A stretch of DNA of 64,000 nucleotides from Cymodocea nodosa (taxonomy: Eukaryota; Streptophyta; Magnoliopsida; Alismatales; Cymodoceaceae). Below, one piece after another: positions 1 through 64,000 of the stretch (position 1 is the first letter of the stretch; each line of letters starts with the position of its first letter). The notes below the pieces were generated by a model, which was not told the DNA's origin, searched no databases, and was given only the letters and a program-made list of their open reading frames with translations. The stretch is taken from the NCBI GenBank assembly GCA_036874045.1, contig JAZBRI010000003.1, forward strand, positions 3,484,501 through 3,548,500, in the 5' to 3' direction. The position numbers and the translations under genes were made by a program.

Positions 1-1263
1 TGAGTAGAAAATATTATTACTCGGTAGTTTTTTTTTTTCCTTCCAATGTTCAAAGTACATATCAAAACTATATGGTTGGATAAATGAATATTTCTGCATG
101 ATGTTTTCTTTTAATTTCAGAGATAGTTGGTTACTCGGATGTTTTCTCAATAGTTCTTTTAATAAATAAATATTCCATGCGTAATATATAATAATACTCG
201 TCACCATCGTTTGATGTGTGTCAATTCCTTGCGTTGGACGTCGTTTGAAAATCTCTAATCCCCTCCTCACCAAATTCCCCCAACGACGACCGCTCGTTTC
301 CGCGTTCGAAATGACGTGCGTCTACGCTACACGGCAGGACCACCAACAATATTCCAACGATGAGACGGCGAAGGAGGACGCTGTCACCGGTTGCAGTTGC
401 AAGATCAATAATATTAATCGCAACTCTCCAACAACTCCAGTCCACGCGGGGCTTTTTGTTTTGCTTTGTTTTTTTAAAATAATAATATGACAAGAAGACG
501 CAGTTAGGCCTTGCTTGGCATTTCGCGCAGGCTTCCTTCCCACCTGAACGATGCCGTCGTTTTTTGTTGCAGGTCTGACGATACCACCATTCTACGTTTA
601 TTATTATTTTTAATAATATTGTGTATATAAGATTTTCGTTTGTTAAAAATCCGAGGAAAGATAAACTATGCTATGCATGATTTGTTTATGCCTATTCCAT
701 TCATATGTGTGATGGAATATAATGTCAAGTCCTATATACATTACATTAATATCTTAGTTTGTTAAATAGTCTGCACAACTCCTTTTGATCTTGGGAGTGA
801 AGAAAAATACAGATCCGGCCGTCATCTCAATTCAATAAAATCGAATCGTTATTTACATTTAAACTGTGGATCAAGCACCTTGGTAACTCACTCGATGGGT
901 AGGAATTAACAAGGATACTCGTGATATTTAGTAAAATTTGAAATTTGTTAAATGCAAATTAATACCACCATTATTTGAAAAAACGGAACCCCGATCGAGA
1001 AGAAACCACGCACCTTTGGGTTTAATTTGTTTGGTGCAACAATGACGGTACGGTCAACGGCTGTTCCTCTGCTTTCCACTGGAGCTCCTCCCGCAGCCGT
1101 GTGGAGTCGTTGATGAAACGAATGGCGTAAGCGAAGGAAACATCGTCTGTTTGGTTTGGGGTGGTCAAAATATCACGAAGGATTAGGTGACCCGTCACGT
1201 ATGACGACTGCGAAAGCGGTCATATTAATTGCAGTACCAAGCTCTGCGAAGGACGACCAGCGC

Positions 1264-1299
1264 CCATCCATCCATCCATCCATCCATCGGTCCATCCAT
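1264..1299. repeat. (CATC)n microsatellite
   Basis: About six CATC units in a row, followed by a single interrupting base and two more units. This is a simple tetranucleotide repeat about 570 bp upstream of the phytocyanin start. Confidence 0.9.
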
Positions 1300-1369
1300 G
1301 TACAGGCTGCGTGGTCTGAAGGAATGATGCATGAGAGTCGTGTCGTACCAGAATACCTCGTTGCAGATG

Positions 1370-1392
1370 AAATCAAATCAAATCAAATCAAA
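1370..1392. repeat. (AAATC)n microsatellite
   Basis: Four and a half AAATC pentanucleotide units in perfect tandem. Confidence 0.85.
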
Positions 1393-1732
1393 CATGGCAA
1401 CTACAGCTGCCAGACAATAGGGAGTTGGTGGTGACCGAGACAGAATTTATGGTTGTTTATGTATGTATTATACCCTATTTGTGAGGAGTCAACCAAGACT
1501 TCGTTGGCAGAAAACACTACCATTAGGCCCAAAAATAAAGAAAGGAGTTTGGTAGGGGAGATGACGGTGATGAGTAGTCTACTCTACGTTATGCGTTCAT
1601 ACGCTGGCATGCGTTCGAGATGGGAAGGTTCTAGCTAATAGCGTTGTCAATACATTTTTATATATCTGGTGGCACTTTCAAGGATTATAAATATTTACCT
1701 TAATATTTGTGTGTGTGCATACATATAACTTT

Positions 1733-1741
1733 CTATATATA
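1733..1741 (+). promoter_or_regulatory. Probable TATA box of the phytocyanin gene
   Basis: CTATATATA lies 122 bp before the start codon. This would place transcription start near 1765 and give a 5' leader of roughly 100 nt, normal for a plant gene. It is chosen by motif and spacing only; a second TATA-like stretch lies at 1656-1666. Confidence 0.4.
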
Positions 1742-1862
1742 CCGGTGGTAGCGCCATCTCCTCCTCCAGAGCAAAGCACGCTTCGCCATACATACACGTA
1801 CGTGATTTGCTTTCATCATCGATCATCATCTCTACCCCCACGTTCCCGCATTCAAATCGACC

Positions 1863-2603
1863 ATGGAAGCAACCAAGACGAAGATGGCGGCCGTCCTCCT
1901 CGTCCTCGCCTTTGTTGCCGTCGACCCCGCGTCTGCCGCCGATCACACCGTCGGTGGGAACTCCGGCTGGGCTCTCGGCGTCAACTACGACACATGGGCT
2001 TCAAGCCAGACCTTCAGAGTTGGCGACAAGCTTGGTAAGTCATGATTGGATAATGCATTAGTTGATTTGTAACAAACGCATCGATCGATCTGATGGATAC
2101 GTTCGTCTGATGATCGATGACGACGCTAACCTTAAAAACTCGTCCATGGTAATGAATGGCCAGTGTTCAAATACGGGCCGAGCCACACAGTCGACGTATT
2201 GTCCAGCAAATCCGACTACGACAACTGCAACATCGCCAACCCAGTGACGACCCAGACCAGTAGCCCCACGACCATCACCCTTTCCAAGGCCGGCACCACA
2301 TATTACGCCTGTGGCACTCCCGGCCACTGCCAGCAAGGAATGAAGCTGGAGGTCACCACGGTCGCCGCCTCGGAAGGCAGCTCCCCCGCCACTCCCCCGT
2401 CTTCTTCGTCACCGCCGACGCCTTCGACCACTCCGGCAACGACGACGCCTTCGACCACTCCGGCAACGACGACGCCTTCGACCACTCCGGCAACGACCGC
2501 GCCGTCGACGCCATCTGCCGCCACCAGTGTCATCGTCGGAGGAAAGGCGATCCTGCCCGGAGCCGTGGCCGCCCTGACGGGCCTTGCTGCTCTTTTGGGC
2601 TAG
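1863..2603 (+). CDS. Uclacyanin-type phytocyanin (blue copper protein), GPI-anchored, two exons
   Basis: The CDS joins 1863-2034 and 2164-2603 across a GT-AG intron; the split codon is G/TG (Val58), and the product is 203 aa. Residues 1-25 form a signal peptide ending in PASA. The plastocyanin-like domain runs from about 26 to 122. The type 1 copper ligands are visible as His65 (in SHTV), Cys107, His112 and Met117 (in ACGTPGHCQQGM), with Cys79 and Cys113 placed for the family disulfide. Met as axial ligand puts it in the uclacyanin group rather than the stellacyanin group, which has Gln. A Pro/Ser/Thr-rich linker with three TPSTTPATT repeats follows, typical of arabinogalactan glycosylation. 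The hydrophobic tail (VAALTGLAALLG) fits a GPI signal. The expected location is the outer plasma membrane, with an electron-transfer or cell-wall role. The exact paralogue is not identified. Met8 is an alternative start. Confidence 0.93.
2418..2498 (+). repeat. Three 27-bp tandem repeats inside the phytocyanin coding region
   Basis: Three nearly identical 27-bp units each encode TPSTTPATT, all in frame. The third differs at its last base. They form the Pro/Thr-rich linker between the copper domain and the GPI tail. Copy number is likely to vary between alleles without breaking frame. Confidence 0.92.
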
Positions 2604-2630
2604 TAAAGAGGCAGTGCTGTTGGCTACCAT

Positions 2631-2653
2631 CTCTCTCTCTCTCTCTCTCTCTT
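2631..2653. repeat. (CT)n microsatellite in the phytocyanin 3' UTR
   Basis: About eleven CT units starting 27 bp after the stop codon, so inside the expected 3' UTR. Confidence 0.9.
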
Positions 2654-2876
2654 TCACACACATACCATACATATACGTATTGTCCTGTTTCCATGCTTGT
2701 GATCGACGACCTCACGCCTCGCGGGTGGTCGATTGATGTTTCCGATACTCTGATTTTATCGTAGTCGAGAGGGGAGTGGATTTTGTTACGATTGATTTAG
2801 ATTATATTTTTTACAATAACAAAAATCAGTCAGAGTATCTTCTTTTTCGTTCTGGAAGATTTTGTGATGGTTTGCT

Positions 2877-2882
2877 AATAAA
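2877..2882 (+). other. Probable polyadenylation signal of the phytocyanin gene
   Basis: AATAAA lies about 275 bp after the stop codon in a T-rich context, a usual distance for a plant 3' UTR. Confidence 0.4.
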
Positions 2883-2889
2883 AAATAAA

Positions 2890-5212
2890 TTTCTGTTAGT
2901 TACACAAGCACCGACCTCTCAATTCATAAGATAGAAAAATGAGAGGGGAGGGAGACGAGGAAAAGTTGGAGAGGCATAGAAATTACGAGAGCGGTAATAT
3001 GAGTACACAAGAGTAAACCCTAACTGGAAGAAAGAGTATATACACATCAGCCACAACATTTAAAGATGCATGCATCTTAAATAAAACAAGACCGACAACC
3101 AAACAAGAGGTACAAGGAGAACTTACCAATAAATAAATAACCCTTTGTTTCGCAGCTCACTACACACTTCACAAAGCTTCAGACACCAAACCCTCTAGTG
3201 GGAACCAAGAAGATCTACATCTCTCCAACAAGCTATCCAAATTTCAACTAAATCAGACGACGTTTGACAGTCCAAAGAGACGTTCTGACATAATTGTGTG
3301 GTGTTGAAGTTGCAATAACCCCAGCTACTGAAATCCACTACAAAGCAGGTGTTACCCCATACTGACCCTCAATTACACCATTTGGATCACAGATACTTCC
3401 TTGAGTATGGCAAGTAAAGAAAACTCACCAAGATTAGAAACCAACTAATGATAGCAATCCTCTCAAGCTCATCATCTCTGTTGTTATCCTTTTGGGGGAT
3501 CTTTTTTTTTCTTGTTCTTCCACTTTAGCCTTCTGACAGAACTTCCTGATATGCTCATTCTCTGTTGATGTTGAAAGTTATAGTTAGATTTGCATCAACT
3601 AAATTGTTAAGTTGTAAATTTTACAGTTGTTGTAAATATTGTAAAAAATATTGTACAACTGAAAAAACTTGAAAAAAAATTATAAATAGTTGTTACTGTT
3701 CATTCAATATTTTTGTTAAAAATAAAAAACATTGCAATATATATATATATTTTTAAAAAAACCCCAAAGTTAGCAGTTTTCGACTGTAATGTAACTATAC
3801 TCTTTACCCATCACCTTGCCCATCTCTCAACCCCGAGGTTAGCAGAGAAACTGAATTTTACCTCGCTCTATCACTAACATATCTAACTATGAGGAGGAGC
3901 TCTCATTAATTATGTTACATATTGATTATGGCCAACCAAATAAACACTAAATTTTTTCATTAATCACCTTAGTCTTTACATAATTTCAAATGACATCATT
4001 TGAAGTTGAGTTGCACGAAGTGGCTTTAGAGTTTCCTAATTATCTAGCAAAGAATCAAATAGCAAAGCTCTAGCCTCATCATCAAATGTAATATAAATGA
4101 CTAAATCCAAAGTAATCCAATCTAAGTCTTAACATGGTGAATGGTGAGATATGTAGTTAGTTTATAAGAAGTTAAACCATAAATCAAACCGAATCAACTT
4201 TTAGTAGTTCAACTTCAAAGGTTTAATTGGTTTGATTCGTTTTGTAAACATTCAAACCAATCTATATGGTTTGGATTATACTTCAAATCAAACTAAACCA
4301 AATCATGCACACCTTGCACTACATGGGTTGATGGATTTTTGTAAAACTTCCTTTTTTTTTAAGTAGAAATGAGATGATCTATGGGTTATTTCAATTGGAT
4401 TTGGATAGATTTCAATCATTTAGGTCTCAAGGATTGGATAATTGGATATGGACGAAAAAGGAGTCAAAGCTATTGACATGGCCAACCGCCAAAGTGAAGT
4501 GTCTCCAACTTACATCGGCAAAACTTATTTCTATTACATAAATCAAGCATAAAAATTGAAGAAAAATTATTTTATTTTTTCAAGGTTTTCAAATGATTTT
4601 AGTAATTTTACAGTTTTCTAATTAAATTTGCATGATTAAAACCCACCATACGTAGTGAAAATTGGTGTAGATAATAATTCGACGTACACAAATGTTGATC
4701 ATATGTAGCATTTTAATTATAATAAATACCTAAAATTAGATTTAGGAAGTTTTACATGTATAATAATATATTTTATATCTTATTTTATCTTCTCATCAAG
4801 TCCACCTCAAAATTCCTGAGTTTTAGACTCACCTTATGTGTTTTCACCAATATTTCTCCAATAAACAACACACTTCTTTTTCTTTACACAAGGATAAAAC
4901 TTTTATCGTCCAATGACCCATAAACCCACCAGGGTGGACTTGTTCTGATTACAAGTAAACCCATCAACCATGACACTTCAGTGCAAGTGTACCTATCTTG
5001 AATAGAAGTGATATGTTTACGTAGGCAAATCATAAGGACAAGAGAGACACTTTCACTAGTTTGGGGGTGTATTCATTTCAAGATTGTGGTTGTGCAACGA
5101 GCTGGGAGATTGGAAGTCATACTGCATTATTACGGTCAGGCATTTTTAAGATTATGCATAAAAACAAATTTAGCATAAGTAAAATTTCAAACCAGTGCGA
5201 TGTCAGAAAAAA
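2890..5212. other. Intergenic AT-rich DNA, no gene seen
   Basis: Between the 3' end of the phytocyanin gene and the 3' end of the minus-strand CDC14-like gene I see no domain-bearing frame and no clear terminal repeats. Short runs such as a TA repeat near 3737-3750 occur. Part of it (5000-5212) is probably the 3' UTR of the CDC14-like gene. Confidence 0.55.
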
Positions 5213-8200
5213 TCAGTAAAGCTCCAAGGCTTCTAAAACCCTGCCAGCTTGGATACGAAGTGCAGTTTCTCTCTGCTCCGGGTCCAATGTTGAACCGAAC
5301 TGACTAGCTGCCCAAACTAAAGATGCACATTTCTCACCAAGAAGTTGACGCACATCATCATGAATGGTTGCAAAAGGAGGCTTTTCCCTTCCGTTTACAT
5401 GACCAATTAGCAGCAGAAGAAATTCAACACATTTTAACCTGCGCAAACCTCAAAGCAATAAATAATTGGGTTTTGTCCTTTTAATCTAAATGCACGGGTT
5501 ATACATGTGCACACTTATTTTGACTTACCTGATAAAATAATATAGCATGAAAATATTCTTTAGATATCGAGTTTAAAAGTAAATTGAAAATTACCTCTTT
5601 TAATGCTGTTATAGTTATGTAATAATAGTGAATGTTAGTTCCACTGTCTTATTAATTCTCTCTATGCAACATCTCTATATATTGAGGACCTTATTGTAGT
5701 AAATAAGATATCAATCTTACCCACTTATTTATTTAAGTATAGTATCTCAACAACATTAACTTTTTTCACATGGTTATATTTTATATCCCAACATTTTGAG
5801 CTATAAAATATAGCTAGGCGAATAATGATTTTATAGAAAATTTCTTTTAATTTTAAGGATATCCTTATTACATAGCATTTTAGAAGCATTTCTTCACTTC
5901 ATTCATCCTACTTTAATTTCATAAAATCTATAATTTCACTATTGTTACTTATTATAGATCTAAGTATTTAAAAGTTTTACTTTTATAAATTTCATATTTA
6001 TCTAAGTGCATACCTTTATCATTATTTCTATTTTCATTAAACTTACATGTCATACATTTAATTTTTAACCTACTCAATCTAAATCCTTTTAAGTATTTCC
6101 CCATAATTCTAATTTAAAATTAATTCCTAACTTATTTTCATCAACTAGAACTATGTCATTAACAATTAACATACACTAGGGTAATTTTCTTTGAATCCTT
6201 AATTATTTCATTTATAGACAAAAACAAATATGGAATTAAAGAGGATCTTTGGTGTAAACCAATATCTATAAGAAAATTTCTAGTTTTCCCTCCTATAGTT
6301 TAATATTAATAACTACTCTTTCATACATGTCCTTTATAATATCAAGATATCTTATAAGTATTCCTTTTCTTTCTAAAACCCACCACAATAGGTTTCTAGG
6401 TATTCTCTCATAAAATTTTTCTAAATTAATGAAAATGATATAAAAACCTTTTTCTTAACTCTAAAATTTTCTATTAGTTGTCTAAGCAAATAAATAGCTT
6501 CCATTATTGGCCTACACGACATAAATCTCCAAACTAATAATTCTTCTAAATTATAAGAGCATGGATGATTTAAAATTTAAATTAATATTTTCTCTTTTGA
6601 TATGTTTCTTGATTAGAAATAAGCTAAATCAATTAAGAATTATCATATAAAATTTTTTGAGGATATGATAATAATTCTCAAAATATTGTATGGCAATATT
6701 AGAATTACATAAAAAATATAGATTCGACTCTCTTTTATTATAGAAGAGTATGGATATGATAGTAATAAGCCACAAATCCACAATAATCTGTCCCCTTAAT
6801 GAAACCACTTCAAAGTTATCAATGACACTCCACATTCAAGACAAACCGATTGAGCCCACCATGTCAAATTTTAAGCCAGTAGAGAAGTGATTACCAAATA
6901 CAGAGGTAATAAATGCTGGTGCTTAGGTTGATCACATTAGAAGAACATTTTTTCAGTATTTTTTAGGGATTGAGCAGTGTAAGAAGAAATAGTTAATTAA
7001 GAAAGGCACCAAAAAATATTGACCTTATAGACTCATCCACCTGTTCTTCTTTAATAAGTTCAGCAATTTTATCGATCCCATGACAGGCCTCAAATTCCTG
7101 AGAGGAAAAAATAAAAAAGCATATGAAAACATGTCAAAGTTGTATAAAAGTTATTTAAAAACCAAAATATGCAATAATAAGCATATGTGATTCAATAGAT
7201 TTGAAAAGGCAAAGAGAAGTTTCATATGAAAAGGCAAATGCTACTCAAGACTAAGAGCTAAGATGATTTCTTGGAGGAATGGAAAAAGGCAAGGGTGATA
7301 TCTTCACCAGATGTAAGCAATTGCAGAAGCATTTCAACAACTTCCAAGACAAGATTATGGCCCTTAGAAAAAAGATAGGGAATCTATAGAAATTGGAGCC
7401 ATCTAAGTTGAATCAGATTGCAGAAAGATCATTCTACAAAGAGTTGAAGGAATTATTGAACTCAGAGGAGAGATACACTTCAAGCAACACTCTTACACCA
7501 AATGGAATTTAGAAGGGGCTGAAATACTAAATTCTTCCAATTGCACAAAGATCGAAATCAATAGGCCTGTCACAGAGGAGGGTTAGGTGCCCGAATATTT
7601 AGGGGATATAGTGAAGGAACTGATTAGTTTCTTACAAAGTGAACTAGGAGCAAATTGGCCTTAAATCAGCATAAAAATCTACAAAATATGTCTAACAAAC
7701 GTATAACATGTTCTTATAACATGAACCAGTTATTCTTAAAGTGTCAAGATGATGTACAAGGCTCACTAAATGTTTTTCACATATTGATTTGATATGAAAC
7801 TTGACTTCTAGGTCATTTGATACATGATCTCTGCAATGCATGTGATCTAGGGTGATATGAAGATCATTAAAGTGGTTTTTGAAATAGGTGAATTAGGATG
7901 TTTAGAGATGCTTGTGTATGCTGGTTGGTAAAAAATATGCCAAGCTTTGGATAAAAATGGGCTTATGTGGGTTCAGATGGTTTAAGTACGTTCTATAGGA
8001 TTTTATATGATATGAAATGAGGTCAGACTGCACTCTAATGACGATTGGATGGATCTAAGACTGAATTTTAAGTAATGGGTCAGGGTTTTAAAGGCTTAGA
8101 TGATCAATGGAAAATTAAGCAAGATTTGGAGAATTTTTGGAACTATTGGCATGGTTTAATCGTCAAGTGAAACACATATGGTGGAGCTACCCTCAAAGAA

Positions 8201-11200
8201 GGGAAAAGGACCTTCTTTGTAGAACAATGGGTGCTTAGAGTTCAAAAAAGAACCAAAAACACCTTATAAAAAATGAATCCATGTTGGAGCCATAATGGAA
8301 TACTAAAAGGAACCAAGTAATGACTCGGTGTGAATCATCCAGAGCCATATAATGCCTACATGGTGTCTAGATGCTTAGTCTTAATAACCATGGTTAAAAT
8401 CCTTTGGATCCTATTATATTTCTCCAAATTTCTCATTTAGCATTACGTTCATCTACTATGACCATGGCCTTTGCAAGTAGCATCTACTTAATGTTTCTCA
8501 TTGAATCTATTTAGTTAAGTTCATCCATAATCAATAATAAAAAGATAAAGACCTAAAGCCAATCTTTAATGCAAACCTATATTTATAGGAAATTTTCATC
8601 TCACAACCTATAGTCAACACTAGTAGTCACCTTATCATACATGCCTATTATAGAACATATCCCTCAATGACTTGTAAGTGCACTGTAAGATATTGTTGTA
8701 AAAATATCTTACATTGATCTCAAAAAGAAACACAATATTGTATTATGTATACAAGTATTATGCTCTGTAAGAAGAAGATGGTAGTGGACAGGAGTATATA
8801 GCCATCAAAACATATAAAGGATATAAACCTACTCAACAGAGGACATAGGAAATTCTTGTCAATAAAAGACCAGCTATAAAGGACATGAGCAGGTATTTTT
8901 ATGAATTAAAAGTAGTAGAAGTAGCACTTGTTAAGGAATAAATACCAGCTGATTAGCAGGAAAATCCAACAGCAATGACAATAAAGCATCCAAGCAAACA
9001 CTTTGCTCAAGGATTCTTCTAGTTGACAACAAATTCAGAAGAACCTGCAATGTTAAAACCAGATTATGCCAAAGTAAGCATGTGAATGTGGTGATCACCA
9101 ATCACACTTACAAACCATCAGAAACTAGTTGGCTACTTAGGCTTGGAAGTACAGTTAAATTAACATGGTATACATACACTACATAAAAAGGAATTAAGTA
9201 AGAATATGCAAAATAACTTTCAAATCAAGTTTCCATATATAAATATAAAAAATTCCATTAGATACAAGGATTCTACTCATGCAATTGAGCCGATACCTGT
9301 ATCCCTTCCACAGGTTATAACCTATGAGAAAAGTCCCATTCACATTGTAGATACTAAAGGAGTAGATTCTGGAGCTGTAGACCATCTCCTACGACAATGT
9401 GGTAGAACAATCATTCAAAGGAGGCTTATCATTGTTCTCCTACTTGTTTAGATATCTTCTTCCTCTGAATCTCTCCCCCTACTTGTTTGCCTTCATTAAA
9501 TAGACTTCATATTTTCTTGTAATAATACTGGCCCAAGTTTGCCTACATAACAATTTATCTCTTTCTCTTTAAAGCCCTTGTAACATGGAGCTTTATCATA
9601 GAACCTTTTGCATTTGGAGACAATGAGATGTTCTACCTATGAGATACTTTTAGGTATTGCATGTGCCAGATTCCCACTAAATACATGTTTAGCCTTACTC
9701 TTTACTGATATACATGTTTAACCTTGCTCTTTACTGATACACGTGTTTAACCTTACTCTGTACTGATATCTATATCATATCATATTTTAATTTTCCTTTT
9801 TAACAACTGATTCCTCCCACAACATCAATGAACATAAATGGTTGTCCCTTTATGATCATCAATGTGGCCCTTCTTACTAAGACTACCCTCCTGTTGATCT
9901 CTACCCTTTTTGTTTGCCTTCATTCATAGGCTCCTTTGTATTCCTTGAAACAATTCCAGCCCAAGTTTCTGTGGCAATGGGAGATTTAATGACACCTTTC
10001 AAATGCACACTCGTATATACCTAGCCCCACAAATCACATTGATCTTTAAGAAAAGGGCTTCAGTGTGCAATTCCGTGAGGACAATTGCTACTTTAAGATA
10101 TATACCATTAGAGGATGTTGCATGAACCCATCAAAATCCTACAAAGGTATTCGCTACTTTGCAGTGTTTTATCCCCCACATGTAAAGGGGTATTTCCATC
10201 AAATGAAGTCACACCATTTTCCCTGGAGTTACCAACTACGAGCATGTTCACCTCTACCATTCCCCTCAAAGAATGTTGCAATTATAAATCCATGACTTTT
10301 CCTCTATCACCTTGGAAAATGAACCAGACAGACTTCTTCAAAGATGTATTTAAAATATAGGCATATCAAAGATCAAAACTTGCCCTCCAATAATTCCAAG
10401 AAGCCAATGCTTTAGATTTACTAGGAAAAAAGTAAAAGTTTATAACTAAGGTTGTATTAATAATTAATCAAGTAAGCCAGTAAGATCAGTTAGTTGAACA
10501 ATGCATTAACTTATTCTGTTAACCAACCCAACTTAATATCAGTTAGACATTAATTGATTCATGTCTAACAGTAAAGGTTAATATGTGAAGCCCTACCCAC
10601 CACAGTACTCTAATATTGCACCAATGGTTAAACCATTGATCATTATGCAAAAGAGAAGAGGTCTTGTAAACCAAGTGTTGAGCTAACAAAGCTTTGTTAT
10701 TGTGAGATAATCAATCTCACCACTCGAGAAAAAGCTTGCAAGCACTAGAGAATGAACCAACATCATTGCCTCAGAACAAACATCCTATTATAGAATCACC
10801 ACCTTTCTCAATGGATGTGTTGGAACCCCATGACCCAACCTTTAGTAGATGGTACACTTCACTAAATCATGATCAACATTCCCCCTTGCCCAAAACCCAG
10901 GCAACAAAACCATAGTTTGGTCACCACCACATACAATCCCTACTCATCATTATCCCCATCACCTTTTCTTCTCCATTGTCATCCTCTTAGCCTAAACCAC
11001 ATCATTACATGGATATCATAACACCACATTCTTTGGACTTCTTAATTTTTAACAACTATTTTTTCAAAGAATGATTTTTTAATTGATAAATGCAACCTCT
11101 AGCATTATGTGGAATATAATTAAGGAAAGAATGCAGGCTTTAAAAGCATATCTATTGGTATATCATTCATTTACTTGAAAATATACCATAATTATACAAA

Positions 11201-14200
11201 ATCATAATTTTCACAAATATTTCATATCAATGAAAAACTCAAAGCTCAATTAAAGAACTTTTGAACCAAACTCAAATGGATATCCATATTTAACAGCAAT
11301 TACAGTTTTAGCCAGACTGGTTCAATTGGGGATAAACTGCAGAAATGAATTTGGATATGAGAACAACAAAATTCAAATTTGACCAAGTTAAATTACAAAC
11401 ATAAGCTAAAAAAGGAGGGGGGCATGCCTCAAGTTATATAGTTTTATTTCAAAACCCTGGAATTTTCAAAAGTTTTGACTGAGGTAGTTTAATATTGAGT
11501 TTATATTTGAATATTTCTATTGTATAGAACAATGTTCACTACAAACCAAAAACCAAAAATCTTGCTTAGATCAATCATGTCTTTCATAATACAAGGATAA
11601 GAAGCCAAAGATAAATATTAAATAATAGGAAAAGACAAGAAAACACATATTATTAGTGTTACCTTTATTGCACTATGCTTGTGTGCCAAATTTTTGCTTC
11701 CTTGGTGAAGTAAACAACAACCTTCTAGTACTCGAAGACCAAGAGCAACTTCAGCATCTGTGGCTGGGCTGCATATCTTCATAGGCTCCACGCCCAGAAT
11801 ATGATCCAAACTTGCCATAGGATAATCTTTTGGCTTCTTAAGTGTATTCAGAAACAAAACAGGAACCACTGTTTCAAAGTATTGAAATTTTATCAAACAT
11901 TTCATAAAATAAACATATCATATGAATTCTTGCATGGAGAAACTAGAATAATTCTTGGACAGCAGAGAAGTTTTATGTTGTTCAATCAAAAAAATAAGCT
12001 GAATGTGGGAATTACTATATAGTAAACCAAAAAGGATTTACTATTCCCAAGGAAAGAACAATGTATAATAACAGTGATTGTAAATAATCTATCATAAGAT
12101 AAAGATAACAACAGTAAACATGTGATGTACTATTAATACTGTGTATTTCATTAGATAATAACAAGTATACAACTGAATAAAAGACTGATACAACCATATG
12201 CTGAAATGTTTTGCGAAAGTTGACCAACAACATTCACTAGGTTTCAAATAGAGGTATGAAAACAAAATAATAGCACTGTTATAACCCTCAAATGGATTTC
12301 TACTTTGATCTGCTGACATCAAAGTAAACCAAAATCAACTGACAAAATAGCCTCTTAAGTGCTTTATTGCAAAAACAGAATAATATCATTCTCACACTCT
12401 AGCATGCAAACATGCAAAGATTGTGTGGAAAACCTACACTTGGAAGCAGAATACCAACTAAAGATAACACTTACCACTCTGTTCTTCTCTGCCAACTAAA
12501 AACTTGAGCCATGCTAATGGCTGTGAGAGTATTATGTTAGTCTTAAATAAATGGGTAAATGGATATCCAATTACATTAGGGTTTCATTTCTCATTAATTA
12601 TATATGTACTCACTCCTTTTGCAAATGAAAATCATCAATCACTCCCTAATCTAATTTCTCCACAAGGTACTAGAGCCCAAGTTAAAACCTGAGGGCAGCC
12701 ATCCACCCCTTTTCTCATCACCGCCACCACTACTGGACCTCTCCCACACCACCTACACTGCTGCCAACCCTTTCTCAAGGCTCTGCCACCACTCTCCAAG
12801 GCCAAGAGGACCCTGCTAACTGCCAACACCACCAGGAGTGGGCAACCAGTGCTGCCAGAGCCATGAGGCCTAACCTGCGGTCCTTTCTGGACCATCTCTT
12901 TCTTCTGCTGCCATCAGCTGCATCTGGAGGCCCATTTCTAACTGCTGGCAACCTGATCAGTCTCCTTTCTACCTCAGAAGCCCATGTACAGGCCTGTGAT
13001 TTGATGAATAGGTTGCAATTGAGGGTGAATCCTCCTATTTCCTACCAGTGAAGGTGCTCTTTCTACCTTCATGATTTTCCGGACTACTGTCTTTCACTAT
13101 GGATAAACCTGATCAGTGATTAAAGATGGCTGCAAGAGCCCATTAACAAAAATCTTAGAGAGACATCCAAGAAACTCAATGGAAAGAATTACCTACTATG
13201 GTTATAAAGTTTTCAAAACTTTATTGTTGTTCACTAGAAGGTGAAGTGCCTTACACAGCTGCCTCGGAATGTGAAGAACAATGCATATGATGATTGGTAC
13301 ACCAAGGACATGATGAATGCGACATGACTAAAGAACAGCATGAAGTCAAATGTTGCCAAAGGTCTTGTAATGCTACAGCCAGCAAAGATGATGTGGGGCA
13401 CATTGAAACAAATGTACAGACACAAAAAGAATACCTTGAAGGTGTTTGAAATATATGAGCAAATATTCACACCACACATGGGAAACATATTTGTACAAGA
13501 GCACTTTGCCACTCTACAGACCTTGTTGTTTGGAGAACCTAGAGGTTTATCAGTCATCAACTTCAGATGAAATGACTATGAGATGTTATCAAGACAAACT
13601 TGCTGTTGCTGCTTACCAATCAGAGTCTGATTTCAAAGCTATAGTCTCAAGTCTGCAAGTAAATACTCTTTCTGATTTGGAGACTACCTTTGCTGATGTA
13701 CTATGAAACTCCACCAATACACATACAGGAGACCATTCTCCCATGAGTGCCACTCTGCCAGTGCCTGGATCTCACTAATGTATAGATAGAGAGTGAATAT
13801 ACTATTCTCATTAACCTCCTTCGACAACAAAATCTCTCTAACCCATTGTTAAAGAAATTGGGAATTGGCATTTCATAAAAAGTCAGAGTGTTAAAAATCT
13901 CTTACCGGTACAAGGAATCCATCACTATAGCTGATGATTTGGCAAATGTTGCTATGGATTGCATCTTCACAAATATACAGACATACAAAAGTCAGAGGTT
14001 CACTGAAGTTGAAAAAAAAACAAACAAAGAAAGCCTAATGACAGAGTTTGATAAATACAATATTTTTGTATCTTCATTCCTTTTTGCAATTGGTTTTTTT
14101 GTGGTATTTCAGTTTCTTACAGTTATAGAAGGCCTGGCCTGTCCACAACATTTCATTTTTGACCCCCCATCCCAAACAAACCCCCTCCCCCGGGTCTCCC

Positions 14201-14967
14201 AAGGTGCTTCTTGTATTTGCTCTCTCTGTCTCGTGATTACTCAGATGCAGATGGTGGGTCTGTCCGGTATATCAATAATTCATTGGTCTTAACTAAGTTC
14301 CTCACGTCCTGTAGATTTCTTCCAAGTAATAAAATCTATGACGTCCAGGGGTCTACAAATTTTTCCCGGCTGAAAATGTCCTAGATAGATATCTGTGCTA
14401 TTTCAAGCATAATCACTGGGGAACTTGATTTTGAATTTCTCATGACCAGTTTATTGTGCCAATGACAGTCCTTGTATGAAATATAACATCCTATTTATTG
14501 TCCATGCATGCAATCCGTTCATCACTAGGTACGAACGCAGTTTTGAAACGAAATGGCAAATCGTCACGATTTAGTTTACCTTGGAGCTGGGGAATGGACT
14601 GGGAACTCCGGAAGAGGGGGATGGCGGCTTCGTTCTGGGCGATGGAATAGAGAGCCTTGAGGAGACTCCGGAGGCCCCGAATCCTGAGGAAGGAGAACTC
14701 CGCCGCCGCATCACGGATGCCAGATCGGAGCGCCAACGTGATCTCTCTGTACCTTTTGCTGGTATTGAGCGTGGACACCAGATCACCAACCACCGCCAAC
14801 GGATCCTCCCGATGGTGCACGGCAGCGGCGGAAGAAGACGACGAGAAATCATCGCTACCTCCGCTAACACCCTTCTTTGCCAACGACATCTGTTCCTCGT
14901 TCCACTCCCGCATCTCTTCACGAGCCTCGGCCCAGCAGCCCCCTCTGACTTGGATTGAAACATCCAT
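5213..14967 (-). CDS. CDC14/SIN-component-like armadillo-fold protein, five exons, 330 aa
   Basis: The exons, in reading order, are 14967-14580, 11868-11663, 9044-8946, 7097-7024 and 5438-5213. All junctions are GT-AG and in frame (993 nt, TGA stop). The protein starts MDVSIQVRGGCWAEAREEMR. It continues with helical blocks typical of this family: an RYREITLALRSGIRDAAAEF block, then KICSPATDAEVALGLRVLEG, VLLNLLSTRRILEQSVCLDA, EFEACHGIDKIAELIKEEQV, and a C-terminal block with LVWAASQFGSTLDPEQR that ends ALELY. I recognise the plant family annotated as cell division control protein 14, SIN component (Pfam CDC14). In fission yeast Cdc14 binds the kinase Sid1 in the septation network; the plant role is not established. 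Introns of 1.5-2.7 kb carry repeats. An out-of-frame ATG lies 7 nt upstream of the chosen start. Confidence 0.88.
5720..6560 (-). mobile_element. Degenerate LINE reverse-transcriptase remnant in the last intron of the CDC14-like gene
   Basis: Read on the minus strand from about 6410 downwards, broken frames give blocks of a plant non-LTR reverse transcriptase: an RIPRNLLWWVLERKG-like block, IIKDMYERVV, a VCMLIVNDIVLVDE-like block holding the position of the usual F/YADD motif, and later LNT-type and MKWRNAS-like blocks. The order matches plant RTE-type LINEs. Many stops and frameshifts are present, so it is inactive. No poly(A) tail or target duplication was resolved. Confidence 0.6.
7290..7610 (+). 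mobile_element. Possible short LINE-like remnant
   Basis: A lysine/leucine-rich frame (CKQLQKHFNNFQDKIMALRK and following) resembles the linker between endonuclease and reverse transcriptase in plant L1 elements. It has stops and no catalytic motif, so the call is weak. It lies in the intron between exons 3 and 4 of the CDC14-like gene. Confidence 0.25.
9469..9968. repeat. Dispersed direct repeat pair of about 73 bp
   Basis: Segments 9469-9540 and 9896-9968 share a diverged common sequence, both containing TTTGCCTTCATT and ending GCCCAAGTTT. They are in the same orientation about 355 bp apart, in the third intron of the CDC14-like gene. They flank the 29-bp tandem array. They may be two copies of a repeat or the sign of a segmental duplication. 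Confidence 0.5.
9681..9767. repeat. Three tandem copies of a 29-bp unit
   Basis: Three adjacent 29-bp units, each beginning ATACATGTTT or ACACGTGTTT and ending TACTGAT, differ from each other at a few bases. It is a small minisatellite in an intron of the CDC14-like gene. Confidence 0.85.
10400..11600. other. Intron sequence without recognised features
   Basis: This part of the intron between exons 2 and 3 of the CDC14-like gene holds only short AT-rich frames. I see no protein similarity, tandem repeat or paired terminal repeat. Confidence 0.5.
12535..13790 (+). mobile_element. Truncated Ty1/copia fossil: 5' LTR plus part of gag
   Basis: This lies in the first intron of the CDC14-like gene, antisense to it. 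A probable LTR of about 130 bp runs 12535-12664, starting TGTTAG and ending CACA. It is followed at once by a primer-binding-like stretch (AGGTACTAGAGC) resembling the initiator-Met tRNA complement. After a GC-rich leader, a gag fragment of the UBN2 type (including WGTLKQMYRHKKNTLKVFE) lies around 13200-13710. Its nearest relative in the window is the copia element at 47071-51957. No protease, integrase, reverse transcriptase or 3' LTR is seen; the right boundary is approximate. It is broken. Confidence 0.65.
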
Positions 14968-16380
14968 CCCCCATGGATTGAAGATTTCTAAATATTTTGC
15001 ATATTATTTTAGATAATTGTAAAAGATTTTAGATCTTTAAATTATTTTAAATTTATAGTTCTTCACACCATTTTAGGTAAAGATGATCTAACGCTTCCCT
15101 TCTCGGATCGTCTTAATTCTTTCCCAGGGGCTATGAACATCTCTGAAATCATCTCTTCTACCAGACTCTTTATCTGTCTATTTTAGATAATATCGCATGA
15201 AATGTAGATAATTAAGATCATCCTCAATCGTTCGTTCGTTTGTTTTTTTTTCCTTAAAGAACGGAAGTACTACTTAAAATCATACAAATTGTGAGAACAG
15301 GGCAGTCGTATCAACAATTGACCACAAACGATTCTTCTCATAATTGAATGACATGCAGACTATTATTTGGCCAGTCGAGGCAGAAAACTCATTAAAAATA
15401 GTAAAATCCTCATTATTATTCGTAAGGAGCAATTCATCCTCCTACCCCCTTCATTCATCACGTAAAGAAAATTTTGAATTCAAATATATAAAAGATTTAC
15501 TAATATAAAAAAGAAGAAGTAAAACCTAACCCAAGTTACTAATTAACGAAAACAACTTCAGAACGTGATAATTCTAATCAAGAGTGCCACCGTAGTTCGC
15601 TTAAATAAAAGGAGAAGGTAAAACTTACACTAAAGTTAAAGGCTCGCACTACTTCAAATCTACGCTTATGTTTTTTTCCCAAAATCACTGTTCCTGACTT
15701 GAAGCTAAAGGCAACGACAGACAAACGCAATCATCACAATTTCCTTAGATTTAACTAAAACAAAAGAGGGAAGGAGATTATTATTGTACTTAAATTTCGG
15801 AAAAAATCACTGTTATAAAAAGAGAAAAAGCCAATGCAGGCAGATTAAGATCCTCTCCCATTCCCCAGAATCGAAGAGATCCGGGTTCTTGAACTCATCC
15901 TTTAACCGAAAGAACATGTTACGTGGTTTCGGTAAATAATTTAAGCACAGACATATATGTATATATATGCTAGAGTTGCCAGACTTTACTATTGATCACC
16001 ATGTTGTTAATTAAGAAGGAGCTCGTGTTTGCTAGAGTTAAGTCTAAGATAAGAACCATTCGAACATGTAAAAGACGAACGAGTTTGAAACAAGAATTCA
16101 CAGACTACTTGTGCATCCGATCGCCCCCGGAATTTATTTATTTAGACTGGTAGATGTATGCATGGGTGGATGGACGTATGGAGAGAAGAAGAAAGTCCGG
16201 TGACATATACGAAAACAAGTTGACAGGTAAATATATATGTATATGTTAAAAGGTGAAATCCGAATGGGTCCATTCAGTTAATCTTACCAAGACTTAATTT
16301 TTTACGTTGAATTTGATTCTTCGATTACGATTCCACAACTAATAGTTAATTTAATTAATTACCTTGTTAGCTTTGGTGGC
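14968..16380. other. Head-to-head intergenic interval, CDC14-like side
   Basis: AT-rich DNA between the divergent starts of the CDC14-like gene and SCL28. No exon is recognised. A pyrimidine-rich or TATA-like core for the minus-strand gene is not clear. ATATATGTATATATATG near 15953 is the main low-complexity stretch. Confidence 0.5.
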
Positions 16381-16413
16381 ACGGCTAAGTGTTGGGACCT
16401 GGGCGGGTGTTCC

Positions 16414-16423
16414 CCTAACGGTC
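16414..16423 (+). promoter_or_regulatory. MSA element 1 (M-phase-specific activator)
   Basis: CCTAACGGTC is an exact match to the MSA consensus YCYAACGGYY bound by three-repeat MYB (MYB3R) factors. It lies in a GC-rich patch about 1.36 kb before the SCL28 start codon. Confidence 0.65.
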
Positions 16424-16464
16424 GAATGGCACAGGAAAGGGAAGGGCGGCGAAGCGTCGACTTC

Positions 16465-16474
16465 AGCCGTTGAA
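16465..16474 (-). promoter_or_regulatory. MSA-like element, one mismatch
   Basis: On the minus strand TTCAACGGCT matches YCYAACGGYY except at the second base. It carries the AACGG core and lies between two perfect matches. Confidence 0.4.
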
Positions 16475-16477
16475 CGC

Positions 16478-16483
16478 CACGTG
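16478..16483. promoter_or_regulatory. G-box CACGTG
   Basis: A palindromic CACGTG core sits four bases from the MSA-like element. G-boxes bind bHLH and bZIP factors and are also used by BZR1-type brassinosteroid regulators. The link to this gene is inference. Confidence 0.45.
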
Positions 16484-16577
16484 AGTCCACGGGCGCGGGG
16501 TGCGGGGGGGGTGAGGAACGCACTCCCACCACGTTCCCGAATCCCGGACACGCGCCCGTACGGAACTGGGGCATCTC

Positions 16578-16587
16578 CCCAACGGTC
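16578..16587 (+). promoter_or_regulatory. MSA element 2
   Basis: CCCAACGGTC is an exact match to YCYAACGGYY, same strand as the SCL28 gene. Confidence 0.65.
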
Positions 16588-16611
16588 GTTCAATTCTGAC
16601 CATCGATCGTC

Positions 16612-16621
16612 CCCAACGGTC
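16612..16621 (+). promoter_or_regulatory. MSA element 3
   Basis: CCCAACGGTC is repeated here 34 bp after element 2, again an exact consensus match. The flanking CCCC is shared with element 2. Confidence 0.65.
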
Positions 16622-16639
16622 CTCTGCTCCGCTCCATCG

Positions 16640-17783
16640 GATCTCGATCCGACTGCGCCCGCCTGTCCGTGTCCTCGGGGGGACAAAAAAAAAAAGGTAA
16701 CTAACCAATCGTGGGAAGACGGTGCCGTCGCCTTCCCCTTCTTTTTCCCACTCCCTCCTCCTCCTCCTTCTTCTTCTTGTTGTCCCCCCCACACCCCTGT
16801 CGGTCACGTCATTTCACTTGACTCCAAACTGAGAGGAGCAGGGGCGGTTCCAGAACCAGAAGAAGAAGAAGAAGAAGAAGGAGGAAGAGGTGAAGCAGTA
16901 GCAACAACGGCACCACCCGCAGCAGTTGGAGACGACGGACTCTAGGAAGCAATAGATAGATGGATTATTATTAGCTCACCCACTTCGTTTCTCTGATTCC
17001 ATCTCCAACTAGTTTGATTGAGGGCTTCCTCCCCTTTAGGTAGATAGATAGATGCTTGCTTTCTGGTTCTCGTTTCTTTCATGGAGGATGTGCAAGATGT
17101 CCATGCCGTTCCTTTTTCCCAGAGATCTTCTCCTCGGCAAAACTTTAGCAAGCGCATCGACCATGTAACCCACCACCTCACCTTCCTGCTTCGCAGCCAT
17201 TCCTTCTAATGCCTCTTCCCCGTCGTTCCCTGTCGTAGATGTTTTTCTTCCTATCCTTTCATTCTTTTGCATAGATACACACATATAGAAATAGAAAAGA
17301 AAGATACATAGATACACACATACAAGATTTTTTCTCCTATTCCAGACACACATACTATTGTATCGTTTCTCAAAACCCATCACTCTTCTCTGTTGATTTC
17401 GAAGAGGACGGACACGTACCAACACTATTTTTTGATCCAAAGTTTGAGCCGTATTTTTTGATGTGAAATAAAAGGAAACATAGGTTTCGAGAATAACTAG
17501 AAAAAATCAAACAGAGGAGAAAGGGTGGGTGTGGGTTCATTCATTCATTCATTCAATCATTCTTTATTATTTTGGAATTCTTTCATTGGAAGTGTGGATA
17601 GATCGATAGATTACAGAGAAACAGGTGTGAGATTGAGAGAGCAAGTTCGTTTTGCTTCGTTGCGATTGCCATTCTAAAAGAAAAGAGAAACAGAGGATTG
17701 GATTCTACGAAAATACAGAGACGGGTCAAGCTTTCTTCTCCTCCTCGAACAGAAAAAGAAGAAAAGATTGGAGGGGGTAGAGG
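16640..17783 (+). other. Probable long 5' leader or promoter-proximal region of SCL28
   Basis: GC-rich up to about 16940, then mixed sequence with GAA, TAGA and TTCA short repeats (16858-16880, 17040-17053, 17537-17560), a texture common in plant 5' UTRs. If the MSA cluster is promoter-proximal, transcription would start near 16650-16800 and the leader would approach 1 kb, possibly with an intron. I could not place a TATA box or splice sites. Confidence 0.35.
17081..17209 (+). other. Candidate upstream ORF, 42 aa
   Basis: An ATG opens a 42-codon frame (beginning MEDVQDVHAVPFSQR) ending in TAA, 575 bp before the SCL28 start. If it lies in the leader it could lower translation. There is no evidence that the peptide is conserved, and frames this short arise by chance. 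Confidence 0.2.
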
Positions 17784-19751
17784 ATGTTGGCTGGGTGCTC
17801 TTCGACGCTACTGTCGCCGAGGCATCGATTGAGAAGTGACAGCAGTTCGTTGGCGTTCCAGCCGTGTCATCTCCAGGTGCAGGAGAAACTCCACCAACAC
17901 CAACACACTTCGCAGCAGAAGATGGGCACCCAGAGGTTGGACATGTCCTGCGGCTTCGCCCGCAAGGACGCTCCGAGGATCAGCATCTCCGTCGATAACG
18001 CGATGGAGAGGAGGAGCAGCTTGTCATTCAGGCAGAACCCAACAACCCCCACATCCCTGTCCGCGTCTCTCGTCTCCCCTCCCACGGTGGTACCGTGGGA
18101 AGCTAAGAGCGAGGTTGTCGAAGGGGTCGTCCAGTGGGAGAAAGGAGCGAAGGGGTTGAAGAGATTGTACGTTGACGACGACGAGTGTGGCGATGTTTGG
18201 GCAGGAAAGAGCAAGAGGATCAGAGGAAGCGACAGTGGCAGCAGTTGTAATCGGTTGCCACCGGCAGAGACAGCAGCGGCCGGAAAGCAGGAGAAGGAGG
18301 AGGAGGAAGTGTCGAAGGGGATCGAGCAGAAGGACGCAGCCATCGGCTCGACAAGCGAGCAGTATGAGGAGCAGCAGCATCAGCAGCCGCCGCCGCAGGG
18401 AAGGACGACCAGGTCGGGTTCCAGTTCGACACCGGATACGCCACACTGTTCGTCGTTTAGGAGGAGGAGGAGGAGTCCGAATGATGATGGTGATGATGAG
18501 TACTCGGAGAATGGAGCAGCGGCAGCATCAGCAAGAACTACGAGAAGAAGGGAGAACAACGAGGAGGCGAGGAAGACAGAGCGTCAGGGCCTGGAATTGA
18601 TGAACTCGCTGGTGGCTTGCTTGGAGTCGGTTGGCGCCGGGAACTACGTGGCGACGAACTACTTCCTCTCTCGACTGGGCCAGCTTGCTTCACCGGAAGG
18701 AACGGCGATCCACCGCGTGGTGGCTTACTTCACCGAGGCGCTGGCGCTGCGCGTGGGCAGGCTGTGGCCCCACACCTTCCGCGTCATCCCGCCCCCAAAG
18801 TTGCTTCAACTGGCAGACGACGAGGGAGACGCGACGGCGCTCCGGCTTCTGAACCACGTGAGTCCGATCCCCTCGTTCCTGCACTTCACCCTGAACGAGA
18901 TGCTGCTGAGAGCGTTCGAGGACAAGGACAGGGTTCACATCATCGACTTCGACATCAAGCAGGGTCTTCAATGGCCGGGTCTCCTCCAGAGCCTGGCCTC
19001 CAGGCCGAACCCCCCGAGCCACCTGAGGATCACGGGGGTCGGCGACTCCAGGCAAGAGCTGCAGGACACTGGCACGCGGCTCGCGGGATTCGCCAGGGCG
19101 CTGAATCTGCCCTTTGACTTCCACCCCGTGATCGACAGGTTCGAGGACGTCAGGTTCTGGATGCTGCACGTTAAGGAAGGCGAGCACGTTGCCGTCAACT
19201 GCGTGCTCCAACTCCACAAGGCGCTGTACGACGGGACCGGCGACGTCCTGATGGACTTCCTGGGGTTGGTGAGGAGCACCAATCCTACCATCATCCTCGT
19301 CGCGGAGCAAGAAGCCGAGCACGACGACCCGAGGTGGGAGGCGAGGCTGACGTCGGCGCTTCCCTACTACTCCGCCATCTTCGACGCCGTGGACGAAGGT
19401 TCCCGCCTGGCGGCCGACAGTCCCGCGAGGATCAGGATAGAGGAGATGTACGCGCGGGAGATCAGGAACATAGTCGCCTGCGAGGGGAGCGAGAGGGTGG
19501 AGAGGCACCGGGGGTTCTCGACCTGGAGAGGGCTGATGGAGGACAGGGCGGGGTTCCGGTGCGTGGAAGTCGGGGAGAGGGAGGTGATGCAGGGCAGAAT
19601 TCTCCTCAGGATGTTCGGCGGTGGGGAGGAGGATGGCGGCGACGACGGCGGATTCGACGTGGCGGTGCAGGGCGATGACAAGGCCGGGCTGACGCTGACG
19701 TGGCGAGACCAGCCATTGTACACGGTGTCCGCGTGGGCGCCACCAAGCTAG
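17784..19751 (+). CDS. SCL28: GRAS transcription regulator, SCARECROW-LIKE 28 type (orthologue of rice DLT), intronless
   Basis: A single exon encodes 655 aa. The N-terminus MLAGCSSTLLSPRHRLRS is the hallmark of the SCL28 subgroup. Residues 20-265 are low-complexity (Ser, Glu, Gln, Arg rich) and probably disordered. The GRAS domain runs from about residue 268: leucine-heptad region I (LELMNSLVACLE), VHIID at 384-388 within RVHIIDFDIKQGLQWP, a second leucine region, the PFYRE region (ALPYYSAIF ... REIRNIVACEG), and the SAW region ending PLYTVSAWAPPS (Trp651). In Arabidopsis SCL28 is a MYB3R target that acts in G2 control of cell size. Rice DLT acts in brassinosteroid-linked growth and tillering. 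Three perfect MSA elements lie upstream, which fits the same control. High GC content matches monocot genes. The protein looks intact. Confidence 0.95.
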   Translation: MLAGCSSTLLSPRHRLRSDSSSLAFQPCHLQVQEKLHQHQHTSQQKMGTQRLDMSCGFARKDAPRISISVDNAMERRSSLSFRQNPTTPTSLSASLVSPPTVVPWEAKSEVVEGVVQWEKGAKGLKRLYVDDDECGDVWAGKSKRIRGSDSGSSCNRLPPAETAAAGKQEKEEEEVSKGIEQKDAAIGSTSEQYEEQQHQQPPPQGRTTRSGSSSTPDTPHCSSFRRRRRSPNDDGDDEYSENGAAAASARTTRRRENNEEARKTERQGLELMNSLVACLESVGAGNYVATNYFLSRLGQLASPEGTAIHRVVAYFTEALALRVGRLWPHTFRVIPPPKLLQLADDEGDATALRLLNHVSPIPSFLHFTLNEMLLRAFEDKDRVHIIDFDIKQGLQWPGLLQSLASRPNPPSHLRITGVGDSRQELQDTGTRLAGFARALNLPFDFHPVIDRFEDVRFWMLHVKEGEHVAVNCVLQLHKALYDGTGDVLMDFLGLVRSTNPTIILVAEQEAEHDDPRWEARLTSALPYYSAIFDAVDEGSRLAADSPARIRIEEMYAREIRNIVACEGSERVERHRGFSTWRGLMEDRAGFRCVEVGEREVMQGRILLRMFGGGEEDGGDDGGFDVAVQGDDKAGLTLTWRDQPLYTVSAWAPPS

Positions 19752-21480
19752 CCGGATTTCTGACTCGTCCAAGCAGGGGAGGAAGCGTTCTCCACTCCAT
19801 CACAATTATTATTTTTTTTCTAATTTACCGCTTCATTCTTCGTTATTATTATTACTCATTCCTTATTCATTTGTTTTTCAGCAGAGGCAATAATAATAAT
19901 ATTGTTAATAACAGTGCTCGTCGTCGTCACCATTACGGCTCGACTCGTTCTTTCCGTTCCTTCCATGCGGTCGATGATTTGGTGGAAGCAAGCACGTGTT
20001 TTTTCCTTCCGAGGTTTGCTTCTTTGTCCGGTCTACATTTTTTTTTTAATCTCGTCTAAAACTACACGACCGATCTCGTCATCGACTCCAGGTTGATTCG
20101 GATCGTCTGCTGCGTGCGTGGTGGTGGTGGTGGTGGATTCGTTCGTTCTTCCGTTGGTACCGACGAGAGGCGCATTCCCAACCGGATCTGACGACGTTAC
20201 CATGTCGTCGGGTCTGTGGCAGGAGGAACACACAGTTCGGATCCCTTCTCGTTCGAAATTCTTTGAACATCTCTTCTGTAATAATCCGAATAAGTTGCTT
20301 TTGAACGCCTGTTGTGCCCCCCCCCCCCTTTTTTTCTTTGCCTTTCAAGAAGAAGTCAGTCACATTTCATGTAACCAACCATTTCCAGTTTGAATAGGAA
20401 GGTTATTTATTTATTGTTTGCATCCATCATCCCACCGAAAGGTTATTTTATTTCTGTCACATTATTCATTTATTCTAGTATTTTCTATTGATGCTTTTGC
20501 AAAGGTCAGAGAAGAAAGGGAAAAAGATCACCCCATCTTGAACTCAATTTATCCAATGTAAGTAAGTGGCTATTCTATTCTGTGCGATACCAGAATTACC
20601 CTCCATCACGTTGTCAACCATTGAGCTAATTCTCCTTATTTTTGACAACACACACAAATTTCTTACTCTAGTTAAACTTTCCAGTTTCACCTTTATTTCT
20701 CTTCTTAAATATATATATGGATGATGAAACTAAATTTATAGATTTCACTATTAGATGTTTATAAATAAATCCATGATAAAATTTTCGCTTACATTATTAA
20801 ATAAATAAAATTTATTTTATAACGCTTCTGGTAACAATATTGATTAAATATGCGTGCATTGTAAAAAACAGAACAGGCTATTTAGGTTACGAATCACAAA
20901 AATAAGTGGGTTCTTGGAGTCTTTTTTTTTGTCATGTCTCTCTCTTCTCTTCTTAGTATGTCCAGTTCTAATGATTTTGATGGAATTATTTGGAATGATA
21001 TCTTTTTTCAAATATGGATTTTCTATAACAAGGAGAGACTTGTGATCCTCAAACCATCAATGTGTTATTAAAATCTTGGGAGTTCTCTTTATCATAAGTT
21101 CTCTTCATAGACAACTATATTTGTGGGCCACTTAACAGCAGAGGTAGTAAAAATTTGAGTATGATCAATATAATATATGTAAAAATAAATAACTTCATTA
21201 TAAAAATAAGAATGCTTTTTTTTCTCCCGGTGGTGTCGTGTCGTGTCTACAGCTCCTAACGACAGCACGTGGATCACAAACAATGATGATGTACGGACAA
21301 CAAGTGACGACGACGACAATGATGACCACGCGATGTTTGACAGATGACGTGATGGGACAACGAATGAATGACAGATGATGCTCTCGACGGTGGGACAAAG
21401 GAGAAGGACGAATCAACCGACAATTTTATCGATGAGACCAAAGGATCCGTTTGTCTCGTATAAAAAGAAGAAGAAGAAGA
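19752..21480. other. 3' flank of SCL28 and intergenic DNA
   Basis: The first part is probably 3' UTR. A homopolymer C run followed by T lies near 20318-20335. There are (GGT)n-like repeats near 20119-20134 and a patch rich in GATGA-type trinucleotides near 21280-21340. No exon was recognised on either strand. Confidence 0.5.
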
Positions 21481-23060
21481 GTGTATAATTTTTTTAAAAA
21501 AAAACAGAAAATAATTTTAAAAAAAAAAAATTTAAATAGCAAGAAAGAAAGTGAAATTTGAACGTCGAAAAGTTAAGAACATTGTATAATTTAAAGTTTG
21601 GGCAAATAATTTAAATGTAACATTAATATTATTGACTTCGTAATAAATTATAAAGTATTAATAATTAAACCGATTATAATATAAATAATAATGCAATTAT
21701 TAACATATAAAATAATAAATATGATATAGATATCAACATAGTTATGATAAATTGAAATATGTTAATTGTAATAATAATAAAAAATAAATAATGTATAATA
21801 TAATAATTATTATAATATGTTTATAATTATAAATATTTATATCATATAATATTTAAATACTATAACGATATTTATTATATATTAATATATACAAAAGAAT
21901 CTTCAATATTTTTTGACTTTCAGACCTTTGATGATTTGAAAGTTAGAAATGTTTTTTTTTTTTTTTTTTTTTATATCTTAAAAAGTTGAAATTTTATTTG
22001 ATATACATACTAGAAAAACTAAAATTTTGACACCAACTTTTCTTAAAAGGACATAATAATCATTATTTGATCTCGAACCTATAAAAGGAAATAATTGATT
22101 TATCATGCAACAGTTCTTATTTGACACTAGGAAATAACTCTGCAAGTTATGCATTTCCTTCGACATTTCCTAATGTAAATATCATTTATTGGTACGTTAT
22201 ATGTCATATTGTAAATATCACAAGCAAGTGCATATAGGTAATATTTCACCTCAAGTCACAACTTGCATCGTTTTATTCACAAATACAACAACGAGCTAAG
22301 TTACACATGAGTTCTGGATTTGATCGCATGTATTCCCATTGTCGAAAACAAGGAAGGCCCGTCGTTGATAACGTCAAAACTAGACATTTAAAAAATGGCA
22401 AAAAATTGATAACTAGACATTTAAATTGGAATCAGCTCAAGGTGAAATGATCCTGATCGTGCATAGTTAAGAGTGAGAGAGTGAAAGAGGAAACCAATGA
22501 AATTCGGTACAAGAGAGAGAGAACTGATGCATATGTACGATTACAAGAAATGATAGAAAATTAAAAAGTTAATAATTTAAAAAAAATTATATTTTAAATA
22601 TTATAATATATATTAACATTTCATTAAAAAAAAACATATTTGTAATTAATATAAACAACATTATTCGTTACAATTCAAACTTTTTTAGACAACATACTAC
22701 GTGAAAATGTTGTAATATATATTTCATATTATACTTTAATATATTATAATCTAATATCATTCTTCAACATTAATTTTTATTTTAATCTATTATAATTATA
22801 ATACATTATTATTTATTTATTATTATGATCATACTTCGTGACATTATGTTAACGTTATTATTTATTTTAATATATTATAATTATATATTATTTATTATAT
22901 TACAAGTTAATATCATTTTTCGTCATTTCTAAAAGAATAAGACGAAAAATAACAGAAAATATTTTCTTTAATATAAGAGGAAATGAATCATTTCCTTCTA
23001 TTTTTATTGTCTCAAACATAAGATAAAAATACTAAATTTGAATTAAAACGAAAATGTTAC
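21480..23060. other. Very AT-rich block
   Basis: Two strongly AT-rich stretches (about 21480-22020 and 22550-23060), dominated by TAATAATTATAAT-like sequence with T and A homopolymers, are separated by a more mixed segment. No coding potential. It may be a matrix-attachment-like region or eroded repeat; the sequence alone does not decide. Confidence 0.5.
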
Positions 23061-23869
23061 GTTCCCAAAAATATACAACCTTTACGTGCATTTAGAACGT
23101 AGAAAAGTGTTTTGGAAATTAAATTGCTGAGCATGACATTCAAGAGAGGTCAACTAAGCGTAGGACTCAAAAGAGGATAGTAAAGCCTAACACGTCAATA
23201 TTTCACATCTATCAATCTATCTTCGTACATATCTATATAATCAAAACATAAGCAAGGAACGTTAAAATAATCTTGTAGCAACCAAACAAAGAATGTAATG
23301 AAAAATAATTAAAGCTTTCCAATCTTATGATACTTACACTTAATTCATACTTCTTCCCTTCTACCTACAATAAATGAACATGTAGAATTGCATGTAAGTT
23401 TAATTAATGGCTAACGGTGATGATTCATAAGCGATATCCATCACTTAAACATCTCAGAAGTGGTAGATCTGCAAAGATAGCAAGGTCCAAATGAACTCAA
23501 TACAAAGATTTCCTTCAAAATTTTATATATAATATATTTCTAAATGAAAATTCATTGCACAGATAGAGAATACTAATAAAAATATACATAAAAACATTGT
23601 AGAGATGCACTTAATCGTTAACTTTATATGATGTACTAAGAAAGAAAATATTATTATTGCTGTTTTAATTATAAATAGAAAATAAGACAATGTTCTTTCT
23701 ATGAAACAATTATTAAAACATGTGACTTCAACTTATACATAACGTTGTGTTCTATTCAGCATACATTAGTGAGGACTTGAACCAACTCTAAATAGTTGAG
23801 TTGGATAGGACCATGTGGATTCATATTTCTCATCGGAATTTAAAATCCTAATGACCATCGTCATGATGT

Positions 23870-25560
23870 CGTTCAATGTGGGACTAATGTTATTTAAGTC
23901 TACTAGGGTATGATTGGTTATTCAGAAGTCCTCCCTAGTGGACCCTAGTTTCTTGAATGACTCCTAATACAAAATGTCACAAAAGACCTTTTAGTCAACA
24001 GAGACTAGGGTGTTGGATACTCTGACGAAGATTGCCAAAGCATCATTATGAGGGGTGATGACCCTATCTAGACCTTGATCATCGAATAAGATGCTTGGCC
24101 CCTGTTACTCCCTTCTTACTCTCAACCTCTTAAGAAGGCATCCTTCGAAAATTATGTCAATGACTCCTGACACACTCCTTTGATTCTCAACTATTAGTTG
24201 GACCTCTTATTGATGAGTCGGCTCCACCCTTTTGTGTGGTTCCAACTTGACCAACAGCCTATTGTTAATGCAGCAGCCCAGGCAACCCTTTTGCAAGAAC
24301 ATTTGATCTCATCCTTCAGGTCGCAATAGTTCTTTGTAAACTGGCTAAACGTTCAATGAAATTCACAATAATTGGTCCCATGAATCCAACTTGGGGCATC
24401 TCTCGACCTCTTTGACTAGCATAGAGACTTGTGATCATGAATTTTTATCAACAACCTTGTACACGATGCACAGAGGGATGAAATTCTTGTAGTGAGATGA
24501 TTAGGCGAGCAACTTGAGTGGGTTTTCTACTTGCTCTTCGATAATAGGAGGGCAGGCATTGCAACACCCATCGTTCCTTTGTGATGGCTACTTAGACATC
24601 CCGAACAATTAGTTTGCTTGCACCAGTTGACTCTCCTGCAACTAGGCAGCTTCACTTTCCTCTATTTGGATGTAAATGTTAGCTCTCCAATGCTTCAATA
24701 AAGGTAGCAGGCTTGATCAACCTAGGTTGGAGGTTGGCAAACCAACTTCGAGTAATCCCCCCTAAGGGTGGCCGGGAAGATGCAACACATCGCAATGTTA
24801 GAGGTCTGTTGGACATGCAACAGGCTACGGAAGAACCAAATATAGTTGACCAAGTTTCCATTTCCTGCATATGTTTTTAGCATGAACATCTTGAACTCCT
24901 TTTGTGGCAGTTTAGCCTTGATAGCTTTTGCAAACAACTCCTTTGATAGCAAGGCCTCCTCCACTACGTTAGACTTCTGATTCTTAACTCTTTGAGCCTA
25001 CCCTTCATTAGGCTAGTCAATCCACGATCTCCTAGTTGACCTCCCTAGCTTCTAGGTTCTCTCGTAAAGGTAGAAGTGAATCCCCTCGGTAAAATGTGCC
25101 TTCCCTTTGAGGTAGATACAATCAAGAGAGGCAACTCCCTTCGAATGCTTTCCTCTGCAGGCAAGCTCAACTCTCTAATCCAGTTAGGATTGATCGATCA
25201 CCTCTCTTTCAGCTATTTTGCATCTTCTATTAGCCACTTGATCAATTTGAACATCCACGTTAGCATCTCCCTCTTGACATGTTGTCAATGGTGTTCTCAA
25301 CAATCCTAATTGCTTGCAAACATATGTGAGACATGTAGTTCACCTAGCCGAATGCAATGAATTTTCTATGGATGACACCAACTAATTTGACATTCACTGA
25401 GTCAAACTTGTTGACCCAATGCACTCAAACTAGTTGGGACAGCCAACCTGCAATACAATGGACCAGACTGACCAGATAAGAGTCAATCAGGTCCTTTCCA
25501 ATGCTTAAGTCAGACGAGCATAATAAATAAAGGTAGATCAAGTTTAATGTTAGGAAAAAG
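23870..25560 (-). mobile_element. Ty3/gypsy fossil, gag region
   Basis: On the minus strand around 24960-24680, broken frames carry the retrotransposon gag fold region of Ty3/gypsy elements, with FKMFMLKTYAGNGNLVNYI followed by FPATLRG and a WF-type tail. These correspond to the usual YDG-DP-H and AFP-TL-G-A-WF positions. Flanking DNA of the same texture extends to about 23870 and 25560. No LTRs, primer site or polymerase domains were found. It is old and heavily broken; boundaries are approximate. Confidence 0.6.
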
Positions 25561-27429
25561 TGTACATAATACCATATTTATTGTAATATTTATAGTTGAT
25601 GGTGATAAATAGGGGTGGATGGGGATTAGGGAATCTCATTTGACCATGTAGCTCCACGGTGCCAAATACATAGCAGCAACTTGATAAGGCCCAACTAGCC
25701 ACCCCACATAATAACAATAATGCAACATAACTACAAACAAATAATCAATACTGGATCTTTTCAAGTTCCTTAAAATTGTTTATTATTATTATTTTATTTT
25801 GACAATAAGAAGTTCACCTCGTTTGGATGATCTACTAATTTCTAAAAAGTTGATGGAAATATGATCTCAAGTAATGTTTTTGATTATCAATCAAATTCTT
25901 TTATGTGACATGTAATAATTTTGCAATCATCAATTGGAATTTTATAATCGCATGTAAGTTATAATCATCCATTTCAAATCTCTTTTCTAAACCTTTCAGT
26001 GGTATCACTATGAATTTAAGAACTAATTCACATAGGCTTTGTTTCGTTCAAATTATGAAAAATAACATTACTAGATTATAGGATTATGACCATAATTTAA
26101 ACCAAACATTTTGATATGATAAATATATCATGAGAATAACCTCTATCTCATAAAGCATGATAATCACGTGTCATATGTAGTCCAGTGATCTCCATAATCA
26201 TCCATGAACTTGATTATGGAATTATGGGATGGATTATGAAATTTGTTCGCCATCTTATCCCTAGTCCAAATTATGACCAAATATAGGACCTTGGGCATTT
26301 TGTAAAATAGCATACTAACTGACCATAATCTGTTGTGCACAACCTAAACTTCCTATAATTTGAATCTAACAAAGAAAATATTATAAAGATTCCCAAGTTA
26401 ATGATGTATTTATATAAAGCACAATATAAATATGTGAATGTATATTATATAATAAAAAAATTTATAAAGTATATGACCCTTTTTACACCTATATTTGTCT
26501 CTAAAAATCATGGAAATCACATTCAAAACATCTTTAATTACTTCCACTACCAAAATTATGTTTTGTACTACTTTCATACCCTATAGAAAATGAAATTGCA
26601 TCCTAGGAAAGATTCTATTTGTTGATGATAGTAATGTATTTCTCTTGATTCATGTCTGTTTTCTTATAGTAGAGTTGGAGATAATAATGTTATCCATTAT
26701 TGGTATATAAACATTCTATTAAATCTAATTTTTCTAGGTTGGGAAATTTATAAAAGAAAATATTTTGTTATCCAGCAAAACTGCCACTTGGGAATGGCCA
26801 CTAAGTTTTAGTAATATACTAATATGTGTGTAGGGAAATGAGAGTGAATATTAAATCACCCTAATTTGCAATCAAGACTGTGTATGATTTTTGAATTCCT
26901 GAAAATAATTCATTTTTAACATAATATCAGTTACACATTCCTTTTCTTTGTTTCAACAACATATTTCAAGTCTTTTATTTAGTTTCACAAATATACGCAA
27001 CTCATAAATGGATGGTGAAAATATATGATATATGTCTAGAATTTTAGAGTTTCCAAAAATTCTATTTGAAGTGACGGAAATCTTCATTGCACAGTGGATA
27101 ATCAATTTCATTATTTCCATTAATTATATAATTTACTAATTGCATGAAAGAGCAAAGATAATGGACTGACATTAAAGGCTTATTAAAATACTTACTATGA
27201 TTAAAACAAAGGCAAGGCATGCAAGATTCACTAATAGTTTATTTTAAAATAACAGTACCTATGTAAACTAACAATCGTGAAATTTACTTTTATTTTACAT
27301 AAAATGGATATTAAGTAGATGATAAAGATCAAAGGTTCAAGATTGTTAAATGTACACTTGAGAGTTGGGACAAAAAGCACAGAATCTTACTGTCACAATG
27401 ATCCTTTAGTAGAGAAGCACTTCATCATA
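25561..27429. other. Intergenic DNA downstream of the epimerase gene
   Basis: AT-rich, without recognised exons. The last 150 bp is probably the epimerase 3' UTR: AATAAA on the minus strand lies at 27294-27289, about 135 bp past its stop codon. A possible MITE is listed separately. Confidence 0.5.
26033..26290. mobile_element. Possible small MITE
   Basis: The left edge (GGCTTTGTTTCGTTCAAATT) and the reverse complement of the right edge (CCTATATTTGGTCATAATTT) are imperfect inverted repeats of the Tourist/Harbinger style. The 258-bp interior is non-coding and rich in ATTATG/CATAAT motifs. No clean target duplication was seen, so the call is tentative. Confidence 0.3.
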
Positions 27430-30400
27430 TCAAGGTTTATTGCAGTAACCCCAAGGATTCTTGCTTGCCCAATTCCACTGGTCTCTGCACATCTCCTCGA
27501 TGCCATACTTTGCACTACAAACAACAGTTTAGCTAATAAATATCAAATTATTTTACAGCAACCAAAGCCTTTAGATGATGCATTTCTTCTATTCTGGGAA
27601 ACCTACTTCCAGCCAAGTTCTTTTTGAGCTTTCTCTGTAGAAGCATAGACTGCAGTTGCATCTCCAGGCCTCCTTGGGCATAGTTTATAGGGAATTTTCT
27701 AACAAGGATCAGATTTAAGAGTCATTAGAATAACAACATTTTGACTAATAGTGCAATAACCACTTAGCCAGTAGCAAAATATCATTAAAGAACTAACCTT
27801 GCCAGACGCCTTCTCAAAAGCAGCAATCATTTCAAGAACAGAGGTCCCAAAACCAGTGCCCAAGTTGTAGGCAATGCAACCTGAAGGCGTTAAAAAAAAT
27901 TAGGTGTTTCTGACAATTAACAATCATGCACATGATCTTAACGTCATCCAAATTATTTGGTTATAAATTATTTGTGTGTACCAATATTGTCACTAGTGAA
28001 GAGTTTTTGAAGAGCGGCTATATGCCCATCAGCCAAGTCCATGACATGAATGTAATCCCGAATCTATTTCAGAGAAAATAAATAAGCTCTCAGGAAATGT
28101 CATATATTTTTCTCAGGAAATCTCTGAGGATTTACTAATACCAGGAATCATAACTCTGGATATTGTTTATCTATAATGAACTTAAAAGCAGCTAGTTCAC
28201 AAGGAATCTTACACAGATGCAAGGAAAATAAATTAGACAACAAAATTTGCAGGATATGGTATACAATGGTAGAATATAGCATGCAAAGGTTATGCCATTT
28301 CTTAATTAACGGGAAAAACTGTGTTGACTACATACAGAATTTCAAAGGGAAACACATTCCTATTGTAATTGAAGAAGTAAAAAACTTATTAGGTCAGAAG
28401 ACAAAGAAAAAAGATCTGCTTGCTACAAAAGATAAGGAAAAAAAGTTGGCAATAAAGCATAAATCATTAAGAGAAGCCTCAACTAACATAGATCATCAAA
28501 AGAGCAGCCTTGGAATTGGCTGTTTTAGATAAAAATGCCAAAAAATAGAAAACTTGAGAGTTATTAGAAATCTCACTTACAGCACTACCATCCTTTGTTG
28601 GGTAATCATGACCATATACATTTAGCTCAGGCAATCTACCAACAGCAACTTGTTGAATGTAAGGCATAAGATTATTAGGGATGCCCTTTGGGTCTTCACC
28701 TAACTGCCCACTCTGATGTGCTCCAACAGGATTGAAGTATCTTAAAAATATCATTTTCCATTCTGGATCAGCCTTCTGGATATCACGACCAATCTCTTCA
28801 AGGAAAAGCTATAAAAAAAAGTTTTCTTTTAGAAAGAAGGGAAATGATGACTCAACATCTTTCAAAGTAAAGAGATGAAACAAAGATAGCACTAGAAGAA
28901 AATTTACCAGTTATAATACAGTTACAGTGCATTCTGAGATCATACCTTAGTTCGTCCATATGGATTCATAGCATTTAGCTGGAAATCTTCATCACATGGA
29001 ATCGTCTCAGGTTGCCCATACACCGTTGCAGACGAGGAAAACACCAACTAAAAATTGTGATGCCACACAGGATATTAAGTGTGGGAACTTGCAGAATCAG
29101 CAAGAAGACAATAAGAGGAACAACATTGCAACAAAGTGTGCCAACAACATTCTATTAGTGCTAATTGTTGATTTCTATCAGTTCGAGACCCTCAACACCT
29201 AGGTAATGGAATTGGAAGCATAGAGTGACTCAAACAGAAGTATTGTGAATTTCACATACTGAAATGAACATGTTCACGGCTCACATAAAAAATAACAAAG
29301 AGAAAATATAACTTAGGATTTGAATACTTGGCTTAATTAAAATTTAAATGCAAAAACAGAAAAGCATTCTTGGTAACACCAGAAAACACTTCCTAACGTT
29401 AAAATCAAAAGATTAGACATTAATCTACTTAAAAAAACAAATGGTTAAAATATAATAAAAAAGACCTAAACCTAACTGTGTAATTGGTTTCCTTATTTTA
29501 ACTGTATAATTAAAAAGACCTTATTTCCTGTTGGTGGAATTGGTTGAAATTGGTGACAAGGTGGCCGCAGCAACACTAACCCTGTGCCCTCTCCTCTCCC
29601 GACCCTGCCTTCCCCGTTCCTACCCCCGGTGCAGCCACCAACACCCCTCCTCCACCTATGTTTTACTGATATTAAGGCTCATTGTCATCACCACCACTAT
29701 ACATCTGTACCTCAACACTACCAATGGCATCTTTCCCCTAAACCTCATTGTTGTTGCATGCTACACCTCATTACCATTGCCACTACCATATCTAACAACA
29801 GACCCAAACCACTACTACTGCCACTGTAACTCATTGCTGTTGACATAATGGCACCAAGAAAAAATTCTTGGTGTAACTAGTAAGAACTTCTTCCTCGTCC
29901 AAATATTTATCAATGAAAACAGTGTTAAGGTTATAGTACAATCTTCCTGGAATTCAATTTTAAATTTTATAATCAGTATTTTTACTTTGAATTTCAAGAC
30001 TAAGCTTAAGACTATTTGACATCAACTATTGTATGTTAAGTGATGTATTGAATGATTCAAAGGTTTATGCAAGATATGACTATACCAAAGTATAGTACCA
30101 ACAACACCAAAAACTACGTCATAAAGGGAATGATGCCATATATCCAATTCAAAATTAAACAAAATGTGTTAAAACTTTCCCAGAGGTGCCACCAATCTAA
30201 AAAATAAAGATAACTATAAAATTAGTTAATCTATGATATAATCTACTACATATTTAATTTTTATATCAATTTGAGTTATAATCATTATTATATTTTTAAG
30301 TAAATATCAATGGTTGAAATTCAACAAAAAAGTATTAAATTTTGAGATCTTTGGATCAGGGATCAATGCATATCTAATTTAAGAAAAATTATCATGTATT

Positions 30401-31469
30401 CAATTAATCTAATAATAAAATCTATATAGTTTCTTCCACCATTCTAGGTATTAATAAGGAAAAAAAGAGAGTGTCGCTAGAAAAATTACTTGCTGTTACC
30501 ACTAGGAAATCCCTTCTCAACAAAAACGTCATCAACTTTGACAATTGTAAGCATCAATCAACAAAAACATTTCGATCACCATACCATCCAAAGTTATTTT
30601 TATTGGACAAAAAAAAACAAATTAGAATCCTAAATGCCATATGCATAATGCAGTACCTTTTTGCACCCGTATTTCCCCATAATATCGTACAAGGTAATTG
30701 AGCCAATAAGATTGTTATTGTAGTACATAAGAGGCTTGGCAACACTCTCACTAACAGCCTTCAAGCCGGAAAAATGGATTACAGCATCAAATCTGCATCA
30801 TCAAATATTGGTTGCATTTTCTACATAAATAGTGTCTTGCATCTGCCTTAACTTCTGTATAAAAAAAAAATTTCGTTGCACACTGAAACCAATGATACCA
30901 TCGATTCCTGTACGCGGTGACAAATAGTCAGAAATAAACATAAAAAGGTCAAATAACTTGCTTTGTTTCAGAGAAGAGCTTCTCCAACAGTTCCTTGTCG
31001 CGAATATCCCCCTACAACAAATTAGACATAGATCATACACATATTGCATTGCAAGCCTAAATAGTGATCGGATTTTGCACAATCACCATCATCATCATAG
31101 TAATGAGCGAGAATTAACAGACGCACACTCAAAAAATAAGGGGAAAAAAAAGATTAAAGTGATGAAGCATGCAAGCAAGCAAGCAACCAGGTGAAAGGTT
31201 AGTTGGTTGGAGAGATGGGGGCCGGCTAGTTCCCTGGTCCTCTCCACGGCCTCCTCAACGGCATTGTCGAGGTTGTCAACGATGGAGACCGTGAAGCCCT
31301 CCTTGAGGAGCTGCAGGACGGTGTGGGTGCCGACGAATCCCGCCCCGCCCGTCACCAGAATGCTCTTCCGCATCTCTCCGTTGCTGCTGATGTACGAGTC
31401 CATCGTACCGTTGCTCGCAACCATCGAGGAAGCAATCGGAAGTCTAACGGAGGAATTATTGCGCACCAT
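27430..31469 (-). CDS. UGE: UDP-glucose 4-epimerase, nine exons, 379 aa
   Basis: The exons, in reading order, are 31469-31188, 31011-30962, 30792-30657, 29047-28946, 28808-28581, 28063-27982, 27880-27798, 27698-27607 and 27514-27430 (TGA). The total is 1140 nt and every junction keeps frame. The enzyme interconverts UDP-glucose and UDP-galactose for cell-wall and galactolipid synthesis, in the cytosol. It is a short-chain dehydrogenase/reductase with bound NAD. The Rossmann motif TGGAGFVG is at residues 40-47, the SSSATVY strand at 160-166, and the YxxxK catalytic pair is Tyr186/Lys190 (YGRTK). [20 protein letters not shown] and [11 protein letters not shown] are further family signatures. 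The C-terminus is complete. The N-terminal ~35 residues before the Rossmann strand are longer than usual; Met16, Met23 or Met33 may be the true start. Eight introns are GT-AG except intron 2, which is GC-AG. Confidence 0.95.
29048..30656 (-). other. Large third intron of the epimerase gene
   Basis: This 1.6-kb GT-AG intron separates the exons encoding YGCKK and [10 protein letters not shown]. It includes a C-rich non-coding patch at about 29560-29840 and AT-rich DNA elsewhere. No nested gene or identifiable transposon was seen. Confidence 0.6.
30793..30961 (-). other. GC-AG intron (second intron of the epimerase gene)
   Basis: Reading the minus strand, exon 2 ends GAA ACA AA and the intron starts GCAAGT at 30961 and ends GCAG at 30793. 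The split codon AA/A gives Lys111, and the protein reads LFSETK then FDAVIHFSG as in the family. The nearest GT (30957) gives a phase that meets a stop codon at once in the next exon. GCAAGT is the known strong consensus of GC-type donors. Confidence 0.85.
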
Positions 31470-32929
31470 TTGCAAACAAGAAACAACCTGACGAGAATGG
31501 AAGGATGCGATTTCTATTCCGGGGAACACGATGCGGCGGTGCGGTGGACGAACCAGACTTTGCCCCAAAGGAAAAAGGCAAATCTAGAAGAATATATTTT
31601 TGAGTAATTGCGGTGGTGGTATCTTCAATGTCACTGAAGATTTTCATTTAAAATAATTACTTTAGTATTTTCATTTACATTTGTAATACCTACGAGTGTT
31701 TAGTGATTGACAGAATTCAACTGACGTAAATGAAAATTATTAAATTTCGTCAGAATGTCGTTAGTGTGCATTACATTTGACGGAAAGGAAAGTCGAATTT
31801 TAATGTTGTATAAAATCCAAAAATTTCATTTACCGTCAGAAAATTTCTGATCGCCTCCATTCAGAAAATTTTCCTCCCTCTCTCGCGAAACCCTCGACCG
31901 AGACTTCTCTCGTGACGTTCGCTTGTAGATTCGCCTACGAAAGCTTCTCTCCTTCTCGCGCTTGCGCTGGTAGTGGCCCGGTCTCGCGTCTTCTCTAGAC
32001 TCCTCTCCACGCTAGTCCCTGCTCCCTCTGGCCTGCAATCGACTCGCTTCGCCCCCTAGCGCCTTCTTCTCCATGTCGATCCCCTATCGTCTTCCTCGCT
32101 CGCGTTGGACCCCGACTGCCGCCCATCACATCCTCTACATTGTCGATCCGTTCTTACCAGGTTCGATGCATTACCCAATCTATTCCAGTAACTTAGTTTT
32201 TCGATTTCGCGGTTTCGCCTTTTCTGGCGGAAAATTTTTTCGATAGGGGGCGAAGCTTTTCTTACTTCGCGACGTTTGCCCACGGATTCGTCGTGTGCAT
32301 TTCCCCTGAAACGTCGTCCTCGCGATCAAACCCTCGTAAAGCTTCTCTCGGCCTGGTGGAGTTTGGGCTTGCATCAGATGTCTTAGGTAGCATTTTAGAG
32401 ATCATAAAGTCAGAGCAAGGCGATGCTGTTCTAGAGCACATAAAGTTAAGCTCAAGCCTGCGATTGGAAGATTTCCGGCCACCACATGGCACTAAATCCA
32501 GGAAACTGGACGCGTTTCTTTAGGTGTTGAATGCCACCTGAATGCTTTGATAATGGTGTTTGATCTTCGGTGCCTGGGTTTGTTTTTTCGATACCATTGG
32601 CTTTCCATGGTATATCATCATGCATCAATGCTGATCATACATAACCTTCTACGATTTTATCACATTAATCAGGGGTTGGCATTCTTCCTTCAAGTTTTAA
32701 AGGGGGTTGCATTACCAAAGTAAAATTTAGGCATTAGTTGTAAATATAATATGCCAAGTATTGTTTTTAATAAATCCATCATTTAGGACTTTCCTTATTA
32801 ACCCTCATTAACACTAGATTACATAGAAAACATTTTCTTTACTAAACACTTTGATAATAATTTCTTTTTATTTGTTTTGAAAGAGAAACAAATTATAACC
32901 CATATGTGCCCTGGGTTTACCTAAATAAA

Positions 32930-33460
32930 CTGGTTTCAGCCAAGTCTCTACATGATTAGACGCATTAAGGACCATTGTGAGGCAAACCTAAATGTGGTTT
33001 GGTACTTGAAAATTGTACTAACAAAGATATCTTATTTAACAAAAATCATAATTCTCAAGTGGTTGGGTCCATGTTGCAAATACCAGAAAATTTGCTAATG
33101 ACTTTGCAATGTATTTTGGTCAGTCTTGTGTTTATTGGAGAAACCTAGAAGCAATACTCAATCTTTAGATCTTTTGTTCTAGTAGAATATAAGTTTATGA
33201 TTTCTTTTACTTGTAAAATTGTGGATGTCTTATCTATTGTCTGATGTAGATAGATATTAAAGTGACTTACCATCTATGCTATTCTACAAGACCGCACAAC
33301 ATTAACTTGCCAATCTAATCTACCATGAGAAGACAAAATTATATTGATTGTCTTATTTTGTCATTTATCATATTACTATAGGATCTGTTATTGTTGATTA
33401 ACTAACACTTGTTTATATATTACATTTTATTGATATCATATTCTTCTTTGCAATATGGTT
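32930..33460 (+). mobile_element. Ty1/copia fossil scrap, RNase H region
   Basis: Broken frames resemble the end of copia pol: a VSQ-type block with WYLK at 32935-33030, then an RSF-VEYKF block and a STM-type region to about 33420. It lies inside the Harbinger 5' region and is therefore a nested, old insertion. No LTR is visible. It is heavily broken. Confidence 0.5.
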
Positions 33461-33631
33461 GAGCAAGTCATCCTCTTTTAAAACTGTAGGATCATTGCAT
33501 CAAATGCTCCAAAGGTTATTATTTTGCTTTCATTTTCAAATATTGAGTAGATTGACAAAATATATTATGTTTTTGCAAATCTCATAATCTTCTGTCAGAG
33601 CAGTTAATTAATATTTGATCTTATGTAGTAA

Positions 33632-34614
33632 ATGAGTACTTCTGATAGAGGACAGGGTAATGGAGGACGAACTTATATGACTTGGAATGTTGATGCAGAT
33701 GCATTCTTTTTAGATATTTTATCAGAAGTATTAAATGAGGGAAATAAAAAAACCCAAGATGGAAAGATAAAAGGGAGCACTTGGGATGAAGTAGTTGAAA
33801 AATACAATAATAGAAGAAATGCATGTATTACAAAGAATAATGTGGAAAGTCGCTTAAAGACATGGAGACAAATTTATCGTAACTACTCAAAAATTGCAAA
33901 TCAGAGTGGATGGGGATGAAATTTCATACAAGGGTATACTGATATAGATGAAGAGATATGGAAGGAGTTTATTAAGGTAAGATTTTTATTTACATACTTT
34001 AAGATTATCCCAATTGTATTGAATTTTTCTTAATATATATTGTAATTTTATGTAGGCACATCCAGAGTGTGAAAGTTGCAAGGGAAAACCATGTTTGATT
34101 TATGAACAATTACAACTCATTTTTGAAGGTACTATGGCTAGTGGAAATATGTCTAGATAGGCAGAAGAAGTAGACAGTACCAAACACTCAAGTTCCAAAT
34201 ACATTTACTCCAAACATTACACAAGATGGAATGGACCTCGATTCTGACATACCTCCTAGTTCAGGAGGAAGTGCACATGTTTCATTGGAGCAGAGGAAAA
34301 AGGAGAAGCGAGCACGCCCTCATGCAGAATCTCAACAAATGATAGCAGAAAGTTTGAAAGATACGTCACGAGCTTTTCTTACTTTGTGTGAACAAGATAC
34401 TGTTAATGGTGAGGTACGTAATGAACAAATGAGAGAGATGGTTCACATACAAAAGGAGATGTTTGTATGTAAGAAGGAAATGTCTGCATGGAAGAAGGAA
34501 ATGTTTGCATGGCAAAAGAAGTCTGAGTCTTTTTTAGATGAAGCTATTGCTTCAATATTTGAGATTGAAGATCTATCTATGACTGATCGATATAAAGCTA
34601 CTCAATTATTCTAA
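33632..34614 (+). pseudogene. Harbinger ORF1, Myb/SANT-like DNA-binding protein, broken
   Basis: Two exons (33632-33976, 34056-34614) flank a GT-AG intron. The N-terminal Myb_DNA-bind_3-like domain has TWNVDADAFFLDILSEVLNE and later SRLKTWRQIYRNYSKI. The second exon opens AHPECESCKGKPCLIYEQLQ, followed by a Ser/Pro linker and a Lys/Glu/Met-rich helical tail. In this superfamily ORF1 proteins help the transposase bind DNA and enter the nucleus. It is broken by a TGA at 33917-33919 (in GWG-stop-NF), a TAG at 34158-34160, and a 1-nt frame change shortly after 34160. Confidence 0.75.
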
Positions 34615-34909
34615 AAGCAAGAAATCAGTAAAATATTTCTATCAATTCCAAAAGAAATGCGATAAGGATGGTTGAAGTTTCACTTAGAAAAGATGGAAGA
34701 CTAAAGATGATTTACATGTTTTTTTTTTTGTATTAGATGTATGATGTAACTACTTTTTGTTTGGACAAGGAAATGTGGAATGATATTATTATTGATGTTT
34801 GTTTATCATATTTTATTATGTTCTATTAATTGTGGAATGATTTCATGTAATATGTTTATTTGTATTACAACCTTGTAATATGTTTGGACATGAAATTTTG
34901 TAGGTGACG

Positions 34910-36241
34910 ATGAATTTTGAAGAGGATTTTGACGAACTAGTAAATAACACGTTAATGTTATTTGAAGAAGAGGAAGAACATGCTAGAAGAAAGCGAAGAC
35001 GTTTACTTGCTTTTTGGAATATTTTAGCAGGGATTGCAAGTACCTCAACTTTGTTTTCAAGTACAAGTCGTATTTATAGTAAAGAATGTGCATATTATAT
35101 AAGAAGATTACTAGATCCTTCTTTACCACATCAAGTTTACAATTGTCGAAAGATTTATAGAATGAGTCAAAGTGTTTTCAAGGGTTTTTGTGAATTAATG
35201 AAAAGGGAAGAAGTGCTGAAAGATACCAACAATATCAGTGTAGAAGAGAAGTTTGCCATGTTCCTTGTGACAGTTGGGCAAAATCAAAGGTATGGAGTAA
35301 CTACAGAACGATTTAGTCGATCAAGTTGGACAGTTAGTAAATACTTTAATGAAGTGTTGAATGCTGTATTACGACTAAATCATGTTCTTCTAGCAAGACC
35401 TTCATCTGAAACACCAAGTCGAATTCATCAAGACTCAAATGTGTACCCATATTTTAAGGTACATTTTCACACCTTTGGTGTTTCCTTATCTTTAATGTTA
35501 TTTTAGTCAATATCAAAATAAAAGTGCATGTTTATAGGATTGTATTGGAGCTATTGATGGTACACATATCAAAGCAACTATTTATGGACAAGAAACAACA
35601 AGATTCAGGAACATGAAAGGTGAATTATCTCAAAATGTAATGGCAGCATGTAATTTTGATATGGAATTTACATATATTTTAGCTGGTTGGGAAGGATCAG
35701 CTGCTGATGCTCGTATTCTCCAAGATGCAGTTACTAGACCTAATGGTTTTCAAGTTCTACCAGGTAAATGTGTTTTCCACTTCTACAAGTTATGAAGACA
35801 TCACCATACTAATATTTTTTTTATACAGGTAAGTTTTACTTAGTTGATGCTGGATATCCAAATCGACCAGAATATATTTGTCCATATTGAGGTGTAAGAT
35901 ACCATCTATCTGATTATGTTAATGATAGAGTTCCTCGTAATGCTGTAGAAAATTTCAACTACAGACATTCACAACTGAGAACAGTCATTGAGCGTACATT
36001 TGGAGTTGTGAAACATCGATTTTCAATATTACGTGGTCAAATGCTATATCCATATGAAACACAAGTAAAGATTGTTATCGCATGTTTTTTGCTTCATAAT
36101 TTTATTCGTAAGACTGATAAGGAAGATTTACTTGAGGACCTGCTAGATGAGTTGGAAGAGTTAAATATTATTGATGACATACAACCAATGGGAGAGATAC
36201 ATATAGAAAGCAATGCCCAGGTTCGAATGACTCAAGAATAA
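34910..36241 (+). pseudogene. PIF/Harbinger transposase (DDE_4 nuclease), one internal stop
   Basis: Three exons (34910-35458, 35538-35763, 35829-36241) with GT-AG introns; phases agree (1188 nt). An N-terminal helical region contains RKRRRLLAFWNILAGIA and the HTH-like RFSRSSWTVSKYFNEVLNAV. The nuclease triad is visible as Asp in GAIDGTH, Asp in SAADARIL, and Glu in VIERTFGVVKHRF. A KFYLVDAGYPN block sits in exon 3. The transposase cuts and moves the element at its inverted repeats. A single TGA at 35888-35890 (CPY-stop-GVRYHL) interrupts it, most likely CGA to TGA by cytosine deamination. The rest is intact, so inactivation looks recent. Confidence 0.85.
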
Positions 36242-36537
36242 AAAAAAGAAATGACAGATAAGATGCGAGAAGATATGATGATGGCAATGTGGGATGTAAG
36301 AACTAGATGATATTATTTCGTATTGTAATATTTCAATTAAGATGTATTTGTATTTTTCGAATATTAGTTGTAATAAACTTTTGTCAGAATTTCCATCAGA
36401 ATTTTTCGTACTGCACTAAACCCCTCTCAGAATTTTCTTTTTCATTTCCGTTACAAATTTTCCATTTCATTTTTGTTAGAATTTTAATTTTCATTTCCGT
36501 CAAAATTTTCCATGTAGAATAACACGCATTTAATTCT

Positions 36538-37185
36538 TTTAATATATAAGAATTACATATATTGGTCACAAATAACGTAGACACACGTTACATGTATTTT
36601 CTGCAAAATGATAATAATTGCTGTTCCTCGAGGACGATCCGCGCCGCAAACAAACGAAGCTGACGGCAATCATTTCTTCGGCCACAGCCATCCATTTAAA
36701 TGTGAGACGGTTGTTATAAAATTTAAGAATTTGTGCATTTGCATGAGATTCCCACCTCATCGGTGATCGAAATGTTGGGTTCGTGAGTTCCTTCGAGGAA
36801 GAGCGAGCTCCTGAGCTCCACTGCATTTTTAGTCAACGTTGCCCAGAATTTTCTCTTGAAGAAGAGAAATTTTTAGGCGAGGATTGATAAGGTCATAGTT
36901 GATGGCATGTGATTGAAACTTGTAGTTGGTTACCACGGCCGCACTGGTTCGTCGGTGCCCGGCGTTGGGAGGAGGAGCTCCGGAAGTGTAGAGGCGGCTT
37001 CCACCGTACTATCATGGAAGGACACCGAGAAATGTTTTTCTCATTGTAAGAAAGCATACTGGAACTACCATATTAACCATCGAATCAATGCGTAGGGGAG
37101 AAGAAGGTGACGGTGGACGTCACGAATTATTGGGTAGTTTTGTTTTATATGGTAGGTATAACGAGCAAATAAAGGAGAGGCCCAT
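36538..37185. other. Promoter interval of the BIG BROTHER-like gene
   Basis: Non-coding DNA between the Harbinger element and the predicted first exon of the E3 ligase gene. A TATA-like stretch (TTTTATATGG) at 37142-37151 precedes the TC-rich start of the leader near 37186. Confidence 0.4.
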
Positions 37186-37284
37186 TTGATTCAGTCGTCG
37201 CTTTCCCATCACCCTTCCTGTCCGCCTCTTCTCGGAGGAAAGACCGCAAGGGCTGCCGACGGCACCCTTTTCCGTTTGCCTTTT
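37186..37284 (+). other. Predicted 5' UTR exon of the BIG BROTHER-like gene
   Basis: A pyrimidine-rich segment ends at a strong donor (GTAAGTTTTC at 37285). The next plausible exon start is after a CAG at 38501-38503, giving leader 38504-38600 directly before the ATG. Both are inferred from splice motifs only; the exact start and any additional leader exon are unknown. Confidence 0.4.
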
Positions 37285-37982
37285 GTAAGTTTTCTTTCTG
37301 ATGATCGTTGGATATCTATGTTAGACTTTTTTTTTCTTTTCTTTCCACCAGCTGGAATCGGTTGGTCGTCGGATTCCGTTTCTGCTCCGTGTCATCGAGT
37401 TGTGTCGGTGGGAGGGAACGAAAGGCTGCTTGCTGGGATGTTCGTTCGTTCGTCTATTCTTCAATTGCCTTTACAAAAGAAACAGAATAGTTTCAGAATG
37501 TTCTGATCATTAATAGCACATCTTTCTCGCGCTCGTGTTGGATCTTGTACACTCAAGTACTCGGAGTTGGATTGACTGTTCATTTTTTTATAGTGAGTGG
37601 GAGGCAAAACAAGCGAATTCCAGCTCCGATCTCGATGCATCTCCTGTCCTTCCCCTGGACAACACTTTTTCTGCCTCTCCCCCTCGTCCCGTGAGGTCGC
37701 AAGGCTGATCCGCCTCTTGTCTACCCCTTGCCACCCACTCCTGGTCCGTCTACCCCCGTTGTGTCTTTTGTTTGATTTTGAGTTTTTACTCTTCCACACT
37801 TGCGTATTTGGGTTACCCCTCCCCACTAGTTAGGGGTTTCCTTATCCTTAGATCTTTTAATGTTTCATTGCAATCTATAGTCACTGCAAGAGGTGGTTAT
37901 TGTTAGGGAGCTGTTGTTGGAGGTGATGTCATTGTTGGCACCAACTCACTCATGTTGGCTCTTTGATGTTTCCATGGCTATT

Positions 37983-38119
37983 TGTTACAGGAGATCACGC
38001 TAGTAAGCATGGCCACTGAAGGAAAGCTCGACGTCGACAGCAACATACCATGACAGTGAGATTTCCTTCTCTTAATTAGGCAATTGCCTTAGGTAACACT
38101 AGCGTGATCTCCGGTAACA
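37983..38119. repeat. Inverted repeat with 22-nt arms, one mismatch
   Basis: Arm 37983-38004 (TGTTACAGGAGATCACGC and four more bases) pairs with arm 38098-38119; 21 of 22 positions are complementary. The 93-nt loop contains its own palindrome AGGCAATTGCCT. It lies in the predicted leader intron of the E3 ligase gene and would fold as a hairpin if transcribed. Confidence 0.85.
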
Positions 38120-38600
38120 CTATTCTTCATCACACGGTTGAACATTCAAGGTGTTGAAGCGTTGATCTCGCAGTGACTATTGCTCTTCCATCAGGAGATT
38201 ATTGATTTTTATGGGTTTATTGTATTTTGCCTCTTGTGTTTTGCTTGCGAGACTCGTGATTTTTCATGAGTTATTTTGTAATGGATTGCAAATCAATGAA
38301 AATTTCCATAGATTTCCATGATTCTTCAAAGAAAAAGAGTATCTGATCCAGTTTTTCCAACTAACCTGTCAAAATTCCGAATCATTCTTCACTCACACAA
38401 CTGCAAAATGTTAAAGGAAATGAAAGCTATGAACTTGGTTGAACTTTTTTAAGTTTTATTCCATTGTCGTACATCACCCTTACTTTCATGCTATACTTTT
38501 CAGGGATCTTGCGTGGACTGGCATCGAAAAGGTTTAATCTTTTAAGAATCAGACAAAGGAAACTTTTTTCCAAGTGTACATTTTTAATCTTGAGCTCACA

Positions 38601-41600
38601 ATGATGACTGCGGAGTTGGAAACAAGGGGCAAGAACAAAGTGGCTCTTCACTATGCAAACACAGATACTCCACATGCGTTTAAGGAAATTGAAGAACATT
38701 TCCATGATCATACTGATATTCAGATTGCTGAGGTTTTCCAAGATCAGGTTTGTTGAAATTTAAAATATGAAATTTTATCTTAAGATCTCTGAGGTTCTTC
38801 AAGATCAGGTTTATTGAACTTTAAAATATGAAATTGTCTTTTGTTATCAAGATGAAAGCATTGTGAAGGTGCAACACAAACAAAATCAATGTTCTAGAGA
38901 ACATAAAACAGCCTTTACATGTTTTGATTTTCTAAATGTTTTTTATTTTTATTTTTAAATGGAACATAATGGACATTTAATGAATAATATTGATTGAAAT
39001 TAAAAAAAGTGAAACAGAAAGTCTTACACTCATACAAGCAAACAAAATATCTCAAGCTTCCTCAGATGAAACTATAATTCAAATGCAAACAGTTTAACTA
39101 AAAACACATAAATTTAATATTTGTAATCATATTTCATCCATAAAATATGATTATAATATGTCCATGAATAAATAATTCACAAGGCATAATTAAACTACCA
39201 TATTAAGTGGCAAAAAACATTGTCGATTTATATAAAATGGTTATATAAAGTCTAATCTGTTAAATATCATTTTAGTCCATTTCTAATGGTTCCATATAGA
39301 AAGTCTTTAAGCTTTGATGCCTACCCTTGCCATTTTTTGGGAACAATGAGCTCATGCACCCATTAAGCTTTGATTGGATGGTAACTTATTGATCAATGTG
39401 CTTAAGGTTTTGTCCATTTGTATCAGAATGGATGTTTAGCTTTTTGAAAAAAATACCAAATGTTAAGTAGAACAAACATTAAACATGAGAGTGTACTATT
39501 CTAAACTAAAAATCAAAATTCACATGATGTATTTTCTTATTTTAGTTTCATTTGTAACTCAAGAAAAAAATTACGTCTTTTTCTTTTGACATATGGAATA
39601 TCCATCATCCATCATAGCAAGTTTATAAATCCAATACTAATGTTTAGCGTTTTAGACATACCACTATTGCACCTCAACCCAACCAAATAGTTAGATACCA
39701 TGTGTTAGGTAGCACAATTTTCAATATGTAATTATTATCCAATTAACATAAATCTCTAACGTGTGACTATTATCCTACTATTAATTGACTCTAAAGCCCT
39801 CAAATCAGAGAATATAATATGTACAACTTACAAATCTCTTACACACAATTAAGAAAAAGAAATACATAAAAAATACTTTCACTACTAGCAGCCAGTAATG
39901 TAAGTTATAGTGTAACAATTGTTTATATAGTTGAAGCAGCAACAACAAGACATGAACATACTATATGTATGAATAAGCAACAGTAGACAAGTGGGCAAGT
40001 AATTGTAGTAGTTGTTGATCATAGATGTTGAAATAGTAAGGTTAGTTTTTATGTGTCTTGGATCCATCTAGACTATAAATGGATATCCATTTAACTTTAG
40101 AGTATAGATATATATTCCTTTGTAACTTATTTTGCACTAATCAATTGAAGATTATTCCTCTTGTTTCACATGGTATAAGAGCATTAGGTAAATAAACCTA
40201 GGGCTCTCTACTTTGTCTCCACCACCACCATCTTCTATGGCTAGAACAATCATTGTTTCCTTCCACTAAGTCAACAATGTTCTCTGCTAATCTTCTTCTT
40301 CCTTTGCATATGGTTTCGTGTGTTGTCTATGGTGGTTGGTGTTGATGCCACTAATGTCAACCACTGCTTAGTCCATGACTTCATCTTGCCTTTATTGGTG
40401 TCGTCAATTGGAGTCAAACTATTAGACACCTCTTTCTCCTCCTGCTAGAATCTGACTGTGGGCCTCTCCTTCACATTGGACAACTTGGCCTTCTATTGTT
40501 GTAGCTTCACTGAGTTCTAGAAACTCTTTTTGTCAATTCTACAATACCACTATGACATTTTCAAAGATGAAATTGATAGTCATGGTAGACATCACAGTCA
40601 TTATAGTTCTAGAAACTCAACATTTTTGATTGCAGAATAACAACCTCTATATTGCACACACTTGAACGTAACTTCTGTGTGGAGTCACCCTCTTCATGTG
40701 TGTGAGACCAAGTATTGAAAGTCACCTTGCTCACAAATGAACTCTTGAGAAAACTCTGCCATTGTCGACAAGAAGGGGGCAAAGCTTGTATTTGACTAAA
40801 CAACCTTTCAAACAGTTGAACAATCTTCCAAACAATCGAACAATAGCCACCTCTAGTAGTGATGGCTTCTTCCTCATAGGCTAATATTAGTGTGGCGACT
40901 CCTAATGAAACTTTTGGACCTATTGTCACCATTTTGTAGGTAGATTATGAACACTACCTTTAGTTATAGGGGCAAAACCCTACTACCATGAGTACTCAAG
41001 CCCTCTCATTTTTTTTAGGTACTAGTATTGCCTTGATAGCTTTTGGTGATAATCCTTAGATAATAAACTTTAAAACTTTCTCACACATTTTAAGTACACC
41101 TTCTTTGTTTGATCGTTTATCCATTATTACTAATAAAACTTCAATCACTGTTGTCGATAGTTGTTCATGTCTTGTATTTGGTCAAAGAGAGATTCAAGCA
41201 TCCTCTCAGATAAGACTAAATAATGTCTTTTACATTCTTTAATTTTCTTTCAACTTATTATCTATTAGTGCTAGTACAGTTTAATTACAATTCTCAGTTA
41301 TTTTTTTTTCTTTTCATTATATCTTTTAAGACTTGTAGATAGAATAAATGATTGATTTGGGGTGTAGGTCACATTCTTTTAGAGCTTACTTGTTGGTTTG
41401 TGATCATATATCTCGTGACTTGATTGCGTGTATGTCGAGTATGAACTCTTCTATTTTGTGGCACTATCGTCTTAGTCACCCATCATGTGAGAAGCTTTGT
41501 AAGGCGCTTCCATGGGTTACTATATCTCTTTTCATTTGTGAGTCTTGTTAACTTATGAAGTACACTTGTGCAACCTTTAAATAATTATGTTTTATATCGT

Positions 41601-44600
41601 TTGTTAACATATTTGATATTGTCTATTGTGACATCTAGAGACCTAATAGAGTTGCTTCTATCTTTAACCATAAATATTATATTATATTTATTGATGATTA
41701 TTCACGTGTGTCTTGGATTTATTTGTTGAAAAATTGTTGCAATGTTTTTGATGCTTTTAAATAATTTCTTGTTAAAATACAAAACCAATTTTCTATTTGT
41801 CTTAAGATATTACATATTAATAATGCCCTTAAGTTCATGCAAGTCGATTTTCAATCTCTTTGCTCCTCTCTTGGTGTTCTTCATTAGACCATGTGTTCTC
41901 ACATATCGCAACAAAATAGGATTGTCGAACACAAACATCCTCGTATTCTCGATGTGACTTGCACTCTTATGTTATAGATATATGTTCTTAAATTTCTTTG
42001 GTTTGATATCATCCTTACTGTTGTTTACTTGATTAACTGCATGTCGTTTATGTCTTTAGGTAGAGGTTATTCCCTTTCATTGCTTATATTTTAAAGAAGA
42101 ATTGTTTCCTATTTTTTAAAAAGTGTTTGAGTACATTGTCTTTATTTAAGATCTTTCTCTTGGTCTTGATAAATTAGTCTTATGCAATTAAATGTATTTT
42201 TGTTGATTACTCTCACACTTAAAAGGGGTACCATCTTTACTATCTTCCTATTCATAAATATGTTACGTTAATAGATGTCATCTTTTTTGAGTCTCAAACT
42301 TATTTTGATGTGAGATTTTCTTTTGTTACCTTAGAAGATCAAGGGTCTGATACTCTTGTAGGTTTCGTTAAGGTCACTTGTGACCAAAGTCCTTATGCTA
42401 CATCTACTGAAGATACTCCTATGTGTGATGTTGTTGGTCAGCAAACATTACAGATATATAGTCGTTGACCACACACTCCTCTTATTGTATTTAAATAATC
42501 TTCTGTTCCTAAGAGTGAGTCTATCCCTTTATCTATGCTTGCAAATTAGCCCACTCTAGTTGATCTTCCTGTTGCTTTAAGGAAGGGAACTCACTCTTGC
42601 ACCTAACATTTCTTATTTAATGCATTTCATATGCCAATTTTGACCTCATTTTCTATAATTTTGCTTTAGCTATTTTTACAAAGTCTTTACCTATAGTTTA
42701 TCATGAAACAATTGACACTTCGAGTCCATTAGTGTACTTTAGAAAGTTCAAACGAAAAGAAAATAGAATGTTTGGAATGTCAGAATTTCCATAGGAGTTT
42801 AGTGCATCTACCGAAAAGTTCAAAAAGTTAGAATTTTTTTAAGAGGTTTAGTGTATGCCAAAATGTTCAGAAATTGTAAAACTTTACCTAAAATAATGTA
42901 ATTGATACATCAATTTGTAATTTGATATTTAAAAATAAAAATAATATTAATAAATTGAAAAAGTATACGTGTTTAAATTATTACAACATAAATGTAAAGA
43001 ATAGTCAAAATAAATAAGAAAAAATGAATAGTTGTGGTGGCCCCTGGTCCACATAAAAATTTTTCTTATGAATCCATAGGAAAAACTCTTGATGGTTTAT
43101 AGCTTTGCCCTTTCATGTGGTGGCCCTTGATCTTCAACGCAGGCTTTCTTTTTGAGGAAAGGCTCAAGTCAAAGTTTGAGAACCCAATATTTTGTATCCT
43201 CCTCGTGTCATTTCCAACCATCTTCGTTCAACAACTCCATCCGTTATTCCCCATCGCATTCGATGAGAACCTTCCATGGTGACAACTTAGAGGAAGCTTG
43301 TGTGAACAAGGCCAAATGAAGGAGAAGAGATATAGGAATTAATTAGACGTAAATTATGTTTTGATATATTTAGATAAATTTGATTAGTGTGTTTCTTTTT
43401 AAGTTTTTAAAATTTGAATTTTGAATGGCTATCTTTTGCATATTTAAAATTTGAATTGTCGCAAAATACACTAGCTTAGATTTAAAAGTTAGGAACTTCT
43501 TTATGTGGATGCAATTAAACAATGAGATATTCTTCTGATTGATTTTGATGTTCTCTCTTTTCTTATTTTGACAAGTACTAATTAAGGTGAGTTTTATTTC
43601 TTATTTGTATTCTAGATTCCCTACCAAGATCTTTCCATGCACTTAGTTTAATCTGACATACACTCAAATAGCCAAAAAAACTCCCTAGGAAAAGAGAAAC
43701 CAGCCACGTACTTCATGGTCCTCATCCAGAAAACACACCTAGTAGCTAACAATTAAACTAGCTTAACGCTTGACATCCTACTAACAATCAAACCAGAAAA
43801 ATCAAAAACAACATTTGGTGAGATCGCATACAACAACACCACACTTGACATCTCCACACCTCCTTTCAATAGTTTGACTAGGAAATCAAGTCGGTATGAC
43901 CACTTACTATAACCAAATTCCTAACATCTACATCGATGGATCTTAGTATAACCAAGTATATAGACCGATGTACTTTAGATTTTATCAACACTAACATAAA
44001 CATTATTCAATGACATAAACATTATAGAAAGGAAATGGTATAAACATTATTCAATGACAGGTAGTTGAACGACATTATTCAAAAAAATTAGTTGGAAGAT
44101 TTGTGAACTCTAAACCTAATACAAACAACAATGGTAGGTAGTTGAGAATCAAAACAACAATATAAATAAAAAAATCTTATTGGCTTAAAGGAAGAGGGCA
44201 CGAAGTTATATTGATGCGAGCTTATAGGGAGCTTCTAGCAAAGATGGGTTGAAGGGTACGTTATCAATAGTAGAGATTTGTTGGGAGATATTGCTAGGAA
44301 CAATGGAGTAACGAAAGTTGAAAGGACGTCGCTTAGAACGATTGAGCAGCGGAAGTCGAGAGGATGTCGCTTTGAATGGTCGAGTAGCAGAAGTCGAGAG
44401 AATGTCGCCTACAATGAGAACTACCAAGCGTAGGAGTTGCAAGGTTGGGTCATGTAGGTTGGAGGTCGGTGAGCAAGGTCAGGGACTACCGATCGGATGT
44501 TGGTAAGCAAGGTCAGTGAGTTGTTATTGGAGTCACAAGGTTAAGGAGTCGTGTAGTGAGGGATTTGCTAGGAGGTCGAACTTTCAGGAGTTGCGAGTTC

Positions 44601-47600
44601 GGCAAGCATCAGGCGGCATTGAAAATCAAACCTTTTATATGGACGAAAACATCTTGAAATCCTTTCCGCCATTTTCTGTCCACACTAATGACCTACAAAC
44701 GGAAAGTTTCAACTTTCCTTTCCTTTCCCTGAAATCCGATATGCACTAATCCTCCCTTTGTGTTAGAAGAATGTTATGGATGAGAAAATGAATATTATTC
44801 TTTCTTATGGCATGTGAGAATTTGTTCCTTGTCTTAAAGGGGCGAATATGGTCTCTTGTAGATGAGTTTATACTATTAAGCATAAATCTGATGATAGTGT
44901 TGCTTAATATAAAGTATGCTTGGTTGCTCGTGACTTCTCACAAGAATATAGCATAGACTATGAAAAACATTCTCTTTCGTTGTTCATTTTGACTCTGTTT
45001 GAGTCTTATTATCTATAGTAGTAAATTAGTCTTGAAATTTAGTTCAACTGATGTCAAAAACACATTTTTCTATGGAGATCTGAATGAACTTATTTATATG
45101 AAGCAACTACTTGATTATGTTACTTAAGAAGAGACCAAATAGTTTTACTTGTTTTACAAAACTATTTATAGTCTCAAACAAAGTCTCAAAACTTGGTTTG
45201 AGAAGTTCTACATTGTTATATGAAGCAAATGTTTTGACAATTGCAAGGTCAATCATTCTATCTTCATCAAAAAGACCTCAAGGGAGATTGTTCTTCTTGT
45301 AGTTTATATGGATGATATCCTATTAATAGGTGATGATGTGTAAGACATTGAAGACACCAAACATTTTCTAAACAAATATTTTACCACTAAAGACGTGAGT
45401 AAACCAAGATATTTTTTGAATATTGAACTCGCATATTCTAGAGGGAGACTATCATTGTTTTAAAAAAAATATACTTTAGACCTATTGAAGGAAACTAAGC
45501 TTGAGGAGTGTGAACCTAAGTGCACTTCACTAGAACAAAATCACTCCTTTCATGATGAAAATTCTCTATTGTTTGAAGATCTAGGACGATACAAGTGTCT
45601 AGTTGAGAAACTTATTTACTTGATAGTCACCAAACTAGATATCATATTTGTTGTAAATTTACTTAGTCAATTCATGCATACATCGAGAGAGGCTCATTGG
45701 CATGGTGTCATTTGTGTTCTATCATATATTAAACAGACTTTTAGAAAAGGGCTTTTATATGAAAAGCATGGACACTTAAGGGTTGAAGGTTATTCTAATG
45801 TTAGATATGTTGAAGACAAGGTTGATTGAAAATCTACTTCTAGGTACTTGACCTATTTTTGGTGGCAATCTTATTACTTGATGTAGTAAAACGTAAAATG
45901 TTGTTGCTTAAGTTAATGTTGAAGTTAAATATCGATGTATGTCTCACATTGTTTTAGAGATAATTTAACTGAAGACATTATTACAAGAGCTAAGAGTTGA
46001 GGTTAATGAGTTTATGCCAATGCATTATAACAATCAAGTTGTCATTTGTATTGCAAACAATCTTATCTTTTATGAGCAAACCAAATACATTAAAGTTGAT
46101 TGTCACTTCATCAGAGATAATGTTTTAAGAAGAGTTATATCTACTCTTTATACTTGGTTTGAAGATCAACTTATTGATATTCTTATTAAAGGTCTAAGGA
46201 TTGAGATTTTTGAAAATTTATATAACAAGCTAAACTTATTTGATATATATGGTTCAACTTGAGAGAGAGTGTTGAAATAGTAATGTTAGTTTTTATGTGT
46301 CTTGGATCCATCTAAACTCTAAATGGATATCCATTAGTTGTAGAGTATATATATACACCCATTTGTAACTTGTTTTGCACTAATCAATTAAAGATTATTT
46401 CTCACATTTCACAATAGGCATGAACAAAAATAATTATATTGTCCTTTCAATAGTAGATTAGTAGGAAGATAAGAATGATGGCCTTTCAACAGTAGAATTA
46501 TGTTACTGTTCTCAAATTGAGAGGCATGATTAGTAGTTAATCGTGTTGACTTTATATAGTAAACATACATGATTAATGGTTAGTCACATTGATTAAGCAG
46601 GCGTAAATACAAACATGAGCACATTTTTCTTTATTTTAGATGTAGGCATCAGTTTTACCACAAACACCAAAGACAACCACCAAGAGCACTAGATCACAAG
46701 TAACATGTAGAGCACATCAGATCAACACATACTGAATGGATCTATTTAGCCTTCTACATATGAATACATATCTCTCTCCCCACTGTCTTTAGTTTTTTAA
46801 TCAACATAAGTATAACACATATGAATACATAATCTCTCATACCCAAAACCCCATCACCATGAGTAGATGGTGAGAATGCAGCTTCAAACGGCACTTCAAA
46901 GGTTGTTCCTCTGATCACCATTGCTAATCTTCTCTTCTTAATAGGTGGGTTGATGCTGTTGGGATCATGGCTTTTGGTAGGCAGTTGTTGGACAGCTGTC
47001 ATTGCTTAGATTATAAAAATCCTTTGTTGTGCTTGGTACATTGGAATAGAATTAGATCTACAATGGAGTTTGTTAGAGTTGTGTTTGTTGTTATTTGGGT
47101 AAATGGATCTTTATATGGATCCTACCCCTTCTATATATACTTGTATCTTCTCTTTCAAGAAATATACACACAAAAACTCTTTTCTCTTCTCCAATATGAT
47201 ATAAGAGCTAGGTTACATTTTCCTGGCCCCTCCCCCCCCCCCCCCCAGTTGCCGCTACTGTTGCTGTTGCTACTACCGTCGTCTTTGTTGCCACCATCGT
47301 CATAGCCGCGGTCGCTGTAGTCACAGCTACAGTTGTCGTCGTCGGGGTTGCAATTGTTGTTGCGGCCCCAGTCACCATCGCTGTCCGACGTGGTTGCTGC
47401 TATTGCAGTTGCCGTCCGTCACAATCACTGTCGTCACGGTCGCCATCCATCGCGGGCACTGTCGTCATTGCGGCCGCATTGCAACTGCTACTATAGCCGT
47501 CATGGTAGTTGCCGCCGCCACCGTTGCTGGTGCCAACCTGTCTACTGTCTGCAAACGTCCTCTATGGCTGTCACCTTAGATAGTGACTAGCAGGAGTAGT

Positions 47601-50600
47601 TGGGTCAACTGAAGTTGTTGACCTAGTGCAGAAGGTGGTTGTTGAAACCACCGGGGCTACAGAAGGTGGCTGCTAAAACCACCAAGGCTGTAGAAGGTGG
47701 CTGCTGAAACCATCTACAGGGTCCAATTGTTGGCTTAATGGCATTTAGAGAGTTTGTGATTCGTCCCTTGTCGGGGCCATCTATGAAACTTAATGAACTT
47801 AACTATTACACATGGTCATTGAGCTTCCTCACCTTTATAGCTGCTCAAAGGAAGAGCAAACACTTAACCCAACTGTCGATGGATATCAAGGAAGCAGGGT
47901 ATGACGACTGGTTTGCTGATGATGCTACTGTAGTTACTTGACTAGAGAATAGCATTGAGCCGGCCATAGCTAAGGGTGTCATGATGCTTCGCCTGGCCAA
48001 ACTGATATGGGATACTCTTAGACAGATGTATGCGGAAGAGAGGAACATCCTGAAGGTGTATGATGTTTATGAGCAGATTTTCACACTCAAGATAGGCAGT
48101 CAATCTGTGTAGGAGTATTATGGGACGATAAGGTCTCTCTTTGAGGAGTTGAATGCTCTACAGCCTCCGACCACTAACTTGACCACACTTCAGAGGTACA
48201 AGAACGATCTACAGGTGGTTGCATTTTTGTTTGGTCTCCCTTCGAAGTTAGTCTCTCAGGTCAGGGGACACTTACTAGAGGGAGATACTACACTTGATCT
48301 AGGATTTGCTTTTGCTCGAGTCCTCTGTATCTACAAGGTAGGCAATATGATTGTTATAGAAACTCAAGATAGCTCAACTTTGATAGTAAAAGGGGCATCT
48401 GGCTAGTAGGAGAGTTGTCCCAACTTTGTCTCTAGCCAAGGGAGATCTGGGCGACGTAGGACTCCTTGCATTCATTGTGGTAAAGTTAACCACCGTTCTA
48501 AAAAGTGTTGGGAGAAATTTGGCAAGCCAACCTAGGCGAGAGTGGTGACAGAATCTGATGGTGGTATATCTGAGGAGGCTTTTGTGGTGATTACTCAGTA
48601 ATAGTATGAGAGGTTGAAGAGAGCACAAGGCCTCAATCACACTGTTGTGGCTTCCTTAGCTTCCACTTCTAATATGACTGTGCGTACAAGTGAGACACAA
48701 TTTTGGATTATCGACTCTGGTGTCTCTTAGCACATGACAGGTTGTCTTACCATTTTCTCTCGCCTTCAGAAAATTCTAAGTCTTCACAGTGTCATTGTGG
48801 CTGATGGCCGCTCATGCCCGATATCTGGACGTGGTATTGTTGAGGCCATTCCAGATATTTGACTTCAGAACACCCTTCTTGTCCCTGAACTTTCCGTTAA
48901 CTTGATTTCAATTAGTGCCATTACTAGCTAGTTATCTTGTTTTGTGACATTCTTTCCCTTTCATTGTATCTATCAGGATCTACAAATGAGGATGAGAATT
49001 GGTTTGGGCCATAAAAGGAGTACCGAGGAGTATGTACTTGCTCAAGATACACATTCACGTGGTCTAGTTGTCGTGCTATCCTCCACTGCTGTGTCACCTC
49101 TTCTCTGGCATTGTTGTCTTGGTTACCCCTTAATCCACAAACTGTAGCAGGTATTACCGTGAATTGATATTTCTGAGTTTCAATGTGAGTCCTGTCAAGT
49201 TGGTAAACATAGTCGTTCTTCTTACCCCCGTATGTCTCTTACAAAGAGTCTTGCTATATTTGATCTGATTCATTGTGATGTTTGGGGTTCAAGTCGAGTA
49301 ACTTCTTTAAGAGATTATTGATATTATCTTATGTTAGTTGAGATTTCTCTCGTGTCTGTTGGGCATACTTGTTAAAGGACAGAAAATCTATTGTTACTTA
49401 TATTGAAAATTTTGTTTGTGAAATTAATACTCAGTTTTCTGTGACTCCAAAATGTCTTCGGACTGATAACGTCCTTGAGTTTGTGAACTCTCATTTTCAA
49501 AACCTCTGCCTTTCCAAGGGGATCCTTCACTAGACTATGTGTTCTCACATCTCCCAACAAAATGGGTTGACTGAGAGGAAACATCGTCATTTACTGGATG
49601 TCACGCAGACTCTTCTGGTTCACATGAATGTTCCTAAGTATTTTTGGCTTGAAGTTGTTCTTACCGCCGCCTACCTTATTAATAGGATGCCTTTTTCTTT
49701 CCTTAAGGGAGAGGTTCCTCTACACTGCCTCTTTCTTGATGGGGAATTGTTTCTCCTCACTCCTAGAGTGTTTGGGTGCACAGCCTATATTCAGGATCTT
49801 AGTCTGGGACTGGACAAGTTTGATGCTCGTGCCCTTAAGTGTGTATTTGTTGGGTACTCTAAGACTCAGAAGGAGTATAGATGTTATCACCCTCATACAA
49901 GACGATACTTCATTTCCTTTGATGCCACCTTTTTAGAGGATCAGCCTTACTTTTTGCAACAGGTAAATTCTATTGAGGAGTCTAACACCACTAGTCCTTT
50001 ATTGCCCTACCTCACTTCTGATAACAAACATGTGGAGGAGACCCTCAACATAGCTGGTGCAGACAGACCTATGTAGGTGTATCAAAGGCGACAACGACAC
50101 GAGGTTGTCTCTGTAGCTCCACCAAGGACCGTCTTAGATGCAAATCCTACTACCACTTCAGATGAATTATCGATTGCTCTTCGTAAAGGTATACACTCTT
50201 GCACACAACACCCCATCTCCTAGTTTATTTCTTATGATCACCTTACCTCCTCCTGCCGCAATTTTGCTCTATCTGTTATGTCTGAGGGTGTACCTAAGAC
50301 ATACTAGGAAGTTTTACAATGTCCTTCTTGGAAACAAGCCATGAATCAGGAGATGCAAGCCTTATGGTCACGAGGTGCATGGGAGCTGGTTCCTTGCCCT
50401 ACTGATGCCAATCTAGTATCTTGCAAATGAGTTTTCACTATGAAGTTCAAACCAGATGGTACAGTAGAGAGACACAAGGCACGACTTGTGGCTAAGGGCT
50501 TTACCTAAGAACATGGGGTTGATTATGCAGAAACTTTCTCTCCAATGGCTCGCCTCAATTCTATTAGAGTATTACTATTTATGACTATTAACAAGAATTG

Positions 50601-53600
50601 GGAGCTTCACCAACTTGATGTAAAGAATGCTTCTTATATGAAAACTTGGCTAAGGAGGTGTATATGACACAACCCCTAGGGTATATCAGGTAGGGAAGCC
50701 AAATGGTGTGCAGACTGAGGAAAGCGATTTATGGGCTGAAGTAGAGTCCACGAGCCTGGTTTGAGAGACTTAGTGGTGTCTTGTTCAGCGGTGATTTCCA
50801 GAGATGTGTCGTTGATCATTCGTTGTTCATTCATAAGTCTGCATGAGGATACACTGTTCTAGCAGTATATGTTGATGATATTCTTCTCACTGGTGATGAT
50901 CAGGAGGGGATCATCAGAATCAAGGAGCATTTAGGTACAGTCTTTGAAACAAAAGATCTAAGGCATCCAGGGTACTTTCTAGGGGTGGAGTTTGCATACT
51001 CTAAGGGGAGGCTGATGTTGTCACAGAGGAAATATGCTTTTGACTTGCTGACAGAAATATGGATGTTAGGGTGCAAACCAGAGGCTACACTTATTGAGCA
51101 AAACCCTTCCTTCTGGGATTTGTCATCAGAGGAGATGTCAGATGTTATGAGCTATCGCCGATTAGTGGATAAACTCATTTATCTTATCGTTACCAGACCT
51201 GACATTGCATATACTATGAGACTACTTAATTAATTTATGCACCAGCCTAGAAGTGTACATTGGCAGGGAGCTCTGCGAGTGCTTGCGTACATCAAGGGAG
51301 TTCTAGGGAAGGGTCTATTGTATTAGCGTTGTGGACACTTGCAGGTTGAAGCCTTCTCAAATGCTGACTTTGCTGGAGACAAAGAAGATAGGAAGTCCAC
51401 CTCTGGATATCTAACTTATGTGGGGGGGAACTTGGTCATCTAGAGGAGCAAGAAGCAAAGTGTGGTCTCCTACTCTAGCGTCGAGGCTAAGTATAAAGTC
51501 ATGAGGTTCACAGGATGTGAGATAGTGTAGCTCAGTTTCTTTTTAAGGGAACTTGGGATGACAGTTGATGGGACAATGACTATGTATTGTGACAATCAAT
51601 CTATCATATATATTGCTAAGAATGAGACATTTCATGAGCGCACGAAATACATTGAGATTGATTGCCACTATATAAAGAAGTTGGTCATTAGAGGAGTTGT
51701 TTGTACTCTACATATCTTCTCTTCTGAAGAACGAGCTGATATTCTAACCAAGGCTTTGAGTTATAAAACTTTCAATTAACTATGTAACAAGCTGGGTCTA
51801 GTTAACATATACTCTCCAACTTGAGAGAGAGTGTTAGAATTGTGTTTGTTGTTATTTGGGTAAATAGATCTTTATATGGATCCTACTCCTTCTATATATA
51901 CTTGTATCTACTCTTTCAAGAAATATACACACAAAAACTCTTTTCTCTTCTCCAATAGAGTTATTATGACAATGAAATGAAATAATTTTATTTCACTCTT
52001 ATGTTTGGTAGAATAGGCAGAATTGTTTTTTTTTTTTTTGCATTCTAATGTTTGGTATGATCAAAATGAAATGTACAATAAAATGGGCAATGGGTATTTC
52101 CTTTATGATTAGCATGTGGTAGCCAAATATGGATTGGTAAGTCATATATGCTCTATCCAAAATGATATTCATGGAGTTTCTGCTGCAGGAAAGTCTCTAC
52201 CAGTCTTTCCAGAAAAATACTTGTCATGATGATGCTGAAGGTTCTTCGGGCACTACATCTACATCGGAAAATAAGGTAGGCCAATTTGGTAGCAGCACTT
52301 GTACAAGGAATTCTACAGAATCTGCAAATATAAAGTCACAGCTAGAACTTGATGAAGCGATTGCTAGGGCCTTACAAGAGGACGAGAATCCACCAGGTAT
52401 GCCTCACTAAGTAGAAAAACACTAGCCCTGGTAGATGCAAATCTCTCAAAATAAAATTCTATCTAATTTTCATCGGGATTTATAGGTCATTACACAATGA
52501 GTGCTTACCCAAATCTATGCTTATTATTTTCTTGTCAAATTTCTTGTTCAATTATGTTAATATTTGCCTCATTTGAATGTCATTGGTCATCATCTTCATT
52601 TTTCCTATTTAACTTATTTTATAGAGGTAGCTACATTTCCGTCTTCAAGTAAGAGTGGATCAATGGAAACTAGCACATCTTCTCAGGTAAAGTTTGATTC
52701 TATCTCCCATTTAATATTGGGATGTTCCACAATAACATTGTTTTTTATGCTATGCTTTGTATAGGCTACATTGGGAGATGATGTCAACATAGACAATATG
52801 TCTTATGAGGTAATTTAGTTTCTCATGTGATGTACACAATTTCGGTTTTTCTTTCTATACACTGTATACATACAATATACCATTATTGAGAAAATTTTTA
52901 ACTCTGTACATGTGGGCTGCCACCTTAGTAGGAATTCTCCTGTTCGGGGATGAACTAGAATTTGAAAGGGAGTTCATGTGGGGTATCCCTACAGGTGGGT
53001 AGGGAAATTTGGTAAATGTTTGGTTTGGGCTTTCGATCAATCACTTGCATTTAAAATTCTCATTTATCTCAATATATTTAGAAGTTTTGAAGGGATCTCA
53101 ATGATATCTTTGCAAGTGCTATTGGAGTGTAACTTCAAACTATGTTTCCACTTTCTATTTTTTTGGCTCGATGGTTATGGGGACAATAGTGGGAAGTTTC
53201 TAGTGAAATTTTTATACTTGTTTATAACATTTGAGTGTTTAAGGGTTAGTTCCTCTTAAAAAGTTTGAGACAATAAGTGCCTCAAAAGAATTACCACAAA
53301 GTTGAGCATGTGGTTATTTAAATTCTCGTCTGTGACCGGCAATATCAACCTTTTGTTTACACACTCACACACTTCATGGTTTAGAATACGGGGTTATAAA
53401 ACTCGGCTACATGTAAAAAGTTAATATTGTAGAAATATAAATACTTAAATGAATGAGCGATAATGTTAAAAGAGATAAATTAAAAAATGATTTTGTTAGA
53501 AATAGAGTAGGAGTTGCATCAAGTAAAAATAAGATAAGAGACAACTTAAGTGGTTTGATCATATTCTTAGGAGGCTAAAAGATGCATTAGTTAGGAAAAA

Positions 53601-56600
53601 AAAAAAATTAATGTAAAAGAAACTAAAGAATTAGAGAACAAACTAAAATTGCTTGGTTAGAAATTGCAAATAAATATTTAAATTTATGTAATTTAATTGA
53701 AGATTCGATTATAGATAGAAATTTAATGACAAAAAGGATCTATGTAACTTTTCTTATGAACCCAAGATTATGGATCAAGTTGTTATTATTTGTATATGTG
53801 TGTGTCACCTGGGAACGAACTTATTTCTATATCTAGCTGCTATTAAGATATCTTATGATCTATTAAATTCATTGCATTCCAATATATTGATGATGGAAGG
53901 CTTCCTTTTTGAGTGTGCAAAGGTTTTATATTCATCGGAGAAACAACTAGAAAGCACTTGAAATGGTGCTTCAATGAGTCTGTCTCCATATGTGTCAGTC
54001 CTTTCTGTGATCTCTTAGTATTATCTGAGTGCAGCCTCCCAGTGGATTAGGTGCAATAGTTAATTGACTCATTGTCATTGGAAACTTCTTTACAAGACAT
54101 TGATATTTGTCAAGATTTTCCTACTTTGGGAAGCCTTGAGAATGGGATTTAATCATATGATTCTATCTTAATACAAATTGTCCGATGCTATGTTCATATC
54201 ATTTTCTGGAATGGGGTTCAAAAGGGGTTATTTTTGGAAAGAATTCTAAACGTTCAAATTTCCCAACTATTCTCGTTAAATGAACTTTTAACCAAATCAT
54301 TAAATGGATAGGCATTAGATGTATCAGCACTGTTAAATGAACTTTAAACCAAATCAGATATTTTGAATCAGTCCTGGCTAAGGCTTCTATTGAAATTTTT
54401 ACAATGTATTATTGTCACCTTGAAGTCTCATAGCTACTTGGAAAATGAATCTTTGAGAAGAGGGAAAGACGGGGTGGGTGGTAGGGATGGCTGAACCAGG
54501 AACTTAGAGAAGGCCAATGTCTGATACCATGTTCATTAGGGTAAAACTGGCGATAAGGGTTTTCCATTAACATAAGATGAATGTAAATATATGATGTACA
54601 TGGATCCATCTTACTACAGGATCTGAATACCTGTTTACATGCACACATTTATGCCCACAACTCTACCACAGTTTCAAATGTCAACATTGTAAAATGTTGT
54701 CCTTTTTAACAAAATGTCAGTGATAGTTGCATAATGAAGGTTTTAAGGTTTACTCTCTATCCTATTTTCAAGATCTTGATTTTTTTTTATATAGATTAGG
54801 TATGGTCATTACATAACGGAAACATGCTATTAATCTCATTCAAAAAGATTATAATGAAGATGAGAGATCACAATCAATGTTCCAAAAATGAAAAACAAAC
54901 ATTAGACAAGATTGGAAAGGAAAATGTTTTTTAATGAATGGGCATTTAAACTAATTTTTTTTGAAAAATGGTATTAATAAGAAAATGAATAAATACAAAT
55001 ATACAAGCATCACAATCATCAAAATAATTGATTAAATTAATTATGATTCAATTACATGTAATACAATTTCAAAAACGTATTTTTATTATCTATAGTTGTT
55101 ACTTAAAAATAAATACTTAAATTAGAAAATATAAGTACATATATAAAAAGTACAATTGAAGTTATAAATATATAAAATAGGATTAATGAAAGATTTATGG
55201 TCATTGACTCTAAACCTCTATCAGTAAAGGGTACTCCATGATGTGACATAATACATAAATTCCAATTTAGGGCTATTGCTTGCATTTATTACACAATAAC
55301 CCTAACACTTCCCTGAAATTGGTGCATAGATGTTAATCATGCTAAATTTGTTACATAAGAACTTAAACACTAGTACATTCAATCCTTCGATGGAAATGTC
55401 TACTAGTTGCTTAGTTGACATGTACGAAGTATGAATGATACCCTTTACCACCAAGTCATGCACATAATGACAATCAACTTTAATGTGTCTAGTATGTTCA
55501 TAAAAGATATGGTTAGTGACAAAGATCAAAATCTAATTGTTGCAATGTACTACCATAGCTGTAGCCACAAAAAGGTTAAGCTCTGTTAAGAAGGATCTAA
55601 GTCACATGAACTCTTAAGTAGTTTAGGCCATGGAATGATTATTTGCTTTAGCAATAGACCTTGATATGACATTTTGTTTCTTATTCCTTTAAGTGATAAG
55701 GCTATCTCTTCGATAATTATAATAGTCAAATGTAGATGTTCTATCACCTCGATCTCCTGTATAACTTGAATTTGAATAGGCCCCGATATCTAAGTGACAA
55801 TGCTTCTTGCAAATTAATCGCTGACTAGGTTTACCTTTAATATAAGCGAGTACATGTAAGGAGCCTTGCTAATATATGCTACTCTTTCCTTATGCATAAA
55901 TTGATTAACCGTATTTCATATGAGATGTTTGGGCATGTCACTATTTGTTTAAAGTGAAAAAGTGTATAATATTAACGGTTAAATAATGGTTAATTATATA
56001 ATATTTAACTTATCATATGAGAATTAAGCTATTATGTTATAATTGCACTATTATATGCCTTAATGAAAGAATTTGCATAATTTCAGAGAATTAGTATTAA
56101 TTAAATATATTTTTGAACTGTTGGTGAGTTATAGGTTTTGTAATTCTTAAGTATCCGAAATGTCTGTTATTTTGGAGAGTTATATTTCATGTACCGGACA
56201 GTTATGTTTTAAACGTTTAAAGAATACTTTATTATTTCATGAAGGACACGTGTTGTAACCTTAATATATGACTTAAGTGGATTTTCAATAAGTTAGATGA
56301 TAACTATTCGAAATGTGTCTGAGCATCAGATAATTAGTTTTGTAAGTATCCGAAATATCTTTTTTATCATAAGAATTATTAAAGACATACGTTGTAATTT
56401 GGAAACTTGATTTAAGTTATCTTTCAGAAGGTTAGGTGCTAACTATCTGAAATGCATATAAGCATCAGATACTTATAATTTTTAACTATTCGAAATATCT
56501 TTTTATTCGTAAATTAGAATTATGCACATGTTGAATTTAAATGTTTTATTATATCACATGAGCTGCACATGTTTAATTCGTTAAGTTAGCATAACTATAC

Positions 56601-59600
56601 GTGTTGAGTTACTTGAATATACATTAAGGTAATACATTGTGCTAGTGTTATAAGTTTATAAGCTATCTCTTTATTGCACGTGTTTTATAGTTAAATTAGC
56701 ATAACTATATGCTTAAGTTATACTAACTTCACAGACCAATTATTTTCTAATATGTCACTATAGTAGTTGTAGAAATAAGAAAGTCGAAGGAAAATCATGA
56801 TTGCATGTATCATGCAGGAATTAACTCGTGGAATGAAAAAGAAAGCACCATCGTTGATACAAATGAAGGAAATTCAATCGATCATTTAGGTAGAAGTAGT
56901 TACTACTGAAAGAAATATAAAAGAAAATGAGAAAGATGAAGGAAAAGTGTGTGTGAAGGTGGAGGATTGCGTTAACTGTAAGAAGTGTTGGAAGTTCCTT
57001 GAAGCTCCACAACACCATTAAAATCATCAACCATCGAAGGTCTGTAATGATACTTTCCGGATGTCGGGTCTATTTCGAGCCAAACACGATAACTAACAAC
57101 CACTGTGAGGAGTGATCGCGTCGCACGAAGGGAAATCATTTTCACTAAGCACCGACTCATATCTCAGGAGATCGTAAAGTTTCTAGTCTTGATTTCAAGT
57201 TGATACCAATATACTAAAGAGGAGATCAACTTATAAGTCTTAGTTCGTGATTTTATAGGAAAAAGAGACAAGATTGTAAGTGATTAAATTTTCAGTGATA
57301 TAATCGCGTTGCATGTAGTAACGAAACTTGACTTAAATTATCTTTCGGAAGGTTAGGTGCTAATTATCCAAAATGCATATAAGCATTAGATACTTATAGT
57401 TTTTAACTATTCGAAATATCTTTTTATTTGTTAATTAGAATTATGCACGTGTTGAATTTAAATATTTTATTATGCCACGCGAGCTATGCATGTTTAACTC
57501 GTTAAGTTAACATAACTATACGTGTTGAGTTACTTGAATATATATTAAGGTAATGTATTGTGTTAGTGTTATAAGCTTATAAGTTATCTCTTTATTGCAT
57601 GTATTTTATGGTTAAGTTAGTATAATTATATGCTTTAAGTTATACTAACTCCACAGACCAATTATTTTCTAACATGTCACTGTAGCAATTGCAGAAACAA
57701 GAAATTCGAAGGAAAATCACGATTGCACGTATCACACAGGAATTAATTCATGGAATGAAAAAGAAAGCATTATCGTTAATACGAATGAAGGAAATCCAAC
57801 TGATCATTTAGGCAGAAGCAGTTACTATTGAAAGAAATATAAAAGAAGAGAAAGACGAAGAAAAAGTGTGTGTGAAGGTGGAGGACCACGTTAACTGCAA
57901 GAAACGTCGGAAGTTTTCTGAAGTTCCACATCACTACTAAAATCACTAACCATCGAATGTTTGTGATGATACTTTCCAGATGTCGGATTAATTTCGAGCC
58001 AAATACGGTGACTGATAACCACTATGAGGAGTGATCGTGTCGTAAGAAGGGAAACTATTTTCACCAAGCACCGACTCATATCTTAAGAGATCATAAAGCT
58101 TCTAACATTGGTTTTGGGTTGATGCTAATATACTGAAGAGGAAATCAACTTACAAATCTTGGTTCGCAATTCTATAGGAAGAGGAGGCAAGATTGTAAGT
58201 GATTAAATTTTCAGTGGTGTAATCGCGTCGTATGTAGTGATGAAAGTTTTTACTGTTAATAGAAAATTTTTACATTTTACCTTTCATTCAATTTTAGGAA
58301 CATATTAAAACAAAAATATCAAAAAACTAATTATCAGTGTTTATATTTAGTATTTATGTGTTGTATTATTTATTTTATATTGTGATTAATGTTACCATTG
58401 TTAGTATTGTAAATGTTTTATGTTTAATTGATTCAGAAAATAGAAAATAATTTTATAGATTACTGAAAATGATTTGTATAGAATACTAAAAAAATCTTAA
58501 TGGTTACCGTTCGAAATATTTGAATGTTAGTATTGATTAATAATAAATCTCAAATTAACTAACATTAAAAAGTTTAATTGATGTTATTTACATTTTATAG
58601 AATCACCTAATAGATGACCGAATTCCTCTGTAAATAGCAGTATTTAACTGAAAGTTACTAGGTCGGCTCGTAGAGTTAACTTAAGTCCACGAGGATAGTC
58701 TGTTGAATTAACTGTAACTCCACGAACTAAGTCCGTTGAGTTAATTGTAAATCAACGGAGAGAAGCTTAATTGAACACATATAAACTTTAATATAAAAAA
58801 TCAAAATAGTACATAATTCTTACTCAATCTTTATTAGATCGACCTGTACTTACACATAAATACAATATACACTGTGTACTTACAGTTAAAAATACAAATT
58901 GAACTTAATATCTAATTTGTGTGAAAAGTTGTTTGTTTATCCTAAAAGAATTTATTAATATATACATAAAAATAAATCAAACAAATTTTCTGAATAGACA
59001 TATTCTGATTTAACTTTACAAGCAACCGTATAAACATTATCAGATGAACTTCTTGAGATGTTTGGGCATCCATATTGACCAACATCTTCATATACATCTT
59101 AGGAGCTATCCTAAAAAATTGAAATCTAATCAATGGGAGTGGATCAAGACTCAAGAGCATACTTTCAAAGAAAGTATGATATTCTTTTTGGTATAAGCAT
59201 ACTCATTTTTGTGGAAGTACCTATTAATAGCAATAGATAGGACTCATATAGAATTTAACCTAGCTATCAAGGAAAAAGGCTCCTCCTAATCAATGTCATA
59301 TGCTTTTGTAAGCTATAGGTCACCAATCGTGCTTTTTATCAATTAACTAATCCATTAAGTTTGTACTTGACAATGAATACTTACAACTAACTATGCTAAT
59401 CTCTTCAAGTTAGATGACCAAATTCCATGTGTCATGAGATAGTAATACTTTCCCTTCCCATGACTTCCTTATATTATGGAACATGCAAAACTTCTTAATA
59501 ATCCTTGGGTATATACTGTAAGAACATGGACAAGGCAAACTACTGAAAAGATGGCTGAATATGATCATGAGCAACAAAGGAAGAAATTGGATATGTAATG

Positions 59601-62600
59601 GAAGAGTGAGCACCTTTGCATAGAGCAATAAGTATATCAAAGTTAGTGGGTGAAAGATCTATAAGAAGAGGTGGTTTAGTCAAAGGTGGTGGACGTACTT
59701 TTTTTTCATTGATGATATACCTACAATGGATGAGTCATATTCTCCTAAAAAGTACTAGTTTGTTCACCCTTTATATTCACAACTTCAACAGGTAAAGAAG
59801 TGGACATTTTGTCAATGGCTGGTGGATCAATCAATAGGTGCAAAAAGTGACATCAATAGACACAAAGTAATGACAACTAGGTAATTGGTAGCACCTGTAA
59901 CCCTTTTTGACTTTTAGAATATCCAACAAATATGCATTTAAGAGACCTCAAGGCTAGCTTATCTAGAGTTTGAGATCAACTCTTAGATCTTAAACGCAAG
60001 CAATGCACTCAAACACTTTTTGATGAAAAATAAGCATTTTTCTTATGTTCTAAAAAATGAAATAGATTGGACAAACAATCTTTAAATGATCAATTTTCCA
60101 TTTTTAAAACAATGATTGCAAGCCAATTTCTACACAAGTGGGTGGGCACAGAAAGACAAAAAAGAGGCATGCAATCATACATGATATGTGCATTGATCTT
60201 CTTTTCTTTTGCCTAGGCAATGTTTGAACCTCACAAAAAGACATATTAGGAATGTTGCTTGTTGTATTTGATGTTCTTTCCTTTTAATGAATCTTTCAAA
60301 GGGGTTTGAGATTGTAAATGAGCTTCTCAAAAAATTAGAATCATTGACTGATTTTGCATTAAAAAGTAGCTAGATAGTCAAAAATGGTGGATAAATGGGG
60401 AGTGGTCTTCTCTTCCTTCTGGCACTTATTAAAATCTATTTTTCTCTTTGCTTCTAGAAAAGCAAAAATCAGGCAAGTAGACAACTATTGATTTGAAAAA
60501 CTAGGTAGGGGTGTGTGAAAGATATATTTTGTTTTCCACCTCTCAGAAATACATGAAAAATAATGTGACACTTCATTTGGTAAATACATTAAAAAAATAA
60601 TGGATGATTTCACTGTTTAGAATTGAAAAGACTATAGATTTTCCAAACCTGAAGGTAAATCCTTTTTCGTACGCTTGAATTCCAAAATAAATCAATAACA
60701 AATTTGTTTTCCTAAATTTTTATTGTACAGTGAATAACTTGCACTTAGTAGATTCTTCTAGTTCTTCACCATGCCCTTCTAGTTTATTATCAGATTCTTG
60801 TAAGTTCTAATTCCTCATCATATTTTTCTAGTTTCTCAGTTTTTATATAAGTTTTTTTGTCATAGGAATTACAATCACTTGGGGAGACCATTGGTGCTGA
60901 AAGCAAGGGACTATCAGATGAGCTTATTGGCTATTTGCAAACGTCCACATACAAAGTTGGACTCTTTTCAAAAAAGAAAAAACACAATGAGTAAGATTTT
61001 TTTTTTTCATTTCAATATATTTCTAATAATCTGCTCCATTTGAATATATTTTGAAGGTAATAGATACATTGCAATGCATAAATGGTTGTTTCTATTCGAA
61101 GTGTTCATCTTCTCATCATGAAATGTATGTTAGTTTATTGAATTTGTCCTTTTCCTTATCTTTTGTTAGATATTGAAATCAATGGTGGTTATATAATTAG
61201 TGGCTATGTTTAAAAACCATGGTTGATGCATAGGCATTGGGCAATTATCTTAGTTGTTATTTTGGTGAATGCAAAATTGGGAAATTGTTCATGATCTTGG
61301 TGCATCACGTACTGAAGCTTTCTTATGCCTTGGCGGAGATTGGACATCATGCCCAACCTTTAAGACATGTATAACTGTATTGGAGCAATTAAGAAGCTAT
61401 TCACAAGCATTTTGAAAATTTTCTGGAAATTTTAAGATGGATCTTCTCAGAAGGTTGACCCTCATTATGACACTACATCATGCAAAAATCTATATCCCAT
61501 TGAAGAAGCATAATGATGATGAAAGACTTATAATGAAGCAAACTATGCTGTCTTCTTGCAAGTTTGTAAGTGAGATACCTTAGCCAATTTATAAGTTTCA
61601 TTTTATTTCAAGTACTTCCTTGAAAGTCAATTGTGGTGGAATCAAAAAGCATTCTACTTGTTACACCTCCATATTAGAGCAGATATGGAAATCCATACTC
61701 TTGGTTAAAATCCTACCAATTATTGCATCTGTCCTTTATAGGTATTTTTTTCAAAAATCATTACAATGGATTTTTAGCTACTCTATTAGAAGTTTTTTTA
61801 AATCAATGAAAACCGTATGGAGATTCTTTTTCTTAATTCTAAAATTTTCTATTAGTTGTTTAAAAAATAATAGACCTAGGTGTCACTATGAATCTCACCT
61901 AGGCACCCTAGCTTGGGTACCTTAAAAATTGTGTGCTCTACTCATACTATGATCTTTTTAGTTTGGGTCATCTAATTACAACTGTATATTCATTGCCTAG
62001 AGAAGTGCCACAACTACGAGAATACACTACATCAACATCATCATCTATAAAAATAGAATGTGAATGTTTTTGTTGGTTTCCTCCAAGTCTTTCATCATAA
62101 ACAATTTTCTTGAATCACTCATCTCTCTTTTCTTTGGCCATTGTTCCTTTCAACAACTCTTTCATTTGCTTTTGTACCTCCTTAGGATATGGCACACTTA
62201 AGACATTACTATAATCATTTACTAAGTATTTTTTTGTCTTGAAACATCACCATTTATTGATCTCTTTTTGCCATAATTGCACCCCATCTTCTGCAAATCA
62301 TTGTTGATTAGATATCCATGTATCCACCCAAGATCCTTAGATCTACCATCCATACATTTGGGCTTATTTCCATTATTGAGAGATCTTGAAGATGTCAAGA
62401 ATCTTTACCTTGAAACCATAGACACTAAAAATGGATTGGTACAGTTGAAATGATATTAAACGTACTATTATCAATAAATTTTCTGAAATTCCGTAAAAAA
62501 ATCATGAAGTCAGAAAAAATGGAAAATCCATTAAATGGATTCTTTCATGAAAGTTTTATGTAAGTTTGCTCTTAATCTATGTCATTTCTACCAATTTTAT

Positions 62601-63800
62601 GTAAATGTCTATTTCATGCAAGTTTATTTTCTGATATTTCTTGTTTAAATTAAATTTGCATGAAATTCCGAAAATATATCAGAAATAGATTGAAAATAAA
62701 AAAAGATGCAATACACATCCTTTTGCACAATATATTTCTCATTTAAATTATATTTGCAAGAAATTACTAAAATATGTTGAAAACGGGAAATATTTATATA
62801 AACTACTAAATCTACAATTATTTGTTGGATCCATGGAAAAAAAAGCTTCTTTACGCTTAATCTTTCATTTAGATAGTAGTACTGCTCAAAAAGTTGCAAT
62901 CAATTTAATTTTTTAATTTCCTCTTGTCACAGTTGGTTTAAAATGGTTATTGCAATATCTATTTATGAGATATTTACAGTTATGGAAGTTGGTTGCTGTG
63001 AGTTTGACTTATTTGTATTTTTATAAAAGAATATCCTTCATTCTATTATTGCTTTGGTGCTTCTAAATGCTTGATCTCCTTGCAAACTAGTCAGCTTTTC
63101 AAATAGCATTTTCCATCTATAATTTAAAATGGTGGGGAGCAAAGGCCCTTTGGGTGCATGTATGCCTAGATGGTAATTGGAAATATTAAAAAAATCAATA
63201 TTGAATATCTTTCATATATTTTTAATACATAATTCTCTTAAATTGACAAAAAAATGTACAATATAAACGAACATATAATTATCCTCCAAATCATTAATAA
63301 TCTCAACGGCAATATAAATAGCAATAACAAAGACAAAGATAAGTAATAACAATCTAAATAATAACTCAATTTTTCATTAAATAGTAATTAGAAACAACTA
63401 AGTAGGAAATACTCGGTAATAGACACTTTTTGATGACGAAAAACTAAAATAAATCATCAGGAAAAATCAGCCCAAGACATTTGGGCATTAGCATCGTAGT
63501 GTACCGAGCAGGTACTGTAAAATTACTAAATTGTTTATGCCATTTATGTGTAATCAATTGAAATTCTTACTTCCTCTTATTAAAGTTTATTTAGATTGCT
63601 AAGTAATGCCTTCTTGAGGAATTCTTACAGTTATGAAAGTTGGGTTGCTCTGCTTGTTAGTTTGATACCGTTCTTGCTTTGGTTCATCCAGATGTGTGAT
63701 CTGTTGTATGCCTTACAAAAATGGAGATAAGTTGATCAATTTGCCTTGCAATCACCAGTACCATTCTGGATGTATCACACGATGGTTGAAGATCAAGAAG
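38601..63800 (+). CDS. BIG BROTHER-like RING-H2 E3 ubiquitin ligase, six exons seen, 3' end outside window
   Basis: Coding exons are 38601-38747, 52189-52396, 52625-52686, 52765-52809, 60866-60990 and 63692-63800; all junctions are GT-AG and in frame, giving 232 residues. Residues 1-49 read MMTAELETRGKNKVALHYAN and on. A Ser/Thr-rich stretch is followed by QLELDEAIARALQEDEN (100-116). The family signature DDVNIDNMSYEELQSLGE covers about 144-161, then SKGLSDELIGYLQTSTYKVG. The RING-H2 ligands seen are Cys197, Cys200, Cys215, His217, His220 and Cys223, ending TRWLKIKK. The last CxxC pair (usually V/ACPVCN) must be on an exon beyond 64000. In Arabidopsis BIG BROTHER limits organ size by ubiquitinating growth regulators; this paralogue's targets are unknown. 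Introns of 13.4 kb, 8.1 kb and 2.7 kb are filled with mobile DNA. Confidence 0.88.
38730..38835 (+). repeat. Tandem duplication of the exon 1 splice-donor region
   Basis: A block of about 45 bp (38730-38774) with the last bases of coding exon 1, the donor CAG/GTTTGTTG and early intron is repeated at 38791-38835 with a few changes. The second copy has its own donor, CAG/GTTTATTG at 38807-38808. Using the second donor would read TGT TGA right after the normal exon end and truncate the protein. Confidence 0.85.
38836..40025. other. Intron 1 of the E3 ligase gene, left part
   Basis: AT-rich intron sequence before the first copia element. No recognised repeat family or exon. Confidence 0.5.
40026..40170 (+). 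repeat. 5' LTR of the first copia element
   Basis: 145 bp, TG to CA, directly followed by the primer-binding site. It contains the TATA-like AGATATATATTCC and is about 88 per cent identical to the 3' LTR. Confidence 0.9.
42715..44757. mobile_element. Unclassified insertion nested in the first copia element
   Basis: Copia sequence stops after the block before reverse transcriptase (about 42714) and resumes at about 44758. The edges carry imperfect inverted motifs: ATTAGTGTA at 42728-42736 on the left, and TGCACTAAT at 44742-44750 on the right, which reads ATTAGTGCA inverted. Repeats of the GTTTAGTG type lie inside the left edge. No coding domain is evident. It may be a non-autonomous DNA element; the class and exact target duplication are not resolved. 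Confidence 0.5.
46270..46413 (+). repeat. 3' LTR of the first copia element
   Basis: 144 bp, TG to CA, preceded by a purine tract and followed by ATAGG, matching the ATAGA before the 5' LTR at four of five bases. Confidence 0.9.
46414..47070. other. Intron DNA between the two copia elements
   Basis: About 650 bp of host intron sequence separate the two retroelements. No exon or repeat was recognised. It ends with the GAGTT target site of the second element. Confidence 0.5.
47071..47196 (+). repeat. 5' LTR of the second copia element
   Basis: 126 bp with TTCTATATATACTTG as the likely TATA region. Followed immediately by the primer-binding-like sequence. Confidence 0.93.
47225..47240. repeat. 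C homopolymer at the start of a GC-rich leader
   Basis: A near-pure C run, followed by TTGCCGCTAC-type trinucleotide sequence, opens the untranslated leader of the second copia element. A run of this type is prone to length error in sequencing. Confidence 0.7.
51832..51957 (+). repeat. 3' LTR of the second copia element
   Basis: 126 bp, same length as the 5' LTR, followed by the second GAGTT copy. Confidence 0.93.
52810..55301. other. Intron 4 of the E3 ligase gene, left part
   Basis: AT-rich intron sequence with a LINE 3' remnant (listed separately). The stretch 54400-54650 contains sequence of repeat-like texture (GATACCATGTTCATTAGG) but could not be assigned to a family. Confidence 0.5.
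53440..53790 (+). mobile_element. LINE 3'-end remnant
   Basis: Broken plus-strand frames give the C-terminal end of a plant LINE ORF2: a block like DNLSGLI-F, then KLKN-RTN-NCL and an SIIDRNLMTKRIYVTFLMNP-like end that corresponds to the usual DRAEWRRRIHVADP. This is the same family type as the minus-strand remnant in the CDC14-like gene. It is heavily decayed. Confidence 0.5.
55302..55940 (-). mobile_element. Ty1/copia fossil, RNase H end
   Basis: On the minus strand, 55529-55302 carries the RNase H end of copia pol (HIFYEHTRHIKVDCHYVHDL). Sequence up to about 55940 matches the preceding region (NQFMHKE-like start, IKG block). Sequence of the same family resumes at about 59000, so it is probably one element split by the insertion described separately. 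It is heavily broken. Confidence 0.65.
55941..56401. other. Left flank of the tandem duplication
   Basis: AT-rich DNA containing shorter motifs also seen within the 921-bp repeat (AACTATTCGAAAT- and TTAGATGATAACTATTCG-like). It may be the start of the same unknown element. Confidence 0.4.
56402..58241. repeat. Two tandem copies of a 921-bp unit, unknown family
   Basis: Copy 1 (56402-57322) and copy 2 (57323-58241) both begin GAAACTTGA and end with the same GATTAAATTTTCAGTG block and ATAATCGCG/GTAATCGCG tail. Over most of their length they align with scattered substitutions (estimated 85-90 per cent identity) and few gaps. No open frame longer than about 70 codons exists. They could be LTRs of an element that lost its interior, or a satellite-like duplication. 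Confidence 0.85.
58242..58999. other. Right flank of the tandem duplication
   Basis: AT-rich, with a small cluster of repeated motifs around 58670-58760 (GTTGAATTAACTGTAA and GTTGAGTTAATTGTAA). No gene. Confidence 0.45.
59000..60100 (-). mobile_element. Ty1/copia fossil, integrase and start of reverse transcriptase
   Basis: On the minus strand, sequence near 60090-59800 matches the end of copia integrase (LKCIFVGYSKSQKGYRCYQL and YFVSIDVTF). Around 59330-59230 the beginning of reverse transcriptase appears (a YDID-EEPFS-IARLNSI-like block). It complements the RNase H part at 55302-55940, so the two are probably the halves of one interrupted copy. It is heavily broken, with no LTR identified. 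Confidence 0.6.
60101..60865. other. Intron 4 of the E3 ligase gene, right end
   Basis: AT-rich sequence ending in a T-rich tract and CATAG acceptor before coding exon 5. Nothing else was recognised. Confidence 0.5.
60991..61779. other. Intron 5 of the E3 ligase gene, left part
   Basis: Donor GTAAGATTTT at 60991 and then AT-rich sequence without recognised repeats. Confidence 0.5.
61780..61870 (-). mobile_element. Short LINE scrap
   Basis: The sequence CTAAAATTTTCTATTAGTTG, with flanks, is shared with the LINE remnant near 6460-6480 and in the same orientation relative to the plus strand. This indicates a small decayed copy of the same LINE family. Confidence 0.45.
62040..62375 (-). mobile_element. 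hAT-type transposase remnant, BED zinc-finger region
   Basis: On the minus strand, frames read MDGRSKDLGWIHGYLINNDL, then MGCNYGKKRSING, and further on a KEVQKQMKELLKGTMAKEKRDE-like stretch. This is the N-terminal BED-finger layout of plant hAT-derived genes (RDxGW-H, CNYCGK, later P-EV---MKELL). The finger cysteines are partly lost and frames are broken; no catalytic domain follows. Confidence 0.55.
62376..63691. other. Intron 5 of the E3 ligase gene, right part
   Basis: AT-rich DNA with repeated TTTCTGAAATTCCG/GAAATTCCGAAAAT-like motifs around 62470-62680. The intron ends at the ATCCAG acceptor before 63692. Confidence 0.45.
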
Positions 63801-64000
63801 GTACTTATTCGTAATGTGCACCATTCATTTAGTTTATATTTGTGTGTATAAATTAATTTGCGCTTATCTGCCACATCATGCATGTTTGCTTGTTTGTTAC
63901 TTGATAAATTGAATGCAGGAATAAGTTTGACATAGCCGTAAAGTCCCTCCTTAAATCTAGAATATGTAAAATAAATATTTACATTTTTTAGTCTTTTTCA
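63801..64000 (+). other. Start of intron 6 of the E3 ligase gene, window end
   Basis: Donor GTACTTATTC follows coding exon 6. No sequence encoding the expected final CxxC of the RING is present before position 64000. Confidence 0.6.

Follow-up and report, generated by a model that had tools for sequence, protein, structure and literature searches.

The question raised by this locus in Cymodocea nodosa is which gene, if any, is served by a compact array of MSA elements lying more than 1 kb ahead of the start codon of a GRAS gene. The reading preferred here, to which a probability of roughly 85% can be assigned, is that positions 16414-16621 form the proximal, MYB3R-controlled G2/M promoter of a single SCL28/DLT gene, as in Arabidopsis. 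All coordinates given without a contig or locus prefix refer to the window, which is the whole 64,000-base stretch of DNA that was analysed.

Exact matches to the MSA consensus YCYAACGGYY occur three times in the window, all on the plus strand: CCTAACGGTC at 16414-16423 and CCCAACGGTC at both 16578-16587 and 16612-16621. A fourth site, TTCAACGGCT, is present on the minus strand at 16465-16474 with one mismatch, and a G-box (CACGTG) lies at 16478-16483. Thus, 208 bp of DNA (16414-16621) contain three perfect MSA sites, one imperfect site and a CACGTG motif, such that the MSA element is repeated upstream of the GRAS gene. Each of these sites had been reported in the initial annotation and was confirmed at the same position. 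Motif scanning for E2F, TCP and CHR-type sequences revealed none near the cluster.

The initial annotation had further held that such a density of sites would be improbable by chance, and this view was borne out by dinucleotide shuffling of the surrounding DNA. Three perfect sites were obtained in 0 of 4,000 shuffles of positions 15400-18600, and in 0 of 20,000 shuffles of either 16300-16800 or 16414-16621. For the window as a whole, shuffled sequences contained a mean of 0.59 perfect sites, and 3 of 100 reached a total of three. The window holds 43 AACGG cores against 54 expected, i.e. there is no enrichment, and 19 sites with at most one mismatch against 20.9 expected. Given the window-wide shuffles and the lack of core enrichment, the signal resides in the clustering of the sites and not in their number. 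Judged locally, the MSA cluster exceeds chance.

Downstream of the cluster, a single open frame on the plus strand (17784-19751), preceded by an in-frame stop at 17778, encodes a predicted protein of 655 residues; the GC3 value of the gene is 0.794. A GRAS domain (PF03514) was assigned by Pfam to the C-terminal residues 273-651 with an E value of 2.6e-115. Alignment with the Arabidopsis SCL28 sequence gave 44% identity over 679 aligned positions (498 bits) and spanned residues 1-652 of the query, such that the N terminus was included. When 12 GRAS open reading frames of the genome were compared with the same sequence, the runner-up scored 216 bits, and the GRAS sequence of the genome most like the predicted protein itself shares 39% identity with it, confined to the domain. 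Given the Pfam assignment, the difference in score and the similarity beyond the domain, the predicted gene was taken as the single SCL28/DLT orthologue found in this genome.

The cluster sits 1.16-1.37 kb before the SCL28 ATG, and its link to the gene therefore rests on a long 5' leader, itself a presumed feature. The putative leader (16650-17783, plus strand) was modelled on that of tobacco NtSCL28, for which transcription starts 921 bp before the ATG (PMC10905365). Scans of this region for motifs and open reading frames showed splice-like sites as well as ten ATGs ahead of that of SCL28; no TATA-like sequence was found over 16240-17784. Pyrimidines predominate at ∼16730-16800, and transcription probably starts just past the cluster, at about 16650-16850. 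An alternative arrangement, which we regard as unlikely, is that the MSA array mainly serves a divergent minus-strand open reading frame at 14491-14967, or acts as a two-way promoter for both genes, with a separate SCL28 start nearer the ATG. The cluster lies at similar distances from the two start codons, 1.45 kb from the divergent one and 1.16 kb from that of SCL28, and no TATA-like site marks a start beside the cluster. Set against this arrangement are the length of the tobacco leader and the presence of MSA elements upstream of SCL28 orthologues in Arabidopsis, tobacco and, according to a published list, ginger (PMC8964727, PMC10905365 and PMC9859583). The divergent frame encodes 158 residues and returned no Pfam match. 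Elsewhere in the window, a retrotransposon polymerase fragment (Pfam SH3_retrovirus) was noted on the plus strand at 49537-50076, and the minus strand was seen to carry an NAD-dependent epimerase/dehydratase exon at 31095-31568.

The SCL28 locus was compared with other GRAS loci of the same genome over the 3.2 kb that precede the GRAS domain, a stretch that includes part of the coding sequence. Here, 20 control loci were retained out of 33 domain matches following the exclusion of second exons, short pieces and a split domain (C14:2903215). The SCL28 locus carries three perfect sites and four cores within 210 bp of this stretch, whereas one perfect site was found at 1 of the 20 controls and two or more at none. 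The AACGG core is less discriminating: at least two cores within 210 bp were present at 7 of the 20 control loci, and three cores at one. The occurrence of two or more cores in 210 bp was therefore rejected as a marker.

Seven candidate G2/M genes, comprising six cyclin loci and KNOLLE, were also considered. Two of the cyclin loci (L048 and L050) each combine two perfect sites with an additional core within 210 bp, and a third (L047) has one perfect site and a core. No perfect site was present at the other three (L049, L051 and L052), cyclins of tentative class for which the stretch read may miss the true promoter; in L052, two AACGG cores lie 147 bp apart. KNOLLE (L046) likewise has no perfect site, and instead carries a pair of cores flanking a G-box, at 122 and 154 bp ahead of the ATG. 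In these small samples, at least two perfect sites were found in 2 of 7 G2/M candidates versus 0 of 20 GRAS controls, and at least one in 3 of 7 versus 1 of 20. MYB3R-like loci with several repeat exons are present in the same genome on contigs C2 (28058291-28063439), C8 (6001486-6003708) and C13 (1780722-1782645).

The G-box within the cluster had been put forward in the initial annotation as a possible source of hormone input, a proposal that was not supported by comparison with the control loci. That this element adds brassinosteroid input, through BZR1, to G2/M control is improbable. In its favour, a distance of 11 bp separates the CACGTG motif and the reverse MSA core, the KNOLLE-like promoter contains an MSA core, a G-box and a second MSA core within 40 bp, and DLT functions in the brassinosteroid signalling of rice (PMC10761098). 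Yet the motif is common: the control GRAS regions, each 3.2 kb long, contain 16 copies in total, spread over 10 of the 20 loci, and the window has 11, where dinucleotide shuffles predict 4.4 and none of 100 reached 11. Given that comparable regions carry one G-box per 4 kb, its presence in the cluster is unremarkable, and nothing about the site itself indicates importance. Proximity of a G-box to one of four cores spread over 208 bp is not unusual; the expectation of ∼0.05 G-boxes in 208 bp applies to a site that was chosen after the fact. The element expected near the start of transcription in a BZR1-controlled promoter is CGTG(T/C)G, and no such sequence was found on either strand between 16000 and 17784.

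The KNOLLE-like triplet of core, G-box and core (L046:332-368, corresponding to C5:19568831-19568867, before the minus-strand ATG at 19568713) resembles the reverse MSA site and G-box at 16465-16483. This triplet is the only hint that pairing of the two motifs could matter; an AACGG core and a G-box no more than 12 bases apart were also observed at 1 of the 20 control GRAS loci (L055). It is similarly improbable that, in this lineage, the MSA array and G-box constitute a composite module, also present at KNOLLE, by which transcription in G2/M is gated by a factor linked to hormones or light. Such a module, if real, would help to account for the role of DLT in the brassinosteroid signalling of rice, in which Arabidopsis SCL28 apparently has no counterpart role.

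Perfect MSA sites number 2,317 in the 374.6 Mb of the genome (28 contigs), equivalent to one per 162 kb. The pair scan was confined to perfect sites on the same strand separated by no more than 200 bases. This yielded 27 rows, counted as 23 places, against about 1.5 pairs expected. A permuted motif in which CpG was kept gave 71 pairs genome-wide, a raw count that carries no per-site ratio, and many of these were in repeats as judged by look from the listing; pairs by themselves thus prove little. Furthermore, 5 of the 23 places (L024, L025, L026, L035 and L037) share a common repeat sequence, each copy of which has a perfect MSA pair, and this family is a means by which MYB3R-type sites could be disseminated through the genome. 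A weaker match of 319 bases is common to L019 and L029. Given the permuted-motif result and the repeat sequence, a genome-wide Poisson argument was rejected as proof, and the local shuffles and the GRAS control were relied on instead. Three same-strand perfect sites within 210 bp were found at 4 of the 23 places: the SCL28 locus, an apparent coding stretch (L030/L031), L033/L034, and a region upstream of a CRAL-TRIO protein (L038/L039). The weakest alternative, that the SCL28 cluster has no function and arose by chance in DNA rich in G+C and CpG, accords with the lack of AACGG enrichment in the window, with perfect-site pairs in repeats and apparent coding sequence and with the yield of the permuted motif, but is very improbable in the face of 0 of 20,000 local shuffles with three perfect sites, the lack of two perfect sites at any of 20 other GRAS loci and the occurrence of such sites at orthologues in other plants.

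Genes adjoining the pairs were sought at the 17 non-repeat places other than SCL28, where 181 open frames of at least 70 residues were found. The Pfam scan covered 20 of these frames, picked by eye, at 12 of the 17 places, with L019, L028, L029, L032 and L036 lying outside it. Matches were obtained to a malectin-domain protein (L014), to the CRAL-TRIO protein (L038) and to Exo70 (L023), in the last case with the MSA sites beyond the 3' end of the frame. Two other matches, both weak and below the cut-off, involved FH2 at L030 and an integrase core at L033. The eye-picked frames at the remaining seven of the 12 scanned places gave no Pfam match; one of these places, L015, is upstream of a cyclin-B-like gene that was found by a separate route. 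The Pfam scan of these pair places thus does not establish paired MSA sites as a general marker of G2/M genes.

Several individual loci merit mention in their own right. At L038:1501-1694 (C21:2489647-2489840), three perfect same-strand MSA sites lie within 194 bp, ∼100-300 bp ahead of the first ATG of the CRAL-TRIO frame, which we take to be patellin-like; this is a candidate for a further G2/M gene. Paired perfect sites at L020:1501-1558 (C2:21365824-21365881) are upstream of a 399-residue frame that includes an acidic region and, on visual inspection, a membrane segment, and that returned no Pfam match; it is possibly an uncharacterised G2/M gene. A copy of plastid rbcL is present at L073:1450-2706 (C17:1101777-1102700), with 418 open codons covering Rubisco residues 73-476 and the N-terminal part outside the frame. 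The best PDB matches of this copy, 1wdd and 5wsk, presumably the rice and wheat enzymes, score 2 bits ahead of 5iu0, presumably that of Arabidopsis. Like the GC3 of the SCL28 gene, this result agrees, if weakly, with a monocot genome.

The observed basis for the reading of positions 16414-16621 as the MYB3R-controlled promoter of SCL28 consists of the clustered sites themselves, the assignment of the downstream gene, the clusters at some cyclin-B-like genes, the cores at KNOLLE and the presence of MYB3R-like genes. We infer that MYB3R proteins bind these sites in C. nodosa and that expression peaks in G2/M. According to this reading, the three forward and one reverse AACGG sequences would be MSA elements bound by three-repeat MYB proteins (MYB3R), and the transcript, like that of tobacco NtSCL28, would have a leader of ∼1 kb. 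Activator MYB3Rs would switch SCL28 on in G2/M and repressor MYB3Rs would hold it off outside this phase. SCL28 made in G2/M may then pair with its AP2 partner SMOS1 to increase the amount of SMR-class CDK inhibitors, and the raised inhibitors would slow G2 and set cell size. The initial annotation is well supported, by indirect evidence, in its MSA/MYB3R interpretation, as regards ortholog identity, a cluster not due to chance and the recurrence of AACGG or MSA sites in orthologous promoters (Arabidopsis, tobacco and both ginger relatives), and is unsupported in its suggestion of hormone input through the G-box. The status of Arabidopsis SCL28 as a MYB3R target, on which that annotation drew, and G2/M expression of a monocot orthologue, which it had anticipated, both find support in the published work considered below.

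The MSA array at SCL28 is a further instance of a known mode of control, an expected extension and no surprise. Nevertheless, it is of moderate interest, given that a 2022 paper treats the rice case as open, stating that MYB3R control and G2/M-specific expression of DLT are unknown (PMC10761098). Taken together, the ginger list, the Brachypodium single-cell data and the perfect MSA array described here, in an apparent monocot with one SCL28 copy, make it probable that MYB3R control of SCL28 is older than the split between monocots and eudicots. If so, the effects of DLT on stature and cell size would be cell-cycle effects as well as brassinosteroid effects.

A close parallel is with the orthologous gene of Arabidopsis, for which direct MYB3R control is backed by ChIP-seq, DAP-seq and mutants; its promoter contains four AACGG sites, mutation of which (to ATTGG) renders a reporter essentially undetectable (PMC8964727). 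These sites are located at -34, -73 and -101 in the forward orientation and at -54 in the reverse (PMC10905365), so that both promoters have three forward cores and one reverse core, the latter inside the array. The Arabidopsis array is more compact, occupying ∼70 bp (-34 to -101 from the start), compared with 208 bp located more than 1 kb before the ATG here. MYB3R binding, G2/M timing and the need for the sites are established in Arabidopsis and are predictions for the array described here. Tobacco NtSCL28 is likewise orthologous and has forward MSA sites and a long leader (921 bp versus the ∼1 kb proposed here). By contrast, this eudicot promoter has two forward sites only (-220 and -191); G2/M activity and a response to hyperactive MYB3R were demonstrated for it (PMC10905365), whereas the present promoter was read as sequence.

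Among monocots, the MSA element was listed for 6 of 66 GRAS promoters of ginger (2 kb each), including those of ZoGRAS#65 and ZoGRAS#66, which are named as close relatives of AtSCL28 (PMC9859583). The same report gives two members for the ginger DLT subfamily, taken here as this pair. The chance that both relatives would fall among the 6 of 66 is 0.007, a value to be read with the proviso that the genes may be recent duplicates; the link between SCL28 relatives and the MSA element is drawn here and not by the authors of that report. The ginger genes thus resemble the present one as monocot relatives of AtSCL28 with an MSA element in the 2 kb upstream, and differ in that the available part of the report gives membership of a list, without the number, spacing and position of sites described here. 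An MSA-like element also appears in a banana GRAS paper, in a listing without gene names (PMC10502232). In the open-licence literature, consulted mostly at the level of listings, no published MSA sites in a monocot SCL28/DLT promoter were found beyond the ginger list, and the available portions of the reports on rice DLT/SMOS2 and Brachypodium BdGRAS32 carry no mention of MSA sites or MYB3R control (PMC10761098 and PMC13291820). Both genes belong to the same GRAS clade as the gene at 17784-19751. More than 67% of the cells that express BdGRAS32, the DLT orthologue of Brachypodium, are G2/M cells, and the mutant has smaller and more numerous cells; the gene limits division and is expressed for the most part in G2/M cells (PMC13291820).
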